Below are positions 1-64,000 of a DNA stretch of 64,000 nucleotides, one piece after another. Source of the DNA: Salinigranum marinum (GTDB lineage: Archaea; Halobacteriota; Halobacteria; Halobacteriales; Haloferacaceae); contig NZ_CP100461.1 in NCBI RefSeq assembly GCF_024228675.1, positions 2,229,398 to 2,293,397 on the forward strand. Direction: 5' to 3'. A program made the position numbers and the translations under genes. How positions within the stretch are numbered: the first letter of the stretch is position 1; each line of letters begins with the position of its first letter. A model generated the notes under the pieces. That model ran no database searches. It worked only from the letters and a program-made list of their open reading frames with translations, and was not told the DNA's origin.

Positions 1-1
1 C

Positions 2-214
2 AGCGAACGAACACTCGACACCGGTGAGACGCACCGGTGGTCGTTGAGCCTCACTCCGCACCCGACGCCGTACACAGAAGAAACGACGTACGTCGTGGCA
101 GACCTCGAGGAGGGAACCTACGAGTTCGTCGTTACCTGCTCTCTCACGGGGCAGAATCGGGTGACACGGAAGGCCGGTTTCGGGGTCGTGAAACGGACGA
201 GTACTCGACAGTAG
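2..214 (+). CDS. Hypothetical protein, 3' end only
   Basis: An open frame enters from the left edge and stops at TAG after about 70 codons. The protein reads as alternating hydrophobic and polar stretches, with VVADLEEGTYEFVVTC near the end, as in a small beta-sandwich domain; I do not recognise the family. Third codon positions are mostly G or C, which supports coding. The start and most of the gene lie outside the window. Its stop falls where the antisense photolyase-like fragment ends, so the two may have been joined by one deletion. Confidence 0.6.
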   Translation, partial: SERTLDTGETHRWSLSLTPHPTPYTEETTYVVADLEEGTYEFVVTCSLTGQNRVTRKAGFGVVKRTSTRQ

Positions 215-399
215 CGGTCGCTCAGGTCCACCAAGCACTCGTGGGGGAATCGAATTCGGGCGTCACAGGCCAGCCCGTTCTCACCGTAGAAGCCGGGGCC
301 GAACACGAACCGCGGGAGAACGACATCGGCCTCGTCCAGCGCCGCGGTGACAGCCGGGTGGTCACGTATCCGAAGCTCCTCACGGTGCCAGACGACGGC
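211..399 (-). pseudogene. Photolyase/cryptochrome N-terminal fragment
   Basis: About 63 residues on the minus strand match the start of a class I photolyase or cryptochrome. They show VVWHREELRIRDHPAV, then VLPRFVFGPGFYGENGLA, then ARIRFPHECLVDL, as in the N-terminal alpha/beta antenna domain. The similarity stops at Y (base 211) and nothing of the FAD-binding part follows, so this is a remnant. No convincing start codon precedes it. The rest of the stretch up to the ftsZ stop (about 400-760) shows no gene I can support. Confidence 0.6.
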
Positions 400-760
400 T
401 CCCGACACCTCGCCGTCCACGAACCGCTCCGCCGTCTTGCTATCGCCCCCACGCACTCTCGTGGTGAGGGGACTGTCGTCGGAACCGGCGGGTCCGGCTG
501 GCCGTCGGTCACGGAACAGTCTGCCCCGTCGAACAGCAAAAGTCGTCGCATCCGGACAACGCCGTGCGGAGCTTCGAGTGCGGGAGCCGCTCCCTCGGAT
601 CACGGTCGCGGTTGGTCGGGCCGATCGATGGATCGACCCGCTATCCGTACTCCCTGCGGAGACGATGGCTGCGCGTTGAATATGGTCGCGTCCGCAGCAC
701 GCCCGTCGAAACGTCGGAGTGTCGGCCTCGAAGAAACGACGGGATGGATCGAGTGTCGCG

Positions 761-1894
761 CTACTCGACGAAGTCGATGTCGTCCGCGGCGTCGACCTGC
801 GGCTGGACGTCGCTCCGGCCGTAGATCTGCGGCGAGTCCACACCGGTGACGACGATCATCGTCCGCATCGAGCCGTCGAGCTCCTCGTCGATCGAGGTGC
901 CCCAGATGATGCGCGCCTCGGGGTCGATCCGCTCGTAGATCTCCTCGACGACGCCCTCGGCCTCCTCGATGGACATATCGGAGCCGCCGGTGACGTTGAC
1001 CAGGGCGGAGTTCGCTCCGGAGATGTCCACGTCCAAGAGTGGCGAGCGGAGCGCGCTCTTGACCGAGTCCTGGGCCTTCTGTTCCGAGTCGGACTCGCCG
1101 AGGCCGATCATCGCAACGCCCCCGCGCTCCATCACGGTCTTCACGTCGGCGAAGTCGAGGTTGACGAGCCCGGGTTTCGTGATGAGCTCCGTGATGCCCT
1201 TCACCGAGCGCATCAACACCTCGTCGCTGACTTTGAACGCCTGCTTGACGGGGAGCTTCCCGACCGCGTCCAGCAGCCGGTCGTTCGGGACGACGATGAC
1301 GGTGTCGGCCACGTCGCGGAGCCGCTCTAACCCCGCTTCGGCGTTCGTCCGTCGTACTTCGCCTTCGGCGGTGAAGGGCGTGGTAACGATGGCGATGGTG
1401 AGCGCGCCGGCCTCGCGGGCGGCTTTCGCGACGACCGGGGCCGAGCCGGTTCCCGTGCCGCCGCCGAGTCCGGCGGTGACGAACACCATGTCCGACCCCT
1501 GGATCGAGTCGTGGATGTCCTCCTGGGACTCCAGCGCCGCCTCCTCACCCACCTGCGGCAGTGACCCGGCACCGCGCCCCTGGGTCTTCTGCTCGCCGAT
1601 CAGGATCTTGGTGTCGGCCTCGACGTTCACCAGGTGTTGGACGTCCGTGTTGGCGGCGACGAGTTTCGCGCCCTTGATCCCCTCCTCGGCCATCCGGTTG
1701 ACCGTGTTCCCGCCGGCACCGCCGCAGCCGACGACCGTGATGTTCGTCTGCAGGTCCCGGAGAACGTCCTGCAGTTCCTCGTCCGTCATCGTTCCCGTCG
1801 GTCCAGTCGAAGAAGACGGTCCGTCGACGTCGTGTGTCGTCCCATCCTCCATCCCTTCGGCCTCATCGATTGCGTTGTCGACGATGGAGTCCAT
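761..1894 (-). CDS. ftsZ1: Cell division protein FtsZ1
   Basis: Tubulin-family GTPase that polymerises at mid-cell. Of 377 residues, the first ~48 form an acidic tail, followed by the nucleotide-binding start [17 protein letters not shown] (52-68), the tubulin signature GGGTGTG (144-150), the [12 protein letters not shown] segment near 204, and a T7-loop-like NLDFAD (245-250) that completes the GTPase site of the next subunit. The sequence is close to haloarchaeal FtsZ1 rather than FtsZ2. It is transcribed alone; about 90 bases separate it from the dtdA stop upstream and contain an AT-rich TTAAT stretch that may be its promoter. Confidence 0.97.
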
Positions 1895-1986
1895 ACGTTA
1901 TGCACCCCTGTTCCGGACGGAGCCTCATTACCTTTCCCCTGATGTCATACGCCCGTCTGACGCGCTCTCTGGCGATTAAGCGGAGC

Positions 1987-3420
1987 TTATACCCGGAAGT
2001 TGACAGTCCGCTCGCGGTGGACCGCGTCGGGGTCGATCCGGCGACCACCGACTTCGACGGGGTCGCCCGCGGCCAGTCGACCGAACGCCGGGCCGGCCTC
2101 CACGCCGAGGGTGGCCGCGGCCTCGGGGTCGAACGCCGATTCCCGCGCGACGACGGAATCACCGTCACGGACGACCTCGTCGTACCGCCCGCGAAGGACG
2201 TCACAGAGCGCCTCGACGAGGCGGTCGTACGCGGCCGTCGTTTTGCCCTCCCGCTCCGCACGTTCGGCCCCCCCGTCGGCGGCCCGCGGGAACGCCGCCC
2301 TGCCGGCGGGGCGGCGACCGTTCTCGTCGGTGTGGTAGCCGACCGTGTGGGCGGCGACGGCCGCCCGGGTGGCCGCCTGGTCGATCCCGAGCGCCTCGTC
2401 GAGGAGACCGGCCGGGAGGTCGACGACGGTGAACGCGACACCGCAGGATCCGTCGCCGTCACTGTCGTCTGGCGTGGACCCGTCGTCGACGCCGACCTGC
2501 GCGTGGTCGCCGAACCGAACCCCGTCGTCGACCGAGCCGAGGGCGTCCTCGACGCGCGAGACGAGCGTCCGGGGAACTCCCTCGGTCGCCCGGAGGAACG
2601 TCTCGCTCACGACGCGAAAGCCCTCCTCCCGGACGACGTCGACGAGCGAGGGGCGGTCGCCGTCGACCACCGCGAGGTCGGCGGCGCTCGCCTCGAACGC
2701 CCCCCGGACGACCTCGGGGTGCTCCCGGGGGTGTCCCATCGCGTCCAGTGGCCAGTCGGCACCGACGTGGCCGACGGCCCAGTCGGTCTCGCGGACGATG
2801 CGCTCGAACCGGGGGGCGTAGTGGCCGCCGCCGAAGCCGACGACGTGGCGCGTCCGGTCGCCGTCGGTCCGGTCGGCGGGGACGCCCGACAGATCGAGGA
2901 CCGCCCGGGCGACGGCGCGTGCCCCATTGGGGTCGTCCCACTCCTCGTCGCTCGAACCGAGTTCGACGAACATCGAGGGGACACCGATCCGAGATGGGCC
3001 GTGGTGGGTACACTCGATGCCGACGTCGTAGCCGTCGGGCGCGTGCCGGTCGAGCGCGGCGACGACGGCCTGCTGCGCCCGCGGACAGGCCCGTGCCAAC
3101 TCGCCGTCCGATCCACCGTACTCCGCGGGCCCGAAGTTGCCGGTGAAGTGAGCGGACAGGAGCGGGCCGGTCTCGCCGGAGTGTCGCGAGAGGAAGAGCA
3201 GGAGCGACGGCTCAGTAAAGGCGTCGGCCGCGTCGTCGAGGCGGAGATGCAACTCGTCGAAGGTTCGGAGTTCGAAGCCGGGTCGGCGGTAGTACGTCCC
3301 GCCGCCCGCCTCCGCTGGCCTGTCCTCGTCCACGTGCTCGTCCCACGAGACGAGCTCCAGGGCGTGCTCGCCGATGTGTTCTGAGGCGCGGTCGGCGCGG
3401 CTGACGACGAGAGCGATCAC
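1987..3420 (-). CDS. dtdA: D-aminoacyl-tRNA deacylase DtdA
   Basis: Archaeal/plant-type (GEK1) D-aminoacyl-tRNA deacylase, a zinc enzyme that frees tRNA from D-amino acids in the cytosol. The 477-residue product starts at a GTG giving VIALVVSRADRASEHIGEH, the usual family start, although the frame stays open upstream. Characteristic segments follow: FLSRHSGETGPLLSAHFTGN, IECTHHGPSR, FVELGSSDEEW and HVVGFGGGHYAPRF, whose His residues are the expected metal ligands. The C-terminal ~130 residues are more variable and acidic. The upstream exchanger gene ends 164 bases away, with a strong hairpin between. Confidence 0.93.
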   Translation of the reverse strand: MIALVVSRADRASEHIGEHALELVSWDEHVDEDRPAEAGGGTYYRRPGFELRTFDELHLRLDDAADAFTEPSLLLFLSRHSGETGPLLSAHFTGNFGPAEYGGSDGELARACPRAQQAVVAALDRHAPDGYDVGIECTHHGPSRIGVPSMFVELGSSDEEWDDPNGARAVARAVLDLSGVPADRTDGDRTRHVVGFGGGHYAPRFERIVRETDWAVGHVGADWPLDAMGHPREHPEVVRGAFEASAADLAVVDGDRPSLVDVVREEGFRVVSETFLRATEGVPRTLVSRVEDALGSVDDGVRFGDHAQVGVDDGSTPDDSDGDGSCGVAFTVVDLPAGLLDEALGIDQAATRAAVAAHTVGYHTDENGRRPAGRAAFPRAADGGAERAEREGKTTAAYDRLVEALCDVLRGRYDEVVRDGDSVVARESAFDPEAAATLGVEAGPAFGRLAAGDPVEVGGRRIDPDAVHRERTVNFRV

Positions 3421-3527
3421 GGTTCGGGTGAAGATGGTGGCGGGCAAAAACGCGTCGGCTCGGGCGGGGAGCCACGAGTAGCCGGCCGGTACTTGCTCGG
3501 GAGCGGACGGACTCCTGTCGGTCACGA

Positions 3528-3562
3528 CCGGATCGATCGCGGACGATCCCGCGATCGACCGG
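3528..3562. repeat. Strong intergenic hairpin
   Basis: The left arm CCGGATCGATCGCGG pairs with the right arm CCGCGATCGACCGG over 14 base pairs with one bulged base, around a 6-base loop. It lies just past the stop of the exchanger gene and before the dtdA start, both on the minus strand. It could be a transcript-end or processing structure, or a palindromic repeat; no T-run follows it in the direction of transcription. Confidence 0.55.
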
Positions 3563-3584
3563 CCCCCAGTGACAACAGCCCGTC

Positions 3585-4940
3585 TCAGTCCTCGGATTCG
3601 AGCGTCTCGGGCGCGACGTCGCCGGTCGACTGGAGTTCGACGCGCTGGCGTGCGTTCCGAACCAGCGAGACGACGTCGGACCAGCGGAGCGCGATGAGGA
3701 CGAACGCGAGGACGATGTACAGCACGGTGAACGCGTGGAGCGCGAAGAGGTTGTCGACGACCACCGGCCCCAGGACGGGGAGCGTCACGGTGGGCGCGAC
3801 CCCGAGGACGGAGTAGACCAGCTGGGCGCTGAACAGGCCCAGAAGCGCCAGCGCCTCGCGGACGGAGATGGAGAACGTGACGAGGATCGCGAGCGCGAAG
3901 AACGACTGTGCGGCCGTGAGCCAGATCTCGGCCGACTGGTGGGTGTCGAGCGGGAGCGCGCCGTAGTAGCCGAGCGAGAGGCTGTAGACGAGCACGAGCG
4001 TCCCGATGAGGAGCGTCCACTGGTTGAGCTTCGAGGAGATGAGCGCGTTGAACCCCGCCGTCGACCGGGCCTTGTTCACGAGCACCGCGACGACGATGAG
4101 TTCGGGCGACTCCGAGGCGAGCGGCGCGACCCACTGGATCATCAAGAAGGGCGGGATGCCGACCTGCGTGCCGAGTTCCTCCAAGCCGTGGGCGAACGGT
4201 TCGACCGCGAGCAGAATGACCGCGCCGGAGAACAAGAAGAGACCGACGGCGGTGGCGATCCGTCGGGCTTTTACCTGATTCTGGAGGTACGCCGGCACGC
4301 CGACCTGTTCGGTCTCCTCGTGGGGGGAGTGGAGCGCGACGTAGATGTACACGACGTAGAGCCCCACGAGAACGAGCATGTCGACCGCACCGATCCCACC
4401 GCCGAGCGGGACGAAGAAGGCGAAGACGGTCGCGGCGAGGAGGAAGAAGATCTCGAGGGCGACCGAGCGATCGAGGTTGACGCGGTCCGCGAGGAAGCCC
4501 CCGCGCTTCTCCACCGCCTGGTCGCCGGTCGTGTGGACGCGGGCGATGGTGAACAGCGCGATGGCCGACCAGCCGATGCCGATGAGGATGCGGTTCGCGC
4601 CGGTCATGTTGGCGACGGCGAGGCTGGCGGCCTCCTGCGAGGCGGGCGACCCGGGGTCGATGCCGGCCTCCCAGGCGTACAGCGCGTCGACGGCGTACTC
4701 GGGGGCGACCGCGAGGACGGCGAGGATGGCGAGGGCGAACGCGCGCGGGACGTCCTCCTCGGCGGTTTCGGCCCCCCACGCCAGGAGGAACGACGCCCCG
4801 AGGACGGCGACGCCGCTCAGCCCGACAGTGTGGACGGTCGAGAGGGGAACGCCGAAAAGCGTGTGCAACCCGAGCCAGGGAAACGTGAGCAGGGCGGCGA
4901 GCCCCACGGCCACGAGCGGGTGGCGGAGTCGCGGGTTCAT
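3585..4940 (-). CDS. Sodium/calcium exchanger family membrane protein
   Basis: A 451-residue polytopic membrane protein of the Ca2+:cation antiporter superfamily. About ten or eleven hydrophobic helices are visible. The two alpha-repeat-like motifs are partly recognisable: VLAVAPEYAVDALYAW with NMTGANRILIGIGW in the first half, and PLASESPELIVVAVLVN with SSKLNQWTLLIGTLVL in the second. The acidic residues in PEY and SPEL fit the ion site. The ATG precedes NPRLRHPLVAVG. It lies 56 bases after a second, more canonical exchanger gene on the same strand, so the two may be co-transcribed. Substrate ions are not proven. Confidence 0.82.
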   Translation of the reverse strand: MNPRLRHPLVAVGLAALLTFPWLGLHTLFGVPLSTVHTVGLSGVAVLGASFLLAWGAETAEEDVPRAFALAILAVLAVAPEYAVDALYAWEAGIDPGSPASQEAASLAVANMTGANRILIGIGWSAIALFTIARVHTTGDQAVEKRGGFLADRVNLDRSVALEIFFLLAATVFAFFVPLGGGIGAVDMLVLVGLYVVYIYVALHSPHEETEQVGVPAYLQNQVKARRIATAVGLFLFSGAVILLAVEPFAHGLEELGTQVGIPPFLMIQWVAPLASESPELIVVAVLVNKARSTAGFNALISSKLNQWTLLIGTLVLVYSLSLGYYGALPLDTHQSAEIWLTAAQSFFALAILVTFSISVREALALLGLFSAQLVYSVLGVAPTVTLPVLGPVVVDNLFALHAFTVLYIVLAFVLIALRWSDVVSLVRNARQRVELQSTGDVAPETLESED

Positions 4941-4996
4941 CGTCTCAATGAGGCTCTGGGGGAGAGTTACGCCTTTCGCATCGGACCGCTCGCCGC

Positions 4997-5917
4997 TCAG
5001 ACGAGCAGACCGACGAAGACGACGTACCCCCCGAGAAGCAGCGTGCCGTCGAGGCGGGAGACGTCGCGGCGGTGGAGCATGAGGACGACCCCGGCGAGCG
5101 TGAAGACGACGAGCGCCGGGAGGTCGACGGTCACGACCTCTCGGGGGACGGCGACGGGGACGAACAGGGCCAACACGCCGAGCACCGCGAGGACGTTGTA
5201 GATGTTCGACCCGACGACGTTCGCGACGCTGACGGTCCCCTCGTCGCGGCGGGCGCTCACCACCGAGGTGGCGAGTTCGGGCAGAGAGGTACCGAGCGCG
5301 AGCACCGTGAGGCCGATGACGCGCGACGGGATCCCGAAGCCGGCGAGCAGTCCGGTCCCCCCTTCGATGAGGGCGCGCGCGCCGGCGAGCAGGAAGAGGA
5401 GGCCGCCGCCGACCAAGAGGAGATCCCGAGCGGTCACCTCTCGGGTGGCGTTGCCGCGTCCCGAGGAGCGGAGCAGCAGCGTGCCCGTGAACACGACGAG
5501 CGCCACGAGGAGGACGGCCCCGTCGAACGCCGAGATGCGGCCGTCGATCGCGAGGACGACGAGCAGGCCGGTCGCGCCGAGCATGAACGGGACGTGTCGC
5601 CGGAGCACCTCGCCGTCGACATCGAACGGGCGGACCAGGGCGGCGACACCGAGGACGAGGCCGATGTTGGCGATGTTCGACCCGACGACCGCGCCGAGGC
5701 CGAGGGCGCTGGCGTAGCCCGCCCCGGCGAGGACGGCGACGAACAGTTCGGGCGTGGTCGTGGCGAACGCGACGACGGTGACGCCGACGACCGCCGCCCG
5801 GAGGCCGACACCGAGCGCGAGGCGAGTGGCACCGCGGACGAGCGCCTCGGCACCGAGGTAGAGACACAGGACCCCGACGAGGACGAGTGCGGCGTGCCAC
5901 GCCGTGGAGGGGAGCAT
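4997..5917 (-). CDS. Calcium/sodium antiporter, YrbG-like
   Basis: A 306-residue membrane antiporter with about ten helices and a clear internal duplication. Repeat one has AFATTTPELFVAVLAG and GAVVGSNIANIGLVLG; repeat two has ALGTSLPELATSVVSA and ANVVGSNIYNVLAVLG. The Glu in TPEL/LPEL and the Asn in GSNI form the conserved cation site of the YrbG/CaCA family, which extrudes Ca2+ in exchange for Na+ or H+. It is the first gene of a two-antiporter run. A divergent promoter region shared with aroE lies upstream. Confidence 0.9.
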   Translation of the reverse strand: MLPSTAWHAALVLVGVLCLYLGAEALVRGATRLALGVGLRAAVVGVTVVAFATTTPELFVAVLAGAGYASALGLGAVVGSNIANIGLVLGVAALVRPFDVDGEVLRRHVPFMLGATGLLVVLAIDGRISAFDGAVLLVALVVFTGTLLLRSSGRGNATREVTARDLLLVGGGLLFLLAGARALIEGGTGLLAGFGIPSRVIGLTVLALGTSLPELATSVVSARRDEGTVSVANVVGSNIYNVLAVLGVLALFVPVAVPREVVTVDLPALVVFTLAGVVLMLHRRDVSRLDGTLLLGGYVVFVGLLV

Positions 5918-6016
5918 ACGTCACGTACTCGGGCGGCAAACAAAACCTCCCCGTGAGACGGACCGACACACGCGGGTAACGCACGCTTTTTGTACGCCGC
6001 CCGACACCGCCGACCC

Positions 6017-6820
6017 ATGAGTATGCAGGTGTTCGGGCTCGTCGGCAACCCCGTCGGCCACTCGCTGTCGCCGCCGATGCACGAGGCCGCCTACGAGGCG
6101 CTCGGGATCGACGCGCGCTACGTCACGTTCGAACCCGACGAGGAGGCGATCGAGCGGGCGATCGACGGCGCGGCCGCCCTCGGGGTCAGCGGGCTGAACG
6201 TCACGATCCCGTTCAAGCGACGCGTGTTCGACTGCGTCAACCCGGACCCGCTGGCGGCGCGCATCGGCGCGGTCAACACCGTGGACTTCTCGACGACGCC
6301 CCCGAGCGGGTACAACACGGACGCCGCGGGCGTGACGCGGTCGTTCGCCCACCACGACGTCGCGCTCGGCGGCCGCGACGCCGTCGTGGTCGGCGCGGGC
6401 GGGGCAGGACGGGCGGTCGCGTTCGCCCTCGCGGACGCGGGCTGTGCGGTCCACGTCGCCAACCGGACGGTCGAACGCGCCGAGGAACTCGCCGCGGCAG
6501 TGGGTGGGGCGACCGCGGGCGGCCTCGCCTCGCTCGACCGGGTGGCCGAGGCGGACGTCGTGGTCAACGCGACGAGCGTCGGCATGGACGAGGACGCCTC
6601 GCCGGTTCCCGCCGAACACCTCCACGGCGACCTCGCGGTCCTCGACGCGGTGTACAGCCCGATCGACACCCGCCTCCTACGCGAGGCCCGCGCGGCCGGG
6701 GCGACGACGATCGACGGCGCGTGGATGCTCCTGTTCCAGGGCGTCGAAGCGTTCGAGCGGTGGACCGACCACGACGCGCCGATCGACGAGATGAACGCGG
6801 CGTTGCGGGCACGCCTGTGA
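6017..6820 (+). CDS. aroE: Shikimate dehydrogenase
   Basis: NADP-dependent shikimate dehydrogenase, which reduces 3-dehydroshikimate to shikimate in aromatic amino acid synthesis. The 267-residue protein opens with [20 protein letters not shown], the substrate-binding start with the SLSP motif. [12 protein letters not shown] carries the catalytic Lys, NTDAAG the substrate Asp, and [15 protein letters not shown] the nucleotide-binding Gly loop. The chosen ATG (MSMQVFG) matches the family start; a second in-frame ATG lies two codons later. Confidence 0.95.
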
Positions 6821-6858
6821 CGAAGACCGAACGACGGAGTCCGACTGCCGACGAAGAG

Positions 6859-6866
6859 TTTTAAAT
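6859..6866 (+). promoter_or_regulatory. TATA box for leader ORF and HHH gene
   Basis: TTTAAATA lies 30 bases before the ATG of an 18-codon ORF. At the usual archaeal distance, transcription would start at or very near that ATG, giving a leaderless transcript whose first ORF is the short leader rather than the large protein. Confidence 0.6.
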
Positions 6867-6888
6867 ACGAGGGGGCGTAGGGCGAAGC

Positions 6889-6945
6889 ATGACACGGACC
6901 TGTGAGGAACGCGCGGTGCTGGACGCCACGGGAGCTGGTGCGTGA
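6889..6945 (+). CDS. 18-residue leader ORF
   Basis: A short ORF encoding MTRTCEERAVLDATGAGA starts about 30 bases after a good TATA box, at the expected 5' end of the transcript. Its TGA shares one base with the ATG of the next gene (TGATG), an arrangement typical of translational coupling. No ORF of similar placement is needed for the other genes here. It may be a regulatory leader peptide or simply a means to start translation of the downstream gene on a leaderless mRNA. No known family applies. Confidence 0.45.
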   Translation: MTRTCEERAVLDATGAGA

Positions 6946-7904
6946 TGGGCCTGCTCGACACGATCAAGTCGCTGCTCGGGTTCGGCGGCGACGACCGTGG
7001 GAGCGGTGACGACGAGGTCGGTGTGACCGTCGAGCGGGACACGCGCGAGGCGCGCACGGAGACCGAGTCGGCGGTGAAGATGCCCGCCGACGAGGCCGAT
7101 GAACCCGACGAAGCCGACGAAGCCGGCGAGGAGGCGGGGGCCGAGAGCGAGCCCGAGCCCGCGGCGTCGGGGACGGACGCGGCCGCCTCCACCGGCTCGA
7201 TGGTCGACGAACCCGACGAGCCCGGCGAGGCCGCGGAGCCCGCCGAGGCTGTCGGGATCGGCGACGAGGGCGAGACGGAGGTCGACACCGAGCCGCCCGA
7301 GACCGACGGGTCGGCCGCTGCCGGGGGGGACGCGGCCGCCTCCACCGGCTCGATGGTCGACGAGAACGTCGCGGACGAGGCCGCAGAGCCCGCCGAAGCC
7401 GTCGACGTGGGTGCGGGTGACGAACCGGAAGGGGATGCGGACGACGAACCGGAGGCGGACGAGGCCGGGGAACCGGACGACGCGGCCGTGGACGAGCCGC
7501 ACGACGACGAGCCGGCAGGCGACGACGCGGAGGACGCGGTCGAAGTCGAGCCCGAGGACGAGGACGCCGAATCCGAATCCGAATCCGCGTCCGAGGCCGA
7601 CGCCGACGAGTCCGAGGCCGACGCCGACGGGTCCGAGGCCGACGGGTCCGAAAGCGAGACAGACGAGCCCGGTCCTGAGGCCGCCGAGGAGGCAGAGACA
7701 GCGACCGAGGCCGAAGGCGAAGGCGAAGGGGACTCGCCCGAAGTGCTGAAAGGGATCGGCCCGGCGTACGCGAGCCGGCTCGCCGACACCGGGATCGAGA
7801 CGGTCGCGGAGTTGGCGGCCGCCGACGTCGACGAAGTGGCCGACGCCATCGACGTCTCGGCGAAGCGGGTCTCACGCTGGGTCGACCGCGCCAAGGAGCA
7901 CTGA
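6945..7904 (+). CDS. Acidic protein with C-terminal helix-hairpin-helix
   Basis: A 319-residue protein with three parts. A short helix, MGLLDTIKSLLGF, could be an amphipathic or membrane-contact segment. Residues ~20-260 are very rich in Asp, Glu, Ala, Ser and Pro, and are almost certainly disordered. The last ~55 residues are a helix-hairpin-helix domain: VLKGIGPAYASRLADTGIET, then VAELAAADVDEVADAIDVSA. Such HHH domains bind DNA backbone or mediate protein contacts. An in-frame GTG precedes the chosen ATG, but the ATG overlaps the leader ORF stop. The disordered part contains an exact 35-base direct repeat. Confidence 0.75.
   Translation: MGLLDTIKSLLGFGGDDRGSGDDEVGVTVERDTREARTETESAVKMPADEADEPDEADEAGEEAGAESEPEPAASGTDAAASTGSMVDEPDEPGEAAEPAEAVGIGDEGETEVDTEPPETDGSAAAGGDAAASTGSMVDENVADEAAEPAEAVDVGAGDEPEGDADDEPEADEAGEPDDAAVDEPHDDEPAGDDAEDAVEVEPEDEDAESESESASEADADESEADADGSEADGSESETDEPGPEAAEEAETATEAEGEGEGDSPEVLKGIGPAYASRLADTGIETVAELAAADVDEVADAIDVSAKRVSRWVDRAKEH
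7176..7363 (+). repeat. Exact 35-bp direct repeat inside acidic gene
   Basis: Bases 7176-7210 and 7329-7363 are identical and sit 153 bp (51 codons) apart, in frame. Both encode DAAASTGSMVDE. In each copy a run ending AAEPAEAV follows, so the duplicated protein unit is longer than the identical DNA. It is a within-gene duplication in a disordered region. Confidence 0.85.
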
Positions 7905-8025
7905 CCGGTCCCCACACGTTCGTCGCCCGAGCGTCGACCCCCGAAGCCTCCCGCAACCGACGCGCTGCTCTGTAACTCGCGAGAGTCGGAAGGTCGATAC
8001 GGCCGGCGTGCATTCCTCTCGATCG

Positions 8026-9033
8026 ATGACAGGCGACGACGCGACGAGCGCGGCGGAGCCCGGCGGAGAGACGCCGACGGACGAGTGCGTCTACCACGTC
8101 GACGGCGCGCTCGTCCCCGCCAGCGAGGCGACAGTCTCGGTCCGTGATCGGGGCTTTATGTACGGCGACGCGGCGTTCGAGACGCTCCGGGCGTACGGCG
8201 GGCGCGTGTTCGAGTGGGAGGCCCACGCCCGCCGGCTCGCCGGAACCTGCGAGCTCCTCCAGCTCGACCACGGACTGACCGACGCGGACCTTCGTGGGCG
8301 CGTCGAGGAGACACTCGGGGCCAACGACCTCTCGGAGGCGTACGTCCGCCTGTCGGTGACGCGGGGCGTCCAGCCCGGGAAACTCACCCCCTCACCCGAC
8401 GTCGACCCGACCGTCGTCGTCGTCGTGAAGCAACTCCCGCGCGGGGGCCGCGAGAGCGACCCGGTGTGGGACGGGCCGGCGACGGTCCAAACAGTAAAAA
8501 CGCGCCGCGTCCCGGACCGCGCGATCCCGGCACGGGCGAAGACGCACAACTACCTCAACGGCATCCTCGCTCGGCTCGAACTCCGCGTCACGGGCGCGGA
8601 CGAGGCGCTCGTGCTCGATTCGGAAGGGATGGTCGCCGAGGGGGCGACGAGCAACGTCTTCTTCGTCTCCGACGAGGCGCTCTGTACGCCGTCGCTCGAC
8701 GGTCCCGTGCTCCCCGGCGTCACCCGAGATGTCGTCATCGAACTCGCCCGCGAGGAGGGGATTCCGGTGCGTGAGGATCGGTTTACCCCCGACGACGTCC
8801 GCAACGCCGCCGAGGTGTTCGTGACGAACACGACGTGGGAACTCCGCCCGGTCGCGACCGTCGACGGCATCGACTGCGGTGGCGGGCCGGTCACGGCGCT
8901 CCTGTCGCGGCTGTTCGACGAGCGGGTCGAACGAGCGCACTACAACGGCGCAGAGACGACCGACGCGACTACCGACGCCGGCGAGGACACCGGAGCCGTC
9001 GATAGCCGGTGGGACGTCGGCGACGGCTCGTAA
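8026..9033 (+). CDS. Class IV aminotransferase / aminodeoxychorismate lyase
   Basis: PLP-dependent fold-type IV enzyme of 335 residues. RDRGFMYGDAAFETLRAYGG is the family N-terminal motif, AKTHNYLNGILA carries the Schiff-base Lys, and EGATSNVFFV with TNTTWELRPVA complete the cofactor and substrate region. It may be PabC (4-amino-4-deoxychorismate to p-aminobenzoate) or a branched-chain aminotransferase; motifs do not decide. The aroE neighbourhood favours the chorismate branch, but pabA and pabB are not adjacent. ATG was preferred over an in-frame GTG six codons upstream. The last ~40 residues are an acidic tail. Confidence 0.85.
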   Translation: MTGDDATSAAEPGGETPTDECVYHVDGALVPASEATVSVRDRGFMYGDAAFETLRAYGGRVFEWEAHARRLAGTCELLQLDHGLTDADLRGRVEETLGANDLSEAYVRLSVTRGVQPGKLTPSPDVDPTVVVVVKQLPRGGRESDPVWDGPATVQTVKTRRVPDRAIPARAKTHNYLNGILARLELRVTGADEALVLDSEGMVAEGATSNVFFVSDEALCTPSLDGPVLPGVTRDVVIELAREEGIPVREDRFTPDDVRNAAEVFVTNTTWELRPVATVDGIDCGGGPVTALLSRLFDERVERAHYNGAETTDATTDAGEDTGAVDSRWDVGDGS

Positions 9034-9091
9034 CGGGTCGTGGACACCAGAGCTATGTGTCGGCCCGGTCGAGTACCCAGTAGTACCACAG

Positions 9092-10045
9092 ATGAAACTC
9101 GCCCTCGACTGGACACCGAACACGAACCACACGGGCATCTACGTCGCACGAGCGAAGGGATACTACGACGAGGCCGGCGTCGACCTCGCGATCCACTCGC
9201 CGGCCGACGACGACTACGAGACGACGCCGGCCAAGCGCGTCGCCGACGGCGCGGCGACGGTCGCCATCGCCCCGTCGGAGAGCGCGATCAGCTACCACAC
9301 CCATCCCGACTACCCCTCGTTGACCGCGGTCGCCGCGGTGTGTCAGCGCGACACGAGCGCGGTCGTCACGCTCGAATCGAGCGGCATCGACCGACCGAAA
9401 AAGTTGGACAAGAAGACGTACGCGTCGTACGACGCTCGGTTCGAGGATCACATCGTCCGACAGCTCGTCCGCAACGACGGCGGGCAGGGGGAGATCGACG
9501 TCATCACGCCGCCGAAACTCGGGATCCCGAACACGCTCCTCGACGGGACGGCGGACGCGACGTGGGTGTTCATGCCGTGGGAGGGTGTCCAGGCCGAGCG
9601 CGACGGGATCGGGCTGAACGCCTTCTCGCTCGACGAGTACGGCGTCCCGTACGGCTACACGCCGGTCCTCCTCGCTGATCCGGCGACCATCGAGACCGAC
9701 TCGGACTCCCTCTCGGCGTTCCTCGGCGCGACGGCGCGGGGCTACGAGTTCGCCGCCGAACACCCCGAAGAAGCCGCGAGACTGCTCGCGGAGACGGCCG
9801 AGGGGCCGGATCTCGACGACGAGGCGTTCCTCGTCGAGAGCCAGCGCCGGATCGGCGAGGCGTACTGCTCCGAGGGCGAGTGGGGGTGGATGCGTCACGA
9901 GCGGTGGGCGGAGTTCGTCTCCTGGCTGGCCGACGAGAACGTCCTCCGGACGCTCGACGGGGATCACATCCCCGCCGAGGAGGTCGACGTCGCGGCGCTG
10001 TACACGAACGCCCTCCTCGACCGCGGCGTCGACCGTAACGGTTGA
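9092..10045 (+). CDS. NMT1/THI5-like protein without signal peptide
   Basis: A 317-residue protein of the NMT1/THI5 (ThiY/SsuA-like) fold. It begins KLALDWTPNTNHTGIYVARA, the signature by which the family binds pyrimidine-type ligands. GAATVAIAPSESAISY and DGTADATWVFMPWEGVQAE follow, as in the periplasmic type II binding fold. There is no Tat or Sec signal and no lipobox, so it should be cytoplasmic. No permease or ATPase is adjacent. It lacks the CCCFC iron motif of yeast Thi5, so pyrimidine synthesis by that route is not supported. A Rieske protein gene follows after 24 bases. Confidence 0.8.
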   Translation: MKLALDWTPNTNHTGIYVARAKGYYDEAGVDLAIHSPADDDYETTPAKRVADGAATVAIAPSESAISYHTHPDYPSLTAVAAVCQRDTSAVVTLESSGIDRPKKLDKKTYASYDARFEDHIVRQLVRNDGGQGEIDVITPPKLGIPNTLLDGTADATWVFMPWEGVQAERDGIGLNAFSLDEYGVPYGYTPVLLADPATIETDSDSLSAFLGATARGYEFAAEHPEEAARLLAETAEGPDLDDEAFLVESQRRIGEAYCSEGEWGWMRHERWAEFVSWLADENVLRTLDGDHIPAEEVDVAALYTNALLDRGVDRNG

Positions 10046-10069
10046 CTACACCCCATCCCAACCGCCGGT

Positions 10070-10486
10070 ATGGACGACGACCGGCACGTCGTGTCGCTCG
10101 ACGAGGTGCCAGCCGACGGGACGCTGCTGTTCACTGTCCGGGGCGACGAGGGCCTCGAAGAGGTCGTCCTCGTTCGGGCGAACGACGAGGTAGTCGCGTA
10201 CAAGAACTACTGTCAACACTGGACCGACGTGCGGCTCGACAAGGGGTCGGGCGCGCTCGTCCGCAACGGCGAGCTCGTCTGTCAGAAACACGCCGCGACG
10301 TTCGAGACCGGGTCGGGCTACTGCAACTTCGGCCCCTGCGAAGGCTCGTACCTCGACGCCGTGGAGATCGACGTCGTCGACGGCGAAGTGTTCGTGGTGG
10401 AGGACGACTACGCGTTCGAGCGCCTCGGTTCGTCGGGCGAACAGACGGGGTCGTCCGGGAGTCGCATCGACTTCACCGGGACATAG
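10070..10486 (+). CDS. Rieske [2Fe-2S] protein
   Basis: A 138-residue soluble Rieske protein. The cluster ligands are visible as C48-x-H50 (NYCQHW) and C71-x2-H74 (LVCQKHAATF). There is no membrane anchor or signal, so it resembles the small ferredoxin components of oxygenases or nitrite reductase NirD-like proteins more than the cytochrome bc1 subunit. The C-terminal ~30 residues are low complexity (Gly, Ser). It may form a pair with the upstream NMT1-like gene, as spacing is only 24 bases. Confidence 0.88.
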   Translation: MDDDRHVVSLDEVPADGTLLFTVRGDEGLEEVVLVRANDEVVAYKNYCQHWTDVRLDKGSGALVRNGELVCQKHAATFETGSGYCNFGPCEGSYLDAVEIDVVDGEVFVVEDDYAFERLGSSGEQTGSSGSRIDFTGT

Positions 10487-10513
10487 GGTACTCTCCTCGA
10501 ATCTCTATAAATT

Positions 10514-10536
10514 GCCTCGGGGTCAAGCCCCGAGGC
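10514..10536. repeat. Right-end hairpin of decayed IS200/IS605-type element
   Basis: GCCTCGGGG and CCCCGAGGC form a perfect 9-bp stem with a 5-base loop (TCAAG). It lies 20 bases past the stop of the tnpB remnant, where IS200/IS605 elements have their right-end hairpin. A second small inverted repeat, CCCGCT-GAG-AGCGGG, overlaps the tnpB stop. Confidence 0.6.
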
Positions 10537-10555
10537 TTTCGCGTGGACTCCCGTT

Positions 10556-10873
10556 CTACCCGCTGAGAGCGGGAGGCGAATATTCGCCGTTCACGTTCAG
10601 CGTCCCGCGATTCAAGCGCACATCTACGGGTGCGCCTCCGTCGTTTGCGTTTTGCCGACGACGGAGATACTGCAAACCGATGTTCTTCGAGGCGTTGTAG
10701 TCAGCGTGGTTTTCGTACCCACACTTCTGACAACACAACGCTCTTGCCGACCGATTGTCGCGGTGGGTAAACCCACACGTCGAACACCGCTTCGAGGTGT
10801 TCCGAGGGTCAACCTGTACAACCTCCACACCACTGTGAACCGAGTCGGTGATCGAACAAATATAGTTGGACTT
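10556..10873 (-). pseudogene. tnpB: TnpB C-terminal fragment (IS1341 type)
   Basis: About 105 residues match the end of an IS200/IS605 Tnp[21 protein letters not shown] opens the zinc finger, [20 protein letters not shown] closes it and includes the third RuvC motif, and a short variable tail follows. The first ~300 residues, with RuvC I and II, are missing; similarity fades near base 10873 and unrelated sequence continues. It is therefore inactive as a nuclease, although the tail and the following hairpin could still yield a guide-like RNA. Confidence 0.85.
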
Positions 10874-10892
10874 TACCGGGGTCCGTCGTGCG

Positions 10893-11051
10893 TCACCGAG
10901 CATGTTCGGCGACAGTGTCCACGGAGTCCACGGCGTCGAGGACGGTGACGAGCACGGTCGTGACGACCCCCAGAGAGCCGAGGCTGTCGGTCGGGTCCGA
11001 GGAACGACCGACCGTGAGACGGTTCCGGACGTCGCTCGCGTGTCGGCCCAT
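10893..11051 (-). CDS. Possible small hypothetical protein
   Basis: A 52-codon ORF starting [15 protein letters not shown] has nearly all G or C at third positions, consistent with haloarchaeal coding. A hydrophobic stretch ([20 protein letters not shown]) runs near the C-terminus. No family is recognised. It abuts the tnpB fragment, so it may be complete or a gene end altered by the insertion. Confidence 0.3.
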
Positions 11052-11223
11052 CCTCCGAACGACGCAACCGGATCGACCGAACGCGGCCAATTATTCAACT
11101 ACTACTGTCTAAATCGCACCACTGTGCGGCCAACAGAGAGGCACGGGCAGTGGATGTAGAGCGTCCCGTCGGCACTCGGCGTCCCCACCAGTGCCGTCAC
11201 CGCCGTGGTTGCACACCGGGCGG

Positions 11224-11631
11224 TCACTCGACGCCGACGACTGCGACCGGGACCGGGGAGTCGAGGACGACGGACTGGGTGACGCTCCCGAACATCGCCT
11301 TCCCGACGGGGCTGCGCCGTCGGCCGCCGACGACGACGAGGTCGGCGTCGACCTCCGCCGCGAGGTCGACGATGCCGTCGGCGACGGGGTGGTACGCCTC
11401 CCGCGTCTCGACGGTGAGTCCTGCGTCCGCCAGTCGCGCCCTGACGGTTCGAACGGCGTCGCTCTCTTCGGGTGGGAGCGGGTCGCCGTGTGGGTCACGG
11501 TCGTCCGTGTCGTCGTACGCGTGTGCAATCGTCACGTCCGTGGCGGACGCGCCGGGCAGCGAGGTGACGAACCGTGCCTGTTCGATCGCCTGTTCGACCT
11601 CGTCACTGACCGCGACGAGTACTCTGTACAC
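11224..11631 (-). CDS. Universal stress protein A family protein
   Basis: A 135-residue UspA-fold protein. It begins YRVLVAVSDEVEQAIEQA and ends with DADLVVVGGRRRSPVGKAMF and SVTQSVVLDSPVPVAVVG, the ATP-binding G-x2-G-x9-G(S/T) type region; GGRRRSPVGK deviates from the usual GSHGRSG. The GTG at 11631 was chosen because an ATTTATG TATA-like box lies about 25 bases upstream, giving a leaderless start; an in-frame ATG ten codons upstream would overlap that box. It is a single gene, divergent from an MFS carrier. Confidence 0.85.
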   Translation of the reverse strand: MYRVLVAVSDEVEQAIEQARFVTSLPGASATDVTIAHAYDDTDDRDPHGDPLPPEESDAVRTVRARLADAGLTVETREAYHPVADGIVDLAAEVDADLVVVGGRRRSPVGKAMFGSVTQSVVLDSPVPVAVVGVE

Positions 11632-11722
11632 GGTCGGTCTTCGACAGCAGCCCACATAAATCATCGCGCCGAACCCGACAGAAGGCGAACGATTTTAGCG
11701 TCCACCGTGTGACCGACCGGTC

Positions 11723-12895
11723 ATGAAGGCACGAACGCGATGGACGGTCGCCCTCTTCCTCTTCGCTGCCTGTCACGGCGTCGTCTGGCAGACCCGGGGG
11801 CCGCTCCTCGCGAGCTTCGAGGCGTCGTTCGGTGTCTCTCAGGGACTCCTCGGCCTCGTCGCACCCGCGGCCAGCATCGGACTGCTCCTCGCGGTCCTCG
11901 TCGTGGGGATGAACGCCGGTCGAGTCAGCATCCGACACGGACTGCTCGCTGGGGCCGGCATCGCTATCACGTCGCTCGCACTGCTGAGCACCGTGAGTTC
12001 GTACTGGGCGCTCGTCGGACTGTTCTCGCTTCAGGGACTCGGCTTCGGGACGGTGCGGGCGCTCGACCGACCGCTCCTCAGCCACCTCTACTCCGACGCC
12101 CGCGGACGCATGTTCAACCTCTACGCGCTCACCTGGGCCATCGGGGGAACGATCGGTCCCGTGTTCGTCAACGCGGTCCTCTCGACCCTGGAGTGGCGGA
12201 CGACGTTCCTGCTCCTGCTCCTCCCGCTCGTCCCCGTCGTCGCGTTCCTCGCGCTGGCCGACCCACCACGCGAGATGCAGCGCGAGCACAGCGTCTCGCT
12301 CGCGGACGTCCGACGGCTGCTTCGCCGGCCGGCAGTGCTCGGGATGGCCGCCGCACTCGTCCTCAGTGGCTCCATCGAGGGGACGGTGTTCGCGTGGTTC
12401 GCCTACTACGCCGGCGGGTTCGTCCCCCGACCGCGGGCGAACCTCCTGCTCTCCGGCTTCATCGTCATGTACATTCCCGGTCGGCTGCTCTACAGCTACC
12501 TCTGTGACCGCTTCTCCTCGCTCGACCTCGTCATCGGCCTCGCCGTCGTGGGGGTACCTCTGGTCACCGTGACGTTCACCACCCAGTCCAGTGACGTCCT
12601 CATGCTCGGGTCGCTCGCGCTCGGCTTCGTCGTCGCCGGCTTCTTCCCGACCCTCTCGGCGTTCGGCATCGACAACGCGGCCGCGTACAGCGGTCCGGTC
12701 AACGCCATCGCGACCGGCGCGAACTACGTTGGCATCTCCGCGGCACCGCTCGTCGTCGGCGTCGTCGCCGAACGGGTGGACATCGGGAGCGGGATGCGCC
12801 TCCTGGTCCCGGCGATGGTCGGCATCGCGCTCATCACCCTGCTGACGCGACGCCGACTCGGACGCCGCACACGGGACGATCTCGTCGGAGCGTGA
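11723..12895 (+). CDS. MFS transporter
   Basis: A 390-residue major facilitator with about twelve hydrophobic segments in two halves. The first half has a loop-2/3 region GMNAGRVSIRHG and the helix-4 stretch LQGLGFGTVRALDRPLLSHL; a cytoplasmic loop at ~190-205 (PPREMQREHSVSLADVRR) separates the halves. FVNAVLSTLEWRTTFLLLLL is typical of helix 6. The substrate cannot be told. A TTTTAG box lies 30 bases before the ATG. It is followed 46 bases later by a hexapeptide-repeat gene with its own TATA box. Confidence 0.88.
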   Translation: MKARTRWTVALFLFAACHGVVWQTRGPLLASFEASFGVSQGLLGLVAPAASIGLLLAVLVVGMNAGRVSIRHGLLAGAGIAITSLALLSTVSSYWALVGLFSLQGLGFGTVRALDRPLLSHLYSDARGRMFNLYALTWAIGGTIGPVFVNAVLSTLEWRTTFLLLLLPLVPVVAFLALADPPREMQREHSVSLADVRRLLRRPAVLGMAAALVLSGSIEGTVFAWFAYYAGGFVPRPRANLLLSGFIVMYIPGRLLYSYLCDRFSSLDLVIGLAVVGVPLVTVTFTTQSSDVLMLGSLALGFVVAGFFPTLSAFGIDNAAAYSGPVNAIATGANYVGISAAPLVVGVVAERVDIGSGMRLLVPAMVGIALITLLTRRRLGRRTRDDLVGA

Positions 12896-12940
12896 CCCGA
12901 ACGACGCAGTTTTTATCGCGTTCGAGCGGGTTGAGAGGGT

Positions 12941-13462
12941 ATGTCCGGTACCGAAGGCTCGTTGCGCGAATCGCTGTTCGGACACACACCCGTCGTCGCC
13001 GACTCGGCGTTCGTCTCGAAGCTGGCGTACCTCGTCGGTGACGTCGCCGTCGGCGACAGAGCGAGCGTCTGGCCGTTCACCTGCCTGCGCGGCGACGGCG
13101 GTGCCGTGAGTGTCGGGGACGAGACAAACGTCCAGGAGTTCTCGATGCTCCACGGGGCAGACGTCGGAAGCGAGGTCACCGTTGGACACAGCGTCGTCGT
13201 CGACTACGCCACCGTCGAGGATCACTCGCTCGTCGGCATGAACAGCTGTGTGCTCCGGGACGCGACGGTCGAATCGAACAGTATCGTGGCTGCAGGAGCC
13301 GTCGTCCTCCAGGGGCAGACAGTGCCGGAGGGGCATCTCGCCTACGGCGCGCCGGCGCAGACGAAGCCGCTCACCGACGAGCAGCGCGACGAGATCGCCC
13401 GCGTCCACGAGCACTACGTCGACCTCGGCCGAGAGTACAAGCAGACGGGTCGGTTCGAGTGA
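12941..13462 (+). CDS. Gamma-carbonic-anhydrase-like hexapeptide protein
   Basis: A 173-residue left-handed beta-helix protein of the CaiE/gamma-carbonic anhydrase family. Hexapeptide repeats run from about 25 to 145, with a C-terminal helix after. The conserved CLRGD (49-52) structural motif is present. Of the three zinc His of the family, H71 (MLHGAD) and H83 (TVGHS) are present, but the third position, normally in VGHxxxLHG, is Asp (VGHSVVVDY, D88). Catalytic activity is therefore doubtful. TTTTATC lies 30 bases before the ATG, suggesting a leaderless transcript. Confidence 0.85.
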   Translation: MSGTEGSLRESLFGHTPVVADSAFVSKLAYLVGDVAVGDRASVWPFTCLRGDGGAVSVGDETNVQEFSMLHGADVGSEVTVGHSVVVDYATVEDHSLVGMNSCVLRDATVESNSIVAAGAVVLQGQTVPEGHLAYGAPAQTKPLTDEQRDEIARVHEHYVDLGREYKQTGRFE

Positions 13463-13519
13463 CGGCGACGGGCTTTCGATAACTTGTAGTGCGTGGCGCG
13501 TCATTTCGTCGCACACGCC

Positions 13520-15553
<2,034 letters not shown>

Positions 15554-15651
15554 CCGCTCCGTGAGCCCGGTTCGTTTTCTCGCACGACGCACGACGAGCG
15601 CCAGGAGGAGAGCCGTGGAGACAAAGAACAGCGAAGTCGAAGCGTGTGGGG

Positions 15652-16095
15652 TCAGTCCGAGCGTTCGGCGTACGGCGTGATTCCGGCGGCCTCCATCCGC
15701 TCGTGGAACCGTTTTCGTCTCGCTCTTCGCTCCGCGTCCGACATGCGGTCGTTGGTCCAGATCTTCGCGCTCGTGTCCTGGTGGACCTCGCAGGTGTCGA
15801 CCTCTGGCAGCGACTCGACGCGCTCGCACACCTCGTCGTCGATGTCGAGGAAGTACGTACAGCGCTGTGAGGTCAGGAGGAGCGTGATCTCGACCGCGGA
15901 GCCGTCGACCTCGATGGACTCCACGAGACCGAGGTCGACGATGTTGATCGGATGCTCGCTCATGCAACTACAGGGGTCGAGCACCTCACTCAACTTCGCT
16001 TTGATCCGGCTCTTGCGCTCGTCGTCGAACTCCGTCTCCGGGGTGACGTGCGTGGGCGGGTCCGAACTCGCGTACGGGTCGGTGTACGTCGACAT
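15652..16095 (-). CDS. MIP18/PaaD-like (DUF59) protein
   Basis: A 147-residue protein with a DUF59-type domain. After a flexible N-terminus, KLSEVLDPCSCMSEHPINIV corresponds to the conserved L-x-x-V-x-DP segment, and VDLGLVESIEVDGSAVEITL continues the fold. Related proteins help assemble or insert Fe-S clusters (SufT, MIP18) or belong to the PaaABCDE oxygenase. The CSCM replaces the usual DPE/D, adding two Cys. Its ATG is five bases past the amidohydrolase stop, so the two form an operon. Confidence 0.78.
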   Translation of the reverse strand: MSTYTDPYASSDPPTHVTPETEFDDERKSRIKAKLSEVLDPCSCMSEHPINIVDLGLVESIEVDGSAVEITLLLTSQRCTYFLDIDDEVCERVESLPEVDTCEVHQDTSAKIWTNDRMSDAERRARRKRFHERMEAAGITPYAERSD

Positions 16096-16100
16096 GGTTC

Positions 16101-17195
16101 TCAGTCGTCGGCGGAGGCCGCCACGTCGACGTCGTAGGTCGACCACGGTTCGGCCGGGAAGTCGTTCGTCTCCTCGCGTTCTTGCCGAAGCTGGTCCCAC
16201 TTGTCGCCCTCGATGTCCTTTTTGATCTGCTCTGGGTCTTTGTCCAGAAGCCGCAGGGCGTTTTTACCGAGGATATTCTCCTTGTCCTCCTGGCTCACCG
16301 TGGGGTAGTCGTACTCCTCGACGAGATCCTCGGGCATCTCGAAGTTCCAGATCCCCTCGATGGGCGGCTGGGGGTGCAGCGCCGTCGCGCCGCCGGCGTA
16401 GACGATGCGGTCGGGGCCGGCCCAGTAGAGCATCTCGCCCAGTGCCTTGGCGAACTTCCGCGGGCGAGTGTTGACGAGACACGCCGTGTTCTCGAGGTTG
16501 GCGTAGACGTTCTTGTGGCTCGCCATCGCGAAGACGGTCTCCTCGATGAACGAAAAGCCCGCGTGGATGATCTCGAAGTTCAGGTCGGGGAAGGAGTTCG
16601 CGGCGTCCTCGACGTCGCCGGGTTTGAAGTACCGGACGGGAGCGGTCGCGAACGGGATGAACTTGTGGATCGCCAGCGTGTCGACCTCCGAGTCGGCGAT
16701 TCGCTCCAGAAGGGGCCAGACGGCGTCCTCGGTCAACTGGAGCGAGAGATCGTTGCCGTTCTGGTACCGCGCGGGGTAGAACTTGATCCCCTCGACGCCG
16801 TCCTTGGCCGCGAACTCCTCGATCTGATCCCCCGCGTCGTCCTCCAGCGGGTTGATATCGACGTACATCGACACGCGCTCGGGGTTCTGTTCCATGAACT
16901 CGAACCCCTTCTCGCGGGAGACGTAGCCGTCGTGGAAGTAGTCGTCCAGCGGCAGGGAGTGGTACACCGAGTAGTCGATCTGACTCTCCAAGAAGAGCAG
17001 TCGTGCGAGTTCCTCGGGCTGGTGGTCGCGGTAGAACACCTCCTTGGAGGGGACGTAGCCGTCGGGGAGGAGTTTCTCGCCGAGCTCGAACGTCTCGTCG
17101 TCCCACCGCTGTGCGTGGGGGTGTTTGTGATTCTCCGGGGTGTGGTTGAAGCAGTGTGACACGGAGTCAACCACGAGTGAGCCACTATCTAACAT
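16101..17195 (-). CDS. Amidohydrolase-2-like metal-dependent hydrolase
   Basis: A 364-residue TIM-barrel protein of the amidohydrolase-2 group. Visible elements are VVDSVSHCFNHTPENHKHPH near the start, GVEGIKFYPARYQ, DTLAIHKFIPF and FEIIHAGFSFIEE, each giving potential metal His residues. The usual late GSDxP motif reads YAGGATALHPQ, so the catalytic Asp seems absent. The ATG giving MLDSGSLVV was chosen because TTTAATA lies about 27-33 bases upstream (17222-17228); an ATG twelve codons upstream overlaps that box. The protein ends VDVAASADD, nearly the same tail as the nearby AOR. Confidence 0.8.
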   Translation of the reverse strand: MLDSGSLVVDSVSHCFNHTPENHKHPHAQRWDDETFELGEKLLPDGYVPSKEVFYRDHQPEELARLLFLESQIDYSVYHSLPLDDYFHDGYVSREKGFEFMEQNPERVSMYVDINPLEDDAGDQIEEFAAKDGVEGIKFYPARYQNGNDLSLQLTEDAVWPLLERIADSEVDTLAIHKFIPFATAPVRYFKPGDVEDAANSFPDLNFEIIHAGFSFIEETVFAMASHKNVYANLENTACLVNTRPRKFAKALGEMLYWAGPDRIVYAGGATALHPQPPIEGIWNFEMPEDLVEEYDYPTVSQEDKENILGKNALRLLDKDPEQIKKDIEGDKWDQLRQEREETNDFPAEPWSTYDVDVAASADD

Positions 17196-17481
17196 CTCAC
17201 TGTGTACGTCCAGAGAGCTATTATTAAACATTTGGGTCTTCGTGCGCCGCGCACGCGAGGGGGTCTGCGAGTCAGTGTATTGAGAGGCGCAGCACGTCAC
17301 GGTTGGGGGTGTCGAATCGACAGGAGCGGAGCCGAGTCAGCACGAAGACCGGACAGTCGCTCTGTTCGATCCGCCTCGTCCGTCGTTCCGGTGCCAACGA
17401 CGACCACTGACCCGTCCACGGGACTCCCCCCGCAGCGACCGAGAAACACTTAATTGGGACGGAAGACCACGGTAGTCTGTT

Positions 17482-18237
17482 ATGTCCGAGCGACTGCGGG
17501 GGAAAACAGCACTGGTCACTGGCGGATCGTCCGGTAACGGCCGAGCGATCGCGCGACGGTTCGCCGAGGAGGGTGCGAACGTCACCGTCGCCGACGTCCG
17601 TGAGGATCCGCGAATGGGCGGCGAGCCGACACACGAACTCGTCGAACGCGAGGGGGGAGCAGCGCAGTTCGTCGAGTGCGACGTGAGTTCGATCGCGGAC
17701 CTCCGGGCAGCGGTCGACACCACCGTCGAGGCGTACGGATCGCTCGACGTGATGGTCAACAACGCCGGCGTCGAGCGCCAACTGGCGCTCGAGGAGGTGA
17801 CCGAGGAGGACTACGAGTGGTTGATGGAGATCAACCTCAAGGGCGTCTACTTCGGGAGTCAGGCCGCCGTCGAGGTGATGTGCGAGCAAGCCGAGGGCGG
17901 GAGCATCGTCAACATGTCTTCGATCGCAGGGATACGCGGGCTGGCGAACTCCTCGCTGTACTGCACCTCGAAGGGTGGTGTGACGAACCTCACGCGGCAG
18001 TTGGCGGTCGAACACGGCCCGGCCGGGGTTCGCGTCAACGCGCTGAACCCGGGGTTCATCGAGACGGCGATGACCATGGAGGACGGCGAGACGGCGGGTG
18101 GGATCCTCGACCAGACCCCGTTGGGTCGCGCCGGCCAACCCGAGGAAGTCGCCGAGGCGGCGCTGTATCTCGCGAGCGACGAGTCGTCGTTCGTCACCGG
18201 GCACAACCTCGTCATCGACGGCGGGTTCACCGCGTAA
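17482..18237 (+). CDS. Short-chain dehydrogenase/reductase
   Basis: Classical SDR of 251 residues. The NAD(P) loop is [12 protein letters not shown] (with Asn where Ile is usual), the acidic ADVRED after strand 2 favours NAD, NNAG is at ~91-94, and the active site is S (NMSSIAG) with [13 protein letters not shown] and LVIDGGFTA close the fold. Substrate unknown. It is followed after 75 bases by the aldehyde oxidoreductase gene, suggesting alcohol-aldehyde-acid steps in one pathway. An AT-rich box (ACTTAATTG) lies about 30 bases upstream of the ATG. Confidence 0.9.
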
Positions 18238-18312
18238 CCGACGGCGGATCGCGACTCCCCCGAAGGTGTCGTGAGCAACGTTTATCACTTCGTGGGAGCG
18301 ACCTGTGAGCGT

Positions 18313-19989
18313 ATGCTCCACGCAGAGGGACCCCTCTTGACGGTCGATGTCGGCGACCGTTCCACCGAGACGACCGAGATCGACGCCGTCCACGAGACGT
18401 TCATCGGTGGCCGCGGCGTCGCCACACGACTCGCCCACGACCGCATCCCCTTCGACGCCGATCCCTCCGGGGCGGAGAACCGGATCTACTTCACCACCGG
18501 CCCGATGCAGGCGTCGAACATGTCCTTTACTGGGCGGATGAACTGCACGAGTGTCTCCCCACTGACCGGGGGACTGCTCTCGTCGAACGCCGGCGGCTTC
18601 ATGTCCCGCAACTTCGCCGCGACGGGCTACGGCGCGGTCGAACTCGTCGGCGCGAGCGACGACCTCGTCGTGGTCCACGTCACCGACGACGGGGTGGAGT
18701 TCGAGCCGGTTCCCGACCTCGCGGGAGCGACCGTCCCCGAGACCGTCGAGTACGTCGAATCAGAACACGATCTCGAACACGACCACGTCGCCTGCATCGG
18801 GCCGGGTGGCGAGAACGAGGTCCGCTTCGCCTGTATCATGACATCCGAGTCCCGCGCGTTCGGTCGCGGGGGCCTCGGGGCGGTGCTGGGCGCAAAGAAC
18901 GTCAAGGCGATCACGTTCGATGGCGACTCCGCGCCCGAAATCGAGATCCCGCCGATTCAGATGGACGTCCACCGCGACGCGGCGACCGCCGACCACATCA
19001 TGAAGCGGCAGGGGACGACGTCGGTGACGGACCTCGCCAACGAGGTGAGCGCGCTGCCCACGAGATACTTCTCCGAACTCCAGTTCGAGGGGGTCGAAGG
19101 GATCAACGGCGATCGGGTCGAGGAGAAGAAGTTCGAGAAGGGGACCTGTTCGGCGTGTGCGTTCGCCTGTAAGCTCCCGACGAAGGACGACGAGCGGGGC
19201 GTCGAGACGGAAGGACCGGAGTTCGAGACGGTGATGTCGTTCGGGTCGAACGCCGGCGTCGACGACATCGTCGACGTGATGCAGTCGAACGAGCTGTGCG
19301 ACCGCTACGGATTAGACAGCATCTCTTGTGGCAACGTCGTCTCGGCGTATCTCGCGAGCGAGGAGGAGTTCGGGAACACCGAGCTGATCTTCGAAACAGT
19401 GGAAAAAATCGCCCACCGCGAGGGCATCGGTGATCTCCTCGCGGAGGGCATCGACGACTTCCATCAAGAGTTAGGTGTCGAGAACTGGACGGTCAAGGGG
19501 CTCGACTTCGCCGCCCACGACGGTCGGACCCTGAACGGTCAGGGGCTGTCGTACGCGACGGCCACCCGGGGCGCAGATCACATGTTCACCACGATGTACG
19601 CCTGGGAGTACCCGCTCGTCGACAAGGACGAGGCGTACGACCCAACGGGGCTGGACGGAAAGCCCGAGATGGTCATCGAGCAGGAGAACGCCCGCGCGCT
19701 GGAGGACTGCGGCATCATCTGTCGGTTCTCGCGGAGTTTCATGACGCCAGAACGCCTCGAAGGCCTGTTCGAAGCCGACTACGAGGCGCTCTTGGGGGTG
19801 GGTTCGAAGGTCGTCGACCTCGAACGACATTTCAACAACCAGCGCGGTGTCGACCGCGCGGACGACACGCTTCCCTACGAGTTGCCGGAGTTCGAGACGG
19901 CCCTCGACGAGTACTACGAACGACGTGGCTGGACCGACGAGGGGACCGTGCCCTCGAACAAGGTAGACGTCGCCGCGAGCGCCGACTGA
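18313..19989 (+). CDS. Tungsten aldehyde:ferredoxin oxidoreductase
   Basis: AOR-family enzyme of 558 residues, which oxidises aldehydes to acids with ferredoxin as acceptor, using a tungstopterin and a [4Fe-4S] cluster. The cluster Cys are C279-x2-C282-x3-C286 (CSACAFACK) with the distant C470 (CGIICRF), as in Pyrococcus AOR. Pterin-binding regions include FIGGRGVATRLAHD, SESRAFGRGGLGAVLG and GADHMFTT. The ATG was chosen over a GTG fourteen codons upstream because TTTATCA lies 32 bases before it. The C-terminus VDVAASAD is shared with the amidohydrolase. The acyl-CoA ligase nearby could activate its product. Confidence 0.92.
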   Translation: MLHAEGPLLTVDVGDRSTETTEIDAVHETFIGGRGVATRLAHDRIPFDADPSGAENRIYFTTGPMQASNMSFTGRMNCTSVSPLTGGLLSSNAGGFMSRNFAATGYGAVELVGASDDLVVVHVTDDGVEFEPVPDLAGATVPETVEYVESEHDLEHDHVACIGPGGENEVRFACIMTSESRAFGRGGLGAVLGAKNVKAITFDGDSAPEIEIPPIQMDVHRDAATADHIMKRQGTTSVTDLANEVSALPTRYFSELQFEGVEGINGDRVEEKKFEKGTCSACAFACKLPTKDDERGVETEGPEFETVMSFGSNAGVDDIVDVMQSNELCDRYGLDSISCGNVVSAYLASEEEFGNTELIFETVEKIAHREGIGDLLAEGIDDFHQELGVENWTVKGLDFAAHDGRTLNGQGLSYATATRGADHMFTTMYAWEYPLVDKDEAYDPTGLDGKPEMVIEQENARALEDCGIICRFSRSFMTPERLEGLFEADYEALLGVGSKVVDLERHFNNQRGVDRADDTLPYELPEFETALDEYYERRGWTDEGTVPSNKVDVAASAD

Positions 19990-20058
19990 CCGCCCACGCC
20001 GGTTCCGCCTTTATTGCTGTTTTCGGTTCCGTTCCCGGTACTCGCTACCGGTTCGAGG

Positions 20059-20484
20059 TCAGTGGACCACCGTCGTCGGACACTCGGAGCGACGGACGAC
20101 CTGTTCGGCCACGCTCCCGAGGAGGACGCGTGCAACGCCCGTTCGGCCGTGGCTGCCCATCACGATCTGATCGATATCGTGCTCGTCGGCGCAGTCGAGG
20201 ATCTCGCCGGCGGGTTTGCCATCTCTGGTGACTGTCGTCACGGAGACACCGTGTTCGTCCGTACGTTCTTTCGCCTCGGCGAACAGCTCCTCGGCGTCCT
20301 CGGTCGCCTTCTGGTACCAGCCTTCCAGCCGCCCGCGGCCGCCGCGGCCGGGGTCGGTGATGGACTCGCTGTAGTCGATGACGTGGACGAGGACGAACTC
20401 GTCGTCGTCGTGGACCGACAGGGCGTACTCGAGCGCGTTCTGTGCCTGTGGTGAATCGTCTAGCGCGACTAGTGTGCGTCCCAT
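20059..20484 (-). CDS. Universal stress protein A family protein
   Basis: A 141-residue UspA protein. It starts GRTLVALDDSPQAQNALEYA and carries the ATP-binding motif GSHGRTGVARVLLGSVAEQV followed by VRRSECPTTVVH. The motif is complete, unlike the copy at 11.2 kb. It stands alone between the AOR gene (convergent) and the ABC permease gene on the same strand. Confidence 0.93.
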   Translation of the reverse strand: MGRTLVALDDSPQAQNALEYALSVHDDDEFVLVHVIDYSESITDPGRGGRGRLEGWYQKATEDAEELFAEAKERTDEHGVSVTTVTRDGKPAGEILDCADEHDIDQIVMGSHGRTGVARVLLGSVAEQVVRRSECPTTVVH

Positions 20485-20573
20485 ATCGAGCCGTACGCTA
20501 CTAGGGAGCATGAAAGTGCGGGTCCGGCAGCGGTGGAGACGGAAAGCAACCGGAAACCGAACGCCGAGACGCG

Positions 20574-21566
20574 CTACTTCACGACGTCGATCTTCTCGCG
20601 GTCGATCGAGAGCGCCACCGCCGCGACGACCACGAGCCCCAGGATGATCTCCTGGACGAACGAGTCGATGCCGAGCAGGTTCATGCCGTTGTTCAGGACC
20701 GCGATGACAAGCACACCCAGAATGGTGCGGTGGGGCCCGCCGACGCCGCCGGTCAGCGCCGTCCCGCCCATGACGATTGCGGCGATGCTGGGCAGGAGGA
20801 GCCCGCTCCCGATGTTCGGCGAGGCCGACGAGATGCGCAGCGTCAAGAGGACGCCGGCGGTGCCACAGAGCAGCCCCGACAGCACGAAGGGGTAGATCTT
20901 GTAGCGGTCGACCTTTGCTCCCGCGAGTTCGACGACGCGCTCGTTCTCGCCCAGCGCGAAGCAGTACCGGCCGAACTTCGTCCGGAAGGCCAGGACGATG
21001 GTGGCCACGTAGATGAGCAACCCCCAGAGCACGAGGTTGGGGATGCCGAGGACGTCCCCGGTCGAGATGGTGCGGATAGCGGGGTTCCGGAAGGTGATGG
21101 TCGAGCCACCGGTGATGATCTTCCCGACCCCGGCCATCACCGAGAGCGTCCCGAGCGTGACCAGGAACGAGGGCACCTTGAGCTTCGTGAAGACGATGCC
21201 GTTGAACAGGCCGGCGAGCATCCCGACGCCGATGGCGAGTGGGATGGCCAAGAGGCCCAGACCGAACTGCGAGATCAGGACGACGGTCACGACGCCCGTC
21301 AGCAGTACGACCGACTCGACCGAGAGGTCGATGCTCTGCTGGAGGATGGGGAAGGTCCCCGCCAGTGCCACCAAGAGCAGCGTGACGGCGTTCTTCGCGA
21401 CGTTGTCGAGCAGGTTGCCCTCGGTGAAGAAGCGCTCCGTCGTGAACGTGAAGACGATCATCAGCCCGAACAGCATGACGAACGGGCCCAGATCCTGGAT
21501 CCAGTCGTGGAGGGTGCGCTGCTCTCGTTGGTCGGTGATCCACTCGCTGACGCTACTCGTACTCAT
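20574..21566 (-). CDS. ABC transporter permease, RbsC type
   Basis: A 330-residue inner-membrane permease of the ribose/xylose/autoinducer-2 branch (BPD_transp_2). About nine or ten helices are visible. FPILQQSIDLSVESVVLLTG near 100 and the Gly-rich stretch GTALTGGVGGPHRTILGVLV near 270 are the conserved family segments, the latter being the coupling region to the ATPase. The gene follows the ATPase gene by two bases, in a three-gene importer operon. Confidence 0.92.
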   Translation of the reverse strand: MSTSSVSEWITDQREQRTLHDWIQDLGPFVMLFGLMIVFTFTTERFFTEGNLLDNVAKNAVTLLLVALAGTFPILQQSIDLSVESVVLLTGVVTVVLISQFGLGLLAIPLAIGVGMLAGLFNGIVFTKLKVPSFLVTLGTLSVMAGVGKIITGGSTITFRNPAIRTISTGDVLGIPNLVLWGLLIYVATIVLAFRTKFGRYCFALGENERVVELAGAKVDRYKIYPFVLSGLLCGTAGVLLTLRISSASPNIGSGLLLPSIAAIVMGGTALTGGVGGPHRTILGVLVIAVLNNGMNLLGIDSFVQEIILGLVVVAAVALSIDREKIDVVK

Positions 21567-21568
21567 TA

Positions 21569-23143
21569 TCAGATCATCTCCTGTATCAGGTCCTCTTCGG
21601 TCGGTTTGTTGCCCGGCGAGGCGTCGAATGGTTCGCCGACGAACTCGCCTTTCGCCATCACGGCGATTCGGTTGGACATGCCGATGACCTCGGGTAGTTC
21701 GTCGCCGATGAAGACGATCGAGACGCCCTGCTCGGTCAGTTCACGGCAGAGACGGTACACCTCCTCCTTGGCACCGACGTCGATGCCCCGAGTCACGTTG
21801 TCCATCACGAGCACCGGGGTCTCCTGGGCCAGCCAGCGGGCGATGACGACCTTCTGCTGGTTCCCGCCGCTCAGGCCGTGTACCAGCGCGTTGGGGCCCG
21901 GCGTCTTGATAGCGAGCTCTTCGATGGCGTCGAGGGTCGCCTCCTTCTCCGCATCCAGGTCGAGCAACGGCACGTTGCCGTTCATGTCCCGAACCATCGC
22001 CAGAGAGGTGTTGACCAGCACCGACTGGTAGAGCAGCAGGCCCTCTGACTTCCGGTCTTTCGGGATGTAGCCGACGCCCGCGTCGACCATGTCCGAGACC
22101 GTCGGGTTCTGCAGGGCGGTGCCGTCGACGGAGACCGAGCCCTGCGTCATGTCGAGGTCGCCGGCGAGCAACCGGCCGAACCGCTGCTTACCCGAGCCCT
22201 CGACGCCGACGATGCCGAATATCTCGCCTTCACGGAGGGAGAAAGAGAGTGGGCCGACGGTGTCTTCGTGCGCCACCCCGTCGACGGTCATCGCCGTCTC
22301 ACCGAGGTCGGCCTCGCGCTGCTGGTCGGGGACGCGGTAGTACTCGTCGGCGGTCTCCCGACCGACCATCGCCTGCTGCAGTGAGTCCGTGGTGGCTTCG
22401 GCCGCGGTGGTGGCGTCGACGCGCTCCCCGTCCTTGAGGACGTAGATCCGGTCGGATATCTGCAGCACCTCGTCGAGTTCGTGGGAGACGAAGACGAACG
22501 TCGCCCGCTCTCGCAGGTCGTCCACGAGGTCGAAGAGGATCTTCCGGCCGCTCTCTTCGAGTCCGGCCGTCGGCTCGTCGAGCAGGATGACGGGGTTCTC
22601 GGACTTCTGGGAGACGTGGAACGCCTTCGCGATCTCGAGCATCTGGCGCTCGTTGAACGTGTAGTTGCGCACGCGCTCGTCCACGTCGATGTCGATGCCC
22701 AGGTCGTCGACGAAGGCCTGGGCTTCCTCGCGCATCCGGTCCTTCTCGAGCACCCCGAATCGCTCCATCTCCCGCCCGAGATAGAGGTTCTCGTACCCCC
22801 GCATGGTCGTGATGACGTCCTGCTCCTGGTGGACGAGCGAGACGCCGTAGTTCGCCGCTTCACGCGGATTCGTGAACGTGACCGATTCCCCGTCGACGTA
22901 CAGCTGCCCCTCGTCGGCCTGCAACACGCCGGTCAGGATGTTCAACAGCGTGCTCTTGCCCGCGCCGTTCTCCCCGACCAGGCCGATGACCTCGCCGTGG
23001 TCGACCGCCAGCGACACGTCTTTGAGGGCCTGCACGTGGCGGAAGGATTTCGAGATGCCCTCGACGCGGAAGCTGTGGTCGCCCTCACTCTCGGGCCTGG
23101 CCCGGTCCGCGTCCATCGCGTCGGTGTGTGTTTGTGGTCCCAT
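21569..23143 (-). CDS. ABC transporter ATP-binding protein, RbsA type
   Basis: A 524-residue protein with two fused ATPase domains, as in RbsA/XylG. Domain one has Walker A GLVGENGAGKSTLLNILTG, a degenerate signature YTFNERQMLEIAKAF and Walker B VILLDEPTAGLEE. Domain two has a degenerate Walker A (GVEGSGKQRFGRLL), an intact signature LSGGNQQKVVIARWL, and VLVMDNVTRGIDVG in place of the usual DEPTRG. One site is thus likely catalytic, as in the family. It couples ATP hydrolysis to uptake through the adjacent permease. Confidence 0.93.
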   Translation of the reverse strand: MGPQTHTDAMDADRARPESEGDHSFRVEGISKSFRHVQALKDVSLAVDHGEVIGLVGENGAGKSTLLNILTGVLQADEGQLYVDGESVTFTNPREAANYGVSLVHQEQDVITTMRGYENLYLGREMERFGVLEKDRMREEAQAFVDDLGIDIDVDERVRNYTFNERQMLEIAKAFHVSQKSENPVILLDEPTAGLEESGRKILFDLVDDLRERATFVFVSHELDEVLQISDRIYVLKDGERVDATTAAEATTDSLQQAMVGRETADEYYRVPDQQREADLGETAMTVDGVAHEDTVGPLSFSLREGEIFGIVGVEGSGKQRFGRLLAGDLDMTQGSVSVDGTALQNPTVSDMVDAGVGYIPKDRKSEGLLLYQSVLVNTSLAMVRDMNGNVPLLDLDAEKEATLDAIEELAIKTPGPNALVHGLSGGNQQKVVIARWLAQETPVLVMDNVTRGIDVGAKEEVYRLCRELTEQGVSIVFIGDELPEVIGMSNRIAVMAKGEFVGEPFDASPGNKPTEEDLIQEMI

Positions 23144-23161
23144 GGGGGTGTACAGTGAGCG

Positions 23162-24532
23162 TTATTTGAGCGGGTTGTTCTGGAAACGATCAACGTACAG
23201 CTGGGTCGTCTCCTCCTGGGCGGCGTCGTCAGTGTAGACGCCCGGCAGGCTGTAGCCGCTCGGCTTGTCCGCGTCCTTCCAGTCGAGGACCTCCTTCATG
23301 TCGGCGAGGTTCATGGGCTGCATGTCGATCTGTGGGTCCCAGGCGTCCTCGCCGGCCTCGGCGACGGACATCGCCGTCCAGTCGTAGGGCGTCTCGCCCG
23401 AGAAGATGGCCTCGTTGTAGTCGGCAGCGTCGACGACCGGGAGCCGGTCGACGACGTCGGTCCACTCGCCGGGGTTCTTGACACAGACCGGCGCGTTGAA
23501 CGACATCATCTTCTCTGCGTCGCTGAGCGTGTGTCCGTTGATATAGTCGTGGCACTTCGCGACCGACCAGCCGGCCTGCCACGGGCCCATGCCCGAGACG
23601 GTGCCGGTCATCCGGTCCTCGGCGATGGCCGCGAGCCCGGGCTCGCTGGCGTCGATGCCGACGACGGGCACGTCGATGTCGTTCTCCTCCAGGATGGTGA
23701 GCCCACCCAGCGCGACGGCGTCGTTCTGGCCGAAGTAGCCGTCGATCTCGTCACCGAACTGCGAGACCTTGTCGTTCATGACGCTGCGGGCGTCCGAGCG
23801 AATAAAGTTGCCCGGCTGGCGTGGCCCCGCCATCTCGATGTCGGGGTACTCCTCCATCGCCAAGTCGACACCCTTGTTCCGGCCGATGTTGGGGGCCGTC
23901 CCGCGGTTGCCCTCGATGTGGACGAACGTTCCGCTACCGCCCATCGCCTCAAACAGCATCTTCGCGCCCGTGTAGGCGTGGTTGACGAAGTGGGGCGTAA
24001 AGAACGTCACGTACTCCTCGCCGGCGTCCTGCGGGACGAACCAGTCGGCGATAGTGACCGCGAGGACACCCGGGATTTCGCCCTCGACCAGCGTCTCCGC
24101 CAGCGTGATTGCGGCGGCGTTGGTGTAGGTCTGCCCGGCGATGAGGTCCGCGTTGTTCGACACCGCCGTGTCGAACTGCTGTTGCTGTGTCTGGACCTCA
24201 CCGTTGTTCGTCTGGACGTTCGGTTCGTAGCCGAAGGCCTCACAGGCCTCGAGGTACCCCTTCTCCCAGCTGAGCCAGTAGGAGTTCTGCCGGTTGGCGA
24301 TGGAGCCCATCGAAGTCATCGTGCCTCCGTCCGACCCGGAACTGCCCGACGAGTCACTCCCGCCGGAGTCGCCACCCGAAGAGCCACTCGACCCACCCGA
24401 ACTGGTCGACGACCCACCGTCGCCGGATCCGCCGGTACATCCCGCGAGGCCCCCCAGTGTGACCGCCGACCCACCGATGGCGGTCTTCTTCAGGAAGCGA
24501 CGCCTGGACTGGTTGCTGCTATCTCGTACCAT
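23162..24532 (-). CDS. ABC transporter substrate-binding lipoprotein
   Basis: A 456-residue exported binding protein. The N-terminus has a Tat signal (RRRFLKKTAIGG) and a lipobox LAGC, so it should be a Tat-secreted lipoprotein. A Gly/Ser/Asp linker follows, then a periplasmic-binding-protein fold of the RbsB/BMP kind with GYFGQNDAVALGGLTILEEN and VVGIDASEPG, typical of sugar or purine-like ligands. It is the first gene of the importer operon. ACTATATATTG lies ~30-40 bases upstream of the ATG as a promoter. The chosen ATG precedes VRDSSNQS. Confidence 0.9.
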   Translation of the reverse strand: MVRDSSNQSRRRFLKKTAIGGSAVTLGGLAGCTGGSGDGGSSTSSGGSSGSSGGDSGGSDSSGSSGSDGGTMTSMGSIANRQNSYWLSWEKGYLEACEAFGYEPNVQTNNGEVQTQQQQFDTAVSNNADLIAGQTYTNAAAITLAETLVEGEIPGVLAVTIADWFVPQDAGEEYVTFFTPHFVNHAYTGAKMLFEAMGGSGTFVHIEGNRGTAPNIGRNKGVDLAMEEYPDIEMAGPRQPGNFIRSDARSVMNDKVSQFGDEIDGYFGQNDAVALGGLTILEENDIDVPVVGIDASEPGLAAIAEDRMTGTVSGMGPWQAGWSVAKCHDYINGHTLSDAEKMMSFNAPVCVKNPGEWTDVVDRLPVVDAADYNEAIFSGETPYDWTAMSVAEAGEDAWDPQIDMQPMNLADMKEVLDWKDADKPSGYSLPGVYTDDAAQEETTQLYVDRFQNNPLK

Positions 24533-24642
24533 GTTTGCGACACCCTGATGTGGTGAACAACCCAATATATAGTTTGTGATTGAAAATCAGGATGGTTCTG
24601 CAACGAACGGGCGGTGTCGTTACCGGCGTCCCCTGTCCGACA

Positions 24643-25419
24643 TCAGTACATCACCTTTCCGGCCGAGACGTTGAGGTCCTGCCCCGTTATCCGGTTCGCG
24701 TCGGGCGAACAGAGGAAGGCGACGGCGCGTGCGACGTCCTCCCTGGTGACGAGTTCTCGCCGAGGGCTTTCGTTCTCGGCGTCGGTGCGAACTTCCTCGT
24801 AGGACCGACCCGTGGCCTCGGCCTTCTCCTCGAAGACGCGCTGGATACGCGGGCCGTCGACCGACCCCGGGCAGATGGCGTTGACGTTGATGTCGTGCTC
24901 GCCGACCTCGGCGGCGAGGGTCCGGGTGAAGCCGATGAGACCCATCTTGGTCGTCGCATACGGAGTACGCCTGGTCAGGGGACGCTTGCCGGTCACGGAG
25001 GCGATGTTGACGATGCGGCCGTACCCCTGCTGTTTCATCGAGGGGAGGACCTGACGACAGGTGAAGAAGGGACCGCGGAGGTTGACGGCGAGGGTCTCGT
25101 CCCACTCGTCGGGGGAGATGTCCTCGCAGATCGACGTCGGACCCGCGATGCCCGCGTTGTTGACGAGGTGATCGATGGTACCGAACTCCGAGAGGGTGGT
25201 CTCGACCGTCTCCTCGACGCTCCCGAGGTGCTTCAGGTCGGTCGGGAGCGCGAGTGCCTGCTGTCCCTCGGCCTCGACCTGTTCGACGGTGTCGGCCATC
25301 CCGTCCTCGTCGACGTCGGCGATGGCGATATCACTCCCCTCCGAGGCCAGTTCCACACAGATCGCCTGTCCGATGCCGCGCCCACCACCGGTAACCAGGG
25401 CTGTGCTATCACGTTCCAT
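24643..25419 (-). CDS. Short-chain dehydrogenase/reductase
   Basis: Classical SDR of 258 residues. TGGGRGIGQAICVEL is the cofactor loop, ADVDED suggests NAD preference, NNAGIAG is intact, and the active-site Ser (NIASVTG) and YATTK are present. PGSVDGPR and LNVSAGKVMY end the protein. It lies upstream of, and on the same strand as, the importer operon, but 110 bases and a separate promoter lie between, so co-transcription is uncertain. It could oxidise the imported compound; the substrate is unknown. Confidence 0.9.
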   Translation of the reverse strand: MERDSTALVTGGGRGIGQAICVELASEGSDIAIADVDEDGMADTVEQVEAEGQQALALPTDLKHLGSVEETVETTLSEFGTIDHLVNNAGIAGPTSICEDISPDEWDETLAVNLRGPFFTCRQVLPSMKQQGYGRIVNIASVTGKRPLTRRTPYATTKMGLIGFTRTLAAEVGEHDINVNAICPGSVDGPRIQRVFEEKAEATGRSYEEVRTDAENESPRRELVTREDVARAVAFLCSPDANRITGQDLNVSAGKVMY

Positions 25420-25551
25420 GTAGCCCCAACTCGTACTCGCATACATAAAGATGAGGTTTCTCGTGGGCGACGCATCCGTCAGTGAGTCGTCAGGATGACG
25501 ACGAGGTCGGTACCCGAAACCGTAAAGTCCCACGATGGAGTCGGTCGAATC

Positions 25552-26406
25552 ATGCCGTACCAGGGCTACACCGACTACTTCGAGAAGAAGCTCATCATCA
25601 CCGTGGCGACGACGGGCGGGCTCCACGGCAAGGAGGCGAACCCGAACCTGCCGACCCAGCCCGAAGAAGTGGCGCGAGACCTCGCCGAGTGCGAGGCCGC
25701 AGGCGCGTCGATGGTCCACCTCCACGCCCGGAACGAAGCGCACGAGGACACGAAGTCGGTCGAGCGGTTTCAGGCGCTCAGAGACGCCATCGACGATCAC
25801 TGCGACGACATCATCGTGAACTTCACCACGGGCGGCGGTGGCATCTACAGCCGCGAGACGCGCATCGCCCCCATTTTGGAGACGGAGCCACGACCCGAGG
25901 TCGCCACCGTCGATCTCGGGCCGATCAACTTCGGGCAGACCCGCACCGCCGAGAACACCCGCGAACAGAACGAGGAGTACGCCGAGCGGATGCGCGAGGC
26001 GGGCGTCAAGCCCGAACTCGAACTGTTCAACCCCGGTCACATCCCCGAGGCACAGCATCTCATCGACGAGGGGCTCCTCGACGAGCCGTACTGGGCGACC
26101 GTCATCTTTGGGATGCAGAACGGGATGCCCCCTGGACCGCGGAACCTCGTGAACTTCGTCGACAACCTCCCCGACCCCGTGGAGTGGCAGTGCCTCGCCG
26201 TCGGCAAACACCAGCTCCCGATGACGACGGCGGCGATCACCATGGGCGGGCACGTGAGAGTGGGGATGGAGGACAACGTCTACTACCGCAAGGGTGAACT
26301 CGCGGAGAGCAACGCACAGCTCGTCCGTCGAACCGCGCGGATCGCGGAGGAACTCGAACGCGAGGTCGCCACGCCGGCCGAAGCGCGTTCGATGCTCGGG
26401 CTCTGA
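25552..26406 (+). CDS. BKACE (DUF849) beta-keto acid cleavage enzyme
   Basis: A 284-residue TIM-barrel enzyme of the 3-keto-5-aminohexanoate cleavage (BKACE) family, which condenses a beta-keto acid with acetyl-CoA to yield acetoacetate and a new CoA thioester. The zinc-binding MVHLHARN, the NFTTGGGGIYS loop, ELFNPGHIPEAQHLI and LPMTTAAITMGGHVRVGMED are family landmarks. The inner ATG (MPYQGYTDYF) fits the usual length; the frame is open further upstream. It is divergent from an SDR and followed by an IclR regulator on the same strand. Confidence 0.9.
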   Translation: MPYQGYTDYFEKKLIITVATTGGLHGKEANPNLPTQPEEVARDLAECEAAGASMVHLHARNEAHEDTKSVERFQALRDAIDDHCDDIIVNFTTGGGGIYSRETRIAPILETEPRPEVATVDLGPINFGQTRTAENTREQNEEYAERMREAGVKPELELFNPGHIPEAQHLIDEGLLDEPYWATVIFGMQNGMPPGPRNLVNFVDNLPDPVEWQCLAVGKHQLPMTTAAITMGGHVRVGMEDNVYYRKGELAESNAQLVRRTARIAEELEREVATPAEARSMLGL

Positions 26407-26472
26407 ACCCACCCTGTTCGCTTCGGTGTGTAGCCGACCGGCTGGAGGCGATCCGGGGAGAGTTCCGTCGGT

Positions 26473-26529
26473 CCGTTCACGGGCGCGATCACCGTCGCGT
26501 TCACGAGTGTCACGATCGCATTCACGAGA
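26473..26529. promoter_or_regulatory. Tandem TTCACG repeats upstream of iclR-like gene
   Basis: Three copies of a GTTCACG-like core (CCGTTCACGG, GCGTTCACGA, GCATTCACGA) occur at 21-25 base spacing. They lie 130-190 bases upstream of the regulator start. Regular spacing suggests a protein-binding array, possibly for the regulator itself. The rest of the 26407-26660 gap holds only the TATA box below. Confidence 0.35.
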
Positions 26530-26631
26530 GACGAATCGGAATCCCGCGCTCGTCGGGCAGAGCATCGAATGAAAGCAAACGACACGAGGATTAGTGGCAC
26601 GGACCGACGGCCGGTTCGCATCTCCCGAATA

Positions 26632-26638
26632 TTAAATA
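26632..26638 (+). promoter_or_regulatory. TATA box of iclR-like gene
   Basis: TTAAATA is 29 bases before the ATG, which fits a leaderless transcript. AGGAGGT directly abuts the ATG and is too close to act as a normal ribosome binding site. Confidence 0.6.
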
Positions 26639-26660
26639 CCGTGGCGGAGTATCAGGAGGT

Positions 26661-27428
26661 ATGAACACCCGAGACGGCGGACGAACGCTGCAGACGACGG
26701 CGACCTCGCTCGAAGTCGTGGAGACCCTTCGCCGGATGGACGGCGCACGGGTGACGGAGCTGGCAGCGGAGATGGATCTGGCACCGAGCACCGTCCACGC
26801 CCATCTCACGACGCTCGTCGACGCCGAGTACGTGGTGAAACAGGGGGACGTCTACCAGCTGAGCCTCCAGTTCCTGGCCCTCGGCGACTACGTTCGCAAC
26901 AGACGAAACGCCTACCGTATCGCCGAGTCGTACACCGAACAACTGGCTGCCGAGACCGAGTGTCGCGCCGTGTTCGCCGTCGAGGAGAACGGCCGGGGCG
27001 TGTACATGTACACGTTCTCGGGCGAACACGCGGTCTGGACGTACTCGACCGTCGGGAAGCGATTTCACCTCCACCAGACGGCCGCCGGGAAGGCGATCCT
27101 CTCGCGGCTGTCCGACGAGCGGATCACCGCGATCGTCGACGAGTGGGGGCTCCCCGCCGCGACGGAGAACACGATCACCGACGCCGACGTCCTGGCCGAG
27201 GAGATCTCGGCGGTCCGCGACCGCGGCGTCTCGTTCAACCGTGAGGAACAGCTCGACGGGGTCAAAGCCGTCGGCGTCCCCGTCGACGGCGCCGACGGAC
27301 AGGTCGTCGGCGCGTTCAGCGTCGCCAGCCCCGCGAACCGGATGACCGACGAGCGGTTCGAGCGGGAGATCCCGGAGGTACTCCTCGGCGTCGCCAACGA
27401 GTTCGAGCTCGAGAACTCGCTCACCTGA
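26661..27428 (+). CDS. IclR family transcriptional regulator
   Basis: A 255-residue regulator. Residues ~10-70 form the winged helix (SLEVVETLRRMDGARVTELA, then APSTVHAHLTTLVDAEYV), and ~80-250 the IclR effector domain with HLHQTAAGKAILSRL and KAVGVPVDGADGQVVGAFSV. IclR proteins in haloarchaea commonly control sugar and aromatic catabolism. By position it is a candidate regulator of the BKACE, SDR and importer genes beside it. The effector is unknown. Confidence 0.93.
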   Translation: MNTRDGGRTLQTTATSLEVVETLRRMDGARVTELAAEMDLAPSTVHAHLTTLVDAEYVVKQGDVYQLSLQFLALGDYVRNRRNAYRIAESYTEQLAAETECRAVFAVEENGRGVYMYTFSGEHAVWTYSTVGKRFHLHQTAAGKAILSRLSDERITAIVDEWGLPAATENTITDADVLAEEISAVRDRGVSFNREEQLDGVKAVGVPVDGADGQVVGAFSVASPANRMTDERFEREIPEVLLGVANEFELENSLT

Positions 27429-27499
27429 GCACCCGATGAGAATGCCATTACAGGTGTACTGGTGTAATCCCCACTGCACGAACGTTCGTGATGGATTCG

Positions 27500-27676
27500 T
27501 GTCTCGCGAAAGCGGTCGGCCGGTGGAGATCGAACGCGGGGGTAGTCGTCCTCGAACCGCTCCACACCGCCGTCGGCCATCCGGGCGACTTCCTCAGCGA
27601 GTCCGCGGCGGCGTTCGAGATCGACGGGGTCGACAGTCCCCGCGTGAAACTCCTCTCCGACGTCTCCACCGCCGGT
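27500..27676 (-). pseudogene. Possible coding remnant, family unknown
   Basis: On the minus strand one frame has strongly G/C-ending codons and a natural protein look: EEFHAGTVDPVDLERRRGLA, then EEVARMADGGVERFEDDYPR. No start codon precedes it before AT-rich DNA, and the frame then loses coding character near base 27490. I read it as the surviving piece of a lost gene rather than an active one. The family is not recognised. Confidence 0.3.
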
Positions 27677-27946
27677 TGTTAATATAAGTGCCTAAACTCG
27701 CGAAATCTCTCGTGTTCTCAGATTAGTTTTTATTTATTATTATAGCTGTAAATTTACTCTACTTTGTTTTTTGTGCACTATCACTCGGTATAAAATATAT
27801 TATCGTATTTATTCGAATCCAGTATCGAAGAGTAGATCTAATTTGTTTTGTTCCAAACGGAGCGCGAACCGCCGCGGTGACGTCCAAGTCACCAGGGGAC
27901 GCGGGTGACAGCGAACCGTTATGTCGGTCGTCGACCCACAGAAGAT
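27677..27946. other. AT-rich intergenic block
   Basis: From 27677 to about 27860 the sequence is strikingly AT-rich (for example AGTTTTTATTTATTATTATA) against a GC-rich background, with no ORF I can support. The final part leads into the esterase gene with a weak AACCGTTATG promoter-like stretch. It is either a strong regulatory/intergenic region or acquired DNA. Confidence 0.5.
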
Positions 27947-28648
27947 GTGAACACCGAAGACGCGTTCGACGGGCACGGGGGACAGTCGCCGAAGTGGGCC
28001 GGCGCACCGCGTCGGGTCGCCGACGCGGCGGTCGTCGCCCTGCACGGTCGCGGCTCGACAGCTGAGGGCATCCTGCGACTCGCCGACGAGTTCCACGAAC
28101 ACGGTGTCGCCTACGTCGCCCCCCAGGCACGACGGAACAGCTGGTATCCCCACTCGTTTCTCGCGCCCGTCGGGCGGAACGAACCGGCGCTGTCGTCCGC
28201 GCTCGCCGCGGTCGACTCGGCCGTCGCGGAGGTGACCGAGGGCGGGATCCCGCACGAACGGATCGTCCTCCTCGGCTTCTCGCAGGGGGCCTGTCTGGCC
28301 GCGGAGTACGTCGCACGGAACCCGCGACGCTACGGCGGTCTCGTCGTCCTGAGCGGCGGCCTCGTCGGCCCCGAGGGAACGACGTTCGGCCACGAAGGCG
28401 ACCTCCGGGGGACGCCCGTGTTTCTCGGCTGTAGCGACGTCGACCCGCACGTTCCGGTCGGGCGCGTCCACGAGTCACGCGCGCTGTTCGAACGCCTCGG
28501 TGGCGACGTGACCGAGCGGATCTACGAGGGGATGGCCCACAGGGTGAACGACGACGAGATGGCGCTCGTCCGCGACCTCCTCGCGGGGCTGCGGAGAGAC
28601 GAACGGACGGACGCCGACGCGTCGGATACGGGGAGGGGCGCAGAGTGA
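27947..28648 (+). CDS. Phospholipase/carboxylesterase-type alpha/beta hydrolase
   Basis: A 233-residue alpha/beta hydrolase of the carboxylesterase/thioesterase-like group. VVALHGRGSTAEGIL gives the oxyanion region, VLLGFSQGACLAAEYVA the nucleophile elbow (G-F-S-Q-G), GCSDVDPHVPV the acid region and GMAHRVNDDEM the catalytic His. The GTG giving NTEDAFDGH was chosen as the likely leaderless start; another GTG lies fourteen codons upstream. Its TGA overlaps the GTG of the next gene, so the two are translationally coupled. Confidence 0.88.
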   Translation: MNTEDAFDGHGGQSPKWAGAPRRVADAAVVALHGRGSTAEGILRLADEFHEHGVAYVAPQARRNSWYPHSFLAPVGRNEPALSSALAAVDSAVAEVTEGGIPHERIVLLGFSQGACLAAEYVARNPRRYGGLVVLSGGLVGPEGTTFGHEGDLRGTPVFLGCSDVDPHVPVGRVHESRALFERLGGDVTERIYEGMAHRVNDDEMALVRDLLAGLRRDERTDADASDTGRGAE

Positions 28649-29577
28649 GCCTCGGACCGGCGACGCCCGGCCTGCACCACGTCTCGGTCATCACGGGGAC
28701 GTCGGCCGCGACGGTCCGTTTTTATCGTGACGTGCTCGGGCTCGCGCTCGTCGTCCGAACCGTGAACTACGACGACCCGTTCATGCACCACCTCTACTTC
28801 GGGGCTCCGACCGGGACGCCCGGGACGCTCCTCACCTGCTTTCCCGCCGAGCGCGGCCAGCGAGGCCGCGTCGGCAGTCCACAGCCGACCGCGACAGCGC
28901 TGTCGGTTCCCCAGGGAAGTCTCGACTACTGGGCGGACCGGCTCGACGCACACGGAGTCGGAGTCAAGCGGGGCCGACGGTTCGACGCGCCGTACCTGTC
29001 GTTCGACGACGGGGACGGCCAGCCGCTCGAACTCATCGCGTCGGCCGACGATCAGACGACGCGGGACGGACCCGTCCCGTCCGCGTACGCGATCACCGGA
29101 CTCGACGGCGTGACGCTCGCCTCGACGAGCCCATTCCAGACCGCGAGCGTCGTCGACGCGCTCGGGTTCGATCTCGTCGCCCAGGAGGGCGACCGCGTCC
29201 GGTACCGGGCCGATGGACCACGGGGAACGGTGGTCGACGTGCTCGACAGGGAGGTGCCGTTCGGCCGCGAGGGTGCCGGCACCGCCCACCACGTCGCATT
29301 TCGGTTCCCGGACGAGGAGGCGCTGGCCGAGTGGCACGAGGTGCTCCTCGACGACGGTCTCGAGCCAACCTACGTGACGGACCGGCACTACTTCCAGTCC
29401 GTCTACGTCCGCGAACCCGGCGGGATCCTCGTCGAGTTGGCGACGGACGGACCGGGCGTCGCCGTCGAGGACGAGAGCGACGCGTCGGGCGTCCGGCTCG
29501 AACTCCCGCCGTGGCTGGCGGACGACCGGGAGATGATCACGGCACAGCTCCCGCCGCTCGACGGGGAAGGTGGATAG
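28645..29577 (+). CDS. VOC-family ring-cleaving dioxygenase-like protein
   Basis: A 310-residue protein of two tandem glyoxalase/VOC domains, as in the MhqO/LinE-type extradiol dioxygenases. Domain one begins GLHHVSVITGTSAATVRFYR with DPFMHHLYFG and PLELIAS; domain two begins ITGLDGVTLAS. Metal ligands in such proteins would be the His of LHHVSV, the His of AHHVAFRF and the Glu of GGILVELATD, all present. The GTG start overlaps the esterase stop (GTGA). An esterase-dioxygenase pair suggests hydroquinone or similar aromatic turnover, by inference. Confidence 0.87.
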   Translation: MSLGPATPGLHHVSVITGTSAATVRFYRDVLGLALVVRTVNYDDPFMHHLYFGAPTGTPGTLLTCFPAERGQRGRVGSPQPTATALSVPQGSLDYWADRLDAHGVGVKRGRRFDAPYLSFDDGDGQPLELIASADDQTTRDGPVPSAYAITGLDGVTLASTSPFQTASVVDALGFDLVAQEGDRVRYRADGPRGTVVDVLDREVPFGREGAGTAHHVAFRFPDEEALAEWHEVLLDDGLEPTYVTDRHYFQSVYVREPGGILVELATDGPGVAVEDESDASGVRLELPPWLADDREMITAQLPPLDGEGG

Positions 29578-29640
29578 TCAGGCTTGGACGGCGACGGTGT
29601 GTCGGAAAGAACGAGGCGATCGGACGGCGCAGGCGGCCGC

Positions 29641-30297
29641 TCAGTAACCCAGCTTCTCGCGGACGAGGACGACCGTCGTGCGACCCTCGGTGAGTTCCTT
29701 GCGGAAGACGAGCTGTTTGGCGACCGCGCTCTCGACGCCGTAGGCCTCTTTCGCCCGCTCGTTCTCCAGCGGGTAGGCGACGCTCTCGAGGCGGTCGAAC
29801 GCCGCGTCGAGGTCGTCGACGATCTTGTTGACGCCACTGACGATGACGACGTTCCCCGCGGCGAACGGGTACGCACCGATCCGGCTGCCCGAGCGGTCGG
29901 CCGCGACGAGTTCGCCCGTGCGCGCGACCGCGTTGATGCCGCCGACGAAGTAGTCGGCCGTCTGCGCCGACCGCCGGGCGGCGAACCGCTCGGCGTCGTC
30001 GTCGATCTCGAACACCTCGGCGTGGAGGTTCTGCCACGAGTGGTCGCCCTCCATGAGGTACTCCATGAAGCCGATCTCTTCGAGCGTCGTCGAGTGCCCG
30101 TCCATGACCGAGGCGTCGCCGGGGATCTGCCCCTGTACCGCGTCGAGCGCCTCCGCGGCCGTGTCGACCACCTGTACCTCGAACCCGTTCGCTTCGAGGT
30201 TCTCGACGGTCTCGTCGAGTTCCGCGTCGGTCGGGAGGTCGTCGAGCGTCTCGTCGATCGCGGCGTCGTCAGCGTAGTCGGATTTCTGTTGTGACAT
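29641..30297 (-). CDS. LUD domain protein (LutC-like)
   Basis: A 218-residue protein with a LUD (DUF162) domain. GDASVMDGHSTTLEEIGFME, SAQTADYFVGGINAVARTGE, GSRIGAYPFAAGNVVIVSGV and NKIVDDLDAAFDRLESVAYP match the family core. LutC-type proteins take part in lactate oxidation complexes, but LUD proteins also occur alone, as here: no lutA or lutB is adjacent. A CTTATAGG box lies 37-44 bases upstream and a 9-bp inverted repeat further upstream. Confidence 0.88.
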   Translation of the reverse strand: MSQQKSDYADDAAIDETLDDLPTDAELDETVENLEANGFEVQVVDTAAEALDAVQGQIPGDASVMDGHSTTLEEIGFMEYLMEGDHSWQNLHAEVFEIDDDAERFAARRSAQTADYFVGGINAVARTGELVAADRSGSRIGAYPFAAGNVVIVSGVNKIVDDLDAAFDRLESVAYPLENERAKEAYGVESAVAKQLVFRKELTEGRTTVVLVREKLGY

Positions 30298-30354
30298 CGT
30301 GCGTGTTGGTGTGACTGATCCTTACCGACGAGTACCTATAAGCGCTCGCGGACA

Positions 30355-30386
30355 CCGGTGACAGGGGGTTACGTCGGTGTCACCGG
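30355..30386. promoter_or_regulatory. Inverted repeat upstream of LUD gene
   Basis: CCGGTGACA and TGTCACCGG form a perfect 9-bp inverted repeat with a 14-base spacer. It lies about 15-50 bases upstream of the TATA-like box of the LUD gene, where an activator or repressor would bind. It could also be a remnant linked to the adjacent IS element. Confidence 0.4.
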
Positions 30387-30787
30387 CCCTCGCTCCGAAG
30401 GCCCAACGAGCGCGGTCACTGCTCGCGCCACCGTCCTCGGCCGACGGTAGATTCGACGATCCAAATCAGCCAGTTGACATCCTCCCGCGCCTGAAGACGC
30501 GGAAATCCCACGGAACCGCACCGCTGAGTTGGGATATTACGGTTCGCGGTTAACGACCTGTTCTCGTGGGGCGAAACAGCCCTCACTACGGTCGAACAGG
30601 TGAACCGCTGGCTGTGCCAACCAGCCGTTATCCCTATCACCACCATCCGTGGCGAGACTCGGGAGTACCTTTTGCCGAATATTCTCCGCACCATTCACGT
30701 CCGCGTTCGCAACGGTGTCGCACTCCTCGCACACGTACAGTCCACGTTCCACACGCTGTTTGTCATCGGTGTGACCACATGCTGAAC

Positions 30788-31907
30788 TGCCTTGTTGAAC
30801 GCAAGACAGCGTCGGGGTGGGGTTGCTGATCTACAATTTTACGGCGCTAAAGACGGCTTCTCGCCCTCAGAAGATGCAGTAGCTGTCACTCACAGCGGTT
30901 GCTGATGAGTCAAAACTATGGTACCTTGCTCCATTGTTCCGGTGACGGCGGCGATGCCTCTCCCGGATACGTCCGGAGAAGGGGAGCAGACGGCGAGCCC
31001 TAACTCGCCGCCTGCGTCAGGTTATGCACGATGCACTTGCGAGTCAGCTCCCGGAACTGGCCATGCCAGCTCCGGGAGCGGAGCTTCTCGCCGTCGTCTT
31101 CCTTCAACTGCGAGAAACCTGTCTCGCTCATCCAGCGTTGGTTGTAGTCCTCGTTCATCCGGGCGTTGTGGGCCTTCTGCAACGGTGTCTGCTCCCTGTG
31201 CTTGATCAACGGTCGCGTTGAGTTGGAGCGACACTCCTCGCGGAGGTCGCTCCACGAATAGTTCGCATCAGCAGACAACACACGCAGGTCTTCCGCGTTC
31301 CGGCGGAAGACCTGCATCCCGATGTGGCCGTCCCAGGCTTTCTTCGTCGTGAAATGAACGTCCTTGATCGCCAGCGAGTTCACGTCGATCAAGATCGTCG
31401 TCTTCATCGACTGGAACGAGTAATTCGCGCGGTCGCGGTAGTGGTAGCTGGTTTGATCGCGCTGGAAGCCACTCGCGTCAATCGCGGCTTCACCACTCCA
31501 GCCCGCCTGCTCCGCCGAAGCGCGGAGCAGGCGGCGCAGGTCACGCATCCGGTACTCTTGTTCCCACCGGCAGAACGAACTGTAGTGCGGTGCCTCGTCA
31601 AGTTCGAACACGGCGAGGACACCGGGCATCTCGTTAAGATAGTCTTCAGTCTCACGGAGGCTCTTCTCCAACTCGACGCGGTACAGAATCAAGGCGATCT
31701 GCACCCATTTCGCGTACCCGCCCGCGCCGTCCGGCGCGGCGGGTACTTCCGGGTCGTCAACGTGCTGTTTGGCAAGATCTCGACACATCCGTGCTAGCCG
31801 TCTGAGCGATGCCATATCGCCAGACGGCGTCCAATTACGGGTTAGCGTGACGGAATCTTCCCGTGAGAGCGTCTGAAGCTGCCGTTAGTCGACCGCAAAA
31901 CAAGGCA
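30788..31907 (-). mobile_element. ISH1-like IS5-family insertion sequence, complete
   Basis: The 1120-bp element begins TGCCTTGTT and ends AACAAGGCA, imperfect terminal inverted repeats. It is flanked by the direct repeat TGCTGAAC at 30780-30787 and 31908-31915, an 8-bp target duplication. Size and duplication length agree with ISH1 of Halobacterium. One transposase gene fills most of it; about 210 bases before it on the left carry no gene. Intact ends and duplication point to a recent insertion. Confidence 0.93.
31000..31815 (-). CDS. IS5-family transposase (ISH1-like)
   Basis: A DDE transposase of 271 residues, the length of the ISH1 enzyme. Catalytic candidates are the first Asp in GEAAIDASGFQRDQTSYHYR, the second in VLSADANYSW, and the Glu in QRWMSETGFSQLKE, the Y-(2)-R-(3)-E-(6)-K-like zone of the IS5 group. 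The frame is uninterrupted, so the element could be active. It is read in the same direction as the disrupted tnpB. Confidence 0.93.
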   Translation of the reverse strand: MASLRRLARMCRDLAKQHVDDPEVPAAPDGAGGYAKWVQIALILYRVELEKSLRETEDYLNEMPGVLAVFELDEAPHYSSFCRWEQEYRMRDLRRLLRASAEQAGWSGEAAIDASGFQRDQTSYHYRDRANYSFQSMKTTILIDVNSLAIKDVHFTTKKAWDGHIGMQVFRRNAEDLRVLSADANYSWSDLREECRSNSTRPLIKHREQTPLQKAHNARMNEDYNQRWMSETGFSQLKEDDGEKLRSRSWHGQFRELTRKCIVHNLTQAAS

Positions 31908-33154
31908 TGCTGAACACAACTTCGACGTATCGCGTTCCGACACCAACTCCACGTCGATGCCCTCGGCTTCCGCCTTGTAGTCGAGTAGCGTCGTGAAGCG
32001 GTCGAACGCCCACCCGTGCAAGTCGAGGTTTCCGTGGTCGCCCCAGTTTCGGGGTTCGCCGTTCTCGTCGTCCTCTCGAATGCCGCCGAGGTCGCCAACG
32101 ACAAGCGCACCAACGCCTCGTTCGACACACTCCTCCACAATCACTTTCGAGAGTGCGTGCAAGAAGTGAGTCCGGCGACCCGTTCGCTTGCGGTCAAGAC
32201 GAGTTGCCTCTCGGGACGAGGAATCGTCACACGTGGCTTTCTTCTTCGTGAAGTAGTATTCGTCCTGTTTGAGTGCGCCGCCGGGATACAACACCGACTC
32301 GCCGCCGAACGAGACGGCGGCGAAGTTGCAAATTCCGAGGTCAACACCAGCCACTTCGTCACCCGGCGGTTCCGGGTCGATAGTGGTGCGACAGACGAAT
32401 TGAAGCCGCCACTTGTCGCGTTTGTAGACGGCACGAACCTGTTGAATGTCCCACTCAGTCAGGGCAACATCCGGGCGAGTCTGGTACTCGCACAGGATGA
32501 AGTCCGAACGGTGTTCTTTGAGGTTACGGCCTTTCGAGAGGCGAACGCGGGTGAACTGTGCGTCGTGTTTGAAACCAGCCGCTTTGAACGACACGGTTGA
32601 ACGTGGGTGGGAGTCTCCGTTTTTGCGGTAGCCGGGCGGTCGGGCACGGTCGTCGCCGTTCCGACGCTTGCTGAACCAGCCGTTAAACGCTTCAGCGAGT
32701 TCTTCGAGAACGCGCTGACTGGATTGAGAATGTAAGTCCGTATAGCGTTCGTGGCCTTTGAGTTCGGCTTTGAGTTCCCCGTCATCGGGAATCTCGCCCG
32801 TCTCGTCCCACTGTTCGTGTGCGTAGTAGCGACCGACGTTCCAGAGTTTTGAGGCGGCCCATCCGAGTTGGTCGAGGTCGTCACGAACCTGTTGCTGGTT
32901 CGTAATCGTAGCCTCGAAGGTTCGGACGGTTCGGCTCATTTCTGGCTTCATAACTGGTTATGAACGCTATTTTCATAATAGTGTCGATTGGCGTGGAATA
33001 TCCGGCCTTGCTATCGTCGGTGGGTTGTGTAGGGTATTGTCGGATTCATCCTGACCCTAAAGGGTCAGGTATTCTCCTTGGTTCTCTATAACGATTCGAG
33101 AGAGTATCCAGACACCGAGACTTCCCGATCTCCGTCTCTGACACCGATCCAAAA

Positions 33155-33196
33155 GAAATCACGATTTCAGAAATCGCGATTTCCGAATTCGGAAAT
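33155..33196. promoter_or_regulatory. Array of palindromic GAAATC/GATTTC half-sites
   Basis: Within 42 bases there are alternating half-sites: GAAATC, GATTTC, GAAATC, GATTTC, ending in the perfect 18-bp palindrome ATTTCCGAATTCGGAAAT (33179-33196). It lies 30-70 bases before the ATPase ATG, covering the promoter. Such symmetry strongly suggests an operator. The only gene directly downstream is the ATPase with a winged-helix region, so autoregulation is possible. Confidence 0.55.
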
Positions 33197-33226
33197 TCTA
33201 TTTTGCCAGGGAACGGTACCGATAGT

Positions 33227-34609
33227 ATGGAGCGATTCGTGGATCGGGACGTCGAACTCGATCAACTCACGGACTGCTACGAGTCCGAGACGGCTGACTT
33301 CGTCGTGATCTACGGACGCCGTCGCCTCGGCAAGAGCGAACTCGTCCGCCAGTCCATCGCCGATCGAGACGATGCCGTCTACTACCAGGCAGTCGAATCC
33401 ACGGCACAGAACCAGCTCGAACAGTTCGTCGAGACCGTCACTGCGCAGTTCCCTTCGCTGCAGAACGTCCGGCGCGACTGGGAGGTGCTCCTCGAAGAAC
33501 TCGGTGAGGAGGACGCGATCGTCGTCATCGACGAGTTCCCGTTCCTCATCGAGGAGGACGGGTCGCTTCCGTCCCGATTTCAGCGTGTCTGGGATCTGGA
33601 ACTCCAGGACACCGGAACGACGCTCGTACTCGTCGGTTCCTCGATCAGCGTCATGGAGGACAAGGTGCTCTCCGGAAGCGCGCCGCTTTACGGTCGCCGA
33701 ACGGCGACGATCGACCTCAAGCCCCTCTCCGCAGCCGACGCACGCCAGTTCTTCCCCGACTACGGCCCCGAGACCGCAATCACCGCGTGGTCAATCTACG
33801 GCGGCACTCCGTACTACGTCCAGACCATCGATCCCGACCAGCCGCTGGGAACGAACGTCCAGCAGGCGATCCTGTCAGAGCGCGGCCTCCTGTACTCCGA
33901 ACCCGAGTTCCTGCTCCGTGCCGAACTCCGACAACCGAACACGTACTTCAGCGTCCTCCGCGCGCTCGCCCATGGGCGACGCACCCCGAACGAGATCGCG
34001 GGCATGGCCGGCGTGGAGTCCGGGTCGCTGAGCGCGTACCTCCAGAAACTCCGTCGACTCCGCCTCGTCGAACGCCACATCCCCGTCACGGAGTCACCAA
34101 CGGCATCAAAGCGCGGTCGGTATCGCATCGCTACGCCGCTGTTCCGGTTCTGGTTCCGGTTCGTCTACGGCACCCAGGACCAGCTCCGAATGCTCGACGA
34201 CGACGCGTACGGCGAACTCGTCGCACCAGAACTGGCGGATTACGTGAGTCCGCTGTTCGAACGACTCTGCCAGCGAGCGCTCCCAGCCCTCGTCGACCGA
34301 CGGTTCCGTGACGTCGGGCAGTGGTGGTTCAAGCAACACGAACTGGATGTCCTCGGTCTCACCGACGACGGACTCGTCGCCGGCGAGTGTAAGTTCACGT
34401 CCCAACCCGTGAGTGAAGGGGTTCTCGCCGACCTCGAGCGAACGACGTCGGAAGTCCGGTGGTCAGAGGAGCCAGCCGACGGGAGGACGCTGTACGTCCT
34501 GTTCAGTCGATCCGGGTACACCGACGATCTCGAACGCGTCGCTACCACGCGAGATGACGTGCAACTCTTCGGCCTTCCCGAACTCATCACCGACGGGAGC
34601 GTCCAGTGA
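33227..34609 (+). CDS. Archaeal AAA ATPase (ATPase_2 / DUF234)
   Basis: A 460-residue STAND-like archaeal ATPase. It starts MERFVDRDVELDQLTDCYES, the family opening, with Walker A VIYGRRRLGKSELVRQ, Walker B AIVVIDEFPFLIEE and a sensor-like LVLVGSSISVMED. Residues ~225-310 carry a winged-helix segment (TPNEIAGMAGVESGSLSAYL) and ~320-450 a DUF234 part with a restriction-like core (HELDVLGLTDDGLVAGECKF). Such proteins are common near mobile DNA; their role is poorly known. The ATG eight codons inside the open frame was preferred because of the conserved start. Confidence 0.88.
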   Translation: MERFVDRDVELDQLTDCYESETADFVVIYGRRRLGKSELVRQSIADRDDAVYYQAVESTAQNQLEQFVETVTAQFPSLQNVRRDWEVLLEELGEEDAIVVIDEFPFLIEEDGSLPSRFQRVWDLELQDTGTTLVLVGSSISVMEDKVLSGSAPLYGRRTATIDLKPLSAADARQFFPDYGPETAITAWSIYGGTPYYVQTIDPDQPLGTNVQQAILSERGLLYSEPEFLLRAELRQPNTYFSVLRALAHGRRTPNEIAGMAGVESGSLSAYLQKLRRLRLVERHIPVTESPTASKRGRYRIATPLFRFWFRFVYGTQDQLRMLDDDAYGELVAPELADYVSPLFERLCQRALPALVDRRFRDVGQWWFKQHELDVLGLTDDGLVAGECKFTSQPVSEGVLADLERTTSEVRWSEEPADGRTLYVLFSRSGYTDDLERVATTRDDVQLFGLPELITDGSVQ

Positions 34610-34666
34610 CAGACATCGGGGGCGAACCCCGAGTCGTTCGGCCTGTTCCGTCCGTACATCGGCTGA

Positions 34667-35983
34667 CTACGACTGTGGCCCGAGGTACCCCCACGCCAAG
34701 AGGCGGTCGCCCTCACCGTTGATCCAGCGCTCACCGATGTCGTCCCGGTAGTACATATTCGGCATCACGATGTCGTCGATGCGGCCGTACGCCTGCTCTC
34801 GTGCAGCCTGCATTGTGTCCCCTTTACCCGTCACGACGATGGGCATCCCGTTGTCGCCTGCGACACGCCATTGCCCGTCAATTTTCTTTGCGTCTTCGAG
34901 GTGGATTCCCTCACGGCTCTCGGTTTCGAAGACGACTGCCGCGTTGCGGGAGTTCTCCGCGAACGTCGCCTCGTCGGTGAACGGAAACGGGGGCAGACAG
35001 ACCCGGACCGCGACCTGGTAGCCGCGGTGGGCCTCCAGGCCGGGATCGTTCCCGTGCGCGAGGTCGAAGAAGAACTCCCCCGTCGGGGTGATCATCGACT
35101 CCTGCTGGAGGACGATCGTTGGATAGCCGAATCGCGGCGTGAACTCGAGCGGGTAGATGCCCGTCTCGTTGACGATGCAGTTGATGTCGATGCTCCCCAC
35201 GTAGCCCTCCTCGGCGAGCCAGCCTTCGAGCTTGCCGAACGTCTCCTCGAACAGTTTGTTCCGCCCGCCCCAGAACATCGACGTGCCCATCTCGCCGGTC
35301 GACGGGCCGATGTTCCCCGGAAAGAGCTTCTTGTGTTCGAAATTGAAATTGATCGGCTCGACGAAACGCTCGCCGTTGAAGAAGCCACAGACGGCGATCT
35401 CGACGCCCTCGACCTTCCGCTGCAACTGGAAGCCCTTCATGCGGTGACCCCAGGCTTTCTTGTAGGCACGCAGGACGTCCACGACGTCGCTGCCGTCGTC
35501 GTCGTCGCCGACGTACAGCAAGCGCTTGACGTTCTGGACCTCCCCGAGCGGTTTGACGACGTACGGCGCGGGGTTGGCTTCGATGTGGGCGATGGCGGCG
35601 TCGAAATCCTCGAACACCCGGTGGTCGACAGTGTTCACGCCGTGGGACTCCAGGACCTCCATCGCGTACCCACGGTCCTCCTCGAGTCGATCCGTGTCGG
35701 GCGTCCCGCCGACGACGGCCTTCCCCTCGGCGCGCAGCTCCTGTGCGAGCGCGCCCGTGCCGACCTCGGTCCCGACCCAGATGTCGTCGAAGACGATCAC
35801 GTCGGCCCACGCGACCTCCGCCCGCCAGTCGTCGGTTTTCGGCACGAAACCGTCGCCGATCTCCTGGTCGCTCTCGGCCTCGATGTAGTACTTCACGTCG
35901 TGGCCCTCGGCGTGGACGTGCCAGGCGACGTCCGTGAGGAGCGCGGCGTCGAGCGAGCAGAACAGGAAGTTCTTCGGCTCCAT
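34667..35983 (-). CDS. ATP-grasp ligase, PurD-like
   Basis: A 438-residue ATP-grasp protein resembling glycinamide ribonucleotide synthetase. It opens with NFLFCSLDAALLTDVAWHVH, has an ATP-binding region PYVVKPLGEVQNVKRLLYV, the metal-binding area SIDINCIVNETGIYPLEFTP with RFGYPTIVLQQESM, and a C-terminal domain with GMPIVVTGKGDTMQAAREQA. Haloarchaea often carry it in addition to a true PurD, so the substrate is uncertain. CCTATATGG lies about 25 bases before the ATG, so a leaderless start is likely. Confidence 0.85.
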   Translation of the reverse strand: MEPKNFLFCSLDAALLTDVAWHVHAEGHDVKYYIEAESDQEIGDGFVPKTDDWRAEVAWADVIVFDDIWVGTEVGTGALAQELRAEGKAVVGGTPDTDRLEEDRGYAMEVLESHGVNTVDHRVFEDFDAAIAHIEANPAPYVVKPLGEVQNVKRLLYVGDDDDGSDVVDVLRAYKKAWGHRMKGFQLQRKVEGVEIAVCGFFNGERFVEPINFNFEHKKLFPGNIGPSTGEMGTSMFWGGRNKLFEETFGKLEGWLAEEGYVGSIDINCIVNETGIYPLEFTPRFGYPTIVLQQESMITPTGEFFFDLAHGNDPGLEAHRGYQVAVRVCLPPFPFTDEATFAENSRNAAVVFETESREGIHLEDAKKIDGQWRVAGDNGMPIVVTGKGDTMQAAREQAYGRIDDIVMPNMYYRDDIGERWINGEGDRLLAWGYLGPQS

Positions 35984-36188
35984 ACCTCGATGGCACTCGT
36001 CGAAGCCATATAGGCCAGGGCGTCGCCACGACGGAGCGCCGCGCCGGTCACCGGCCGAACGACACGGGCACTCACCGGCAATTATATATACTAGGTGTGA
36101 CGCAGCGTGCGGAGACACCGCCCGTGTTGGTCGGATGCGGGGGGTTGAGAGCGCACATTTATCACCCCTGCATCTCTGAGTGTTGAGC

Positions 36189-36428
36189 ATGTCCAAAGTC
36201 GAAGTCTCGTTGCCGGACCGAATCGACAGCGAGATCCGGCGGCTCGTCGAGCAGGGCGAGTTCGTCAACCAAGACCAGGCCGTCGAGGAGCTCCTCTCGA
36301 TGGGCATGTCGGCGTACGACACGACCACCGAATCGCAGGAACCCGATCAGAACCTCTTCTCGCAGGCCGTCGAGGACCAACAGGATCCCGCGGCGCGGAC
36401 CGACACCGGCGACGACTACTCGTTCTGA
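36189..36428 (+). CDS. Ribbon-helix-helix (CopG-like) protein
   Basis: A 79-residue protein. SKVEVSLPDRIDSEIRRLVE supplies the beta strand and helix A, then GEFVNQDQAVEELLSMGMSA helix B of an RHH DNA-binding fold. The last ~30 residues are acidic and probably disordered. No toxin gene adjoins it, so it may be a stand-alone regulator. TTTATCA lies ~30 bases before the chosen ATG, three codons inside the open frame. Confidence 0.8.
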   Translation: MSKVEVSLPDRIDSEIRRLVEQGEFVNQDQAVEELLSMGMSAYDTTTESQEPDQNLFSQAVEDQQDPAARTDTGDDYSF

Positions 36429-36497
36429 CCCCGTCCGGGAGAGCGGCCGACTCCCCCGAACGACGGATTGATGCGTCGGACGGCCCTACCGTCGTGC

Positions 36498-37178
36498 ATG
36501 CGGTCCGTTCTCTCGGCCGCCGAGCGAACCAAGTTCGACGAGCGGCCCGATCAGACGTTCTACGAGCAGCCGCGGTTCGTCACCCACGCCGACGACGCGT
36601 TCTGCGCGCGGCTAACCGACCTCTACGGCGAGGTGCTCGAACCGGGCGACCGCGTCCTCGACGCGATGAGTAGCTGGGTGTCGCACCTGCCCGACGAGTC
36701 GTACGAGGTGGTCGGCCACGGGCTGAACGCCGAGGAACTCGCCGCGAACGACCGGCTCGACGAGTGGTTCGTCCAGGACCTCAACGCCGACCAGGACCTC
36801 TCGTATCCGGACGCCGCGTTCGACGCCGTCTGCTGTGCGCTGTCCGTCCAGTACCTCGAGTTCCCGGGCCGGGTGTTCGCCGAGTTCCGCCGCGTGCTCG
36901 CGCCCGACGGCGTCCTCGTCGTCAGTTTCTCGAACCGGCTGTTCCCGACGAAAGCCGTCCGGGCGTGGCGCGCCGCCACGATGGACGAACGTATCGCCCT
37001 GCTCGACCGGTATCTCGACGCCGCCGGCGGGTTCGAGCGACGGACGGTGATCCGGGAACGGCCGGGGGCTGATCCGTTTTACGCCGTCGTGGCCGGAGGT
37101 GTCGCGGCCGACTCGCGGCTCCCCACGGGAGCGGGCCACCTGGATCGCGAGGGCGGAGGAGACGGGATCGACGACTGA
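36498..37178 (+). CDS. SAM-dependent methyltransferase-like protein
   Basis: A 226-residue protein with a class I methyltransferase fold. Motif I is DRVLDAMSSWVSHLPD, where SSW replaces the usual G-x-G. Later motifs read LSYPDAAFDAVCCALSVQYL and VFAEFRRVLAPDGVLVVSFS, typical of small-molecule methyltransferases. Target unknown. The inner ATG (MRSVLSAAERTKF) was chosen. Confidence 0.75.
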   Translation: MRSVLSAAERTKFDERPDQTFYEQPRFVTHADDAFCARLTDLYGEVLEPGDRVLDAMSSWVSHLPDESYEVVGHGLNAEELAANDRLDEWFVQDLNADQDLSYPDAAFDAVCCALSVQYLEFPGRVFAEFRRVLAPDGVLVVSFSNRLFPTKAVRAWRAATMDERIALLDRYLDAAGGFERRTVIRERPGADPFYAVVAGGVAADSRLPTGAGHLDREGGGDGIDD

Positions 37179-37271
37179 CCGGAGGGAGTGTGTTGGGCGG
37201 CCCGGGCCGAGTGCCGACGCGCGGACCGATGCCGAACAGTTAACACCCTCACCGTGCGAACCGGCGAGGAA

Positions 37272-38042
37272 ATGGGTGTTGCGCTGCTGTCGAGCATCGT
37301 CGCGGGCGTGCAGTACGACCTGCGGACGCTCCACGGGCTCTGGATGGCGATCGCCTTCCCGCAGTTGCGGGAGTCCCACCCGGTCATGGGCCAGTGGCAC
37401 CCCGAGACGACGGCCCAGCGGGTGGCATATCGCCTCTGGTCGGTGCTCGGCGGGCTCGGCCTGCTCGTCGGCTACCCGCTCACGGTCTTCGGCTTCGCCG
37501 TCCGGTTTTACGTCCGCCGCTTCGACCGGACCACGACCCGGATCGGCGTCGTCGGCACCGTCGGCCTCGCGATCGTGGTCTGGGGCGGGCTGACCGCGCT
37601 CGCACGCCTGCGGTTCTCGACCGAGGGCTTCCTCGCGGTGGCCGCCGCCGGCACCGTCGCCGTCGTGGCGACAGTCCTCGCGCTCGTCTTCTCGCGGGTC
37701 GGCGGCCGGCTGACGACCGTCGTCGTCGCCTACCCGTTCGCGGTCGTCGCCGTCTTCCTCCCGCCGGTGGTCGCCGCGCTGTACTCGCCGACGCTCGCGG
37801 GCGTCGTCTTCCCCGAGAGCGAGTCGCTCGCCATCTGGCTGCTCGACAACGTGCTCGTGGTCGGCGACCTGAACGCCCTCCTGCGGGCGCGGTTCGACCT
37901 CGCCGGCTTCGCGTACGTGGGGATGTGGACGGGCCTCGCCGTGCCGGTCGGCTGGACGCTCGGGTTCGTCGTCACGCTCGCGAACCTGGTTCGACCGAGC
38001 GACCCGGACCCGGACGCGGGCGCGGACGCGACCGGCGACTGA
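37272..38042 (+). CDS. Polytopic membrane protein, unknown function
   Basis: A 256-residue protein with about six hydrophobic segments between residues 55 and 250 and an acidic C-terminal tail. The N-terminal ~50 residues (SSIVAGVQYDLRTLHGLWMA, then HPVMGQWHPETTAQRVAYRL) look soluble. No family motif is recognised. It and the next gene are both membrane proteins on the same strand, but 220 bases apart. Confidence 0.7.
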   Translation: MGVALLSSIVAGVQYDLRTLHGLWMAIAFPQLRESHPVMGQWHPETTAQRVAYRLWSVLGGLGLLVGYPLTVFGFAVRFYVRRFDRTTTRIGVVGTVGLAIVVWGGLTALARLRFSTEGFLAVAAAGTVAVVATVLALVFSRVGGRLTTVVVAYPFAVVAVFLPPVVAALYSPTLAGVVFPESESLAIWLLDNVLVVGDLNALLRARFDLAGFAYVGMWTGLAVPVGWTLGFVVTLANLVRPSDPDPDAGADATGD

Positions 38043-38262
38043 GGCGGCGGCGCTCCCGTCTCCGCGGACCAGAACGCGTTTGTGTCTCTCGCGGGAGTCA
38101 CCAGGTGATGCCCTCCACAGTCCGAGCGTCGCGTGCGGCCACCGCGAACCCGGTCGGCCGCCGGCGGCCCCCGTCGTGCGAACGTCACGGCAGATCGACA
38201 GCTGCCCTCGCCCTCGCCCTCGCCCTCCCTTCCCGGACCGACACCGAGGTGGCGCGGCACTG

Positions 38263-39213
38263 ATGCCGGGCCTCACCACCCGCCTCGCCGACGGCTGGCA
38301 GCGCGCGCTCCGTTCGCTCCGCCTCGCGCTCGTCCCGATGGTGCTCGCGCTCACGAACATCGACGGGATGCGATCGATTGTCGCGTTCGACGGCGTCCAC
38401 GTCGGCTTTCGGTTCGGCGTGCCGGGCGCCGTGGTCACCGTCTGGCAGTTCGTGAGCCTCCCGCAGACGGGCGTGAACGTCGATCCTGGCGTGCCCCTGG
38501 AGGCGCTCCCGGTCGCGGTCGCCACGGTGCCGCTCCTGCTCGTCGTCCAGGCGGGACTGTCGGCGGGCTACTTCGGGAGCCTCGCGGACGAACTCGTCTC
38601 CGGCGACTACCGCTTCGTCGAGAACGTCGTCTCGTACTTCGGTTCGTTTCTGATCCTGACCGTGGTTCCGGTCGCGGTCTTGCTCCCGCCGGCCCTGGGG
38701 CTGGTCGGCCTCGGCGCGTCCACGGGAGGCGAGGCCGCACTCGGGGCCGTGTTCGTCCTCGGTGCGCTGGTCTACCTCGTCGTCGCCTACCTGTTCTACC
38801 CGGTGCCGTATCTGGTCGTCCTGCGGGACACCGGGCTCGTCGCAGCCGCAGGGGCGTCGTACGCGCTCGCCGTCGGCGGCGGCGCGTACCTCTCGTACAC
38901 CGTCGGCATCGCGCTGTTCGTCTTCGTGGTTTCACCGGTCGTGACCGTGGTCGTGGTGAACGCCCCCGTCGTGGGCGTCCCGATCGGGATCGTCGCCGGC
39001 GGCGTCCTCGGACTCGCGGTCAACACCGCGACGATGCGGTTCGTCGCCGACATCGACCCGGCGTCGCCCGCGGTCGGCGAGTGGGACGGCGACGACGAGG
39101 ACCGGGACGAAACCGGGAGTGGAGCCGAGCGATCGACCGGCGAAGCGCCACACGAGCGGGCGTCCGATCCCGAATCGCTCGCCAGGCGGGAATCGGACGA
39201 CGAACGAGCCTGA
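38263..39213 (+). CDS. Polytopic membrane protein, unknown function
   Basis: A 316-residue protein. After a helical start (TTRLADGWQRALRSLRLALV) it has about six hydrophobic segments, with FGSLADELVSGDYRFVENVV between the first groups, then an Asp/Glu/Ser-rich tail of ~50 residues. The layout resembles DUF-type haloarchaeal membrane proteins with a DUF4013-like arrangement, but I cannot confirm the family. Confidence 0.7.
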   Translation: MPGLTTRLADGWQRALRSLRLALVPMVLALTNIDGMRSIVAFDGVHVGFRFGVPGAVVTVWQFVSLPQTGVNVDPGVPLEALPVAVATVPLLLVVQAGLSAGYFGSLADELVSGDYRFVENVVSYFGSFLILTVVPVAVLLPPALGLVGLGASTGGEAALGAVFVLGALVYLVVAYLFYPVPYLVVLRDTGLVAAAGASYALAVGGGAYLSYTVGIALFVFVVSPVVTVVVVNAPVVGVPIGIVAGGVLGLAVNTATMRFVADIDPASPAVGEWDGDDEDRDETGSGAERSTGEAPHERASDPESLARRESDDERA

Positions 39214-39324
39214 GACGGTCGGCTGCGTACCCACCCGCGCGTCGGACGTGACAGCCGGCTCTGCCGTCCGGGACGACCGCGCCGCGCAGTTGATACCTGT
39301 CCGTCCCCACGATGGAGACACGAC

Positions 39325-40551
39325 ATGAACAGGCGGCAGTATCTCTCGATGGCGGGGCTGGCGGCGAGCGGTGTCGTCGCCGGCTGCACGAGCCGTGGAT
39401 CGTCCGGGGGAGGTGAGGAACCGACCGGCACCGCCCAGAACCCGACCGGCGACGGCGGGTCGGCCGGGGGCTCCGGTGACCGGGTCGCCGTCGAGACGGT
39501 GGCGTCGGGCTTCGAGAACCCGTGGAGTCTCGCGTTCGTTCCCGACGACGGGCGACTGCTCGTCACGGAGCGAGCGGGACGGCTGAACCTCGTCGACCCG
39601 GCCGGGGGAACGGTCGAACGGGTCGAGGGGACGCCCGAGGTGGACGCGCGCGGGCAGGGCGGCCTGCTGGACGTGGGCCTTCATCCGCGGTTCCCCGAGA
39701 CGCGGTGGCTATATCTGACGTACGCGGCCGCGCGGCCCGACGGGGCGTCGACGACACACGTGGGGCGAGGACGGCTCGACCCCGAGGCCGCCAGTCTCGA
39801 CGGGTTCGAGACGCTCCACGCCGCCGAACCGTTCGTCGAGTCGGCCGGGCACTACGGCTCGCGGCTCGCGTTCGACGCCGACGAGCGGCTGTACGTGACC
39901 GTCGGGGACCGGCAGTTCAAGGACTTCGGGCCGGACCACACCGCACAGGACCTGACGACCGAACACGGCGCGACGCTCCGGTTCGAGACCGACGGGTCGG
40001 TTCCCGAGGACAACCCCTTCGTCGGCGACGAGGGGGCGCGGGACACCATCTACAGCTACGGCCACCGGAACGCCCAGGGGATGACCGTCCACCCCGAGAC
40101 GGGAGCGCTCTGGCAGAGCGAGTACGGCGAACAGGACGGCGACGAACTCAACGTCGTCACCCGCGGGGGGAACTACGGCTGGCCGGTCGCGGACGAGGGG
40201 TGTACGTACGGCGGGGGCGAACCCATCGGCGTCTCACACAGCGACCGTGAGGACGTCGTCGCGCCGGTCTACTCGTGGCCCTGCGGGAGCGGCGGGTTCC
40301 CGCCCGGCGGGATGACGTTCTACACCGGCGACGCGTTCCCCGACTGGCAGGGGAATCTGTTCGTCGGCGGCCTCGCGTCGCAGGCGCTCGCCCGGTTCAC
40401 CGTCGACGGGACGGAGACGACGCTGGCCGAACGGCTGCTCACAGAGCGCGGCTGGCGCGTCCGAACCGTCGCGGAGGAGCCCGACACGGGACACCTCTAC
40501 GTGGCTGTCGACGCGGGCGACGCGCCGGTCGTACGACTCACGCCGCCGTAA
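39325..40551 (+). CDS. PQQ-type glucose/sorbosone dehydrogenase lipoprotein
   Basis: A 408-residue exported beta-propeller of the glucose/sorbosone dehydrogenase (GSDH/Asd) family. The signal is Tat-like (NRRQYLSMAGLAA) with a lipobox VAGC. The mature protein shows FENPWSLAFVPDDGRLLVTE, RGQGGLLDVGLHPRFPETRW, SYGHRNAQGMTVHPETGALW and EYGEQDGDELNVVTRGGNYG, all family landmarks including the His and Arg of the quinone pocket. It should oxidise a sugar outside the cell, if PQQ is available. Confidence 0.9.
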   Translation: MNRRQYLSMAGLAASGVVAGCTSRGSSGGGEEPTGTAQNPTGDGGSAGGSGDRVAVETVASGFENPWSLAFVPDDGRLLVTERAGRLNLVDPAGGTVERVEGTPEVDARGQGGLLDVGLHPRFPETRWLYLTYAAARPDGASTTHVGRGRLDPEAASLDGFETLHAAEPFVESAGHYGSRLAFDADERLYVTVGDRQFKDFGPDHTAQDLTTEHGATLRFETDGSVPEDNPFVGDEGARDTIYSYGHRNAQGMTVHPETGALWQSEYGEQDGDELNVVTRGGNYGWPVADEGCTYGGGEPIGVSHSDREDVVAPVYSWPCGSGGFPPGGMTFYTGDAFPDWQGNLFVGGLASQALARFTVDGTETTLAERLLTERGWRVRTVAEEPDTGHLYVAVDAGDAPVVRLTPP

Positions 40552-40632
40552 CAGTTGTTGCAAATACGATTTCTTTATTCAGTCTACGGCGTGGTTTTTT
40601 CATGCCGATTCTCCCGTCACACATGAGTTATC

Positions 40633-41565
40633 TCACCCGGTGACCTTCGTCTTTTCCTCTGAGTTCTGACACTGATTCGAGCGGGGTTCGACGGGCTTCA
40701 CTCGTAGCTCTCCGAAGCCGTACTTCGAGTGACTGCCGACCCGGAGGATACCGCTCTTCGCGGTTTCCACCGGGCGGTCGCCCTCGTAGGCGACCACCTG
40801 TCCGTGGTCCACCGTCTGGAGCTTGTACACCTCCCGCTGTTCCAGTACCTTCTCCTCGCGTTCGCGGAGATCGCGGCGGTCCTCTTTCCACCACCACGGG
40901 ACGTCCTGGTCGTGGGCGTTCGGGTACTCCGACTCCAGCACGAACGGCGTCACGAGTTCGAGGATGAACGCCTCACCGTCATCGAGACGCGAGTAGTCCA
41001 ACGCCCCCAGGTCTACGACTTGCGTGTCTTTCAGCCGCGTGATACCGTAGCCGTAGTTGCGCTTTCCGCCGAACTGGAGGCCGTCCAGGGCGCTCTCGTC
41101 GAGCGGGAGGACGTCGTCGCGGTCGGCGTGGAGGTACGCGTTGATGTACCACTTCGTCGTCTGCTGTTGCTTCCGCGCGTCGTCGGGCTTCCCCATGATG
41201 GTCTCGTGGGACAGCGCCGGGTGGCCGCCCTGGACGCGGATATCGTGGGTGTTCAGCGCGTCTCGCGGCCGGGAATCGAGGAGCCACGAGTGCGACGCCT
41301 GCCGCATCAGGAACAGGTCGTCGTAGGACTCCACGTCCGGGAGGCCGCTCCCGAGGTACGGCCGGATGCCGCTCTGCGAGTGCTCCTCGGGGAACGTCCC
41401 GAACTGGCCGGGCACGAAGACGCCGTGACTCGCGTTCAGGTGGCGGTGGACGTCGTGCGGGAGCTGCTGACCAAGCGCGTGCATGATGGCGTTCCCCGAA
41501 ACGTAGTATGGGTGACCGATGTAATCCATCTCCAGCTCCCAATGGACTTGCTGGATGCGCGTCAT
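40633..41565 (-). CDS. RAMP protein, Cas5/Csm4/Csf3-like
   Basis: A 310-residue protein, last gene of a five-gene operon; its ATG overlaps the stop of the gene before it (ATGA). It has two RAMP-type glycine-rich loops: FGGKRNYGYG mid-protein and VGSHSKYGFGELRV near the C-terminus. This fits two ferredoxin-like domains, as in Cas5, Csm4, Csf3 or Cas6. The N-terminal half (SGNAIMHALGQQLPHDVHRH, RQASHSWLLDSRPRD) resembles no family I can name. In a Cas effector this position would be the 5'-handle-binding Cas5 subunit. No CRISPR array is in the window. The last ~20 residues are polar and probably disordered. Confidence 0.72.
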   Translation of the reverse strand: MTRIQQVHWELEMDYIGHPYYVSGNAIMHALGQQLPHDVHRHLNASHGVFVPGQFGTFPEEHSQSGIRPYLGSGLPDVESYDDLFLMRQASHSWLLDSRPRDALNTHDIRVQGGHPALSHETIMGKPDDARKQQQTTKWYINAYLHADRDDVLPLDESALDGLQFGGKRNYGYGITRLKDTQVVDLGALDYSRLDDGEAFILELVTPFVLESEYPNAHDQDVPWWWKEDRRDLREREEKVLEQREVYKLQTVDHGQVVAYEGDRPVETAKSGILRVGSHSKYGFGELRVKPVEPRSNQCQNSEEKTKVTG

Positions 41566-42341
41566 CGGTCGAACGCCTCCCGGAAGTCCTCGATGTACTG
41601 GAGCGCGGTGGACCAAGCGCCGATTCGGCGGAGGTTCGCGTCGAGCACCATGTCGTACTTGTCGTGAGCGGCGTCGAGCGGGTGCGCGCTCAGCCGGTTC
41701 CACATCGAAGCCCACGACCGCCACGGCCGACTCCCGAGACGGGACGACGGCCGTCCGCCTGCGCTCTCGTCGATTCGGAGTGCGAAGTCATCGCCTGCGT
41801 ACACGGTGCGGTGGGGCACGATCTCCCCGGCACGGTCCACGACCAGGAGGAGATCGGCGAACTCGTGGCCGTCGCGGTAGTTGTCGAGTAGGGCCGCGAC
41901 CAGCAACGTGTGGTACTTCAGGCTCGTGTACGGGTAGTAGACGCTCTCGTTGAACGCCGAAACGACCTCGCTCTCCAGCCACGCCCGATGCATGGCCGCC
42001 GAGTCGTCTTCGGTCAGGAGCGACCTCACGGCGCTCTCCACGCCGTTGCGCGTGAACTCCTCCGGGTCATACCGACTCTCCCCCTCGATGAGCGACAGCC
42101 TGTAGAGTGTCTCGTGGTTCTCCATCGTCTGCTCAGGCTGGCCGTTGGGCCGGCTGAGCGCCGACGCATCGCCGTCCGCGCCGTGGGGAACCGTCTGATT
42201 CACGGGAACCCCGGCGAACGTCTCCGGGGCGTAGTCGTGCGGCTGGCCGTTCATCTTGTGAGCATCGTGGCGGTACGCGGCGACCATCACGTCCTGGCCG
42301 CCGTCGCCCTGGAGGTCGCTGAGGCTGGCGTTCTCGGCCAT
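41562..42341 (-). CDS. Unknown protein in RAMP operon
   Basis: A 259-residue soluble protein. The ATG directly follows the stop of the Cas7-like gene (TAGATG), and its own stop overlaps the next ATG, so it is firmly within the operon. The first ~75 residues are polar; the middle has helical stretches (EEFTRNGVESAVRSLLTEDD, SLKYHTLLVAALLDNYRDGH), and FADLLLVVDRAGEIV is strand-like. The end is rich in Trp and Arg (RPWRSWASMWNRLSAH). No G-loop, HD, HNH or Palm motif is visible. It may be an additional subunit of the RAMP complex; the family is not recognised. Confidence 0.75.
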   Translation of the reverse strand: MAENASLSDLQGDGGQDVMVAAYRHDAHKMNGQPHDYAPETFAGVPVNQTVPHGADGDASALSRPNGQPEQTMENHETLYRLSLIEGESRYDPEEFTRNGVESAVRSLLTEDDSAAMHRAWLESEVVSAFNESVYYPYTSLKYHTLLVAALLDNYRDGHEFADLLLVVDRAGEIVPHRTVYAGDDFALRIDESAGGRPSSRLGSRPWRSWASMWNRLSAHPLDAAHDKYDMVLDANLRRIGAWSTALQYIEDFREAFDR

Positions 42342-43205
42342 CTACGGTCCCTCCGCGATACGGTCTCCCAGCGCCTCCACGAACGCCGGGCGGTACTCCT
42401 CGGTCCACTGGTCGTCCTTTTCGTCCATCTTGTTCGTGTTGCCCTTTCCGCGGTCGAAGACGCGCTTCAACTCGCGCTCGTTGTAGAGCGGGTTGATGAG
42501 GTGGCAATCGACGATCCCCGCGCCGAAGTTGCGAGCGCCACCGAGCTGGTGCATGAAGTCCGTCTTGTGAGCATCGAGGAAGTCGATGCCCTCGGCCAGA
42601 AGGCCGACGAACTCCGGTTTTACCTCTCGGAAGGAGAGGTGCCAGCAACCGTCCAGATTGGCGACGGCGTCAACCTCGGTGTTCCGAAGCGGCTCCCGGT
42701 TGTCTTCCTCGTTCCGGGAAACGACGTTCCGGTTCAGCCGACGGTAGTGACCCTCAGCCTGCCCACGCGTGTAGTCCACGCTGGAGCGGACGGGATTGAA
42801 CTTGATCGGCCGCCGCATCACCTTCCCGGGGACGCCACCGAAGCCGCCGAAGAGGTCGAAGACCACGCAACCGTCGTCTTCTTTCGGGTCGTCGGTGCAC
42901 GCGCCCTTCTCGTGGTAGCCGTCGTCGAGGTCGCGCTCGTAGACGTCCTCCTTCATGAAGTTCGCGTTGGCTTCCCCGGGATGACAGGCGGTGCCGTCGT
43001 ACTCGTGGACGACTTCCTCCATGCCGTGGCGAAGCCACCCGGAGAGGGGGAAGGCGGGGATGATGCCGCCGATCTGGTTCTGCGGGTCGTCGTCCTCGTA
43101 GTTGCCGTTCGAGGCGTGGTGTCTGTCGGTCATGATGCTATCCCCGACCACCAGTAGGTCGGTCTGAATCCGCACGAACACGTCGCGGTCGATGTCTTCA
43201 ATCAT
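42342..43205 (-). CDS. RAMP protein, Cas7/Csm3/Csf2-like
   Basis: A 287-residue protein with the hallmarks of Cas7-type backbone subunits. IPAFPLSGWLRHGMEEV corresponds to the IPGSSLKGKLR motif of Csm3/Csf2, VVFDLFGGFGGVPGKVMRRP to the LFG-x-GxP segment, and LGGARNFGAGIVDCHL is the glycine-rich loop. The start, RDVFVRIQTDLLVVGDSI, fits the first strand of the RRM-like fold. The segment ~85-115 has Cys and His (TACHPGE, KGACTDD) that might bind metal. Many copies would coat an RNA in a Cas complex. It overlaps the preceding gene by 8 bases. Confidence 0.75.
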   Translation of the reverse strand: MIEDIDRDVFVRIQTDLLVVGDSIMTDRHHASNGNYEDDDPQNQIGGIIPAFPLSGWLRHGMEEVVHEYDGTACHPGEANANFMKEDVYERDLDDGYHEKGACTDDPKEDDGCVVFDLFGGFGGVPGKVMRRPIKFNPVRSSVDYTRGQAEGHYRRLNRNVVSRNEEDNREPLRNTEVDAVANLDGCWHLSFREVKPEFVGLLAEGIDFLDAHKTDFMHQLGGARNFGAGIVDCHLINPLYNERELKRVFDRGKGNTNKMDEKDDQWTEEYRPAFVEALGDRIAEGP

Positions 43206-43788
43206 GTTTGGTGTCGCGGTAAGTCGCTACCCAGAGTGCCCGCTCGGCGATTCGAACCCCGGCGCACACGTTTTCCCCGCGCGGCCTGCCGACGATCTCC
43301 AGCTGGGCTGGCGACCGTCGCCGGTGGTCGGCACCCTTGTGTTCGACCTGCGAGAGGCCTTCTTCGAGGTTCGAGCGGAGCGACACGAGGTCGTCGTCTT
43401 CCAGTACGTCCTCCTCTTCGGTGTCGTCCTCGGCGTCCGACTCGTCTGTGTCGTCACCGAGTCGCTGGCGATCGCGTTCCTCGATCTCGGCCTGCTGTTC
43501 GTCGGTGAGTTCTCCCCATGTCGCGCCCGTGTCCCACGGGTTCCAGCCGAACAGCGCCATCACTTCCTCAAGCCGCTCTTCGACCTGCTCCGTGTAGAAC
43601 CGGGCTTGCTCGGTGTCGCGCTTCTCGGGCGTCTCGCCGCGCTTCAAGACGATCTGGATGGACGCGGTCAGTTCGGCGAGTCGGGCGACGTCACTCCGGG
43701 TGGACTCGCCGGGGTGCCGGAGAGCTTCCACGAGGTGGTCACGAGCGAGGGATTCAGCCTTCTCGGGATCGACATCCTCGCCGCTCAT
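43198..43788 (-). CDS. Acidic helical protein in RAMP operon (Cas11-like position)
   Basis: A 196-residue protein. Residues ~1-105 are largely helical (SLARDHLVEALRHPGE, ARLAELTASIQIVLKRG, ARFYTEQVEERLEEVMALFG). A run of Asp/Glu (~110-140) separates them from a basic C-terminal part (HKGADHRRRSPAQLEIVG). Small helical proteins at this place in type I, III and IV operons are Cas11 subunits, but similarity is not demonstrated. Its ATG overlaps the zinc-ribbon gene stop (ATGA), and its end overlaps the Cas7-like gene. Confidence 0.7.
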   Translation of the reverse strand: MSGEDVDPEKAESLARDHLVEALRHPGESTRSDVARLAELTASIQIVLKRGETPEKRDTEQARFYTEQVEERLEEVMALFGWNPWDTGATWGELTDEQQAEIEERDRQRLGDDTDESDAEDDTEEEDVLEDDDLVSLRSNLEEGLSQVEHKGADHRRRSPAQLEIVGRPRGENVCAGVRIAERALWVATYRDTKHD

Positions 43789-43943
43789 CGGTAGTCACCT
43801 AAGAAATCCTTGCGGCCGGAGATGTAGCAGTCCGCGCACGGGAACCCGTCGTCGAACTTCGCGCACTCGTCGCAGTTGTCTTCAGTGGTCGGTTCGATCG
43901 TCGTGCCAGAGGGTTCAAATTCGGCCAGGACGGATGTCTTCAT
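43785..43943 (-). CDS. 52-residue zinc-ribbon protein
   Basis: The first gene of the RAMP operon encodes 52 residues. Two CxxC pairs (C24-x2-C27 and C36-x2-C39; CDECAKFDDGFPCADC) make a four-Cys zinc ribbon. It ends SGRKDFLGDYR. The stop overlaps the ATG of the next gene (ATGA), so translation is coupled and the small ORF is very probably real. Type IV systems begin with Csf1, which also has a Cys4 zinc finger, but Csf1 is several times larger, so the parallel is only suggestive. Confidence 0.72.
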   Translation of the reverse strand: MKTSVLAEFEPSGTTIEPTTEDNCDECAKFDDGFPCADCYISGRKDFLGDYR

Positions 43944-44124
43944 GGGTTTTTGGCCTCAGAAGCCCGCCCCGAGTGTTCCAAGCACTCGGCGTTTCCTACG
44001 ACGGTCCTGGCCCGAGGGGCTGAGCTTCCTTCGCACCTTCTGCTACACAGCATACCGCATTAATTGTTGTGCCTCCTGCCCCTGAGCAGAAGGTTGAAGG
44101 GGGATATCTGCAACTTAGAAAGTA
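43944..44124. promoter_or_regulatory. Divergent promoter region with hairpin
   Basis: This gap separates the RAMP operon from the divergent winged-helix gene. CCGAGTG and CACTCGG (43969-43989) make a 7-bp stem with a 7-base loop, 26-46 bases before the zinc-ribbon ATG, where the operon promoter should lie. No strong TATA box faces the operon; GCATTAATTGT (about 44057) is the only AT-rich core. The winged-helix protein is the obvious candidate to bind here. Confidence 0.45.
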
Positions 44125-44355
44125 ATGGACGAAGACCGCGAAAGGAACGAAGGCGGGCGGTTCGAGCCCGAACACACCGATGAGGAGGTGCTCGATGCGG
44201 TGCAAAAACATGAGCCCGCGGGCACAAAAGAGGTCGCCGACGAACTTGGAATCGCACGCCAGAGCGCGGACTATCGGCTTCGACGTCTTCTGGATGAAGG
44301 TCGGGTTTCGAAGAAGAAAGTCGGAAATTCTCTGGTCTGGTCTGCTGAGGAATGA
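44125..44355 (+). CDS. Winged-helix DNA-binding protein
   Basis: A 76-residue protein made of a single winged helix: DEEVLDAVQKHEPAGTKEVA, then DELGIARQSADYRLRRLLDE, then GRVSKKKVGNSLVW. It resembles MarR/ArsR-type minimal HTH proteins. Transcribed away from the RAMP operon, it is a likely local regulator. Its TGA overlaps the ATG of the next ORF (ATGA), so the two are coupled. Confidence 0.85.
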   Translation: MDEDRERNEGGRFEPEHTDEEVLDAVQKHEPAGTKEVADELGIARQSADYRLRRLLDEGRVSKKKVGNSLVWSAEE

Positions 44356-45501
44356 CGGACGACGGGTCGCTCTTCGACGATGACGGCGAAGGGGTGACCA
44401 ACGTTCCCGACGACGACCAGGACGAAGAGGCCGCTGACCAACTCGAGTGTGCGACGAACCTGGCGCGGACATCCGATTCTTCGGTCTACAACTCGCCGGA
44501 GCCCGAGACGGTGATGACGCTGAACGACTGGTAGAACCTCGGGATCGAGGGACAGCGGTCCGCAATCTGCGCAACGGAGACGACCTCCCTGAGGCCGTCG
44601 GGAACTTCCGTCTTCACCCGTATTACCCCTCGAAGAACGTCTTGGACCAGTGGAATGGCTACACAGACAGCCTGGACATGATGCGCGGGCACCTCTACAA
44701 TCAACTGCACGAGTCTTCCCAGACACGCATCGGGGACCGAATTCAGGGGCAAGCGGCACTTCGTGAGAAGCTTCGCGTCGAGTCGGTGAGCGCTTCCACG
44801 CTCAGGCGCATCGAGGAAGAGGACTACATGGACGACGACGTGTCGGGGTACGACGCCGCCGAGGTGTTGAACGACGCGGCCGAGGCCGCCGTCCGCCAAC
44901 TCCACGAGGACGGCGTCGAAGTGGAGGACCTCCGCGAGCCGATCTACCCGGAGACGATCTCCGATGGCGAGGGCGAGTACCCGTTGACGCTGATCCTCCG
45001 CGACCTGCGCAAAAAGACCTACCCGTATATCCGGTTCAACCGAGACAAGAGCGTCACGCACTCCAGAGACGTACTCCTGCGGGTGCTCGCCAGCGCTGCG
45101 CGGGACTACGTCCACCTCACGATGGCCGCGGACGGCCTCAAGTACAAGCACTGGTTCGACGAGGACGACATCCCGTCCCGGTGGACGCTCGGCTACCACC
45201 TGCGGAAGGTCGCCTTGGAGGGGTGGGACGAAGACGACGAGGAAGACGAAGCGGACTCCAGCGACGAGGCGGCCGGCGATGAGGCCGAAGAGCCCGGCGC
45301 GGAGGCGCGGCAATTAGGTTTCGGTGAGCTCGAGACCTCGATGAAGACGAGGTGGAGGAACTGGAGTTCCGGGGGTTCTACGAGGTGGTCGAGGACATTC
45401 GAGACATATTCCTCGCGGCGAATCAGGAGCTTCACGACATCATCGCGGAACACGGCTACTACGACGGCCAGCACGCCGTGGCGTTCGTGGCGTCGGAGTG
45501 A
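44352..45501 (+). pseudogene. Frameshifted unknown gene beside RAMP operon
   Basis: Three frames carry one continuous protein. Frame 1 (from 44352) runs MTDDGSLFDDDGEG to VMTLNDW and hits TAG at 44532. Frame 2 carries RLHPYYPSKNVLDQWNGYTD, then LREKLRVESVSASTLRRIEE, then DVLLRVLASAARDYVHLTMA, up to GFGELE near 45335. Frame 3 gives DLDEDEVEELEFRGFYEVVE, then IIAEHGYYDGQHAVAFVASE and TGA. Each junction (ACTGGTAG; CTCGAGACC) would be repaired by one extra G. Both losses are single bases in G runs, so assembly error, real mutation or frameshifting are all possible. The repaired protein would be ~380 residues, acidic and mostly helical. The family is not recognised. Confidence 0.7.
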
Positions 45502-45522
45502 AAAAAGAGCCGCCGTCCGACT

Positions 45523-46527
45523 TTACGACCGCTCGACGCGACCCAGCCAGCGGTCGGGGTCGGCGAGGTCGCGGAGCATCTCGACGAAGCCGCGACCCTC
45601 CTCCTCTTCGGGGCGGAGCCGCGCGCGCAGCCGCGAGGAGAGGAGTTCGATCGACAGCACCAGAAACAGCAGGGTGAGCAGGCCCGCCCCGGCGCGGAAG
45701 GAGTTGAAGAGGTTGAGGTTGGTCTGGATGTACTGGCCGAGGCCGCCCGCGCCGACGACGCCGAGGGAGACGGCGATCCGGGTGTTGATCTCGAGGATGT
45801 ACAGGGTCCACGCGACGAACGAACTGGAGACCTGCGAGAGCATCCCGAAGTTGATCACCTGCCCGCCCGAGGCCCCCGTCGAGCGGATCGCCTCGATCGG
45901 CCCCTCCTGGATCTCTTCGAGTTCGTCGGTGAAGAGCCGCCCGAGGTTCCCGATGGTGTCGGTCGCGACCGCGAGCATGGCCGTCAGCGGCGACAGCGGG
46001 ACCAGCGCCGCGAAGATGAACACCCACACGAGTGCGGGGATCGCACGGATCGCGGACATCACGCCGCGGAAGAGGAAGTTGAAGGGAAACGGCGTGACGC
46101 GTTCGGAGCCGAGCACGCCGAAAAAGAGGGCAAACGGGAAGCCGATGATGGTCCCCACGATGCCGATCGACAGCGTGATCACGATGCTCGAGACGAGCAG
46201 GCTGCTCCGGAGCGACAGCGCGGTCTCGACGATCGACGACGGGTTCGTCACCGAGACCCAGATCGCCCGCCAGCCGCCGATCCCCTCCTCTTGGGTGAGG
46301 CGGGTGAAGTCGACGAAGTCCGGCGAGAGGTACTTGACGAACTCGGCGACGAAGAAGTCGAACTGCGCGAACCGGACGATGTCGGGGACGGGCCGCGCCC
46401 CCAGGAAGCCGGTGCCGAAGTACGCCGCCAGCGCGGCGACGGCGAGGCCGACGAACACGAGTATCCGACGGACGAGGATTCGCCGCTCGATGCGTGCGAG
46501 GATCGCGTCGACGCTGTCGGTGCTCAC
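45523..46527 (-). CDS. phnE: Phosphonate/phosphate-type ABC permease PhnE
   Basis: A 334-residue permease of the PhnE family. After a cytoplasmic start, helices flank SSLLVSSIVITLSIGIVGTI, AIRAIPALVWVFIFAALVPL, the coupling loop EEIQEGPIEAIRSTGASGGQ and LGVVGAGGLGQYIQTNLNLF, the last being strongly conserved in PhnE. Its start overlaps the PhnC stop by four bases. Substrate may be phosphonate, phosphite or phosphate; no C-P lyase genes are in the window. Confidence 0.9.
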   Translation of the reverse strand: MSTDSVDAILARIERRILVRRILVFVGLAVAALAAYFGTGFLGARPVPDIVRFAQFDFFVAEFVKYLSPDFVDFTRLTQEEGIGGWRAIWVSVTNPSSIVETALSLRSSLLVSSIVITLSIGIVGTIIGFPFALFFGVLGSERVTPFPFNFLFRGVMSAIRAIPALVWVFIFAALVPLSPLTAMLAVATDTIGNLGRLFTDELEEIQEGPIEAIRSTGASGGQVINFGMLSQVSSSFVAWTLYILEINTRIAVSLGVVGAGGLGQYIQTNLNLFNSFRAGAGLLTLLFLVLSIELLSSRLRARLRPEEEEGRGFVEMLRDLADPDRWLGRVERS

Positions 46528-47333
46528 GTCCCGACACCTCCCGCGGTTGCTTCGTCCTCCTGGCCGGACTCGGTCGAACCGCCGCGGCCGTCCTCGTCGG
46601 CGAACGTCCCCTCGCCCTCGCCGTAGTAGAGTTCGTCGACCACCTCCATCGAGAGCTCCTCGCGGGAGCCGTCGAAGATGACTTCGCCGTCGCGGATCCC
46701 GATGAAACGGTCGCCGAACTCGCGGGCGATGTTCACCTGGTGGAGGCTCGCCAGGGTGGTGAGGTCACGCTCGCGGGCCGCCTGTTTCATGTAGCCCATC
46801 ACGTCGCGGGCGGCCTTCGGGTCGAGGCTGGAGACGGGCTCGTCCGCCAAGAGGAGTTCGGGGTTCTGGACGAGCGCGCGGGCGATCCCGACGCGCTGTT
46901 TCTGCCCGCCGGACATCGAGCCGGCGCGCTGTTCGGCCTCCTGCAGGAGACCGACCGTCTCCAGCGCGCGCAGCGCCTCGCGTTTGTCCGCGCGGGCGTA
47001 GAGAGTGAGCACGCTCCGGAGGTCGCCGGTGCGGCCGAGCGCGCCGGTCAGCGCGTTGCGGTACGCCGACAGCGACTCGATGAGGTAGTGCATCTGAAAC
47101 ACCATGCCGACCTCGCTTCCGGCGGTCGACACGGGTTCGCCGCCGATCTCGACGCTTCCGGAGGTCGGGCTGGTCAGGCCGTTGAGAATGCGCAACAGCG
47201 TCGACTTGCCCGCGCCGGAGGGCCCGAGCACGACGACGAACTCGCCGGGATCGATCTCGAAGGAGACCTCGTCGAGGGCGACGGTGTCCTCGCCGTACAC
47301 TTTCGTCACGTTCTGCAGCGAGACGCGTGGCAT
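46524..47333 (-). CDS. phnC: Phosphonate-type ABC ATPase PhnC
   Basis: A 269-residue ATPase. Walker A is VLGPSGAGKSTLLRIL, the Q-loop lies in GMVFQMHYLIESLSAY, the signature is SMSGGQKQRVGIARAL and Walker B ELLLADEPVSSLDPKAA, followed by LASLHQVNIAREFGDRFIGI with the switch His. This set is typical of PhnC. The last ~35 residues are an acidic tail. A TATTTACT box upstream suggests a promoter of its own beside read-through from phnD. Confidence 0.93.
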   Translation of the reverse strand: MPRVSLQNVTKVYGEDTVALDEVSFEIDPGEFVVVLGPSGAGKSTLLRILNGLTSPTSGSVEIGGEPVSTAGSEVGMVFQMHYLIESLSAYRNALTGALGRTGDLRSVLTLYARADKREALRALETVGLLQEAEQRAGSMSGGQKQRVGIARALVQNPELLLADEPVSSLDPKAARDVMGYMKQAARERDLTTLASLHQVNIAREFGDRFIGIRDGEVIFDGSREELSMEVVDELYYGEGEGTFADEDGRGGSTESGQEDEATAGGVGT

Positions 47334-47380
47334 CTGTCGTGAGTTTCTCGACCAGCAGTAAATAGGTCGGCGGTCCGGTG

Positions 47381-48379
47381 TCAGCCGTCCAGCAGCTCGG
47401 TCGTGATCTCGAGTTCGTTCGCCACCTCGACGACGGGCTGGTACGTCTCGTTCGTCGCCTCGCGGACGTCACTGAACCAGAGGTCGTCGTCGGTGTCCGC
47501 CTCGCCGTCGGCACCGAGGTACATCGACTCGGACGCCTCCAGCATGGCGTTCGTGACGGCTTGCTGTTCCTCGTCGCTCAGCTCCGGGCTGACGATCACC
47601 GGCGCGCGCGGGATCCCGTCTTCGGTTTCGACGTACCGGAAGCCGTCTTTCAGCTCGCGGTTGTCGTCGAGCGTGATGAACTGCCCGACGCCCGCGGCGG
47701 CGACCTGCCCGCGTTCGAGCGCCGCGAACGCCTCCGCGTGGCTGGAGAACTGCGGCGTGAAGTCGGCGTCGCCGGTGTCCGTCGGGAGATCACCGATGGC
47801 GAGCCCTGCCTGTTTCATCATGTACAGCGGGTAGAGCGCACCCGACGCCGACAGCCGGTCGGCGAAGGCGACGCGCTCCCCCGCCAGGTCCGAGAGCGAC
47901 TCGATGTCGGAGTCCTCCTGGGTCACGATGACCGAGGCGTACGTCCACGAGCCGTAGCCGTACCGCTGGAGGACGATCTCACAGCGGTCGTTGGCGACGC
48001 CGAGCGCGGCCGCGAACGGCCCGGTCTCGCCGACGTCGCCGGTGCCGCTCGCGAGGCTCTGGAGGGCGGCGCTGTAGCCCGCCGCGTACTGGAGCTGTGC
48101 GGTGACGCCCAGCTGCTCTTCGAACCGGCTCTTGACCGGCTCGTACTGCGACTCCATCAACTGTTGCGGTTCGCTCGGCGACATGTAGAACGTCAGCCGG
48201 CCGTCGTTGAACGGGACTGGCGTCGACGTCTCCGTCGCTGTCGCGGCTTCCGTCGACGCCCCACCGGGCGTACTGGTCGGCGCATCGGTGCTCTCGCCAC
48301 CACTCCCGCCCGTGCAGCCCGCGAGACCGGCCGCACCGGCCACCCCGAGGAGTTCGAGAAATTCACGTCGGTTGGACAT
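47381..48379 (-). CDS. phnD: Phosphonate-type substrate-binding lipoprotein PhnD
   Basis: A 332-residue exported protein. The signal NRREFLELLGVAGAAGLAGC has a Tat-like start and lipobox; a Thr/Ser-rich linker follows. The mature part matches PhnD/PtxB binding proteins: LTFYMSPSEPQQLMESQYEP, GETGPFAAALGVANDRCEIV, SLSDLAGERVAFADRLSASG and the YPLYMMKQAG segment. It is the first gene of the importer. TTATTAAG lies about 30 bases upstream of the ATG. Confidence 0.92.
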   Translation of the reverse strand: MSNRREFLELLGVAGAAGLAGCTGGSGGESTDAPTSTPGGASTEAATATETSTPVPFNDGRLTFYMSPSEPQQLMESQYEPVKSRFEEQLGVTAQLQYAAGYSAALQSLASGTGDVGETGPFAAALGVANDRCEIVLQRYGYGSWTYASVIVTQEDSDIESLSDLAGERVAFADRLSASGALYPLYMMKQAGLAIGDLPTDTGDADFTPQFSSHAEAFAALERGQVAAAGVGQFITLDDNRELKDGFRYVETEDGIPRAPVIVSPELSDEEQQAVTNAMLEASESMYLGADGEADTDDDLWFSDVREATNETYQPVVEVANELEITTELLDG

Positions 48380-48565
48380 AACGTCGTTCCGTTCTATGCG
48401 GTCGATGACTTAATAACTTTCATATAATATAAATATGCGTATATATCGATATCAGTACAGACTGCCGACACGACGGTGTCGCCGGTCGACAGGTCGGCAG
48501 CGGGCCCGGTTCCCGCCGGTCGCGACCCCCGCCCTTTTCGCCTCTTCGAACGTCGGACGGAGTGT
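48380..48565. promoter_or_regulatory. Divergent AT-rich promoter region, phnD/trkH
   Basis: An AT-rich core (CATATAATATAAATATGCGT and the following TATATATCG) lies between the two divergent genes. TTATTAAG (48409-48416) faces phnD at leaderless distance. No equally good TATA box is seen close to the trkH ATG, so its transcript may carry a longer leader. No palindrome typical of a Pho box is obvious. Confidence 0.5.
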
Positions 48566-50062
48566 ATGAGGGTGCGAGTCGACTGGCGGGTCAGTTGTCG
48601 GTTGGTCGGGACGGTCCTCAAGTGGCTCTGGGTGCCGCTGGTGTTTCCCCTCTTGATCGCGCTGTTCGACGGAAGCGCGGTGGGGCCCTTCCTCGTCCCG
48701 ATGGCCGGGACCGTCATCGTCGGCCTCGGTCTCGAGCGACTGACCGAAGAGCGTGATCTGGGCGCACGGGAGGCGTTCTTGATGGTCGCACTGAGCTGGC
48801 TGAGCGTCGCGGTCGTCGGTGCCGTGCCGTTCGTCCTCGCCGGCGAGGGGACGCTCGCCCAACCGGTGAACGCGCTGTTCGAGAGCATGAGCGGGATCAC
48901 GACGACGGGCGCGACGGTCATCGTGGACTTCGGACGCCACTCGCGGGCGGTGTTCATGTGGCGGGCAGTGCTCCAGTGGCTCGGCGGGCTCGGGATCTTG
49001 GTCCTGGCGACGGCGGTCCTCTCACAGCTCTCGATCGGCGGTGCACAGCTCATGGAGACCGAAACCCAGACCCGCGACCTCAACAAGCTCACCCCGCGGA
49101 TCTCCGAGACCGCGGCCCTCCTCTGGAAGATCTACCTCGGGCTGACCGGGCTCCAGATCGCCGTCCTGTACGGGCTCCACCTCGCCGGTCTCGCCCCCGA
49201 GATGACGCTGTTCGACGCGGTCACCCACGCGTTTACCACCATCTCGACGAGCGGCTTCTCGCCACGAGCCGAGAGCATCGCCGCGTTCTCGCCCGCGGTG
49301 CAGTGGGCGGTCATCCCGTTCATGGCCACCGGGGCGACGAGCTTCGTGCTCATCTACTTCGTGCTCCAGGGGAACTTCGGCCGACTGCGGAACAGCGACG
49401 AGTTCCGCTTTTACCTCGCGATCCTCGGCCTGTTCTCCCTCGGGATCGCGGGCGTGTTGTTCGCCGACGGCGGCCCCCACACGAACCCCGAGGCGATCGC
49501 GCGGCACGCGCTGTTTCAGGTCGTCTCGATCGTGACCACCACCGGCTACGCGAGCACCGATTTCAACCTCTGGTCGTCGGGGGCGAAACACCTGCTGTTC
49601 GTCTGCATGTTCGTCGGCGGTATGGCGGGCAGCACCACGTGTTCGATCAAGACGCTGCGCTGGCTGGTCGTGCTGAAGGCGTTCCGCCGCGACCTGTTCA
49701 CGACGGCGAACCCGAACGCGGTCCGGCCGGTCCGGCTCAGCGGGGGCGTCGTCACCGAGGAGACGATCCGGGACATCTACGCGTACACGCTCGTCAGTCT
49801 CGTGTTCTTCATCGTCGCGACGATCCTCGTCGTCGTCGACGCCTCACGCGCGCGGGTGCCGGTCACCGAGTTCGAGGCGATGGGAGCCGCCGCGTCCACG
49901 TTCTTCAACGTCGGCCCGGGGTTCGGGATCGCCGGCCCGTTCGCGAGCTACAACCCGTTCCCGTGGTCGACGAAGCTCCTCATGACGTTCCTCATGTGGC
50001 TCGGCCGCATCGAGATCATCCCCGTATTGGTCCTGCTGACGCCCTCGTACTGGCGCTCGTGA
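48566..50062 (+). CDS. trkH: TrkH-type potassium uptake protein
   Basis: A 498-residue ion-conducting subunit of the Trk/Ktr type. Four pore motifs are visible: MSGITTTGATVIVDF, HAFTTISTSGFSPRA, SIVTTTGYASTDFN and TFFNVGPGFGIAGPF, each with the filter Gly. Membrane helices alternate in four M1-P-M2 units. It needs a TrkA/KtrA cytoplasmic partner, which is not adjacent. In salt-in haloarchaea it serves accumulation of molar K+. The ATG (MRVRVDWRVS) was chosen thirty codons inside the open frame. Confidence 0.93.
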   Translation: MRVRVDWRVSCRLVGTVLKWLWVPLVFPLLIALFDGSAVGPFLVPMAGTVIVGLGLERLTEERDLGAREAFLMVALSWLSVAVVGAVPFVLAGEGTLAQPVNALFESMSGITTTGATVIVDFGRHSRAVFMWRAVLQWLGGLGILVLATAVLSQLSIGGAQLMETETQTRDLNKLTPRISETAALLWKIYLGLTGLQIAVLYGLHLAGLAPEMTLFDAVTHAFTTISTSGFSPRAESIAAFSPAVQWAVIPFMATGATSFVLIYFVLQGNFGRLRNSDEFRFYLAILGLFSLGIAGVLFADGGPHTNPEAIARHALFQVVSIVTTTGYASTDFNLWSSGAKHLLFVCMFVGGMAGSTTCSIKTLRWLVVLKAFRRDLFTTANPNAVRPVRLSGGVVTEETIRDIYAYTLVSLVFFIVATILVVVDASRARVPVTEFEAMGAAASTFFNVGPGFGIAGPFASYNPFPWSTKLLMTFLMWLGRIEIIPVLVLLTPSYWRS

Positions 50063-50186
50063 GCCGGTCTCGACCGTCGGGCGTCGACGGCAGACGCAGT
50101 CGAGACCGGATCGACGCGAGGAGCGCGGACGAGTCGCGTGGCGTGGGAACGTCGCGAACGAGAAGCAGGTCCGAGCAGCGTAGCGT

Positions 50187-50477
50187 TCAGACCCGGTGTC
50201 GCTTCCGCTTGTACAGGTAGTACGGCGAGACGACGAACGACAGCACACCCATCGACGCGAGCACCAACACGCCGAGGACGCCGTAGACGACCCGGTTCGG
50301 CTGCCACGTCTCACAGTGAGCGCGGACGTACCGCACGTCCAGGTAGAGCCCGACCGGGTACGCGAGCGCGAAGAAGATCGTCACGATCGCCAGGTCGACC
50401 CCGACGAGGAGCAACACGCCGGCGGCCAGGATCCACACCGGCAGCGCCACCACGAGGTGCCACCAGTTCGCTCTCAT
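50187..50477 (-). CDS. Small membrane protein, unknown
   Basis: A 96-residue protein with about three hydrophobic segments (LVVALPVWILAAGVLLLVGV, IVTIFFALAYPVGLYLDV, GVLGVLVLASMGVLSFVVSP) and a basic end YKRKRHRV. The chosen ATG overlaps the stop of the preceding gene (ATGA); an in-frame ATG four codons upstream is also possible. Function unknown; it is coupled to the lipoprotein-like gene. Confidence 0.75.
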   Translation of the reverse strand: MRANWWHLVVALPVWILAAGVLLLVGVDLAIVTIFFALAYPVGLYLDVRYVRAHCETWQPNRVVYGVLGVLVLASMGVLSFVVSPYYLYKRKRHRV

Positions 50478-51037
50478 CGGTAGAGCCACCCCGTGGTCTC
50501 GATGCCGACCGCGACCGGGTCGGCGGATTCGACGAAGTCGGGCGGCGAGTGTTCGATCAGGAGAATATAATCCCGGGGCGAGAGCGTGAGTTCGTCCGTT
50601 TCGATGTCGGCGAGACCCAGGTTCGAGGGCTCGACGTAGTATTCGGCTTCAGCTCCCCGCTCGTAGCGGGCGAACTCGTCGCGCGAGAACAAGACGACGT
50701 CCACGACGCCGCTCGTCCCGACCGAGATCGCGTACTCGAAGCCGACCTCGCGGACGGACGAGTCGGCGTACTCCGCGTAGAACAGTTCGAGCGGGAGATG
50801 CTCCCCGACGCCGAGGCGGACCTCGAGGTCGAAACTGGTCGCGAAGTGCTCGATCGGCTCGGGCGATTCGAGAGCGTCGAACCCGTCGGCGATCCCCCCG
50901 TTCGTCGGCTCCGCCGTCGTGGCGCGCGCGGCGACGTCGTCGCCCGCCTTGACCGCCCCCTTCGCTGCCAGTTTCGCACAGCCAGCGGTTCCCCCGATCC
51001 CCATCGTTGCGAGGACTGCTCTGCGTTTGAGTCCCAT
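50474..51037 (-). CDS. Putative lipoprotein, unknown function
   Basis: A 187-residue protein. It starts MGLKRRAVLATMGIGGTAGC, with twin Arg, a short hydrophobic stretch and a lipobox-like TAGC, suggesting Tat-dependent lipoprotein export. The remainder (SVREVGFEYAISVGTSGVVD, LSPRDYILLIEHSP) is beta-rich and looks like a small extracellular domain. No family is recognised. It is the first gene of a two-gene operon with the small membrane protein. Confidence 0.7.
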   Translation of the reverse strand: MGLKRRAVLATMGIGGTAGCAKLAAKGAVKAGDDVAARATTAEPTNGGIADGFDALESPEPIEHFATSFDLEVRLGVGEHLPLELFYAEYADSSVREVGFEYAISVGTSGVVDVVLFSRDEFARYERGAEAEYYVEPSNLGLADIETDELTLSPRDYILLIEHSPPDFVESADPVAVGIETTGWLYR

Positions 51038-51215
51038 CACGGAGAGGTCCCGAGTTGCTTGTAAATAGCTTACCAGTTGAGTATCAGAATAGATATTTCT
51101 TGAGGCCGTACAGAACGAGCAGTTCACAGCCACACTTCGAGAACTACAGTTGGCCGCTTTAAAGCTATTAGATAGAGATCGAAGGACTACCGGGAAGGTA
51201 GGTGCGCCCTGTTTG

Positions 51216-51233
51216 AATCTCAGAAACGAGATT
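51216..51233. terminator. Weak stem-loop 3' of DUF2391 gene
   Basis: AATCTC and GAGATT form a 6-bp stem with a 6-base loop just past the stop of the minus-strand DUF2391 gene. It may mark the transcript end. The rest of 51038-51252 is moderately AT-rich, with a TTTAAAGC stretch, and holds no gene. Confidence 0.3.
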
Positions 51234-51252
51234 GATGAGACGAGTGCGAGCC

Positions 51253-51702
51253 CTAGAAGAGACTGTCCGTCGTCACCGCGCCGACGACGCTGAACACCGC
51301 GGCGACGCTCATCGCCCGGAACGTGACGTACAGGCGATCGGTCTGCTGGAGATCGCTGAGGAACAGGTCCGGCGCGGTGATGGCGTACGCCAGCGTCGCG
51401 ACCGACCCGAACGCGACGATCATCACCGAGATGAACCGGACCGGTACGCCGGCGAAGACCGCTTCGCGACTGGGGTCGCGGTCGTTGTCCGCACCGTACA
51501 GCCCGCCGTAGCCGATGGCCATGATCGCGCAGACGAGAAACAGGCTGTGGTAGACCGTCATGTTCCGCGCCAGCATCCACACCTCCTGGGTCACGACGAA
51601 CGGACCAGCGAGCAGGAACCCGCCGACGATCTGCTGGGCCGTGTCGGCGAGTTTGTGCTTCTGACGTTCTTGCATACGTCCGTACTGTGGGTTCAGACCC
51701 AT
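51253..51702 (-). CDS. DUF2391 family membrane protein
   Basis: A 149-residue protein with four hydrophobic helices. KLADTAQQIVGGFLLAGPFV, then VTQEVWMLARNMTVYHSLFL, is the DUF2391 signature; FRAMSVAAVFSVVGAVTTDS ends the protein. The family is a four-helix integral membrane protein of unknown function. GCTTATACAC lies about 35 bases upstream of the chosen ATG (MGLNPQYGR); an inner ATG nine codons later is an alternative. Confidence 0.85.
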   Translation of the reverse strand: MGLNPQYGRMQERQKHKLADTAQQIVGGFLLAGPFVVTQEVWMLARNMTVYHSLFLVCAIMAIGYGGLYGADNDRDPSREAVFAGVPVRFISVMIVAFGSVATLAYAITAPDLFLSDLQQTDRLYVTFRAMSVAAVFSVVGAVTTDSLF

Positions 51703-51808
51703 ACCTGTTCGGGACGCTGTGTGCGGCCGCAGTAGTGTATAAGCGGTCGTCGACCTGTGCTCGACACTCGGACGCTGTGCTACCTCACGCGAGGTGAGTC
51801 GAGAAGCT

Positions 51809-53119
51809 TCACAGCACGCCCGCCTCTCGGAGTCTATCGATCTCTCCCTCGTCGTAGCCGAGTGCCTCGAGGACGGGAGTGGTGTCCTCGCCAAGCGATG
51901 GCGGGTCCGTCGACTCGACCCGGTCGAAGCCCGTCGAGCGCGCGGGGAACCGTGGCGTCCGGATCCGGGCACCCTCACCTTCGGTCGCTTTGATCTCAGC
52001 GAGTGCCTCCGTCACCTCGAGATGTGGGTCGTCTCGGACGTCACCCATATCGTTCACCGGGGCGACCGGAACGCCCCCGTCCTGGAGTCGCTCGACGATC
52101 TCGTCGCTCGTGTACTGCTTGCAGGTCGCCTCCACGATGCCGTGGAGTTCCGTGCGGTTCTTCAGGCGGCTCTCGAGTTCGGCAAACCGTTCGTCGTCAC
52201 CGATGTCGAGGTCGAGGACGTCACAGAACTGCCGCCACTGCCGGTCGGACGAGGGGCCGATGAACACCCACTCGTCGTCGGCAGACTGAAACACGTCGTA
52301 CGGGGCCCACCCGGGGTGGCTCGCGCCCATCGGATCGGGGACGTCGTCGTACGCCTGCGTGTACGCGAGCCAGTAACCCATGAGTGCGACCGTGCTCTCG
52401 AACAGCGGGACAGTGAGGTGCTGACCGGTCCCCGTCTCCTGGCGCTGACGCATGGCACCGAGGACTGTCACGGCGGCGTACAACGACGCCGCCATGTCCG
52501 AGAGGCTCGTTCCCGACCGGACCGGCGGCTGACCGGGATGGCCGGTCACGCTCATGACCCCCGAGAGCGCCTCGGCGACCGGGTCGAGCGCGGGGAAGCG
52601 CTCGTACGGGCCCTGGTTGAACCCCTTGATCGAGCAGTACACGAGTTCCTCGTTGGCGGTCTTGAGGTCGTCGTAGCCGACGCCGAGGCGGTCGGTCGTC
52701 CCGGCCGCGAAGTTTTCGACCAACACGTCTGCGTTCGCGACGAGTTCCTCGAAGATGGCTTGGCCGTCGTCTGACTTCAGGTCGAGCGTGACACTGAGTT
52801 TGTTCCGATTGACGTAGTTGAACGAGCTGTTTCCGATCGGGCTGGAGTCGCGGATGGCGTCGCCTCCGCCCGGTGACTCGACCTTGATGACTTCCGCGCC
52901 GAGATCGGCGAGGATCATCGAGCAGAACGGGCCCGCGATGATGTGCCCGAGTTCGAGCACCGTCACGTCCGAGAGTGGCCGCCCCTCGCCGCCCGGAAGC
53001 AGCGACGGCGCGACGCGCCCACCGTCGGTCATAACCGACGTCACGGTCTCGGGTCCGTCTTCTCTGCCTCGCGCTTCGGGGCTCGTTCGCGCTCCCTGTG
53101 TCGGTGAATCGTGTGTCAT
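51809..53119 (-). CDS. Class III CoA-transferase (CaiB/Frc family)
   Basis: A 436-residue family III CoA-transferase, which moves CoA between carboxylic acids. LSDVTVLELGHIIAGPFCSM and ADLGAEVIKVESPGGGDAIR are the N-terminal hallmarks, and the Asp of GTSLSDMAASLYAAVTVLGA is the expected nucleophile. AYDDVPDPMGASHPGWAPYD and VFIGPSSDRQWRQFC follow. The first ~45 residues are a variable tail, so the true start could be further in. It adjoins a sugar-type importer, which suggests uptake and CoA activation of an organic acid or glycoside-derived acid. Donor and acceptor are unknown. Confidence 0.92.
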   Translation of the reverse strand: MTHDSPTQGARTSPEARGREDGPETVTSVMTDGGRVAPSLLPGGEGRPLSDVTVLELGHIIAGPFCSMILADLGAEVIKVESPGGGDAIRDSSPIGNSSFNYVNRNKLSVTLDLKSDDGQAIFEELVANADVLVENFAAGTTDRLGVGYDDLKTANEELVYCSIKGFNQGPYERFPALDPVAEALSGVMSVTGHPGQPPVRSGTSLSDMAASLYAAVTVLGAMRQRQETGTGQHLTVPLFESTVALMGYWLAYTQAYDDVPDPMGASHPGWAPYDVFQSADDEWVFIGPSSDRQWRQFCDVLDLDIGDDERFAELESRLKNRTELHGIVEATCKQYTSDEIVERLQDGGVPVAPVNDMGDVRDDPHLEVTEALAEIKATEGEGARIRTPRFPARSTGFDRVESTDPPSLGEDTTPVLEALGYDEGEIDRLREAGVL

Positions 53120-53145
53120 GAGGTGGATGATGGAAAAATGGGTGG

Positions 53146-54276
53146 TCAGCTCGGCTGTGAGAGGTTCTCTCGGACGAGGTCCGGACCGTGACAGATGGTC
53201 TGCCCGTCGGCGTCGAAGACAAACAGGTCGCTCGCCTCGAACGACAGGTTGAGTTCGTCACCGTTGGTGACGTCTCCGAAGCTGGCGGACACGGCGTCGA
53301 CGGCCGTGCCGTCGTTCGTGTAGCCGTGGACGACGAACTCGGTGCCGAGCTGTTCGATGACTTCGGCGGTGATGTCGAGGTCGTACGTGCCACCGTCCGC
53401 CGAGAGATACTGGGGGCGGATGCCGACCGTGACGCGCTCGCCGACACGATTCGCGAACTGTTCGGCCGGCACGACGACATCGAACGCCGGTGCGCTGAGG
53501 ACGTACTCGTCTGTGGACGCTTCGACGGTCGCCGCCAGGAGGTTCGTCGACGGTGTGCCGATAAACTCCGCGACGTACGCAGAGACTGGCCGGTCGAACA
53601 GCTCGCCTGGTGGTGCGAACTGCTCTAGCCGCCCCTCGTTCAGGAGGATCACCTGGTCACTCATCGTCATCGCCTCGGTCTGGTCGTGTGTGACGTAGAC
53701 GACCGTTGCGTCGAGCTCTTGGTGAAGGCGCTGGACCTCGACGCGAAGCTCGGCTTTGAGCTTCGCGTCCAGGTCACTCATCGGTTCGTCCAGCAGGAGC
53801 ACGTCGGGGTCTTGGACGAAGGCCGATCCGAGCGCCACGCGCTGCTGTTGGCCACCCGAGAGCTCCGCCGGCATCTTCTCGAGTTGCTCGGTGATCTGGA
53901 GTGTGGCCGCCGCCTCGTCGATGAGATCGTCGCGTTCGGCTTTCGGAACCCCTTGGATCTTGAGACCGTATCCGATGTTCTCGCGGACGGTCATGTGTGG
54001 GTAGAGCGCGATCGACTGGAACACCATCGCGCAGTGACGCTCCTGTGGCGACTGATCGGTGACGTCCTCGTCACCGAACGCGATGCGGCCGCTCGACGGC
54101 GTCTCCAGCCCCGCAATCATGCGGAGCGTGGTCGTCTTTCCGCAGCCGGACGGCCCGACGAGCGTCGTGAACGAGCCCTCCGGGATCGACAGTGTGAGGT
54201 CGTCGACGGCGACGTGGACCGTGCCGGCCGTGTTGTACTCTTTGCGTACCGTATCGAAGTGGATCGGTCGTGCCAT
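53146..54276 (-). CDS. ABC transporter ATPase, MalK/UgpC type
   Basis: A 376-residue ATPase. Walker A TLVGPSGCGKTTTLRMIAGL, Q-loop CAMVFQSIALYPHMTVRENI, signature ELSGGQQQRVALGSAF, Walker B VLLLDEPMSDLDAKLKAELR and switch YVTHDQTEAMTMSD are intact. A C-terminal TOBE/OB region (~245-370) is typical of carbohydrate importers. Its ATG overlaps the permease stop by one base (TAATG). Confidence 0.95.
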   Translation of the reverse strand: MARPIHFDTVRKEYNTAGTVHVAVDDLTLSIPEGSFTTLVGPSGCGKTTTLRMIAGLETPSSGRIAFGDEDVTDQSPQERHCAMVFQSIALYPHMTVRENIGYGLKIQGVPKAERDDLIDEAAATLQITEQLEKMPAELSGGQQQRVALGSAFVQDPDVLLLDEPMSDLDAKLKAELRVEVQRLHQELDATVVYVTHDQTEAMTMSDQVILLNEGRLEQFAPPGELFDRPVSAYVAEFIGTPSTNLLAATVEASTDEYVLSAPAFDVVVPAEQFANRVGERVTVGIRPQYLSADGGTYDLDITAEVIEQLGTEFVVHGYTNDGTAVDAVSASFGDVTNGDELNLSFEASDLFVFDADGQTICHGPDLVRENLSQPS

Positions 54277-55148
54277 TATTCGAGCCCTCCAACGTTGAAG
54301 CCCTGCAGCAAGTAGTTCTGAAGGAACAGTGCGATGAGGAACGGCGGGATGCAGATAAGAAGCGACACCGCCATGGTCTCCCCCCAGCCGATGCTGACCC
54401 GGTCGAGGAACAGGCTCGCTCCGACCGTAATCGTGTACATCTCGTCTTGGCTCATCACGACGCGCGCCATCGTGTAGTCGTTCCACGCAACGGCGAACGA
54501 GAAGATCGCTGCGGAAACGTACCCTGGTCGCGCGACCGGGAGCACGACGTCCCAGAGCGTCCGGGTGCGACTCGCACCGCGAACCCACGCCGACTCCTCG
54601 AGCGAGATCGGTACGGTCTGGAAGTACTGCCACATCAACCAGATCGTGAACGGTGCGGAGATGCCCGTCAGTGCCAGCGTAAGCGCGAAGTAACTGTTCA
54701 GCATGCCCAGCGTGAAGAAGATGACGTACAGCGGAATCGCGAGTACGATCGGGCTGAACATGTACGAGAACAACACCGCACGCGCCGCCATCGTCTTCCC
54801 GCTGAAGTCGAAGCGTGTGAGGCCGTAGCCGGCCGCCACCGCAAGCGACGTCGAGAGGATGGTCGAAGAGACCGTGACGATGAGACTGTTCGTGAAGTAC
54901 TGGACGGTCGCGGTTTCTTCGAACAGGACCGCGAAGTTCCTGAACGTGAGCGAGTCGACGAGGAGATTCACGTCACCGCCGGCGAATACGGTCTGGGGTG
55001 CTTGGACCGCAACAGCCACCATCACGTACACGGGGATCGTCACGAAGATGGCGACCAGTACCGCGACCACGACGAGCGAGACACGTTTGACCCGCGCCTG
55101 GACACGTTGGGGCACGTACGACCCTGCCGCGCCTTCGCCGAGGGCCAT
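54276..55148 (-). CDS. ABC permease, MalG type
   Basis: A 290-residue permease with six helices. The EAA-like coupling motif is EESAWVRGASRTRTLWDVVL, followed by PVARPGYVSAAIFSFAVAWN. The large N-terminal periplasmic loop and the ending FLQNYLLQGFNVGGLE are typical of MalG-like subunits. It pairs with the upstream MalF-type permease; start and stop codons overlap on both sides. Confidence 0.94.
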   Translation of the reverse strand: MALGEGAAGSYVPQRVQARVKRVSLVVVAVLVAIFVTIPVYVMVAVAVQAPQTVFAGGDVNLLVDSLTFRNFAVLFEETATVQYFTNSLIVTVSSTILSTSLAVAAGYGLTRFDFSGKTMAARAVLFSYMFSPIVLAIPLYVIFFTLGMLNSYFALTLALTGISAPFTIWLMWQYFQTVPISLEESAWVRGASRTRTLWDVVLPVARPGYVSAAIFSFAVAWNDYTMARVVMSQDEMYTITVGASLFLDRVSIGWGETMAVSLLICIPPFLIALFLQNYLLQGFNVGGLE

Positions 55149-56059
55149 CAGGCCGCCACCTCCTCCTCGGGAGTGAAGAGTTTGAAGTAGACGACAGCGA
55201 CCATCGCGAGCAGGAAGAACATGATCCCTGCCAGTGCGGTTGCGCCCCCGAAGTTCACCTCGTTGAACGCGAGTTCGTACACGCGAATCGGGAGCGTAGT
55301 CGTCGCGTCGAGTGGACCGCCTCTGGTGGCGAGGTAGATGATGTCGAACTTGTTGAACATCCAGATCCCGCGGACGAGGAGGATGATGAGGATGGCCCCG
55401 CGGAGGTGCGGAATCGTGATATCACGGAACGCTTGCCACGACGACGCACCCTCGACGCGGGCGCGCTCGTAGAGGTTCGGGTCGATCGCCTGGAGGCGTG
55501 CGAGCAGGATGAAGAACGCGAACGAACCGAACTTCCAGACGCTCGTGATCGCGACGGCCGGCATCGCCCACCGGAGTGTCGAGAAGAACGCGATGGGTTC
55601 GTCGATGACGCCGAAGTCAAGCAGCCACTGGTTGATGACGCCGAGGTTCGGGTCGAAGAGGAACTGCCAGATGAAGATGACGACGAGCGTCGGCAGGAGG
55701 TACGGGAAAATCATCATCGTCCGAAGGACGTTCCCACCCTTGATCTGCTGATTGACGACCAACGCGAGCGCGAGTCCGAGCAGGAGACTGAACACCGTTG
55801 TCGAGACGGCGTAGACGACGCTGTTCCAGAGGAACGTCAGGAAGTCCGGTGCGGTCAAGATCTCGGCGTAGTTCTCCAGTCCGACGAAAACGCTCGCGCC
55901 GGTCGGGTCGGTGAACAGGCTCATCCCGAGCGCGTAGAGTATCGGGACCGCCCACACGACGAAGAAGAACGTTACGAGGGGGACGAACGTCGCTAACAGC
56001 AGCAGGCGACGCTCGTCGATGTCTGCGAGCCGTGTCGGAAGAGACGTCGAGGTACTCAT
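55148..56059 (-). CDS. ABC permease, MalF type
   Basis: A 303-residue permease with six helices. The coupling motif is NLYERARVEGASSWQAFRDI, then TIPHLRGAILIILLVRGIWM. The N-terminal pattern (LVTFFFVVWAVPILYALGMS) and FVGLENYAEILTAPDF are usual for the sugar-importer branch. The gene lies 18 bases after the binding-protein gene. Confidence 0.94.
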   Translation of the reverse strand: MSTSTSLPTRLADIDERRLLLLATFVPLVTFFFVVWAVPILYALGMSLFTDPTGASVFVGLENYAEILTAPDFLTFLWNSVVYAVSTTVFSLLLGLALALVVNQQIKGGNVLRTMMIFPYLLPTLVVIFIWQFLFDPNLGVINQWLLDFGVIDEPIAFFSTLRWAMPAVAITSVWKFGSFAFFILLARLQAIDPNLYERARVEGASSWQAFRDITIPHLRGAILIILLVRGIWMFNKFDIIYLATRGGPLDATTTLPIRVYELAFNEVNFGGATALAGIMFFLLAMVAVVYFKLFTPEEEVAA

Positions 56060-56077
56060 TGCGGAGAGATACCTGAG

Positions 56078-57457
56078 TTAGCCCTGCAGTGCCCGGAGCT
56101 CCTCCGCGAGCCAGTCCACAGTCTCACTTGGCGAGAGCCCACCGACGAGTAGTTGATCGGCGGCTTCGCCGAACTTCTGCTGTCCGTAGGCGTCCGCCGC
56201 GACGATGTTCGGAGCGTTGTCGTCACCGGTCGCGAGGACGGTCGTGAACGCATCCCAGTTGTCGCGAACCAGGTCCATGACCTCGGAGTTGTTCTGAACC
56301 GTTTCGTTGGTGGTGTACGCCTCACTGTCGAGTCCCTCGCGCGTCGGCGGGAACTGGAACAGCGGTGCGGAGAGCAGGAAGTCCATGAACCTGTCCGACT
56401 CGTTGAAGAATTTGACGAACTCGCGAGCGCCGTCAGTCGCCTCGCCGTCGGCCCAGACGACGTGGCCCTCCATGTACGCCCACCATTTGTCCTGTTCTTT
56501 GCCGTCGGGGACGGGGAACGCGGTCGGAGACAGCCTCTCAGCGAGGTCAGGACGGTTCCCCATGATGGTGAGAATCGGGAGCCCACCGACGCTCATTGCG
56601 GCGGCGGCGTTCTCCTGCTGGAGGGCGGAGATCGCATCGCCCCACTCCCAGCCCGAGCCGTTCGGTGCGTACTCGGCCATCGACGCGAGCCACTCGAACG
56701 TCTCGACCGCGCGAGTCCGGTTCTCGCCCTGGTCGATAGTGACCTCGATATCGCCTTCTGGACCGCTGTAGATGTCGACGTCGTTCTGCCAAAGCGTCTG
56801 CGTGACCGAGGTATCGGCGTTGTTCGTGTTCCCGGATTGGACGACGTACCCATTGATGTCCTCCTCCTCGCTCGCGCGCTGGGCCTCAGAAAGCCAGTTC
56901 TCCCAGGTCGTCGGGTTCTCCTCGTAGATGTCGTTCCGGTACCACCCCATCAGGGGTTCGACCATCGTCGGGACGAAGTACGATTCGCCGCCGACGTTCA
57001 CGGGATCCGGAAGGCCGGTTCCCTGGACGGCGTCCGTGACCGGTGCGGCGTTGCCGTCACGCTGGTAGCGGTACGCGTCCGAAGCGGTGTCGAAGACGAT
57101 GTCCGGCGGGTTGTTCGCGGCCCGCATCTTCTGTAACTGCTCGTCGGTCGATGTCCCTTTTGCGGTGTACGTGACGTCGACTGTGTAGTCGTACTCGTCT
57201 TCGAACTCCGAGATGATTTGGTCGATGACGTCCTTCGAGTCCCCGCGGTCCGAGAGGTAGGTGATGGTACTCGAGGTGTCGCCCCCGCCGCCTCCGCCGC
57301 TCCCTCCATCGCTCCCGCCGTCGCTGCTCCCACCGCCGCTGGTCTCTCCACCGCCACCGTCGCCGCTACCGTTGCCAAGACAGCCTGCGAGGCCGACTGT
57401 CGCTGTGGTGCCCGCTGCTGTGAGGAACGCACGCCGAGACCGGTGTCTCCGAGACAT
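56078..57457 (-). CDS. Sugar-type ABC substrate-binding lipoprotein
   Basis: A 459-residue exported protein of the MalE/UgpB cluster. The signal RRHRSRRAFLTAAG has twin Arg and ends with a lipobox LAGC; a Gly/Ser/Asp linker of ~40 residues follows. Mature features are VIDQIISEFEDEYDYTVDVT, VPTMVEPLMGWYRNDIYEEN and the AAMSVGGLPILTIMGNRPDL region. It begins the importer operon. The ligand is not defined by sequence. Confidence 0.93.
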   Translation of the reverse strand: MSRRHRSRRAFLTAAGTTATVGLAGCLGNGSGDGGGGETSGGGSSDGGSDGGSGGGGGGDTSSTITYLSDRGDSKDVIDQIISEFEDEYDYTVDVTYTAKGTSTDEQLQKMRAANNPPDIVFDTASDAYRYQRDGNAAPVTDAVQGTGLPDPVNVGGESYFVPTMVEPLMGWYRNDIYEENPTTWENWLSEAQRASEEEDINGYVVQSGNTNNADTSVTQTLWQNDVDIYSGPEGDIEVTIDQGENRTRAVETFEWLASMAEYAPNGSGWEWGDAISALQQENAAAAMSVGGLPILTIMGNRPDLAERLSPTAFPVPDGKEQDKWWAYMEGHVVWADGEATDGAREFVKFFNESDRFMDFLLSAPLFQFPPTREGLDSEAYTTNETVQNNSEVMDLVRDNWDAFTTVLATGDDNAPNIVAADAYGQQKFGEAADQLLVGGLSPSETVDWLAEELRALQG

Positions 57458-57595
57458 GACCCCTACTTTTACACTTAATCATGAACGTCTTTGCCCTACA
57501 TATGTAGGACAGTCAAGTAGGGTCGGCTGCTCCACGAACGTTGCCAGTTGCCGTGTCGGCAGGTGTGTGACTCGACGTCGTGGTGAGCCGGAAAG

Positions 57596-58270
57596 CTAAC
57601 TCTCGAGAGAGGAGGAAGTACGCAACCCCCCGTCACCGTTCGTGCCACTTCGCTGTTCACCCTCGAGTGCGCTGGCTAAGAGCTGGGCCTCCGCCTTCCG
57701 TAAGTGTTCGAGGAACGTCGAGTGCGCGATGTCAAGCTCTGCGGCGAGCGTTTCGGCATCTGCCGCTCGGGGCCACTCGTAGTATCCCTCTGTGAGCGCG
57801 AGCGTGACGACCTCGGTCTGTCGGTCTGACAGCAGCGTCTCTGACGATTTGTACGGCAGCAACTGCATGACTTCGACCGATCCGAACTCTCGAAGCTCTC
57901 GGACGATGTTCCGAAGGTCGTCCCGACGATAGACGACGATATCGAAGATGCGCTCTGTCCCGTTCACGCGGTCCCACCACTGCATCATCCCGTGGTTGTT
58001 CCGGATGATCGGCAGCGCGCCACACGAGCGCTTCGTGAGTTTCACGTGGGTCTCACCGACCCGGTCGACGGTGCGGACCTGCTCCGATGCCTCGAACAAC
58101 CGCACGAACTCGTCGACGTTGTCCCCGGCATCGATGACGAACTTGATGTGCTCGTCGTCGATCACCTCCTCGTAGTTGACTGTGAACGCCGTATCCCAGC
58201 GAGAAGTGACCTGACTGAGGATACAGTCCGTCTCCATATCGAGGTAGAGTTTCGCACGGAGCATTGGCAT
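57596..58270 (-). CDS. HTH_10 (Bat-like) transcriptional regulator
   Basis: A 224-residue regulator typical of haloarchaea. The N-terminal ~140 residues are a sensor-like domain (RAKLYLDMETDCILSQVTSR, IIRNNHGMMQWWDRVNGTER) and ~150-210 are HTH_10: LLSDRQTEVVTLALTEGYYE, then AAELDIAHSTFLEHLRKAEA. It is placed just upstream of the sugar-type importer on the same strand and probably controls it and the CoA-transferase gene. Another ATG lies two codons inside. Confidence 0.9.
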   Translation of the reverse strand: MPMLRAKLYLDMETDCILSQVTSRWDTAFTVNYEEVIDDEHIKFVIDAGDNVDEFVRLFEASEQVRTVDRVGETHVKLTKRSCGALPIIRNNHGMMQWWDRVNGTERIFDIVVYRRDDLRNIVRELREFGSVEVMQLLPYKSSETLLSDRQTEVVTLALTEGYYEWPRAADAETLAAELDIAHSTFLEHLRKAEAQLLASALEGEQRSGTNGDGGLRTSSSLES

Positions 58271-58368
58271 ACGCTGGACGCCGAACGCAGATGAGTGTTT
58301 CCAGAACTCACCGGGGATGAAACGCCTTTCAGCGAGAGCGGGGTAACCGACTCGCGCTCGGTATTCAG

Positions 58369-58719
58369 TGCGGCCTCACCATCCAGCAACCGGGTGCGGA
58401 GGGCCTTGAAGTCCGTTTGTGCATCGTCGTCCCTGTTCAAGTGCTCACGATACCGCTGTTCGAAGTCGACATCGTCCCACGTCGTGTTGTGTGCTTCTGC
58501 ATCGCCGAGCCCATCCGCCTCAAGTTCCTCGGCCCGTCGTTTGATCTGCTCAAGGAAGGTTTGTGGTGGGCTCAGTGCGGGGTGGTTCTCGTCGACAGCT
58601 GGGGCAAACCAGGGCATTGGCGATCTGACAACTCCGACCAAGGCTGCTTGATCGGGCAGGTCTACTAGATCGTGCTGGAGCGCAGCGACGTAGGTGTCCC
58701 GCAGTGTTCCCCGGGTCAT
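58369..58719 (-). pseudogene. Truncated DUF488-family gene
   Basis: About 117 residues match the N-terminal part of a haloarchaeal DUF488 protein: MTRGTLRDTYVAALQHDLVD, LVGVVRSPMPWFAPAVDENH, and WDDVDFEQRYREHLNRDD. The expected end with the C-FEN...CHR catalytic-like motif is missing; after LLDGE the frame runs on into low-quality, Ser/Arg-rich sequence overlapping the HTH_10 gene. The join lies about 100 bases before that gene start, so a deletion fused the two loci. Confidence 0.65.
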
Positions 58720-58872
58720 GTTTCGAGGTAGTTCGTAATCGGTCTTCAAACCAGTCGCAGTGCGGCTTCTTGCTAATCCTGTCGTATTCGCGAATTTACC
58801 GTCCCGAAGGGGGTGAGGGAGAGTCGGAGTCGACTCGGTACCGATTCCATCGACTCTTATTCCCCACTCCTA

Positions 58873-59922
58873 TAGTAGGCGTTAGAACTTTCTGCCCGTG
58901 CATTTGTTATTACTCATGGACCATCTCGACGAGATTTCTGTTGAGAAACTTCAACGCGCACTCAACAATGTTGAGGGAAATAAGCCGTCACAGCGACTGA
59001 CAGCAGCGATAGCGTACAAGAACGGAGTCACACAAACCGAGCTTGCCGAGTGGTACGGTGTGGGGAGACGAACAATTTACAGCTGGCTCAAGCGGCTCGA
59101 AACAGAGCCGCTTGAGCAGGCTGTTCAGGACGATCATCGGTCAGGGAGACCGCGTAAGCTCACCGAAGAACAACAGAAGCAGTTGGAACAAACACTCAAT
59201 CAGCCACCTACTGAAGCAGGAATCGACGCGCCGGCGTGGACGCTGGCGCTTCTTCGCGAGTTTCTCCAGGAAGCGTTCGACGTCAACTATTCAATCCCCA
59301 GTTGTCGGCGGTTGATGAAAGAGACGGGATTGACTTATCAAAAACCTCGTCGTACAGCCGCCGAAGCTGAGCCTGAAGACCGAGACGAATTCCACGAAGA
59401 ACTCAAAAAAAGCGACGAGAGATGGACGTCACGGTAGTTTGTATCGACCAAACCAAGAAATCCGTGCAAGTTGAGCCGCGTGCCGCGTGGTTTCGGCGCG
59501 GCACGCGGCCGTCGGTCGAACTCTCTGGACAACGTGACTGGACGTGCGTGCTTGGCGCGATCACCGAGGACGGTGATCGCTTCTTCTCCCGATTCGAAGA
59601 GTACGTCACCGCCGAACACGCGAAGCATTTCATCCTTGCGCTGTGCGAAGAATTCCAAGAAGATCTAATCGTTATCCTCGATGGTGCGCCATACTTCCGG
59701 GCGTCGGCCGTCACGGACCTGACGGCCCGTGACGACCTCGCCCTCGTGAGATTGCCGGCGTATTCTCCCGAACTCAATCCAGTTGAAGAGTGCTGGAGAC
59801 AACTGAAAGACGCTCTCGGTAACCGATTCTTCGATTCTCTCGACGAACTCACCGCTGCGATCGACAAAGCACTCGACCGTGTCTCTGTTCCAAACATGAG
59901 CAACTATTTTTGATTGTTACTA
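58873..59922 (+). mobile_element. IS630-family insertion sequence
   Basis: A 1050-bp element bounded by TA dinucleotides (58871-58872 and 59923-59924), as expected for IS630/Tc1 insertions that duplicate TA. The ends share TAGTA in inverted orientation; beyond that the terminal repeats are weak. It carries one transposase in two overlapping frames. It lies between the DUF488 remnant and the histidine kinase and disrupts neither visibly. Confidence 0.8.
58916..59913 (+). CDS. IS630-family transposase, two frames (orfA/orfB)
   Basis: OrfA (58916-59437) holds the HTH part: TQTELAEWYGVGRRTIYSWL and DDHRSGRPRKLTEEQQKQLE. OrfB (59422-59913, first ATG) holds the DDE domain: VVCIDQTKKSV (Asp), VILDGAPYF (Asp) and SPELNPVEECWRQLKDAL (Glu). 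The frames overlap and are offset by -1. A run of seven A (59405-59411) just before the overlap allows a -1 slip that joins ELKK to KRREMDVTVV, giving one ~331-residue protein. This arrangement occurs in other IS630 elements. Confidence 0.88.
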
Positions 59923-60040
59923 TAGCTCACCGACGGGAGGTCACGCCCAGCCGTATGTATCGGTTATTCGACGGTATAGCTATCACTTCTGAATGTATCA
60001 GGAAACGCTTATCTTCTGATTTTGCGTGGAGTCTGGTAGT

Positions 60041-63000
60041 ATGCGAGGACCGGTCGACGAACGAGACGCACCGGCACGGGTTCTGTGCGTGGGCGGTGAG
60101 CCGGCGATCGAAGAGGCGTTGCAGTCCCAGTTCGAACGGGACGGCGACATCAGTATCGTCTCCGAGAGCCGTGCCGAAGATGTCGTCGAACGGGTCGCGT
60201 CTGAGCGAGTCGACTGCGTCGTCACTGCCAGTGAACTTCCGGACCGGACCGGCGTCGACCTCGTCGCGTCGATCAGAGAACGCGACGAGACACTCCCCGT
60301 GCTGCTGTTCACCGACAGCGGTTGCGACGAGACGGCGCGAAGCGCCATCCGAGCGGGCGTTTCCGACTACATCCCGTATGAGATGCCCGACGACGGGGTG
60401 GCGCTTTTAGCCGATCGTCTCCGGGCACAGGTCAGAGACGTGCGCGAACGACGGCACACGAGACGACTCGAAACGCGATTTCGACAGACGATCGAACGGA
60501 CAACCGACGCCGTGTACGTGGTCGACAGGCAGTGGCGTATCGAGTATATGAACAGGGCCATGGCCGAGCGCGTCGGTCGTGACCCCGACGCCGTGGTCGG
60601 GAACACGCTCTGGGAGGAGTTCCCAGAGATCGTCGGAACGGATCTCGAAGATAAGTACCGGACTGCCATGGAGACCGGGTTCCCCGTCTCGGCCGAGAAA
60701 CGGCTCGGCAATCCGTTCGACTACTGGGTACGTACCCGCGCCTTCCCTGACGCCGATGGGCTCACCGTCTTTTCTCGAGAAATCAGCAGTGAACGAGACC
60801 GGCAACAGGAACTCGAGCGACACGAGGCAGTGCTCCAGAGCGTGCACGACGCAGTGTTCGTCGTTGACGACACACTCACCGTGCAGTTCGCGAACGCCGC
60901 CGCCGCCAGAGCACTTGGCCGACGCACCGCGGCGCGAGTCGAAGACGAGTCACTCGGTGATCTCGTCGAGGGGATGGTTTCCGCCGCCGACGCGACGGAG
61001 TTCACCCAAGCGGTCAAAGAGACACGCAGAGAGATCGAGGGTGACGGCGGTGCGACCGGGTTGTACGACTTCGACCTCCGGCTCCGTCTCGACACACAAC
61101 TGGATCGACGGTGGTACGACGTTCGGCTGACACCCCTGGAGAGCGGCGAGGATCAAGACGTGCTCGTCGTGGCACGGGACGTCACCGACCAACACGCGAT
61201 CCAGCAGCAACTCGAACGCGAACGCGACCGACTCCGGGAGGTCCAGACCGTGGTCGCCGACGAGACGCTCTCGAGCGACGAGCGCGTCGAGTCGCTTCTC
61301 GAACTCGGGTGTGAGACGCTGGACCTCGACATCGGTCTGGTCGCGGCGATCGAAGACGACACGTACACCGTCGACGGCGCGTACGCGCCGGACGCACCGA
61401 TCGAACCCGGCGACCAATTCGCCCTATCCGCGACGTACTGTGACGAGGTGATCAGGACGGACACCGTCAGCTCGTTCGTCGACGCGATCGACGCCGGCAA
61501 GGGCTCACACCCCGCGTACCAAGAGTTCGAGCTAGAGGCATACGTCGGCGTGCCCCTCACTGTCGACGGGGAGCGGTTCGGGACGCTCAACTTCTCGAGC
61601 CCAAGCGCCCGCGACAAGCCGTTCGACGAGTTCGAACGCACGCTCGTGGAACTCATGGCCGAACTGATCGGTGCAGAGCTCACGCGGGAAACACGGCGCA
61701 TCGAACTTGAGCGACAGAGCTTCCTCTTTGAGCGCGTGCAGGACCTCGCCGACATCGGGATCTGGGAGTACGATCCGGCGGCGGACGACCTCTACTGGTC
61801 CCGCGGCGTCAGACGCATCCACGGTGTCGAGCCGAGCTATGAGCCGACGCTGACCGACGGGATCGAGTTCTACCACCCCGACGACAGGGACACGATCACT
61901 GCTGCCGTCGAACGAGCGCTCGAAACGGGCAACCCGTACGAACTCGACCTCCGCATCGTCCGGGCCGATGACGACGTCAGAGACGTTCGGGCCTGGGGCA
62001 ATCCGGTAGTGAACAACGACTCGAACACCATGCTGCGGGGTGTGATGCAAGACGTCACCGAGCAAAAACGCCGAGAACGAGAGTTGCGACGGGCGCGACA
62101 GCAGTTCGAGACGTTCACCGAGAACGTCGATCAGGGGTTCTTTCTCGTGCCACCGGACTACTCGGAAGTGCTGTTCGTAAACTCGGCCGCCGAGGACCTC
62201 TACGGCGTCTCTGAACACGAACTGCGCCGGAACCCGGAGGCGTGGCTCGACATGATTCACCCGGGTGATCTCGACGCGATGGAAACGGACATCGAGCGGC
62301 AAATGACGGGGGAGGCGGACTGGCCACAGGTGCAGCAGTTCCGCGTCCGGCACCCCGAGCACGGCACACGGTGGCTTCGGTCGCGGGTCTATCCGATCCG
62401 CGACACTGATGGACGGGTCGTGCGACTCGCGGGGATCGCGGCCGACATCACCCCGTTCGAGAAACACAGGCGAAAACTGGAACGGCTTCAGCAGTACACG
62501 AGTCAGCTGATCGACGTGTCGGATGCGGCCGAAGCAGCCCGGATCGGTGTCGACGCGGCGATAGACGTCGTCGGGGTGGACTTCTGCCGCATCCAGCTGC
62601 AGGGACTCGCACAACGGGCTCCCAACACGCCCCAAGACGAGGCGACCACCCGAGCGGTGACGACGTACGAACGCGCGGCCGAGGCCGGCCCGCTCTCGAC
62701 GTTCGCGCGGAACACGTCGACCGGCGAGGCAACCCGGAAACAGACATCTCCGGACGGCGGGACGGTCGACCCAGCGGCGAGGGAGACGCCACTGACCATC
62801 CCGCTCGGAACCCACGGCGTGATTGGTGTCTCCGAGATCGATGCAGCCGACTTCGACGAGATCGACACGACCGTTCTGGAACTCCTCGCCGAAGCGCTGT
62901 CCGGTGCGCTGTCCCGCGCGGAAGGGATGGCACTCCTCCGTGACCGCGAGCGGGCGCTCGAAGCACAGAACGATCACCTCGAGAAGTTCGCCAGTATCGT

Positions 63001-63595
63001 CTCCCACGACCTGCGGAACCCGCTCGGCGTCGCGAACGGCTATCTTGAACTCGCCGAAGAGATGGGAGAGCCCGCGTACTTCGAGAAGACGGCGTCGGCG
63101 CTCGACCGGATGGAGGCACTCGTCGACGATCTATTGACCCTCTCGAAAGCGGGTACCGAGATCGAGGACTCGACCGACTGTGCGCTGTGTGCGGTCGCTC
63201 ACGACGCGTGGAGCTACGTCGAGACGAAGGACGCGGCGGTGCACATAGACGACGGGCTTCCGACGGTCGAGGGCGACGAAAGCCTGCTCACGCAACTGTT
63301 CGAGAACCTCTTTCGCAACGCGGTCGAACACGGCCCCGACGACGTGAGCGTCACCGTCGAACCACTGACGGACCGACAGGGGTTCTACGTGGCAGACGAC
63401 GGGCCCGGCATCCCGCCGGAGAAACGTGAGGAGGTGTTCGAGTACGGCTACACGTCGAGTCCCGACGGCACGGGGTTCGGGCTGGCGATCGTGACCGACC
63501 TCGCCGGCGCACACGGCTGGTCGGTCGACCTCGCAAAGAGCGCGTCTGGGGGTGTGCGCTTCGAGTTCACTCCCACCGAGCGACAGCGTCGGTGA
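60041..63595 (+). CDS. Multi-domain PAS/GAF sensor histidine kinase
   Basis: A soluble 1184-residue sensor. Rough order: receiver-like domain (8-125), PAS (~150-250), PAS (~265-385), GAF (~400-550), PAS (~565-690), PAS (~700-820), GAF (~830-970), HisKA with H989 in SIVSHDLRNPLGVANGYLEL, and HATPase_c (NLFRNAVEHG, VADDGPGIPPEKREEVFEYG, GTGFGLAIV). The receiver-like domain lacks the phospho-acceptor Asp: DCVVTASELPDRTG has A63 there. No transmembrane segment is visible, so it senses internal signals such as redox or light through its PAS/GAF domains. No response regulator adjoins it. CTTATC lies ~30 bases before the chosen ATG. Confidence 0.93.
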   Translation: MRGPVDERDAPARVLCVGGEPAIEEALQSQFERDGDISIVSESRAEDVVERVASERVDCVVTASELPDRTGVDLVASIRERDETLPVLLFTDSGCDETARSAIRAGVSDYIPYEMPDDGVALLADRLRAQVRDVRERRHTRRLETRFRQTIERTTDAVYVVDRQWRIEYMNRAMAERVGRDPDAVVGNTLWEEFPEIVGTDLEDKYRTAMETGFPVSAEKRLGNPFDYWVRTRAFPDADGLTVFSREISSERDRQQELERHEAVLQSVHDAVFVVDDTLTVQFANAAAARALGRRTAARVEDESLGDLVEGMVSAADATEFTQAVKETRREIEGDGGATGLYDFDLRLRLDTQLDRRWYDVRLTPLESGEDQDVLVVARDVTDQHAIQQQLERERDRLREVQTVVADETLSSDERVESLLELGCETLDLDIGLVAAIEDDTYTVDGAYAPDAPIEPGDQFALSATYCDEVIRTDTVSSFVDAIDAGKGSHPAYQEFELEAYVGVPLTVDGERFGTLNFSSPSARDKPFDEFERTLVELMAELIGAELTRETRRIELERQSFLFERVQDLADIGIWEYDPAADDLYWSRGVRRIHGVEPSYEPTLTDGIEFYHPDDRDTITAAVERALETGNPYELDLRIVRADDDVRDVRAWGNPVVNNDSNTMLRGVMQDVTEQKRRERELRRARQQFETFTENVDQGFFLVPPDYSEVLFVNSAAEDLYGVSEHELRRNPEAWLDMIHPGDLDAMETDIERQMTGEADWPQVQQFRVRHPEHGTRWLRSRVYPIRDTDGRVVRLAGIAADITPFEKHRRKLERLQQYTSQLIDVSDAAEAARIGVDAAIDVVGVDFCRIQLQGLAQRAPNTPQDEATTRAVTTYERAAEAGPLSTFARNTSTGEATRKQTSPDGGTVDPAARETPLTIPLGTHGVIGVSEIDAADFDEIDTTVLELLAEALSGALSRAEGMALLRDRERALEAQNDHLEKFASIVSHDLRNPLGVANGYLELAEEMGEPAYFEKTASALDRMEALVDDLLTLSKAGTEIEDSTDCALCAVAHDAWSYVETKDAAVHIDDGLPTVEGDESLLTQLFENLFRNAVEHGPDDVSVTVEPLTDRQGFYVADDGPGIPPEKREEVFEYGYTSSPDGTGFGLAIVTDLAGAHGWSVDLAKSASGGVRFEFTPTERQRR

Positions 63596-63599
63596 ACTA

Positions 63600-63705
63600 T
63601 AGTAGCGTTTGAAAGAAACCACTCACTCGCTCGGACAGGCCTCTCAGATACCGGCTGTAACGACAGAGATGACGTGATCGGTTGCGAAGAGTTTCAAACG
63701 CTACC
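63600..63705. mobile_element. 106-bp MITE, IS630-like ends
   Basis: The element starts TAGTAGCGTTTGAAA and ends TTTCAAACGCTACCA, a 15-bp inverted repeat with one mismatch, flanked by TA on both sides (63598-63599, 63706-63707). It contains no gene. The end sequence resembles the left end of the IS630 element 4.7 kb away (TAGTAGGCGTTAGAAC), so an IS630-type transposase could mobilise it. It was inserted four bases after the kinase stop. Confidence 0.8.
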
Positions 63706-63812
63706 ATAGGTGAAAATTATCTACGATGATAATCCAAAAGTAAAAATTAAACATAGACGGATAGTTCAGAGATATATAAGATGAGGACCGCAGGCATGGG
63801 CGGAGGGACCAC
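63706..63812. promoter_or_regulatory. AT-rich region with TATA box
   Basis: An AT-rich stretch (TGAAAATTATCTACGATGAT and onwards) ends with TATATA at 63773-63778. It could serve a plus-strand gene at the window edge. An ATG at 63781 opens only 11 codons. Confidence 0.4.
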
Positions 63813-64000
63813 GTGACTGCCCGAGTCGGGCCCGACACGACGACGGTCGACGGTGACTCGCCGACGTTCCATTGGGTTCGAGCGAGAGTGAGCGACCGCC
63901 GGGCAGTGTACTCGACCGGCGTGGCGCGGGGAACGGGCGCTCCGTCTGGTGTCGGCACCCGAGCACCGGTCGGTATGCCCCCCCACCGCACACCCCAAGA
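63813..64000 (+). CDS. Possible start of a gene running off the edge
   Basis: A GTG opens a frame that stays open to the window end (about 62 codons), about 35 bases downstream of a TATATA box. The protein (TARVGPDTTTVDGDSPTFHW, Arg/Gly/Pro-rich after) shows no recognisable domain, and open frames by chance are common in this GC-rich DNA. Confidence 0.2.
   Translation, partial: MTARVGPDTTTVDGDSPTFHWVRARVSDRRAVYSTGVARGTGAPSGVGTRAPVGMPPHRTPQ

Follow-up and report, generated by a model that had tools for sequence, protein, structure and literature searches.

A conserved 18-codon leader ORF overlapping the start of an HHH-domain gene in Salinigranum: a candidate leaderless fore-cistron

The leader ORF and its setting

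We analysed a 64,000-nucleotide stretch (the window, whose positions are used throughout) of the ~4.9-Mb genome of Salinigranum marinum, a member of the Haloferacaceae. On the forward strand, aroE (shikimate dehydrogenase, 5990-6820; TIGR00507 and NF001319 above cut-off, true start uncertain, with Met codons at 6017 and 6023) is followed by an ORF for a 319-aa acidic protein (6945-7904) and by a class IV aminotransferase gene (ilvE/pabC-like, 8026-9033; PF01063, E 3.4e-59), all co-oriented. The acidic protein begins with MGLLDTIKSLLGFGG, a stretch that the N-termini of its orthologues resemble, and carries a C-terminal HHH_5 domain at aa 268-318 (Pfam E 5.9e-14). The list of ORFs begins this main ORF at an in-frame GTG at 6942; we use the ATG at 6945-6947, which is the start conserved in all four genomes of the genus that were compared (G000, the Salinigranum marinum genome itself, to G003).

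Between aroE and the main ORF lies an archaeal promoter (6852-6867, + strand), of the kind for which haloarchaeal BRE and TATA motifs are given in PMC4983044. A BRE-like CGAAGAG (6852-6858) directly precedes TTTTAAATA (6859-6867), invariant among the four genus genomes, within which TTTAAATA (6860-6867) forms the TATA box. The first base of this box is 29 bases from the ATG (6889-6891) of an 18-codon leader ORF, MTRTCEERAVLDATGAGA plus TGA (6889-6945, + strand), and 85 bases from the main ATG. The leader stop (TGA, 6943-6945) shares one base with the main start, giving a -1 overlap of the form TGATG (6943-6947). A preliminary description of this DNA had placed a TATA box about 30 bases before the ATG of a short ORF, and had described an 18-codon leader coupled by TGATG to the ORF of an acidic HHH protein; the measured spacing, the sequence and the Pfam match agree with both statements. 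In G000 and G003 the in-frame GTG at 6942 adjoins the main ATG and could serve as another start, overlapping the leader stop as GTGA (-4, 6942-6945) in these two of the four genomes; G001 and G002 read GTA.

The leader ends, in all four genomes, in ACGGGRGC and a short tail. The Shine-Dalgarno (SD)-like GGGAG within it (6930-6934, + strand) is separated from the main ATG by 10 intervening bases, which is on the long side for SD spacing. The 3' end of 16S rRNA, GGATCACCTCCT, was confirmed in the Salinigranum marinum genome, and its duplex with the 15 bases ending 3 before the main ATG has an energy of -9.3 to -9.6 kcal/mol in all four genomes; these values include a bulge and were calculated otherwise than in PMC6728339, where strong SD energies are given as below -8.4. 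In the same genome -9.3 or less is attained by 3.1% of 6,989 ATGs and, among 314 gene-like starts, by 9.6%; the mean SD-like energy in 66 orthologues from other genera is -1.8. Shuffled leaders also pair with the anti-SD (mean -5.3, 39% at -6 or less), so that part of the SD energy reflects composition.

In order to see how unusual this arrangement is, we took 464 kb of the Salinigranum marinum genome (the window plus 400 kb) and scanned both strands, which contain 6,990 ATGs. ATG mini-ORFs of 5-40 codons ending on another ATG by a -1 or -4 overlap were found in 222 cases, and in only one of these does a TATA box (at least 7/8) precede the mini-ORF, at 27-33 bases from its ATG. Looser criteria were applied to 314 gene-like ORFs from a simple ORF caller, which covers 68% of the sequence and sets starts roughly; apart from the leader locus they gave a single weak candidate, in which the ORF has 50 codons. 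On these counts we rejected the idea that such leaders form a genome-wide class.

Conservation within Salinigranum

The leader is found in all four genomes of the genus with 18 codons, no indels, and equal promoter spacing and overlap. The overlap reads TGATG in G000 and G003 and TAATG in G001 and G002; thus, a substitution within the stop codon left both the stop and the overlap intact. The four peptides (MTRTCEERAVLDATGAGA, MTRTCEERAVETVTGAGV, MTRAWKEHAELDVTGADR and MTRAWKEHAERDTTGAGR) are partly alike, following MTR[T/A][C/W][E/K]E[R/H]A...TGA.., and diverge while the architecture stays constant in 4/4. Between G000 and G001, 10 of the 18 codons differ, 8 of them nonsynonymously, and the substitutions hit all codon positions (4, 4 and 6 by position). 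Since the changes fall on all three positions and mostly alter the amino acid, nothing suggests that the peptide is under selection, and its sequence does not seem to be the selected feature. The preliminary description had offered conservation in near relatives as a check on the leader: the ORF itself is kept in all four genus genomes, whereas the peptides agree only in part and the substitutions do not concentrate at third positions.

We then compared the leader with 4-fold degenerate sites of aroE. Within the two close pairs of genomes the leader evolves more slowly (7/54 versus 56/163 differences, p 0.003; 6/54 versus 48/155, p 0.004), while between the pairs it is not clearly slower (p 0.05 to 1.0). 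In a drift simulation over the four genomes, which ignores indels and takes the window's leader as its root, the share of runs in which all four ORFs survived was 0.35% with the aroE 4-fold rate and 6.3% with the leader's own slow rate. The first figure counts as evidence that the ORF is maintained; the second does not, and at that rate the intact-ORF test fails.

These figures bear on the simplest alternative, namely a short 5'-UTR of the ordinary kind, 56 bases long, with de novo initiation on the main ORF and an open frame that is incidental or barely translated. Such a reading accommodates the lack of codon-position constraint in the leader and the SD-independent initiation on 5'-UTRs that exists in Haloferax volcanii (PMC3986360), as well as the TATA spacing of 29, slightly short for a leaderless leader ATG, and it gains from the comparison covering only four species. 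However, an AUG at the expected 5' end is the typical haloarchaeal start signal (PMC4983044), and start, frame, length and overlap are all intact in 4/4 despite the 0.35% expected under drift at aroE 4-fold sites. Moreover, the SD does not act at 5'-UTR starts in Hfx. volcanii (PMC3986360), and the conserved SD-like motif would be no help to a de novo start if Salinigranum resembles that species. We consider a plain 5'-UTR unlikely.

Conservation is uneven along the leader. Any two of the genomes show 0-5 differences in its first 27 nt, against 6-14 in the last 27, and the first 9 leader bases and most bases between the TATA box and the ATG are invariant in 4/4. The spacer and the first 27 nt together (6868-6915) are strongly conserved as nucleotides, which for the spacer was unexpected. 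This pattern would be accounted for if the segment from the TATA box through about the first 27 nt of the leader were a transcription-factor site or an element of the initially transcribed region, with the ORF a passenger. A search of 6800-7010 with a 7-nt seed nevertheless found no inverted repeat of 10 nt or longer, and such an element leaves the conserved overlap and the SD-like motif at the far end unexplained, so that we regard it as improbable as the whole explanation. A DNA element in the spacer and first 27 nt may, on the other hand, coexist with translational coupling.

Orthologues in other genera and the origin of the insert

Start regions were read at 70 loci in as many of the 170 family genomes, four from Salinigranum and 66 from 25 other genera. 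These loci are among the matches listed, plus a hand-picked spread over genera, and they cover the 27 other genera except g3 and g26. Six of the 66 orthologue starts (L054, L055, L056, L066, L079 and L083) were reassigned by eye before counting. A same-strand aroE match accompanies 60 of the 70 orthologous loci and the aminotransferase 6 more; the fetched stretch contains neither at L059, L062, L075 and L080.

No comparable leader was found among the 66 orthologues from the 25 other Haloferacaceae genera. Instead, 58 of them have a TATA-like box (at least 6/8) 30-37 bases before the main ATG, with spacings of 30 (2 orthologues), 31 (43), 32 (7), 33 (5) and 37 (1), and the gene therefore looks leaderless in the relatives. 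Of the remaining eight, six show a weaker box at 31-32 bases, and L018 and L048 show none near there. The spacing of 29 in Salinigranum is thus near the spacing of the relatives' main ATG, one below its smallest value and two below its commonest, and if transcription began exactly 31 bases from the first base of the box, the 5' end would lie within the Salinigranum leader ATG. Of the TATA matches before the 223 ATG starts set by the caller in the Salinigranum marinum sequence, 4 of 15 fall at 27-34 bases, which is only a weak enrichment, and because of this weakness we relied on the orthologue spacing. A search for the leader pattern recovered it in 4/4 genus genomes and gave, in 163 other genomes, a single match, with 3 mismatches and no ATG.

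Other mini-ORFs ending near the main ATG occur in 6 of the 66 orthologues. The 28-codon ORF of L016 was rejected as a comparable leader because it begins upstream of its own TATA box, and the 3-codon ORFs of L022, L023 and L029 because they begin about 20 bases past the TATA start, ahead of the expected transcript start. The two remaining cases (L025 and L084, both of genus g20) have ATGCGATGA across the start, which makes a two-codon ORF overlapping the main ATG. These ORFs begin 27 bases after the TATA start and are unlike the 18-codon leader; they are possibly a minimal coupled start, or chance.

The apparent leaderless translation of the gene in relatives would also suit a second, downstream transcription start in Salinigranum that makes the main ORF leaderless and reduces the leader to promoter DNA. 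In all four genus genomes, however, the best TATA-like box stands 85 bases before the main ATG, and bases 23-40 before this ATG contain no TATA-like stretch. A downstream start is therefore very improbable in our estimation.

Taken together, the leaderless relatives and the position of the leader ATG, near the place of the relatives' own ATG, indicate that in the genus 56 bases have been inserted between an old leaderless promoter and the old start. The simplest history, well supported by the sequence comparison, is that the gene was ancestrally leaderless and that in the ancestor of the genus a 56-base insertion, or an equivalent rearrangement, probably came between the transcript start and the ATG. 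As for a possible source of the insert, the leader matches only itself in its own genome at up to 3 mismatches (the next best DNA match has E 0.016 over 21 bases), and the repeats near it comprise only an 11-base near-repeat.

Predicted coupling and its relation to known systems

The anatomy of the locus, its conservation in 4/4 genus genomes, the conserved SD-like motif and the restriction of such a leader to Salinigranum among the family orthologues sampled are observations. From them we infer a transcription start at the leader, translation of the leader, and coupling. We think it probable that the leader is a leaderless fore-cistron that arose by the 56-base insert and hands ribosomes to the main ORF by termination-reinitiation. 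In this mechanism the ATG at 6889 would be the first codon of the transcript, with no 5'-UTR; a ribosome would start directly on the 5'-terminal AUG, translate 18 codons and terminate at the TGA, and would then re-initiate on the overlapping main AUG (6945), a step in which base pairing between GGGAG..UGGU and the 16S rRNA 3' end would help. The fore-cistron would have to begin where the transcript begins, keep its frame open and retain both the SD-like motif and the overlap, and the peptide would be irrelevant. The grading of these proposals differs: the evolutionary event is well supported, the mechanism moderately so, and a regulatory role is only putative.

Relevant background comes from Haloferax volcanii. 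Leaderless transcripts make up 72% of its protein-coding transcripts (PMC4983044), and its overlapping gene pairs were strictly coupled in 9/9 cases tested, with a variable contribution of the SD to re-initiation (PMC6728339). The -1 overlap of the four Salinigranum genomes lies within the stop/start distance of about -8 to +6 nt considered in PMC10666635, and the SD-like motif is located, again in 4/4, towards the 3' end of the upstream ORF, which is typical of termination-reinitiation (TeRe) pairs though not essential to them.

The preliminary description went further, and proposed leaderless initiation followed by coupled re-initiation as a control device. The first part is well supported comparatively, by the spacing, the overlaps, the SD-like motif and the lack of a TATA-like box for the main ATG; a regulatory role is at most putative, and no attenuator-like RNA structure was found. 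A classical leader-peptide attenuator sensing an amino acid would fit the neighbouring genes, which belong to amino-acid or aromatic metabolism, and the sensing residue could be at codon 5, where two genomes have Cys and the other two Trp. Yet that residue is not conserved, there is no conserved run of a single sensed codon, no sign of an alternative hairpin and no intrinsic-terminator-like site (the scan being of bacterial type), and the RNA is no more stable than its shuffles (z +1.88 for 6889-6980 and -0.16 for 6889-6950). The single Rfam match, below threshold, lies in the HHH coding region and none falls at the leader. On structure and Rfam together a riboswitch or attenuator was rejected, and for the amino-acid-sensing attenuator we see hardly any chance. 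That the leader is a real regulator, the gene having switched at the root of the genus from leaderless initiation to obligatory delivery by a leaderless mini-cistron, is a tentative idea that we think rather doubtful. If the leader does regulate, the output of the HHH protein would track the efficiency of termination, recycling and re-initiation and not that of initiation.

We compared the proposed coupling with published systems. In mycobacteria, leaderless small ORFs are coupled to downstream genes and ribosome delivery has been proposed (Shell et al. 2015, PMC4633059). There a leaderless short ORF opens the transcript, as is predicted for Salinigranum, and in both its stop overlaps the downstream start. 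For one such ORF, compared between M. tuberculosis and M. smegmatis, leaderless start and coupling are conserved but the peptide is not. The mycobacterial overlap, however, is RTGA (-4) and bacterial, whereas the overlap conserved in this archaeon is -1 (TGATG or TAATG), with GTGA and its in-frame GTG in only 2/4 genomes. As to a transcript beginning at the AUG of the small ORF, as in the Shell et al. type, the observation in Salinigranum is the TATA spacing of 29, a value just below the 30-37 of the leaderless relatives. In contrast to the mycobacterial case, the leader-free state can be seen in other genera of the family. The Salinigranum leader would work like the Shell et al. type but is not a strict member of it.

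There is also a likeness with the TeRe pairs of Haloferax volcanii (Huber et al. 2019, PMC6728339; Huber et al. 2023, PMC10666635), which share a haloarchaeal host, the -1 overlap (TAATG, TGATG or TAGTG in nearly 100 Hfx pairs) and an intragenic SD. Those tests apparently concerned annotated gene pairs, whereas in Salinigranum the upstream partner has 18 codons and gives no hint that its peptide is functional. Another parallel is a synthetic cassette that works in Corynebacterium glutamicum (PMC10367133), nearly identical in layout and consisting of a leaderless promoter, a 62-bp fore-cistron (56 bp in Salinigranum), an SD and a TAATG overlap with the gene of interest; it differs in being engineered and bacterial, and its SD, AAAGGAGGACAAC, is a fuller match. 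Short ORFs ahead of normal archaeal genes are known as well, with 16 uORFs in long 5'-UTRs (150-250 nt searched) of Hfx. volcanii (PMC4983044) and, in Methanosarcina mazei, sORFs in 5'-UTRs and a leaderless 20-aa sORF on sRNA154 (PMC11456600). A stop/start overlap with the main gene is a feature of Salinigranum, and none is described for the Hfx. and M. mazei uORFs in the parts of these two papers that were available. A 2025 review (PMC12548453) describes short ORFs that deliver ribosomes as an alternative route of initiation that has been proposed.

The component parts are already known, and Salinigranum shows the same logic in an archaeon and with a -1 overlap. Titles and abstract openings, which were the scope of our literature search, announced no archaeal precedent; the haloarchaeal Ribo-seq papers (Gelsinger et al. 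2020, Hadjeras et al. 2023) are outside that scope. If the proposed mechanism is true, the locus would be a natural archaeal counterpart of the synthetic leaderless bicistronic cassette. It would also offer a clean comparative pair, with and without the leader on apparently the same promoter and gene, for following a leaderless gene into re-initiation and the effect on expression, with the before and after states surviving in living Haloferacaceae genera. Leaders of this length are not expected in routine annotation, so similar haloarchaeal cases may be missed, a prospect to be weighed against the one case given by the strict scan of 464 kb.

Some further features were observed in the window. 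The acidic middle of the HHH protein (7086-7651) contains in-frame tandem repeats of 9-, 15- and 21-bp units, the block AAASTGSMVDE occurs twice in its translation, and the length of the protein varies widely among orthologues. Downstream, on the minus strand, an ORF at 10559-11098 has a C-terminal zinc-ribbon domain of the Cas12f1-like/TnpB type (TNB; PF07282, E 2.8e-16, residues 89-140) with no Pfam match N-terminal of it, and is perhaps a truncated or frameshifted remnant of an IS200/IS605-type tnpB.

What the first reader, a model, noticed from the sequence alone, without database searches (positions are those of the whole stretch)
43785..43943. Very small zinc-ribbon gene heads the RAMP operon
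A 52-codon ORF with two CxxC pairs overlaps the next ATG by ATGA. It is short enough to be missed by automatic annotation. In type IV systems the first gene encodes a Cys4 zinc-finger subunit (Csf1); this could be a reduced counterpart or a processing/regulatory cofactor.
Basis: partly seen in the sequence, partly recalled or inferred. Interest (0 to 1): 0.62.

Follow-up and report, generated by a model that had tools for sequence, protein, structure and literature searches.

The report
Zinc mini-gene behind haloarchaeal RNA switch
The tiny zinc-finger gene is real but is an interchangeable first gene, not a conserved part of the CRISPR-like RAMP machine; what is conserved in front of these operons is an apparently undescribed folded leader RNA that may hide or expose the start codon, found in most salt-loving archaea examined.

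Summary
The 52-aa ORF (minus strand, 43943→43785) is real: two CxxC pairs, ATGA overlap, a conserved ATG, four invariant Cys in eight relatives. It heads a HRAMP operon (Cas7-like, P259, Cas5/Cmr3-like). The Csf1 reading is not supported: a small Cys4 ORF holds this position in only 9 of 77 homologous loci, ZR52/P196 also occurs without RAMP genes, and the Cys4 motif resembles the C-terminal tail of haloarchaeal SWIM proteins. What is conserved is a ~115-nt leader RNA ending at the ATG (44056→43941). Helices P1–P3 show strong covariation (189 double-change cells against 60±9 shuffled). Strand B of P1 can instead pair with bases just before the start codon, and that pairing also co-varies (0/10,000 partner swaps), which suggests a translational switch. 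Together with a second class of the same plan, leaders precede 43/54 loci of the window's HRAMP clade; type I precedes 52/57 classic HRAMP cas7 genes, and also other operons (242/391 Halobacteria genomes have it). No Rfam match. Expression, switching and ligand are untested.

The parts
43785..43943 (-). ZR52: 52-aa Cys4 small protein, first gene of the operon, ATGA overlap with the next gene
   Evidence: Cys conservation; dN/dS
43941..44056 (-). Type I leader RNA (model R1, 78.4 bits), ends at the ATG of ZR52
   Evidence: covariation
44019..44029 (-). Leader segment A (GGAAGCUCAGC), 5' strand of P1
43969..43989 (-). Leader hairpin P3 (CCGAGUG-CUUGGAA-CACUCGG)
43958..43968 (-). Leader segment B (GGCGGGCUUCU), pairs with A or with C
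43944..43951 (-). Leader segment C (AAAAACCC) directly before the ATG; B:C pairing would cover the initiation region (weak in this copy, -6.3 kcal/mol)
43198..43788 (-). P196: acidic second gene; the last ~30 residues are a new tail, apparently made by a ~600-bp deletion relative to L068
42342..43205 (-). HRAMP Cas7-like protein
   Evidence: Csm3 E=6e-4; Foldseek to Cas7 of types VII/III/IV, E=1.5e-6
41562..42341 (-). P259: conserved HRAMP protein, weakly Cas10/Csm1-like fold
40633..41565 (-). HRAMP Cas5/Cmr3-like RAMP protein (310 aa from MTRIQQ)
   Evidence: (Cmr3 E=3e-7)
44125..44355 (+). Divergent winged-helix regulator (HTH_24) of a kind that usually accompanies the leader
44352..45480 (+). 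Decayed transposase gene next to the regulator (an intact relative carries DDE_Tnp_1); limits approximate

Best explanation
ZR52 is the first gene of a leader-controlled expression cassette placed in front of a nuclease-less HRAMP operon. The cassette is a divergent winged-helix regulator, a promoter, a ~115-nt structured leader RNA ending at the ATG, and a variable first gene. The leader probably works as a translational switch: strand B of P1 pairs either with A, which closes the P1/P2/P3 domain and leaves the start region free, or with C directly before the AUG, which hides it. First genes share an N-terminal peptide (about M-S-T-S-T-x-x-G-Q-E-S) and then differ. ZR52 joins that peptide to a Cys4 tail like the C-terminal tail of haloarchaeal SWIM proteins, some of which have the same leader elsewhere. 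ZR52 is likely an accessory zinc-binding microprotein, translationally coupled to P196, not a HRAMP subunit. Shown: ORF, leader, both co-varying pairings, distribution, first-gene exchange. Inferred: transcription of the leader, switching, its direction and trigger, zinc binding, ancestry from SWIM proteins.
For: Leader hits end at the first ATG in 37 of 81 oriented loci by iterated nhmmer. P1/P2/P3: 92.1% paired, 189 double-change cells against 60+-9 in shuffles, slid controls at most 45% paired. Partner-swap test on 60 diverse copies: A:B -15.1 against -10.3 kcal/mol swapped, B:C -9.7 against -7.4, both 0/10,000; A:C control 1,419/10,000. Type II leader has the same plan: P1+P3 94% paired, B:C 95.6%, 12 double changes against 3.1+-1.3, B:C swap test 0/10,000. 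Leaders precede 52/57 classic HRAMP cas7 genes and 43/54 window-clade loci. Of 150 strong type I hits, 87 are not before cas7, and some lead SWIM genes ending in a similar Cys4 tail. ZR52+P196 occurs without RAMP genes in L117-L119, partly frameshifted there. P196 is in 10/391 genomes.
Against: No transcript, start-site or ligand data were available here. The folding energy of the window copy is not unusual (z=-0.99), so the RNA case rests on covariation. In the window itself B:C is weak (-6.3 against -12.6 kcal/mol for A:B). On alignment A2 the B:C helix scores only a little above a one-column slide (75% against 70%). Covariation counts on alignments fitted to a model lean towards it; the swap test reduces but does not remove that. 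SWIM-tail ancestry rests on short matches.
Confidence: 0.66

Rival explanations
1. ZR52 is a genuine small subunit or cofactor of the HRAMP complex, a functional counterpart of Csf1.
For: First in the operon with coupled translation; Cys4 is conserved where the ORF occurs; in classic HRAMP the first gene is also Cys-containing (cluster C5, 20 loci); ZR52 copies in two RAMP-less loci are frameshifted.
Against: A small Cys4 first gene is present in 9 of 77 HRAMP loci; ZR52/P196 also occurs without RAMP genes; no match to Csf1 in the PDB profile search; first genes at this position are mutually unrelated beyond the N-terminal peptide.
Confidence: 0.12
2. The leader RNA is the missing guide or scaffold RNA of HRAMP rather than a regulatory leader.
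For: Leaders precede 52/57 classic HRAMP cas7 genes and 43/54 window-clade loci; HRAMP has Cas5/Cas7-like proteins but no array.
Against: Leaders are common in genomes and loci without cas7, for example before SWIM genes; each ends exactly at a start codon and has a strand complementary to the initiation region; no variable spacer-like part was seen.
Confidence: 0.06
3. The conserved block is a DNA element (operator of the divergent winged-helix regulator, or end of the neighbouring transposon) and the hairpins are not used as RNA.
For: Divergent regulator nearly always present, with a palindrome beside a TATA-like box; transposases often adjacent.
Against: Stem letters change in a compensatory way while the layout is kept, and a third strand next to the ATG co-varies with B; the element is anchored to the start codon, not to transposon ends.
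Confidence: 0.13
4. ZR52 is only a decaying remnant of a SWIM-type first gene with no function of its own.
For: Similarity confined to the N-terminal peptide and the Cys4 tail; P196 next to it has lost its C-terminus; the adjacent transposase is decayed.
Against: Intact 45-52-aa versions with all Cys kept occur in several other genera, for example Halomarina and Halorientalis; dN/dS below 1.
Confidence: 0.25

Closest known systems
HRAMP (haloarchaeal RAMP), described in PMC8730458 and PMC12669027
   Same: Diverged Cas7 and Cas5 homologues plus a conserved uncharacterized protein, no array.
   Different: The window operon lacks the RNase H-like exonuclease and HNH nuclease that follow cas5 in the classic loci. 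A leader RNA is not mentioned in the passages on HRAMP that could be read here; the original HRAMP paper was not held.
Riboswitch-type translational leaders
   Same: Conserved structured domain plus an alternative helix that would cover the start region.
   Different: No Rfam match; ligand unknown; haloarchaeal. PMC8241225 (2021) states that the only natural archaeal riboswitch determined by experiment is the fluoride switch of Thermococcus kodakarensis.
Haloarchaeal SWIM zinc-finger proteins (PF04434)
   Same: C-terminal Cys4 tail such as CDCAFLSGLPCWPCYRDG, and in some loci the same leader and divergent regulator.
   Different: ZR52 has no SWIM domain.
Haloarchaeal one-domain zinc-finger microproteins (C(P)XCG), PMC11241148, PMC6562870
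   Same: Under 70 aa with two Cys pairs.
   Different: Its pairs are CDECA and CADCY, without the glycine of the C(P)XCG motif.

Membership tests
HRAMP | Diverged Cas7 homologue | tested here: met
   PADLOC Csm3 E=6e-4; model matches Cas7 of types VII/III/IV, E=1.5e-6, prob 1.00
HRAMP | Diverged Cas5 homologue | tested here: met
   PADLOC Cmr3 E=3e-7; by sequence only, no fold made
HRAMP | Conserved uncharacterized protein in the operon | tested here: met
   P259 family in 69 loci next to cas7
HRAMP | Associated nuclease (HNH or PD-(D/E)xK) | tested here: not met
   None seen in the window operon; classic relatives have HNH PF01844 and RNase_H_2. The literature calls the nucleases typical, not obligatory, so the operon is filed as HRAMP-like, nuclease-less
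HRAMP | No CRISPR array at the locus | tested here: met
   No array-like direct repeats in 30000-64000
Type IV Csf1 | Sequence relationship to the Csf1 zinc-finger subunit | tested here: not met
   Profile search of PDB chains at E<=10 finds no Csf1; no NCBIfam or PADLOC match
Haloarchaeal SWIM proteins | SWIM domain CxCxnCxH | tested here: not met
   No Pfam SWIM match in ZR52; only the Cys4 tail is alike
C(P)XCG microproteins | Two C(P)XCG motifs in under 70 aa | tested here: not met
   Sequence shows CDECA and CADCY
Riboswitch | Conserved structured domain with compensatory changes | tested here: met
Riboswitch | Mutually exclusive expression-platform helix | tested here: met
   B:C covariation, (weak in the window copy)
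Riboswitch | Direct binding of a small ligand | not testable with these tools
   Needs binding or reporter experiments

The most novel reading that the evidence does not exclude
The leader is a new, widespread class of natural riboswitch-like RNA in haloarchaea (two sub-classes) that senses an ion, metabolite or protein and controls translation of CRISPR-derived HRAMP operons and of SWIM and other accessory operons.
Probability: 0.4. Interest if true: 0.85.

Novelty: new variant of a known kind. Interest (0 to 1): 0.66.

Why it matters
HRAMP is a CRISPR derivative of unknown function and control. A leader with two co-varying, mutually exclusive pairings in front of nearly all classic HRAMP operons gives a concrete handle on how it is expressed. 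It also occurs in about 60% of the Halobacteria genomes searched and on a plasmid of Halobacterium salinarum, a laboratory organism, so it can be tested directly. If it is a switch, it would be one of very few natural RNA switches known in archaea. It also warns that small first genes of such operons can be exchangeable passengers of a regulatory cassette rather than complex subunits.

Tried and rejected
Csf1 counterpart: no profile match. ZR52 as a conserved HRAMP gene: a small Cys4 first gene in 9 of 77 loci. Transposon cargo: divergent transposases are frequent, but the leader and regulator also occur without them and in classic HRAMP loci. Guide RNA: too many leader copies without cas7. 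Rfam family: best match E=0.61, a miRNA family, chance. Betaproteobacterial hit L228: 24 residues, no Cys, no leader, judged chance. Viral contigs: no relative. Alignment A7 was too diverse for a collection scan. PDB sequence searches with the Cas7-like and Cas5-like profiles found nothing useful; only the fold comparison of the Cas7-like model was informative. The original HRAMP paper could not be read. A scan of the phylum showed no leader outside Halobacteria, but it was a small sample with strict filters.

Full report
Observation. The ORF lies on the minus strand, 43943→43785, 52 codons, with CDEC and CADC and an ATGA overlap with the next gene. The window belongs to a genome of 4.9 Mb in which this ORF is unique; its relatives are Halobacteria. 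Minus-strand order: ZR52, P196, a Cas7-like protein, P259, a Cas5/Cmr3-like protein. No CRISPR-like array was found in 30000–64000.

What the operon is. PADLOC gives Csm3 (E=6e-4) for the Cas7-like and Cmr3 (E=3e-7) for the Cas5-like protein. A model of the Cas7-like protein matches Cas7 chains of types VII, III and IV (E=1.5e-6). The trio is conserved in most of the 77 fetched loci with cas7, and the Cas7-like gene is found in 106 of 391 Halobacteria genomes. This fits HRAMP as described in PMC8730458 and PMC12669027. Two groups appear. Classic loci (mostly 53–61% Cas7 identity to the window) continue with an RNase H-like exonuclease and an HNH nuclease. The window's clade (68–97%) has the compact trio without these nucleases.

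Is ZR52 part of HRAMP? Scanning upstream regions finds few two-CxxC ORFs. Taking first genes from their leader-defined ATG, 9 of 77 HRAMP loci have a small Cys4 first gene. Other loci have unrelated first genes: 70-aa acidic ORFs, Tat-signal-like proteins, or in classic loci a 140–210-aa Cys-containing protein. ZR52 with P196 also occurs without RAMP genes in L117–L119 (one is Natrinema gari), where ZR52 is frameshifted in L117 and L118 and P196 is split between frames in L119. Where intact, all four Cys are invariant and dN/dS is 0.20–0.73.

Where the Cys4 motif comes from. Many whole-genome matches to ZR52 away from RAMP genes are the C-terminal tail of SWIM proteins, for example CDCADLGDGFPCWECYRTGKRTLPE. 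No Csf1 relationship was found, and the motif is not C(P)XCG.

P196. It is found in 10 of 391 genomes, none of the relatives aligning past about residue 167. Compared with L068 the window lacks about 600 bp, so its C-terminus reads through DNA that in relatives lies just upstream of cas7.

The leader RNA. Comparing upstream DNA showed that much of the shared similarity lies before the ORF. Iterated nhmmer found one element upstream of 37 loci, ending at the first ATG. Alignment A1 (32 copies) and model-derived A2 (78 copies) support P1, P2 and P3; on A2, 92.1% of cells are paired, with 189 double-change cells against 60±9 shuffled and at most 45% paired when slid. The 3' strand of P1 (B) is also complementary to the bases just before the ATG (C). 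The clearest cases, with compensatory changes, are L099 GGTTGTC/GACAACC-ATG, L120 TGGTCTTC/GAAGACCA-ATG and L102 GGTTCTGTG/CACAGAACC-ATG. On A1 the B:C helix is 89.5% paired. On A2 it is 75% paired, only a little above a one-column slide, probably because C slips in the alignment. An alignment-free swap test on 60 copies below 75% identity supports it: own partners pair better than swapped ones for A:B and for B:C (0/10,000 each), not for A:C.

A second class. Most other window-clade loci carry a different leader with the same plan, GAAGCGCGG…CCGCGCTTCG…CGAAGC-ATG. P1 and P3 are 94% paired with 40 double changes against 16±2.5 shuffled, B:C 95.6%, and the swap test for B:C gives 0/10,000. Model R2 also finds some type I copies at the same place, so the two may be one superfamily.

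Distribution. Type I is found in 242 of 391 Halobacteria genomes at E≤0.1, and R2 in 133 of 272 at E≤0.01. Type I lies within 2 kb upstream on the same strand of 52 of 57 classic cas7 genes; 63 of 150 strong hits precede cas7. In the fetched loci, 43 of 54 window-clade loci have a type I (13) or type II (30) leader and 21 of 23 classic loci have type I. Outside HRAMP it heads SWIM-protein genes and other small genes, usually with a divergent winged helix or another small regulator. A 105-bit copy lies on Halobacterium salinarum plasmid pHSAL1 beside an annotated FaeA/PapI regulator and a transposase. No Rfam family matches. A small sample of other classes of the phylum showed none.

Mechanism. 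Shown: sequence, structure by covariation, position at the start codon, two alternative partners for B. Inferred: the transcript starts just before A; A:B leaves the start region free; B:C hides it; a factor common to haloarchaea, not HRAMP itself, shifts the balance, since leaders occur without HRAMP. ZR52 is then simply the first protein made when the switch is open, coupled to P196 by the ATGA overlap. In the window copy B:C is weak (−6.3 kcal/mol), so this copy may be tuned towards open or be partly degenerate.

Verdict. The important feature here is the leader, which deserves experimental work.

Noticed in passing
41562-42341 (-): P259, the uncharacterized HRAMP protein, folds confidently (pLDDT 87.7); its 19 best PDB fold matches all come from type III proteins or complexes, mostly the Csm1/Cas10 large-subunit chain, but weakly (best E=0.057, prob 0.87). 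It may be a Cas10 remnant.
   Followed up: partly
L062, L078, L079, L086, L089, between leader and cas7: A ~220-aa TnpB-like fragment with a Cys-rich site and RuvC-like end lies directly upstream of cas7 in several HRAMP loci.
   Followed up: no
first genes of L061-L140 and L171-L210: First genes behind the leader share an N-terminal peptide (M-S-T-S-T-x-x-G-Q-E-S; Glu at position 10 in 50 of 77) although the rest of the proteins is unrelated.
   Followed up: partly
30483-30670 (-): Rfam match to sot0042, sense overlapping transcript RNA, 111 bits.
   Followed up: no
44352-45480 (+): Frameshifted remains of a transposase gene beside the divergent regulator; an intact relative on pHSAL1 carries a DDE_Tnp_1 domain.
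   Followed up: partly
L066, L069, L072, L090, L173: Small genes with Tat-signal-like starts (MQRRQFLAAAAALAAL) recur as second or third genes of the cassette.
   Followed up: no
L203, L210: Single contig stretches carry three leader copies each, at least some before SWIM-type genes.
   Followed up: no
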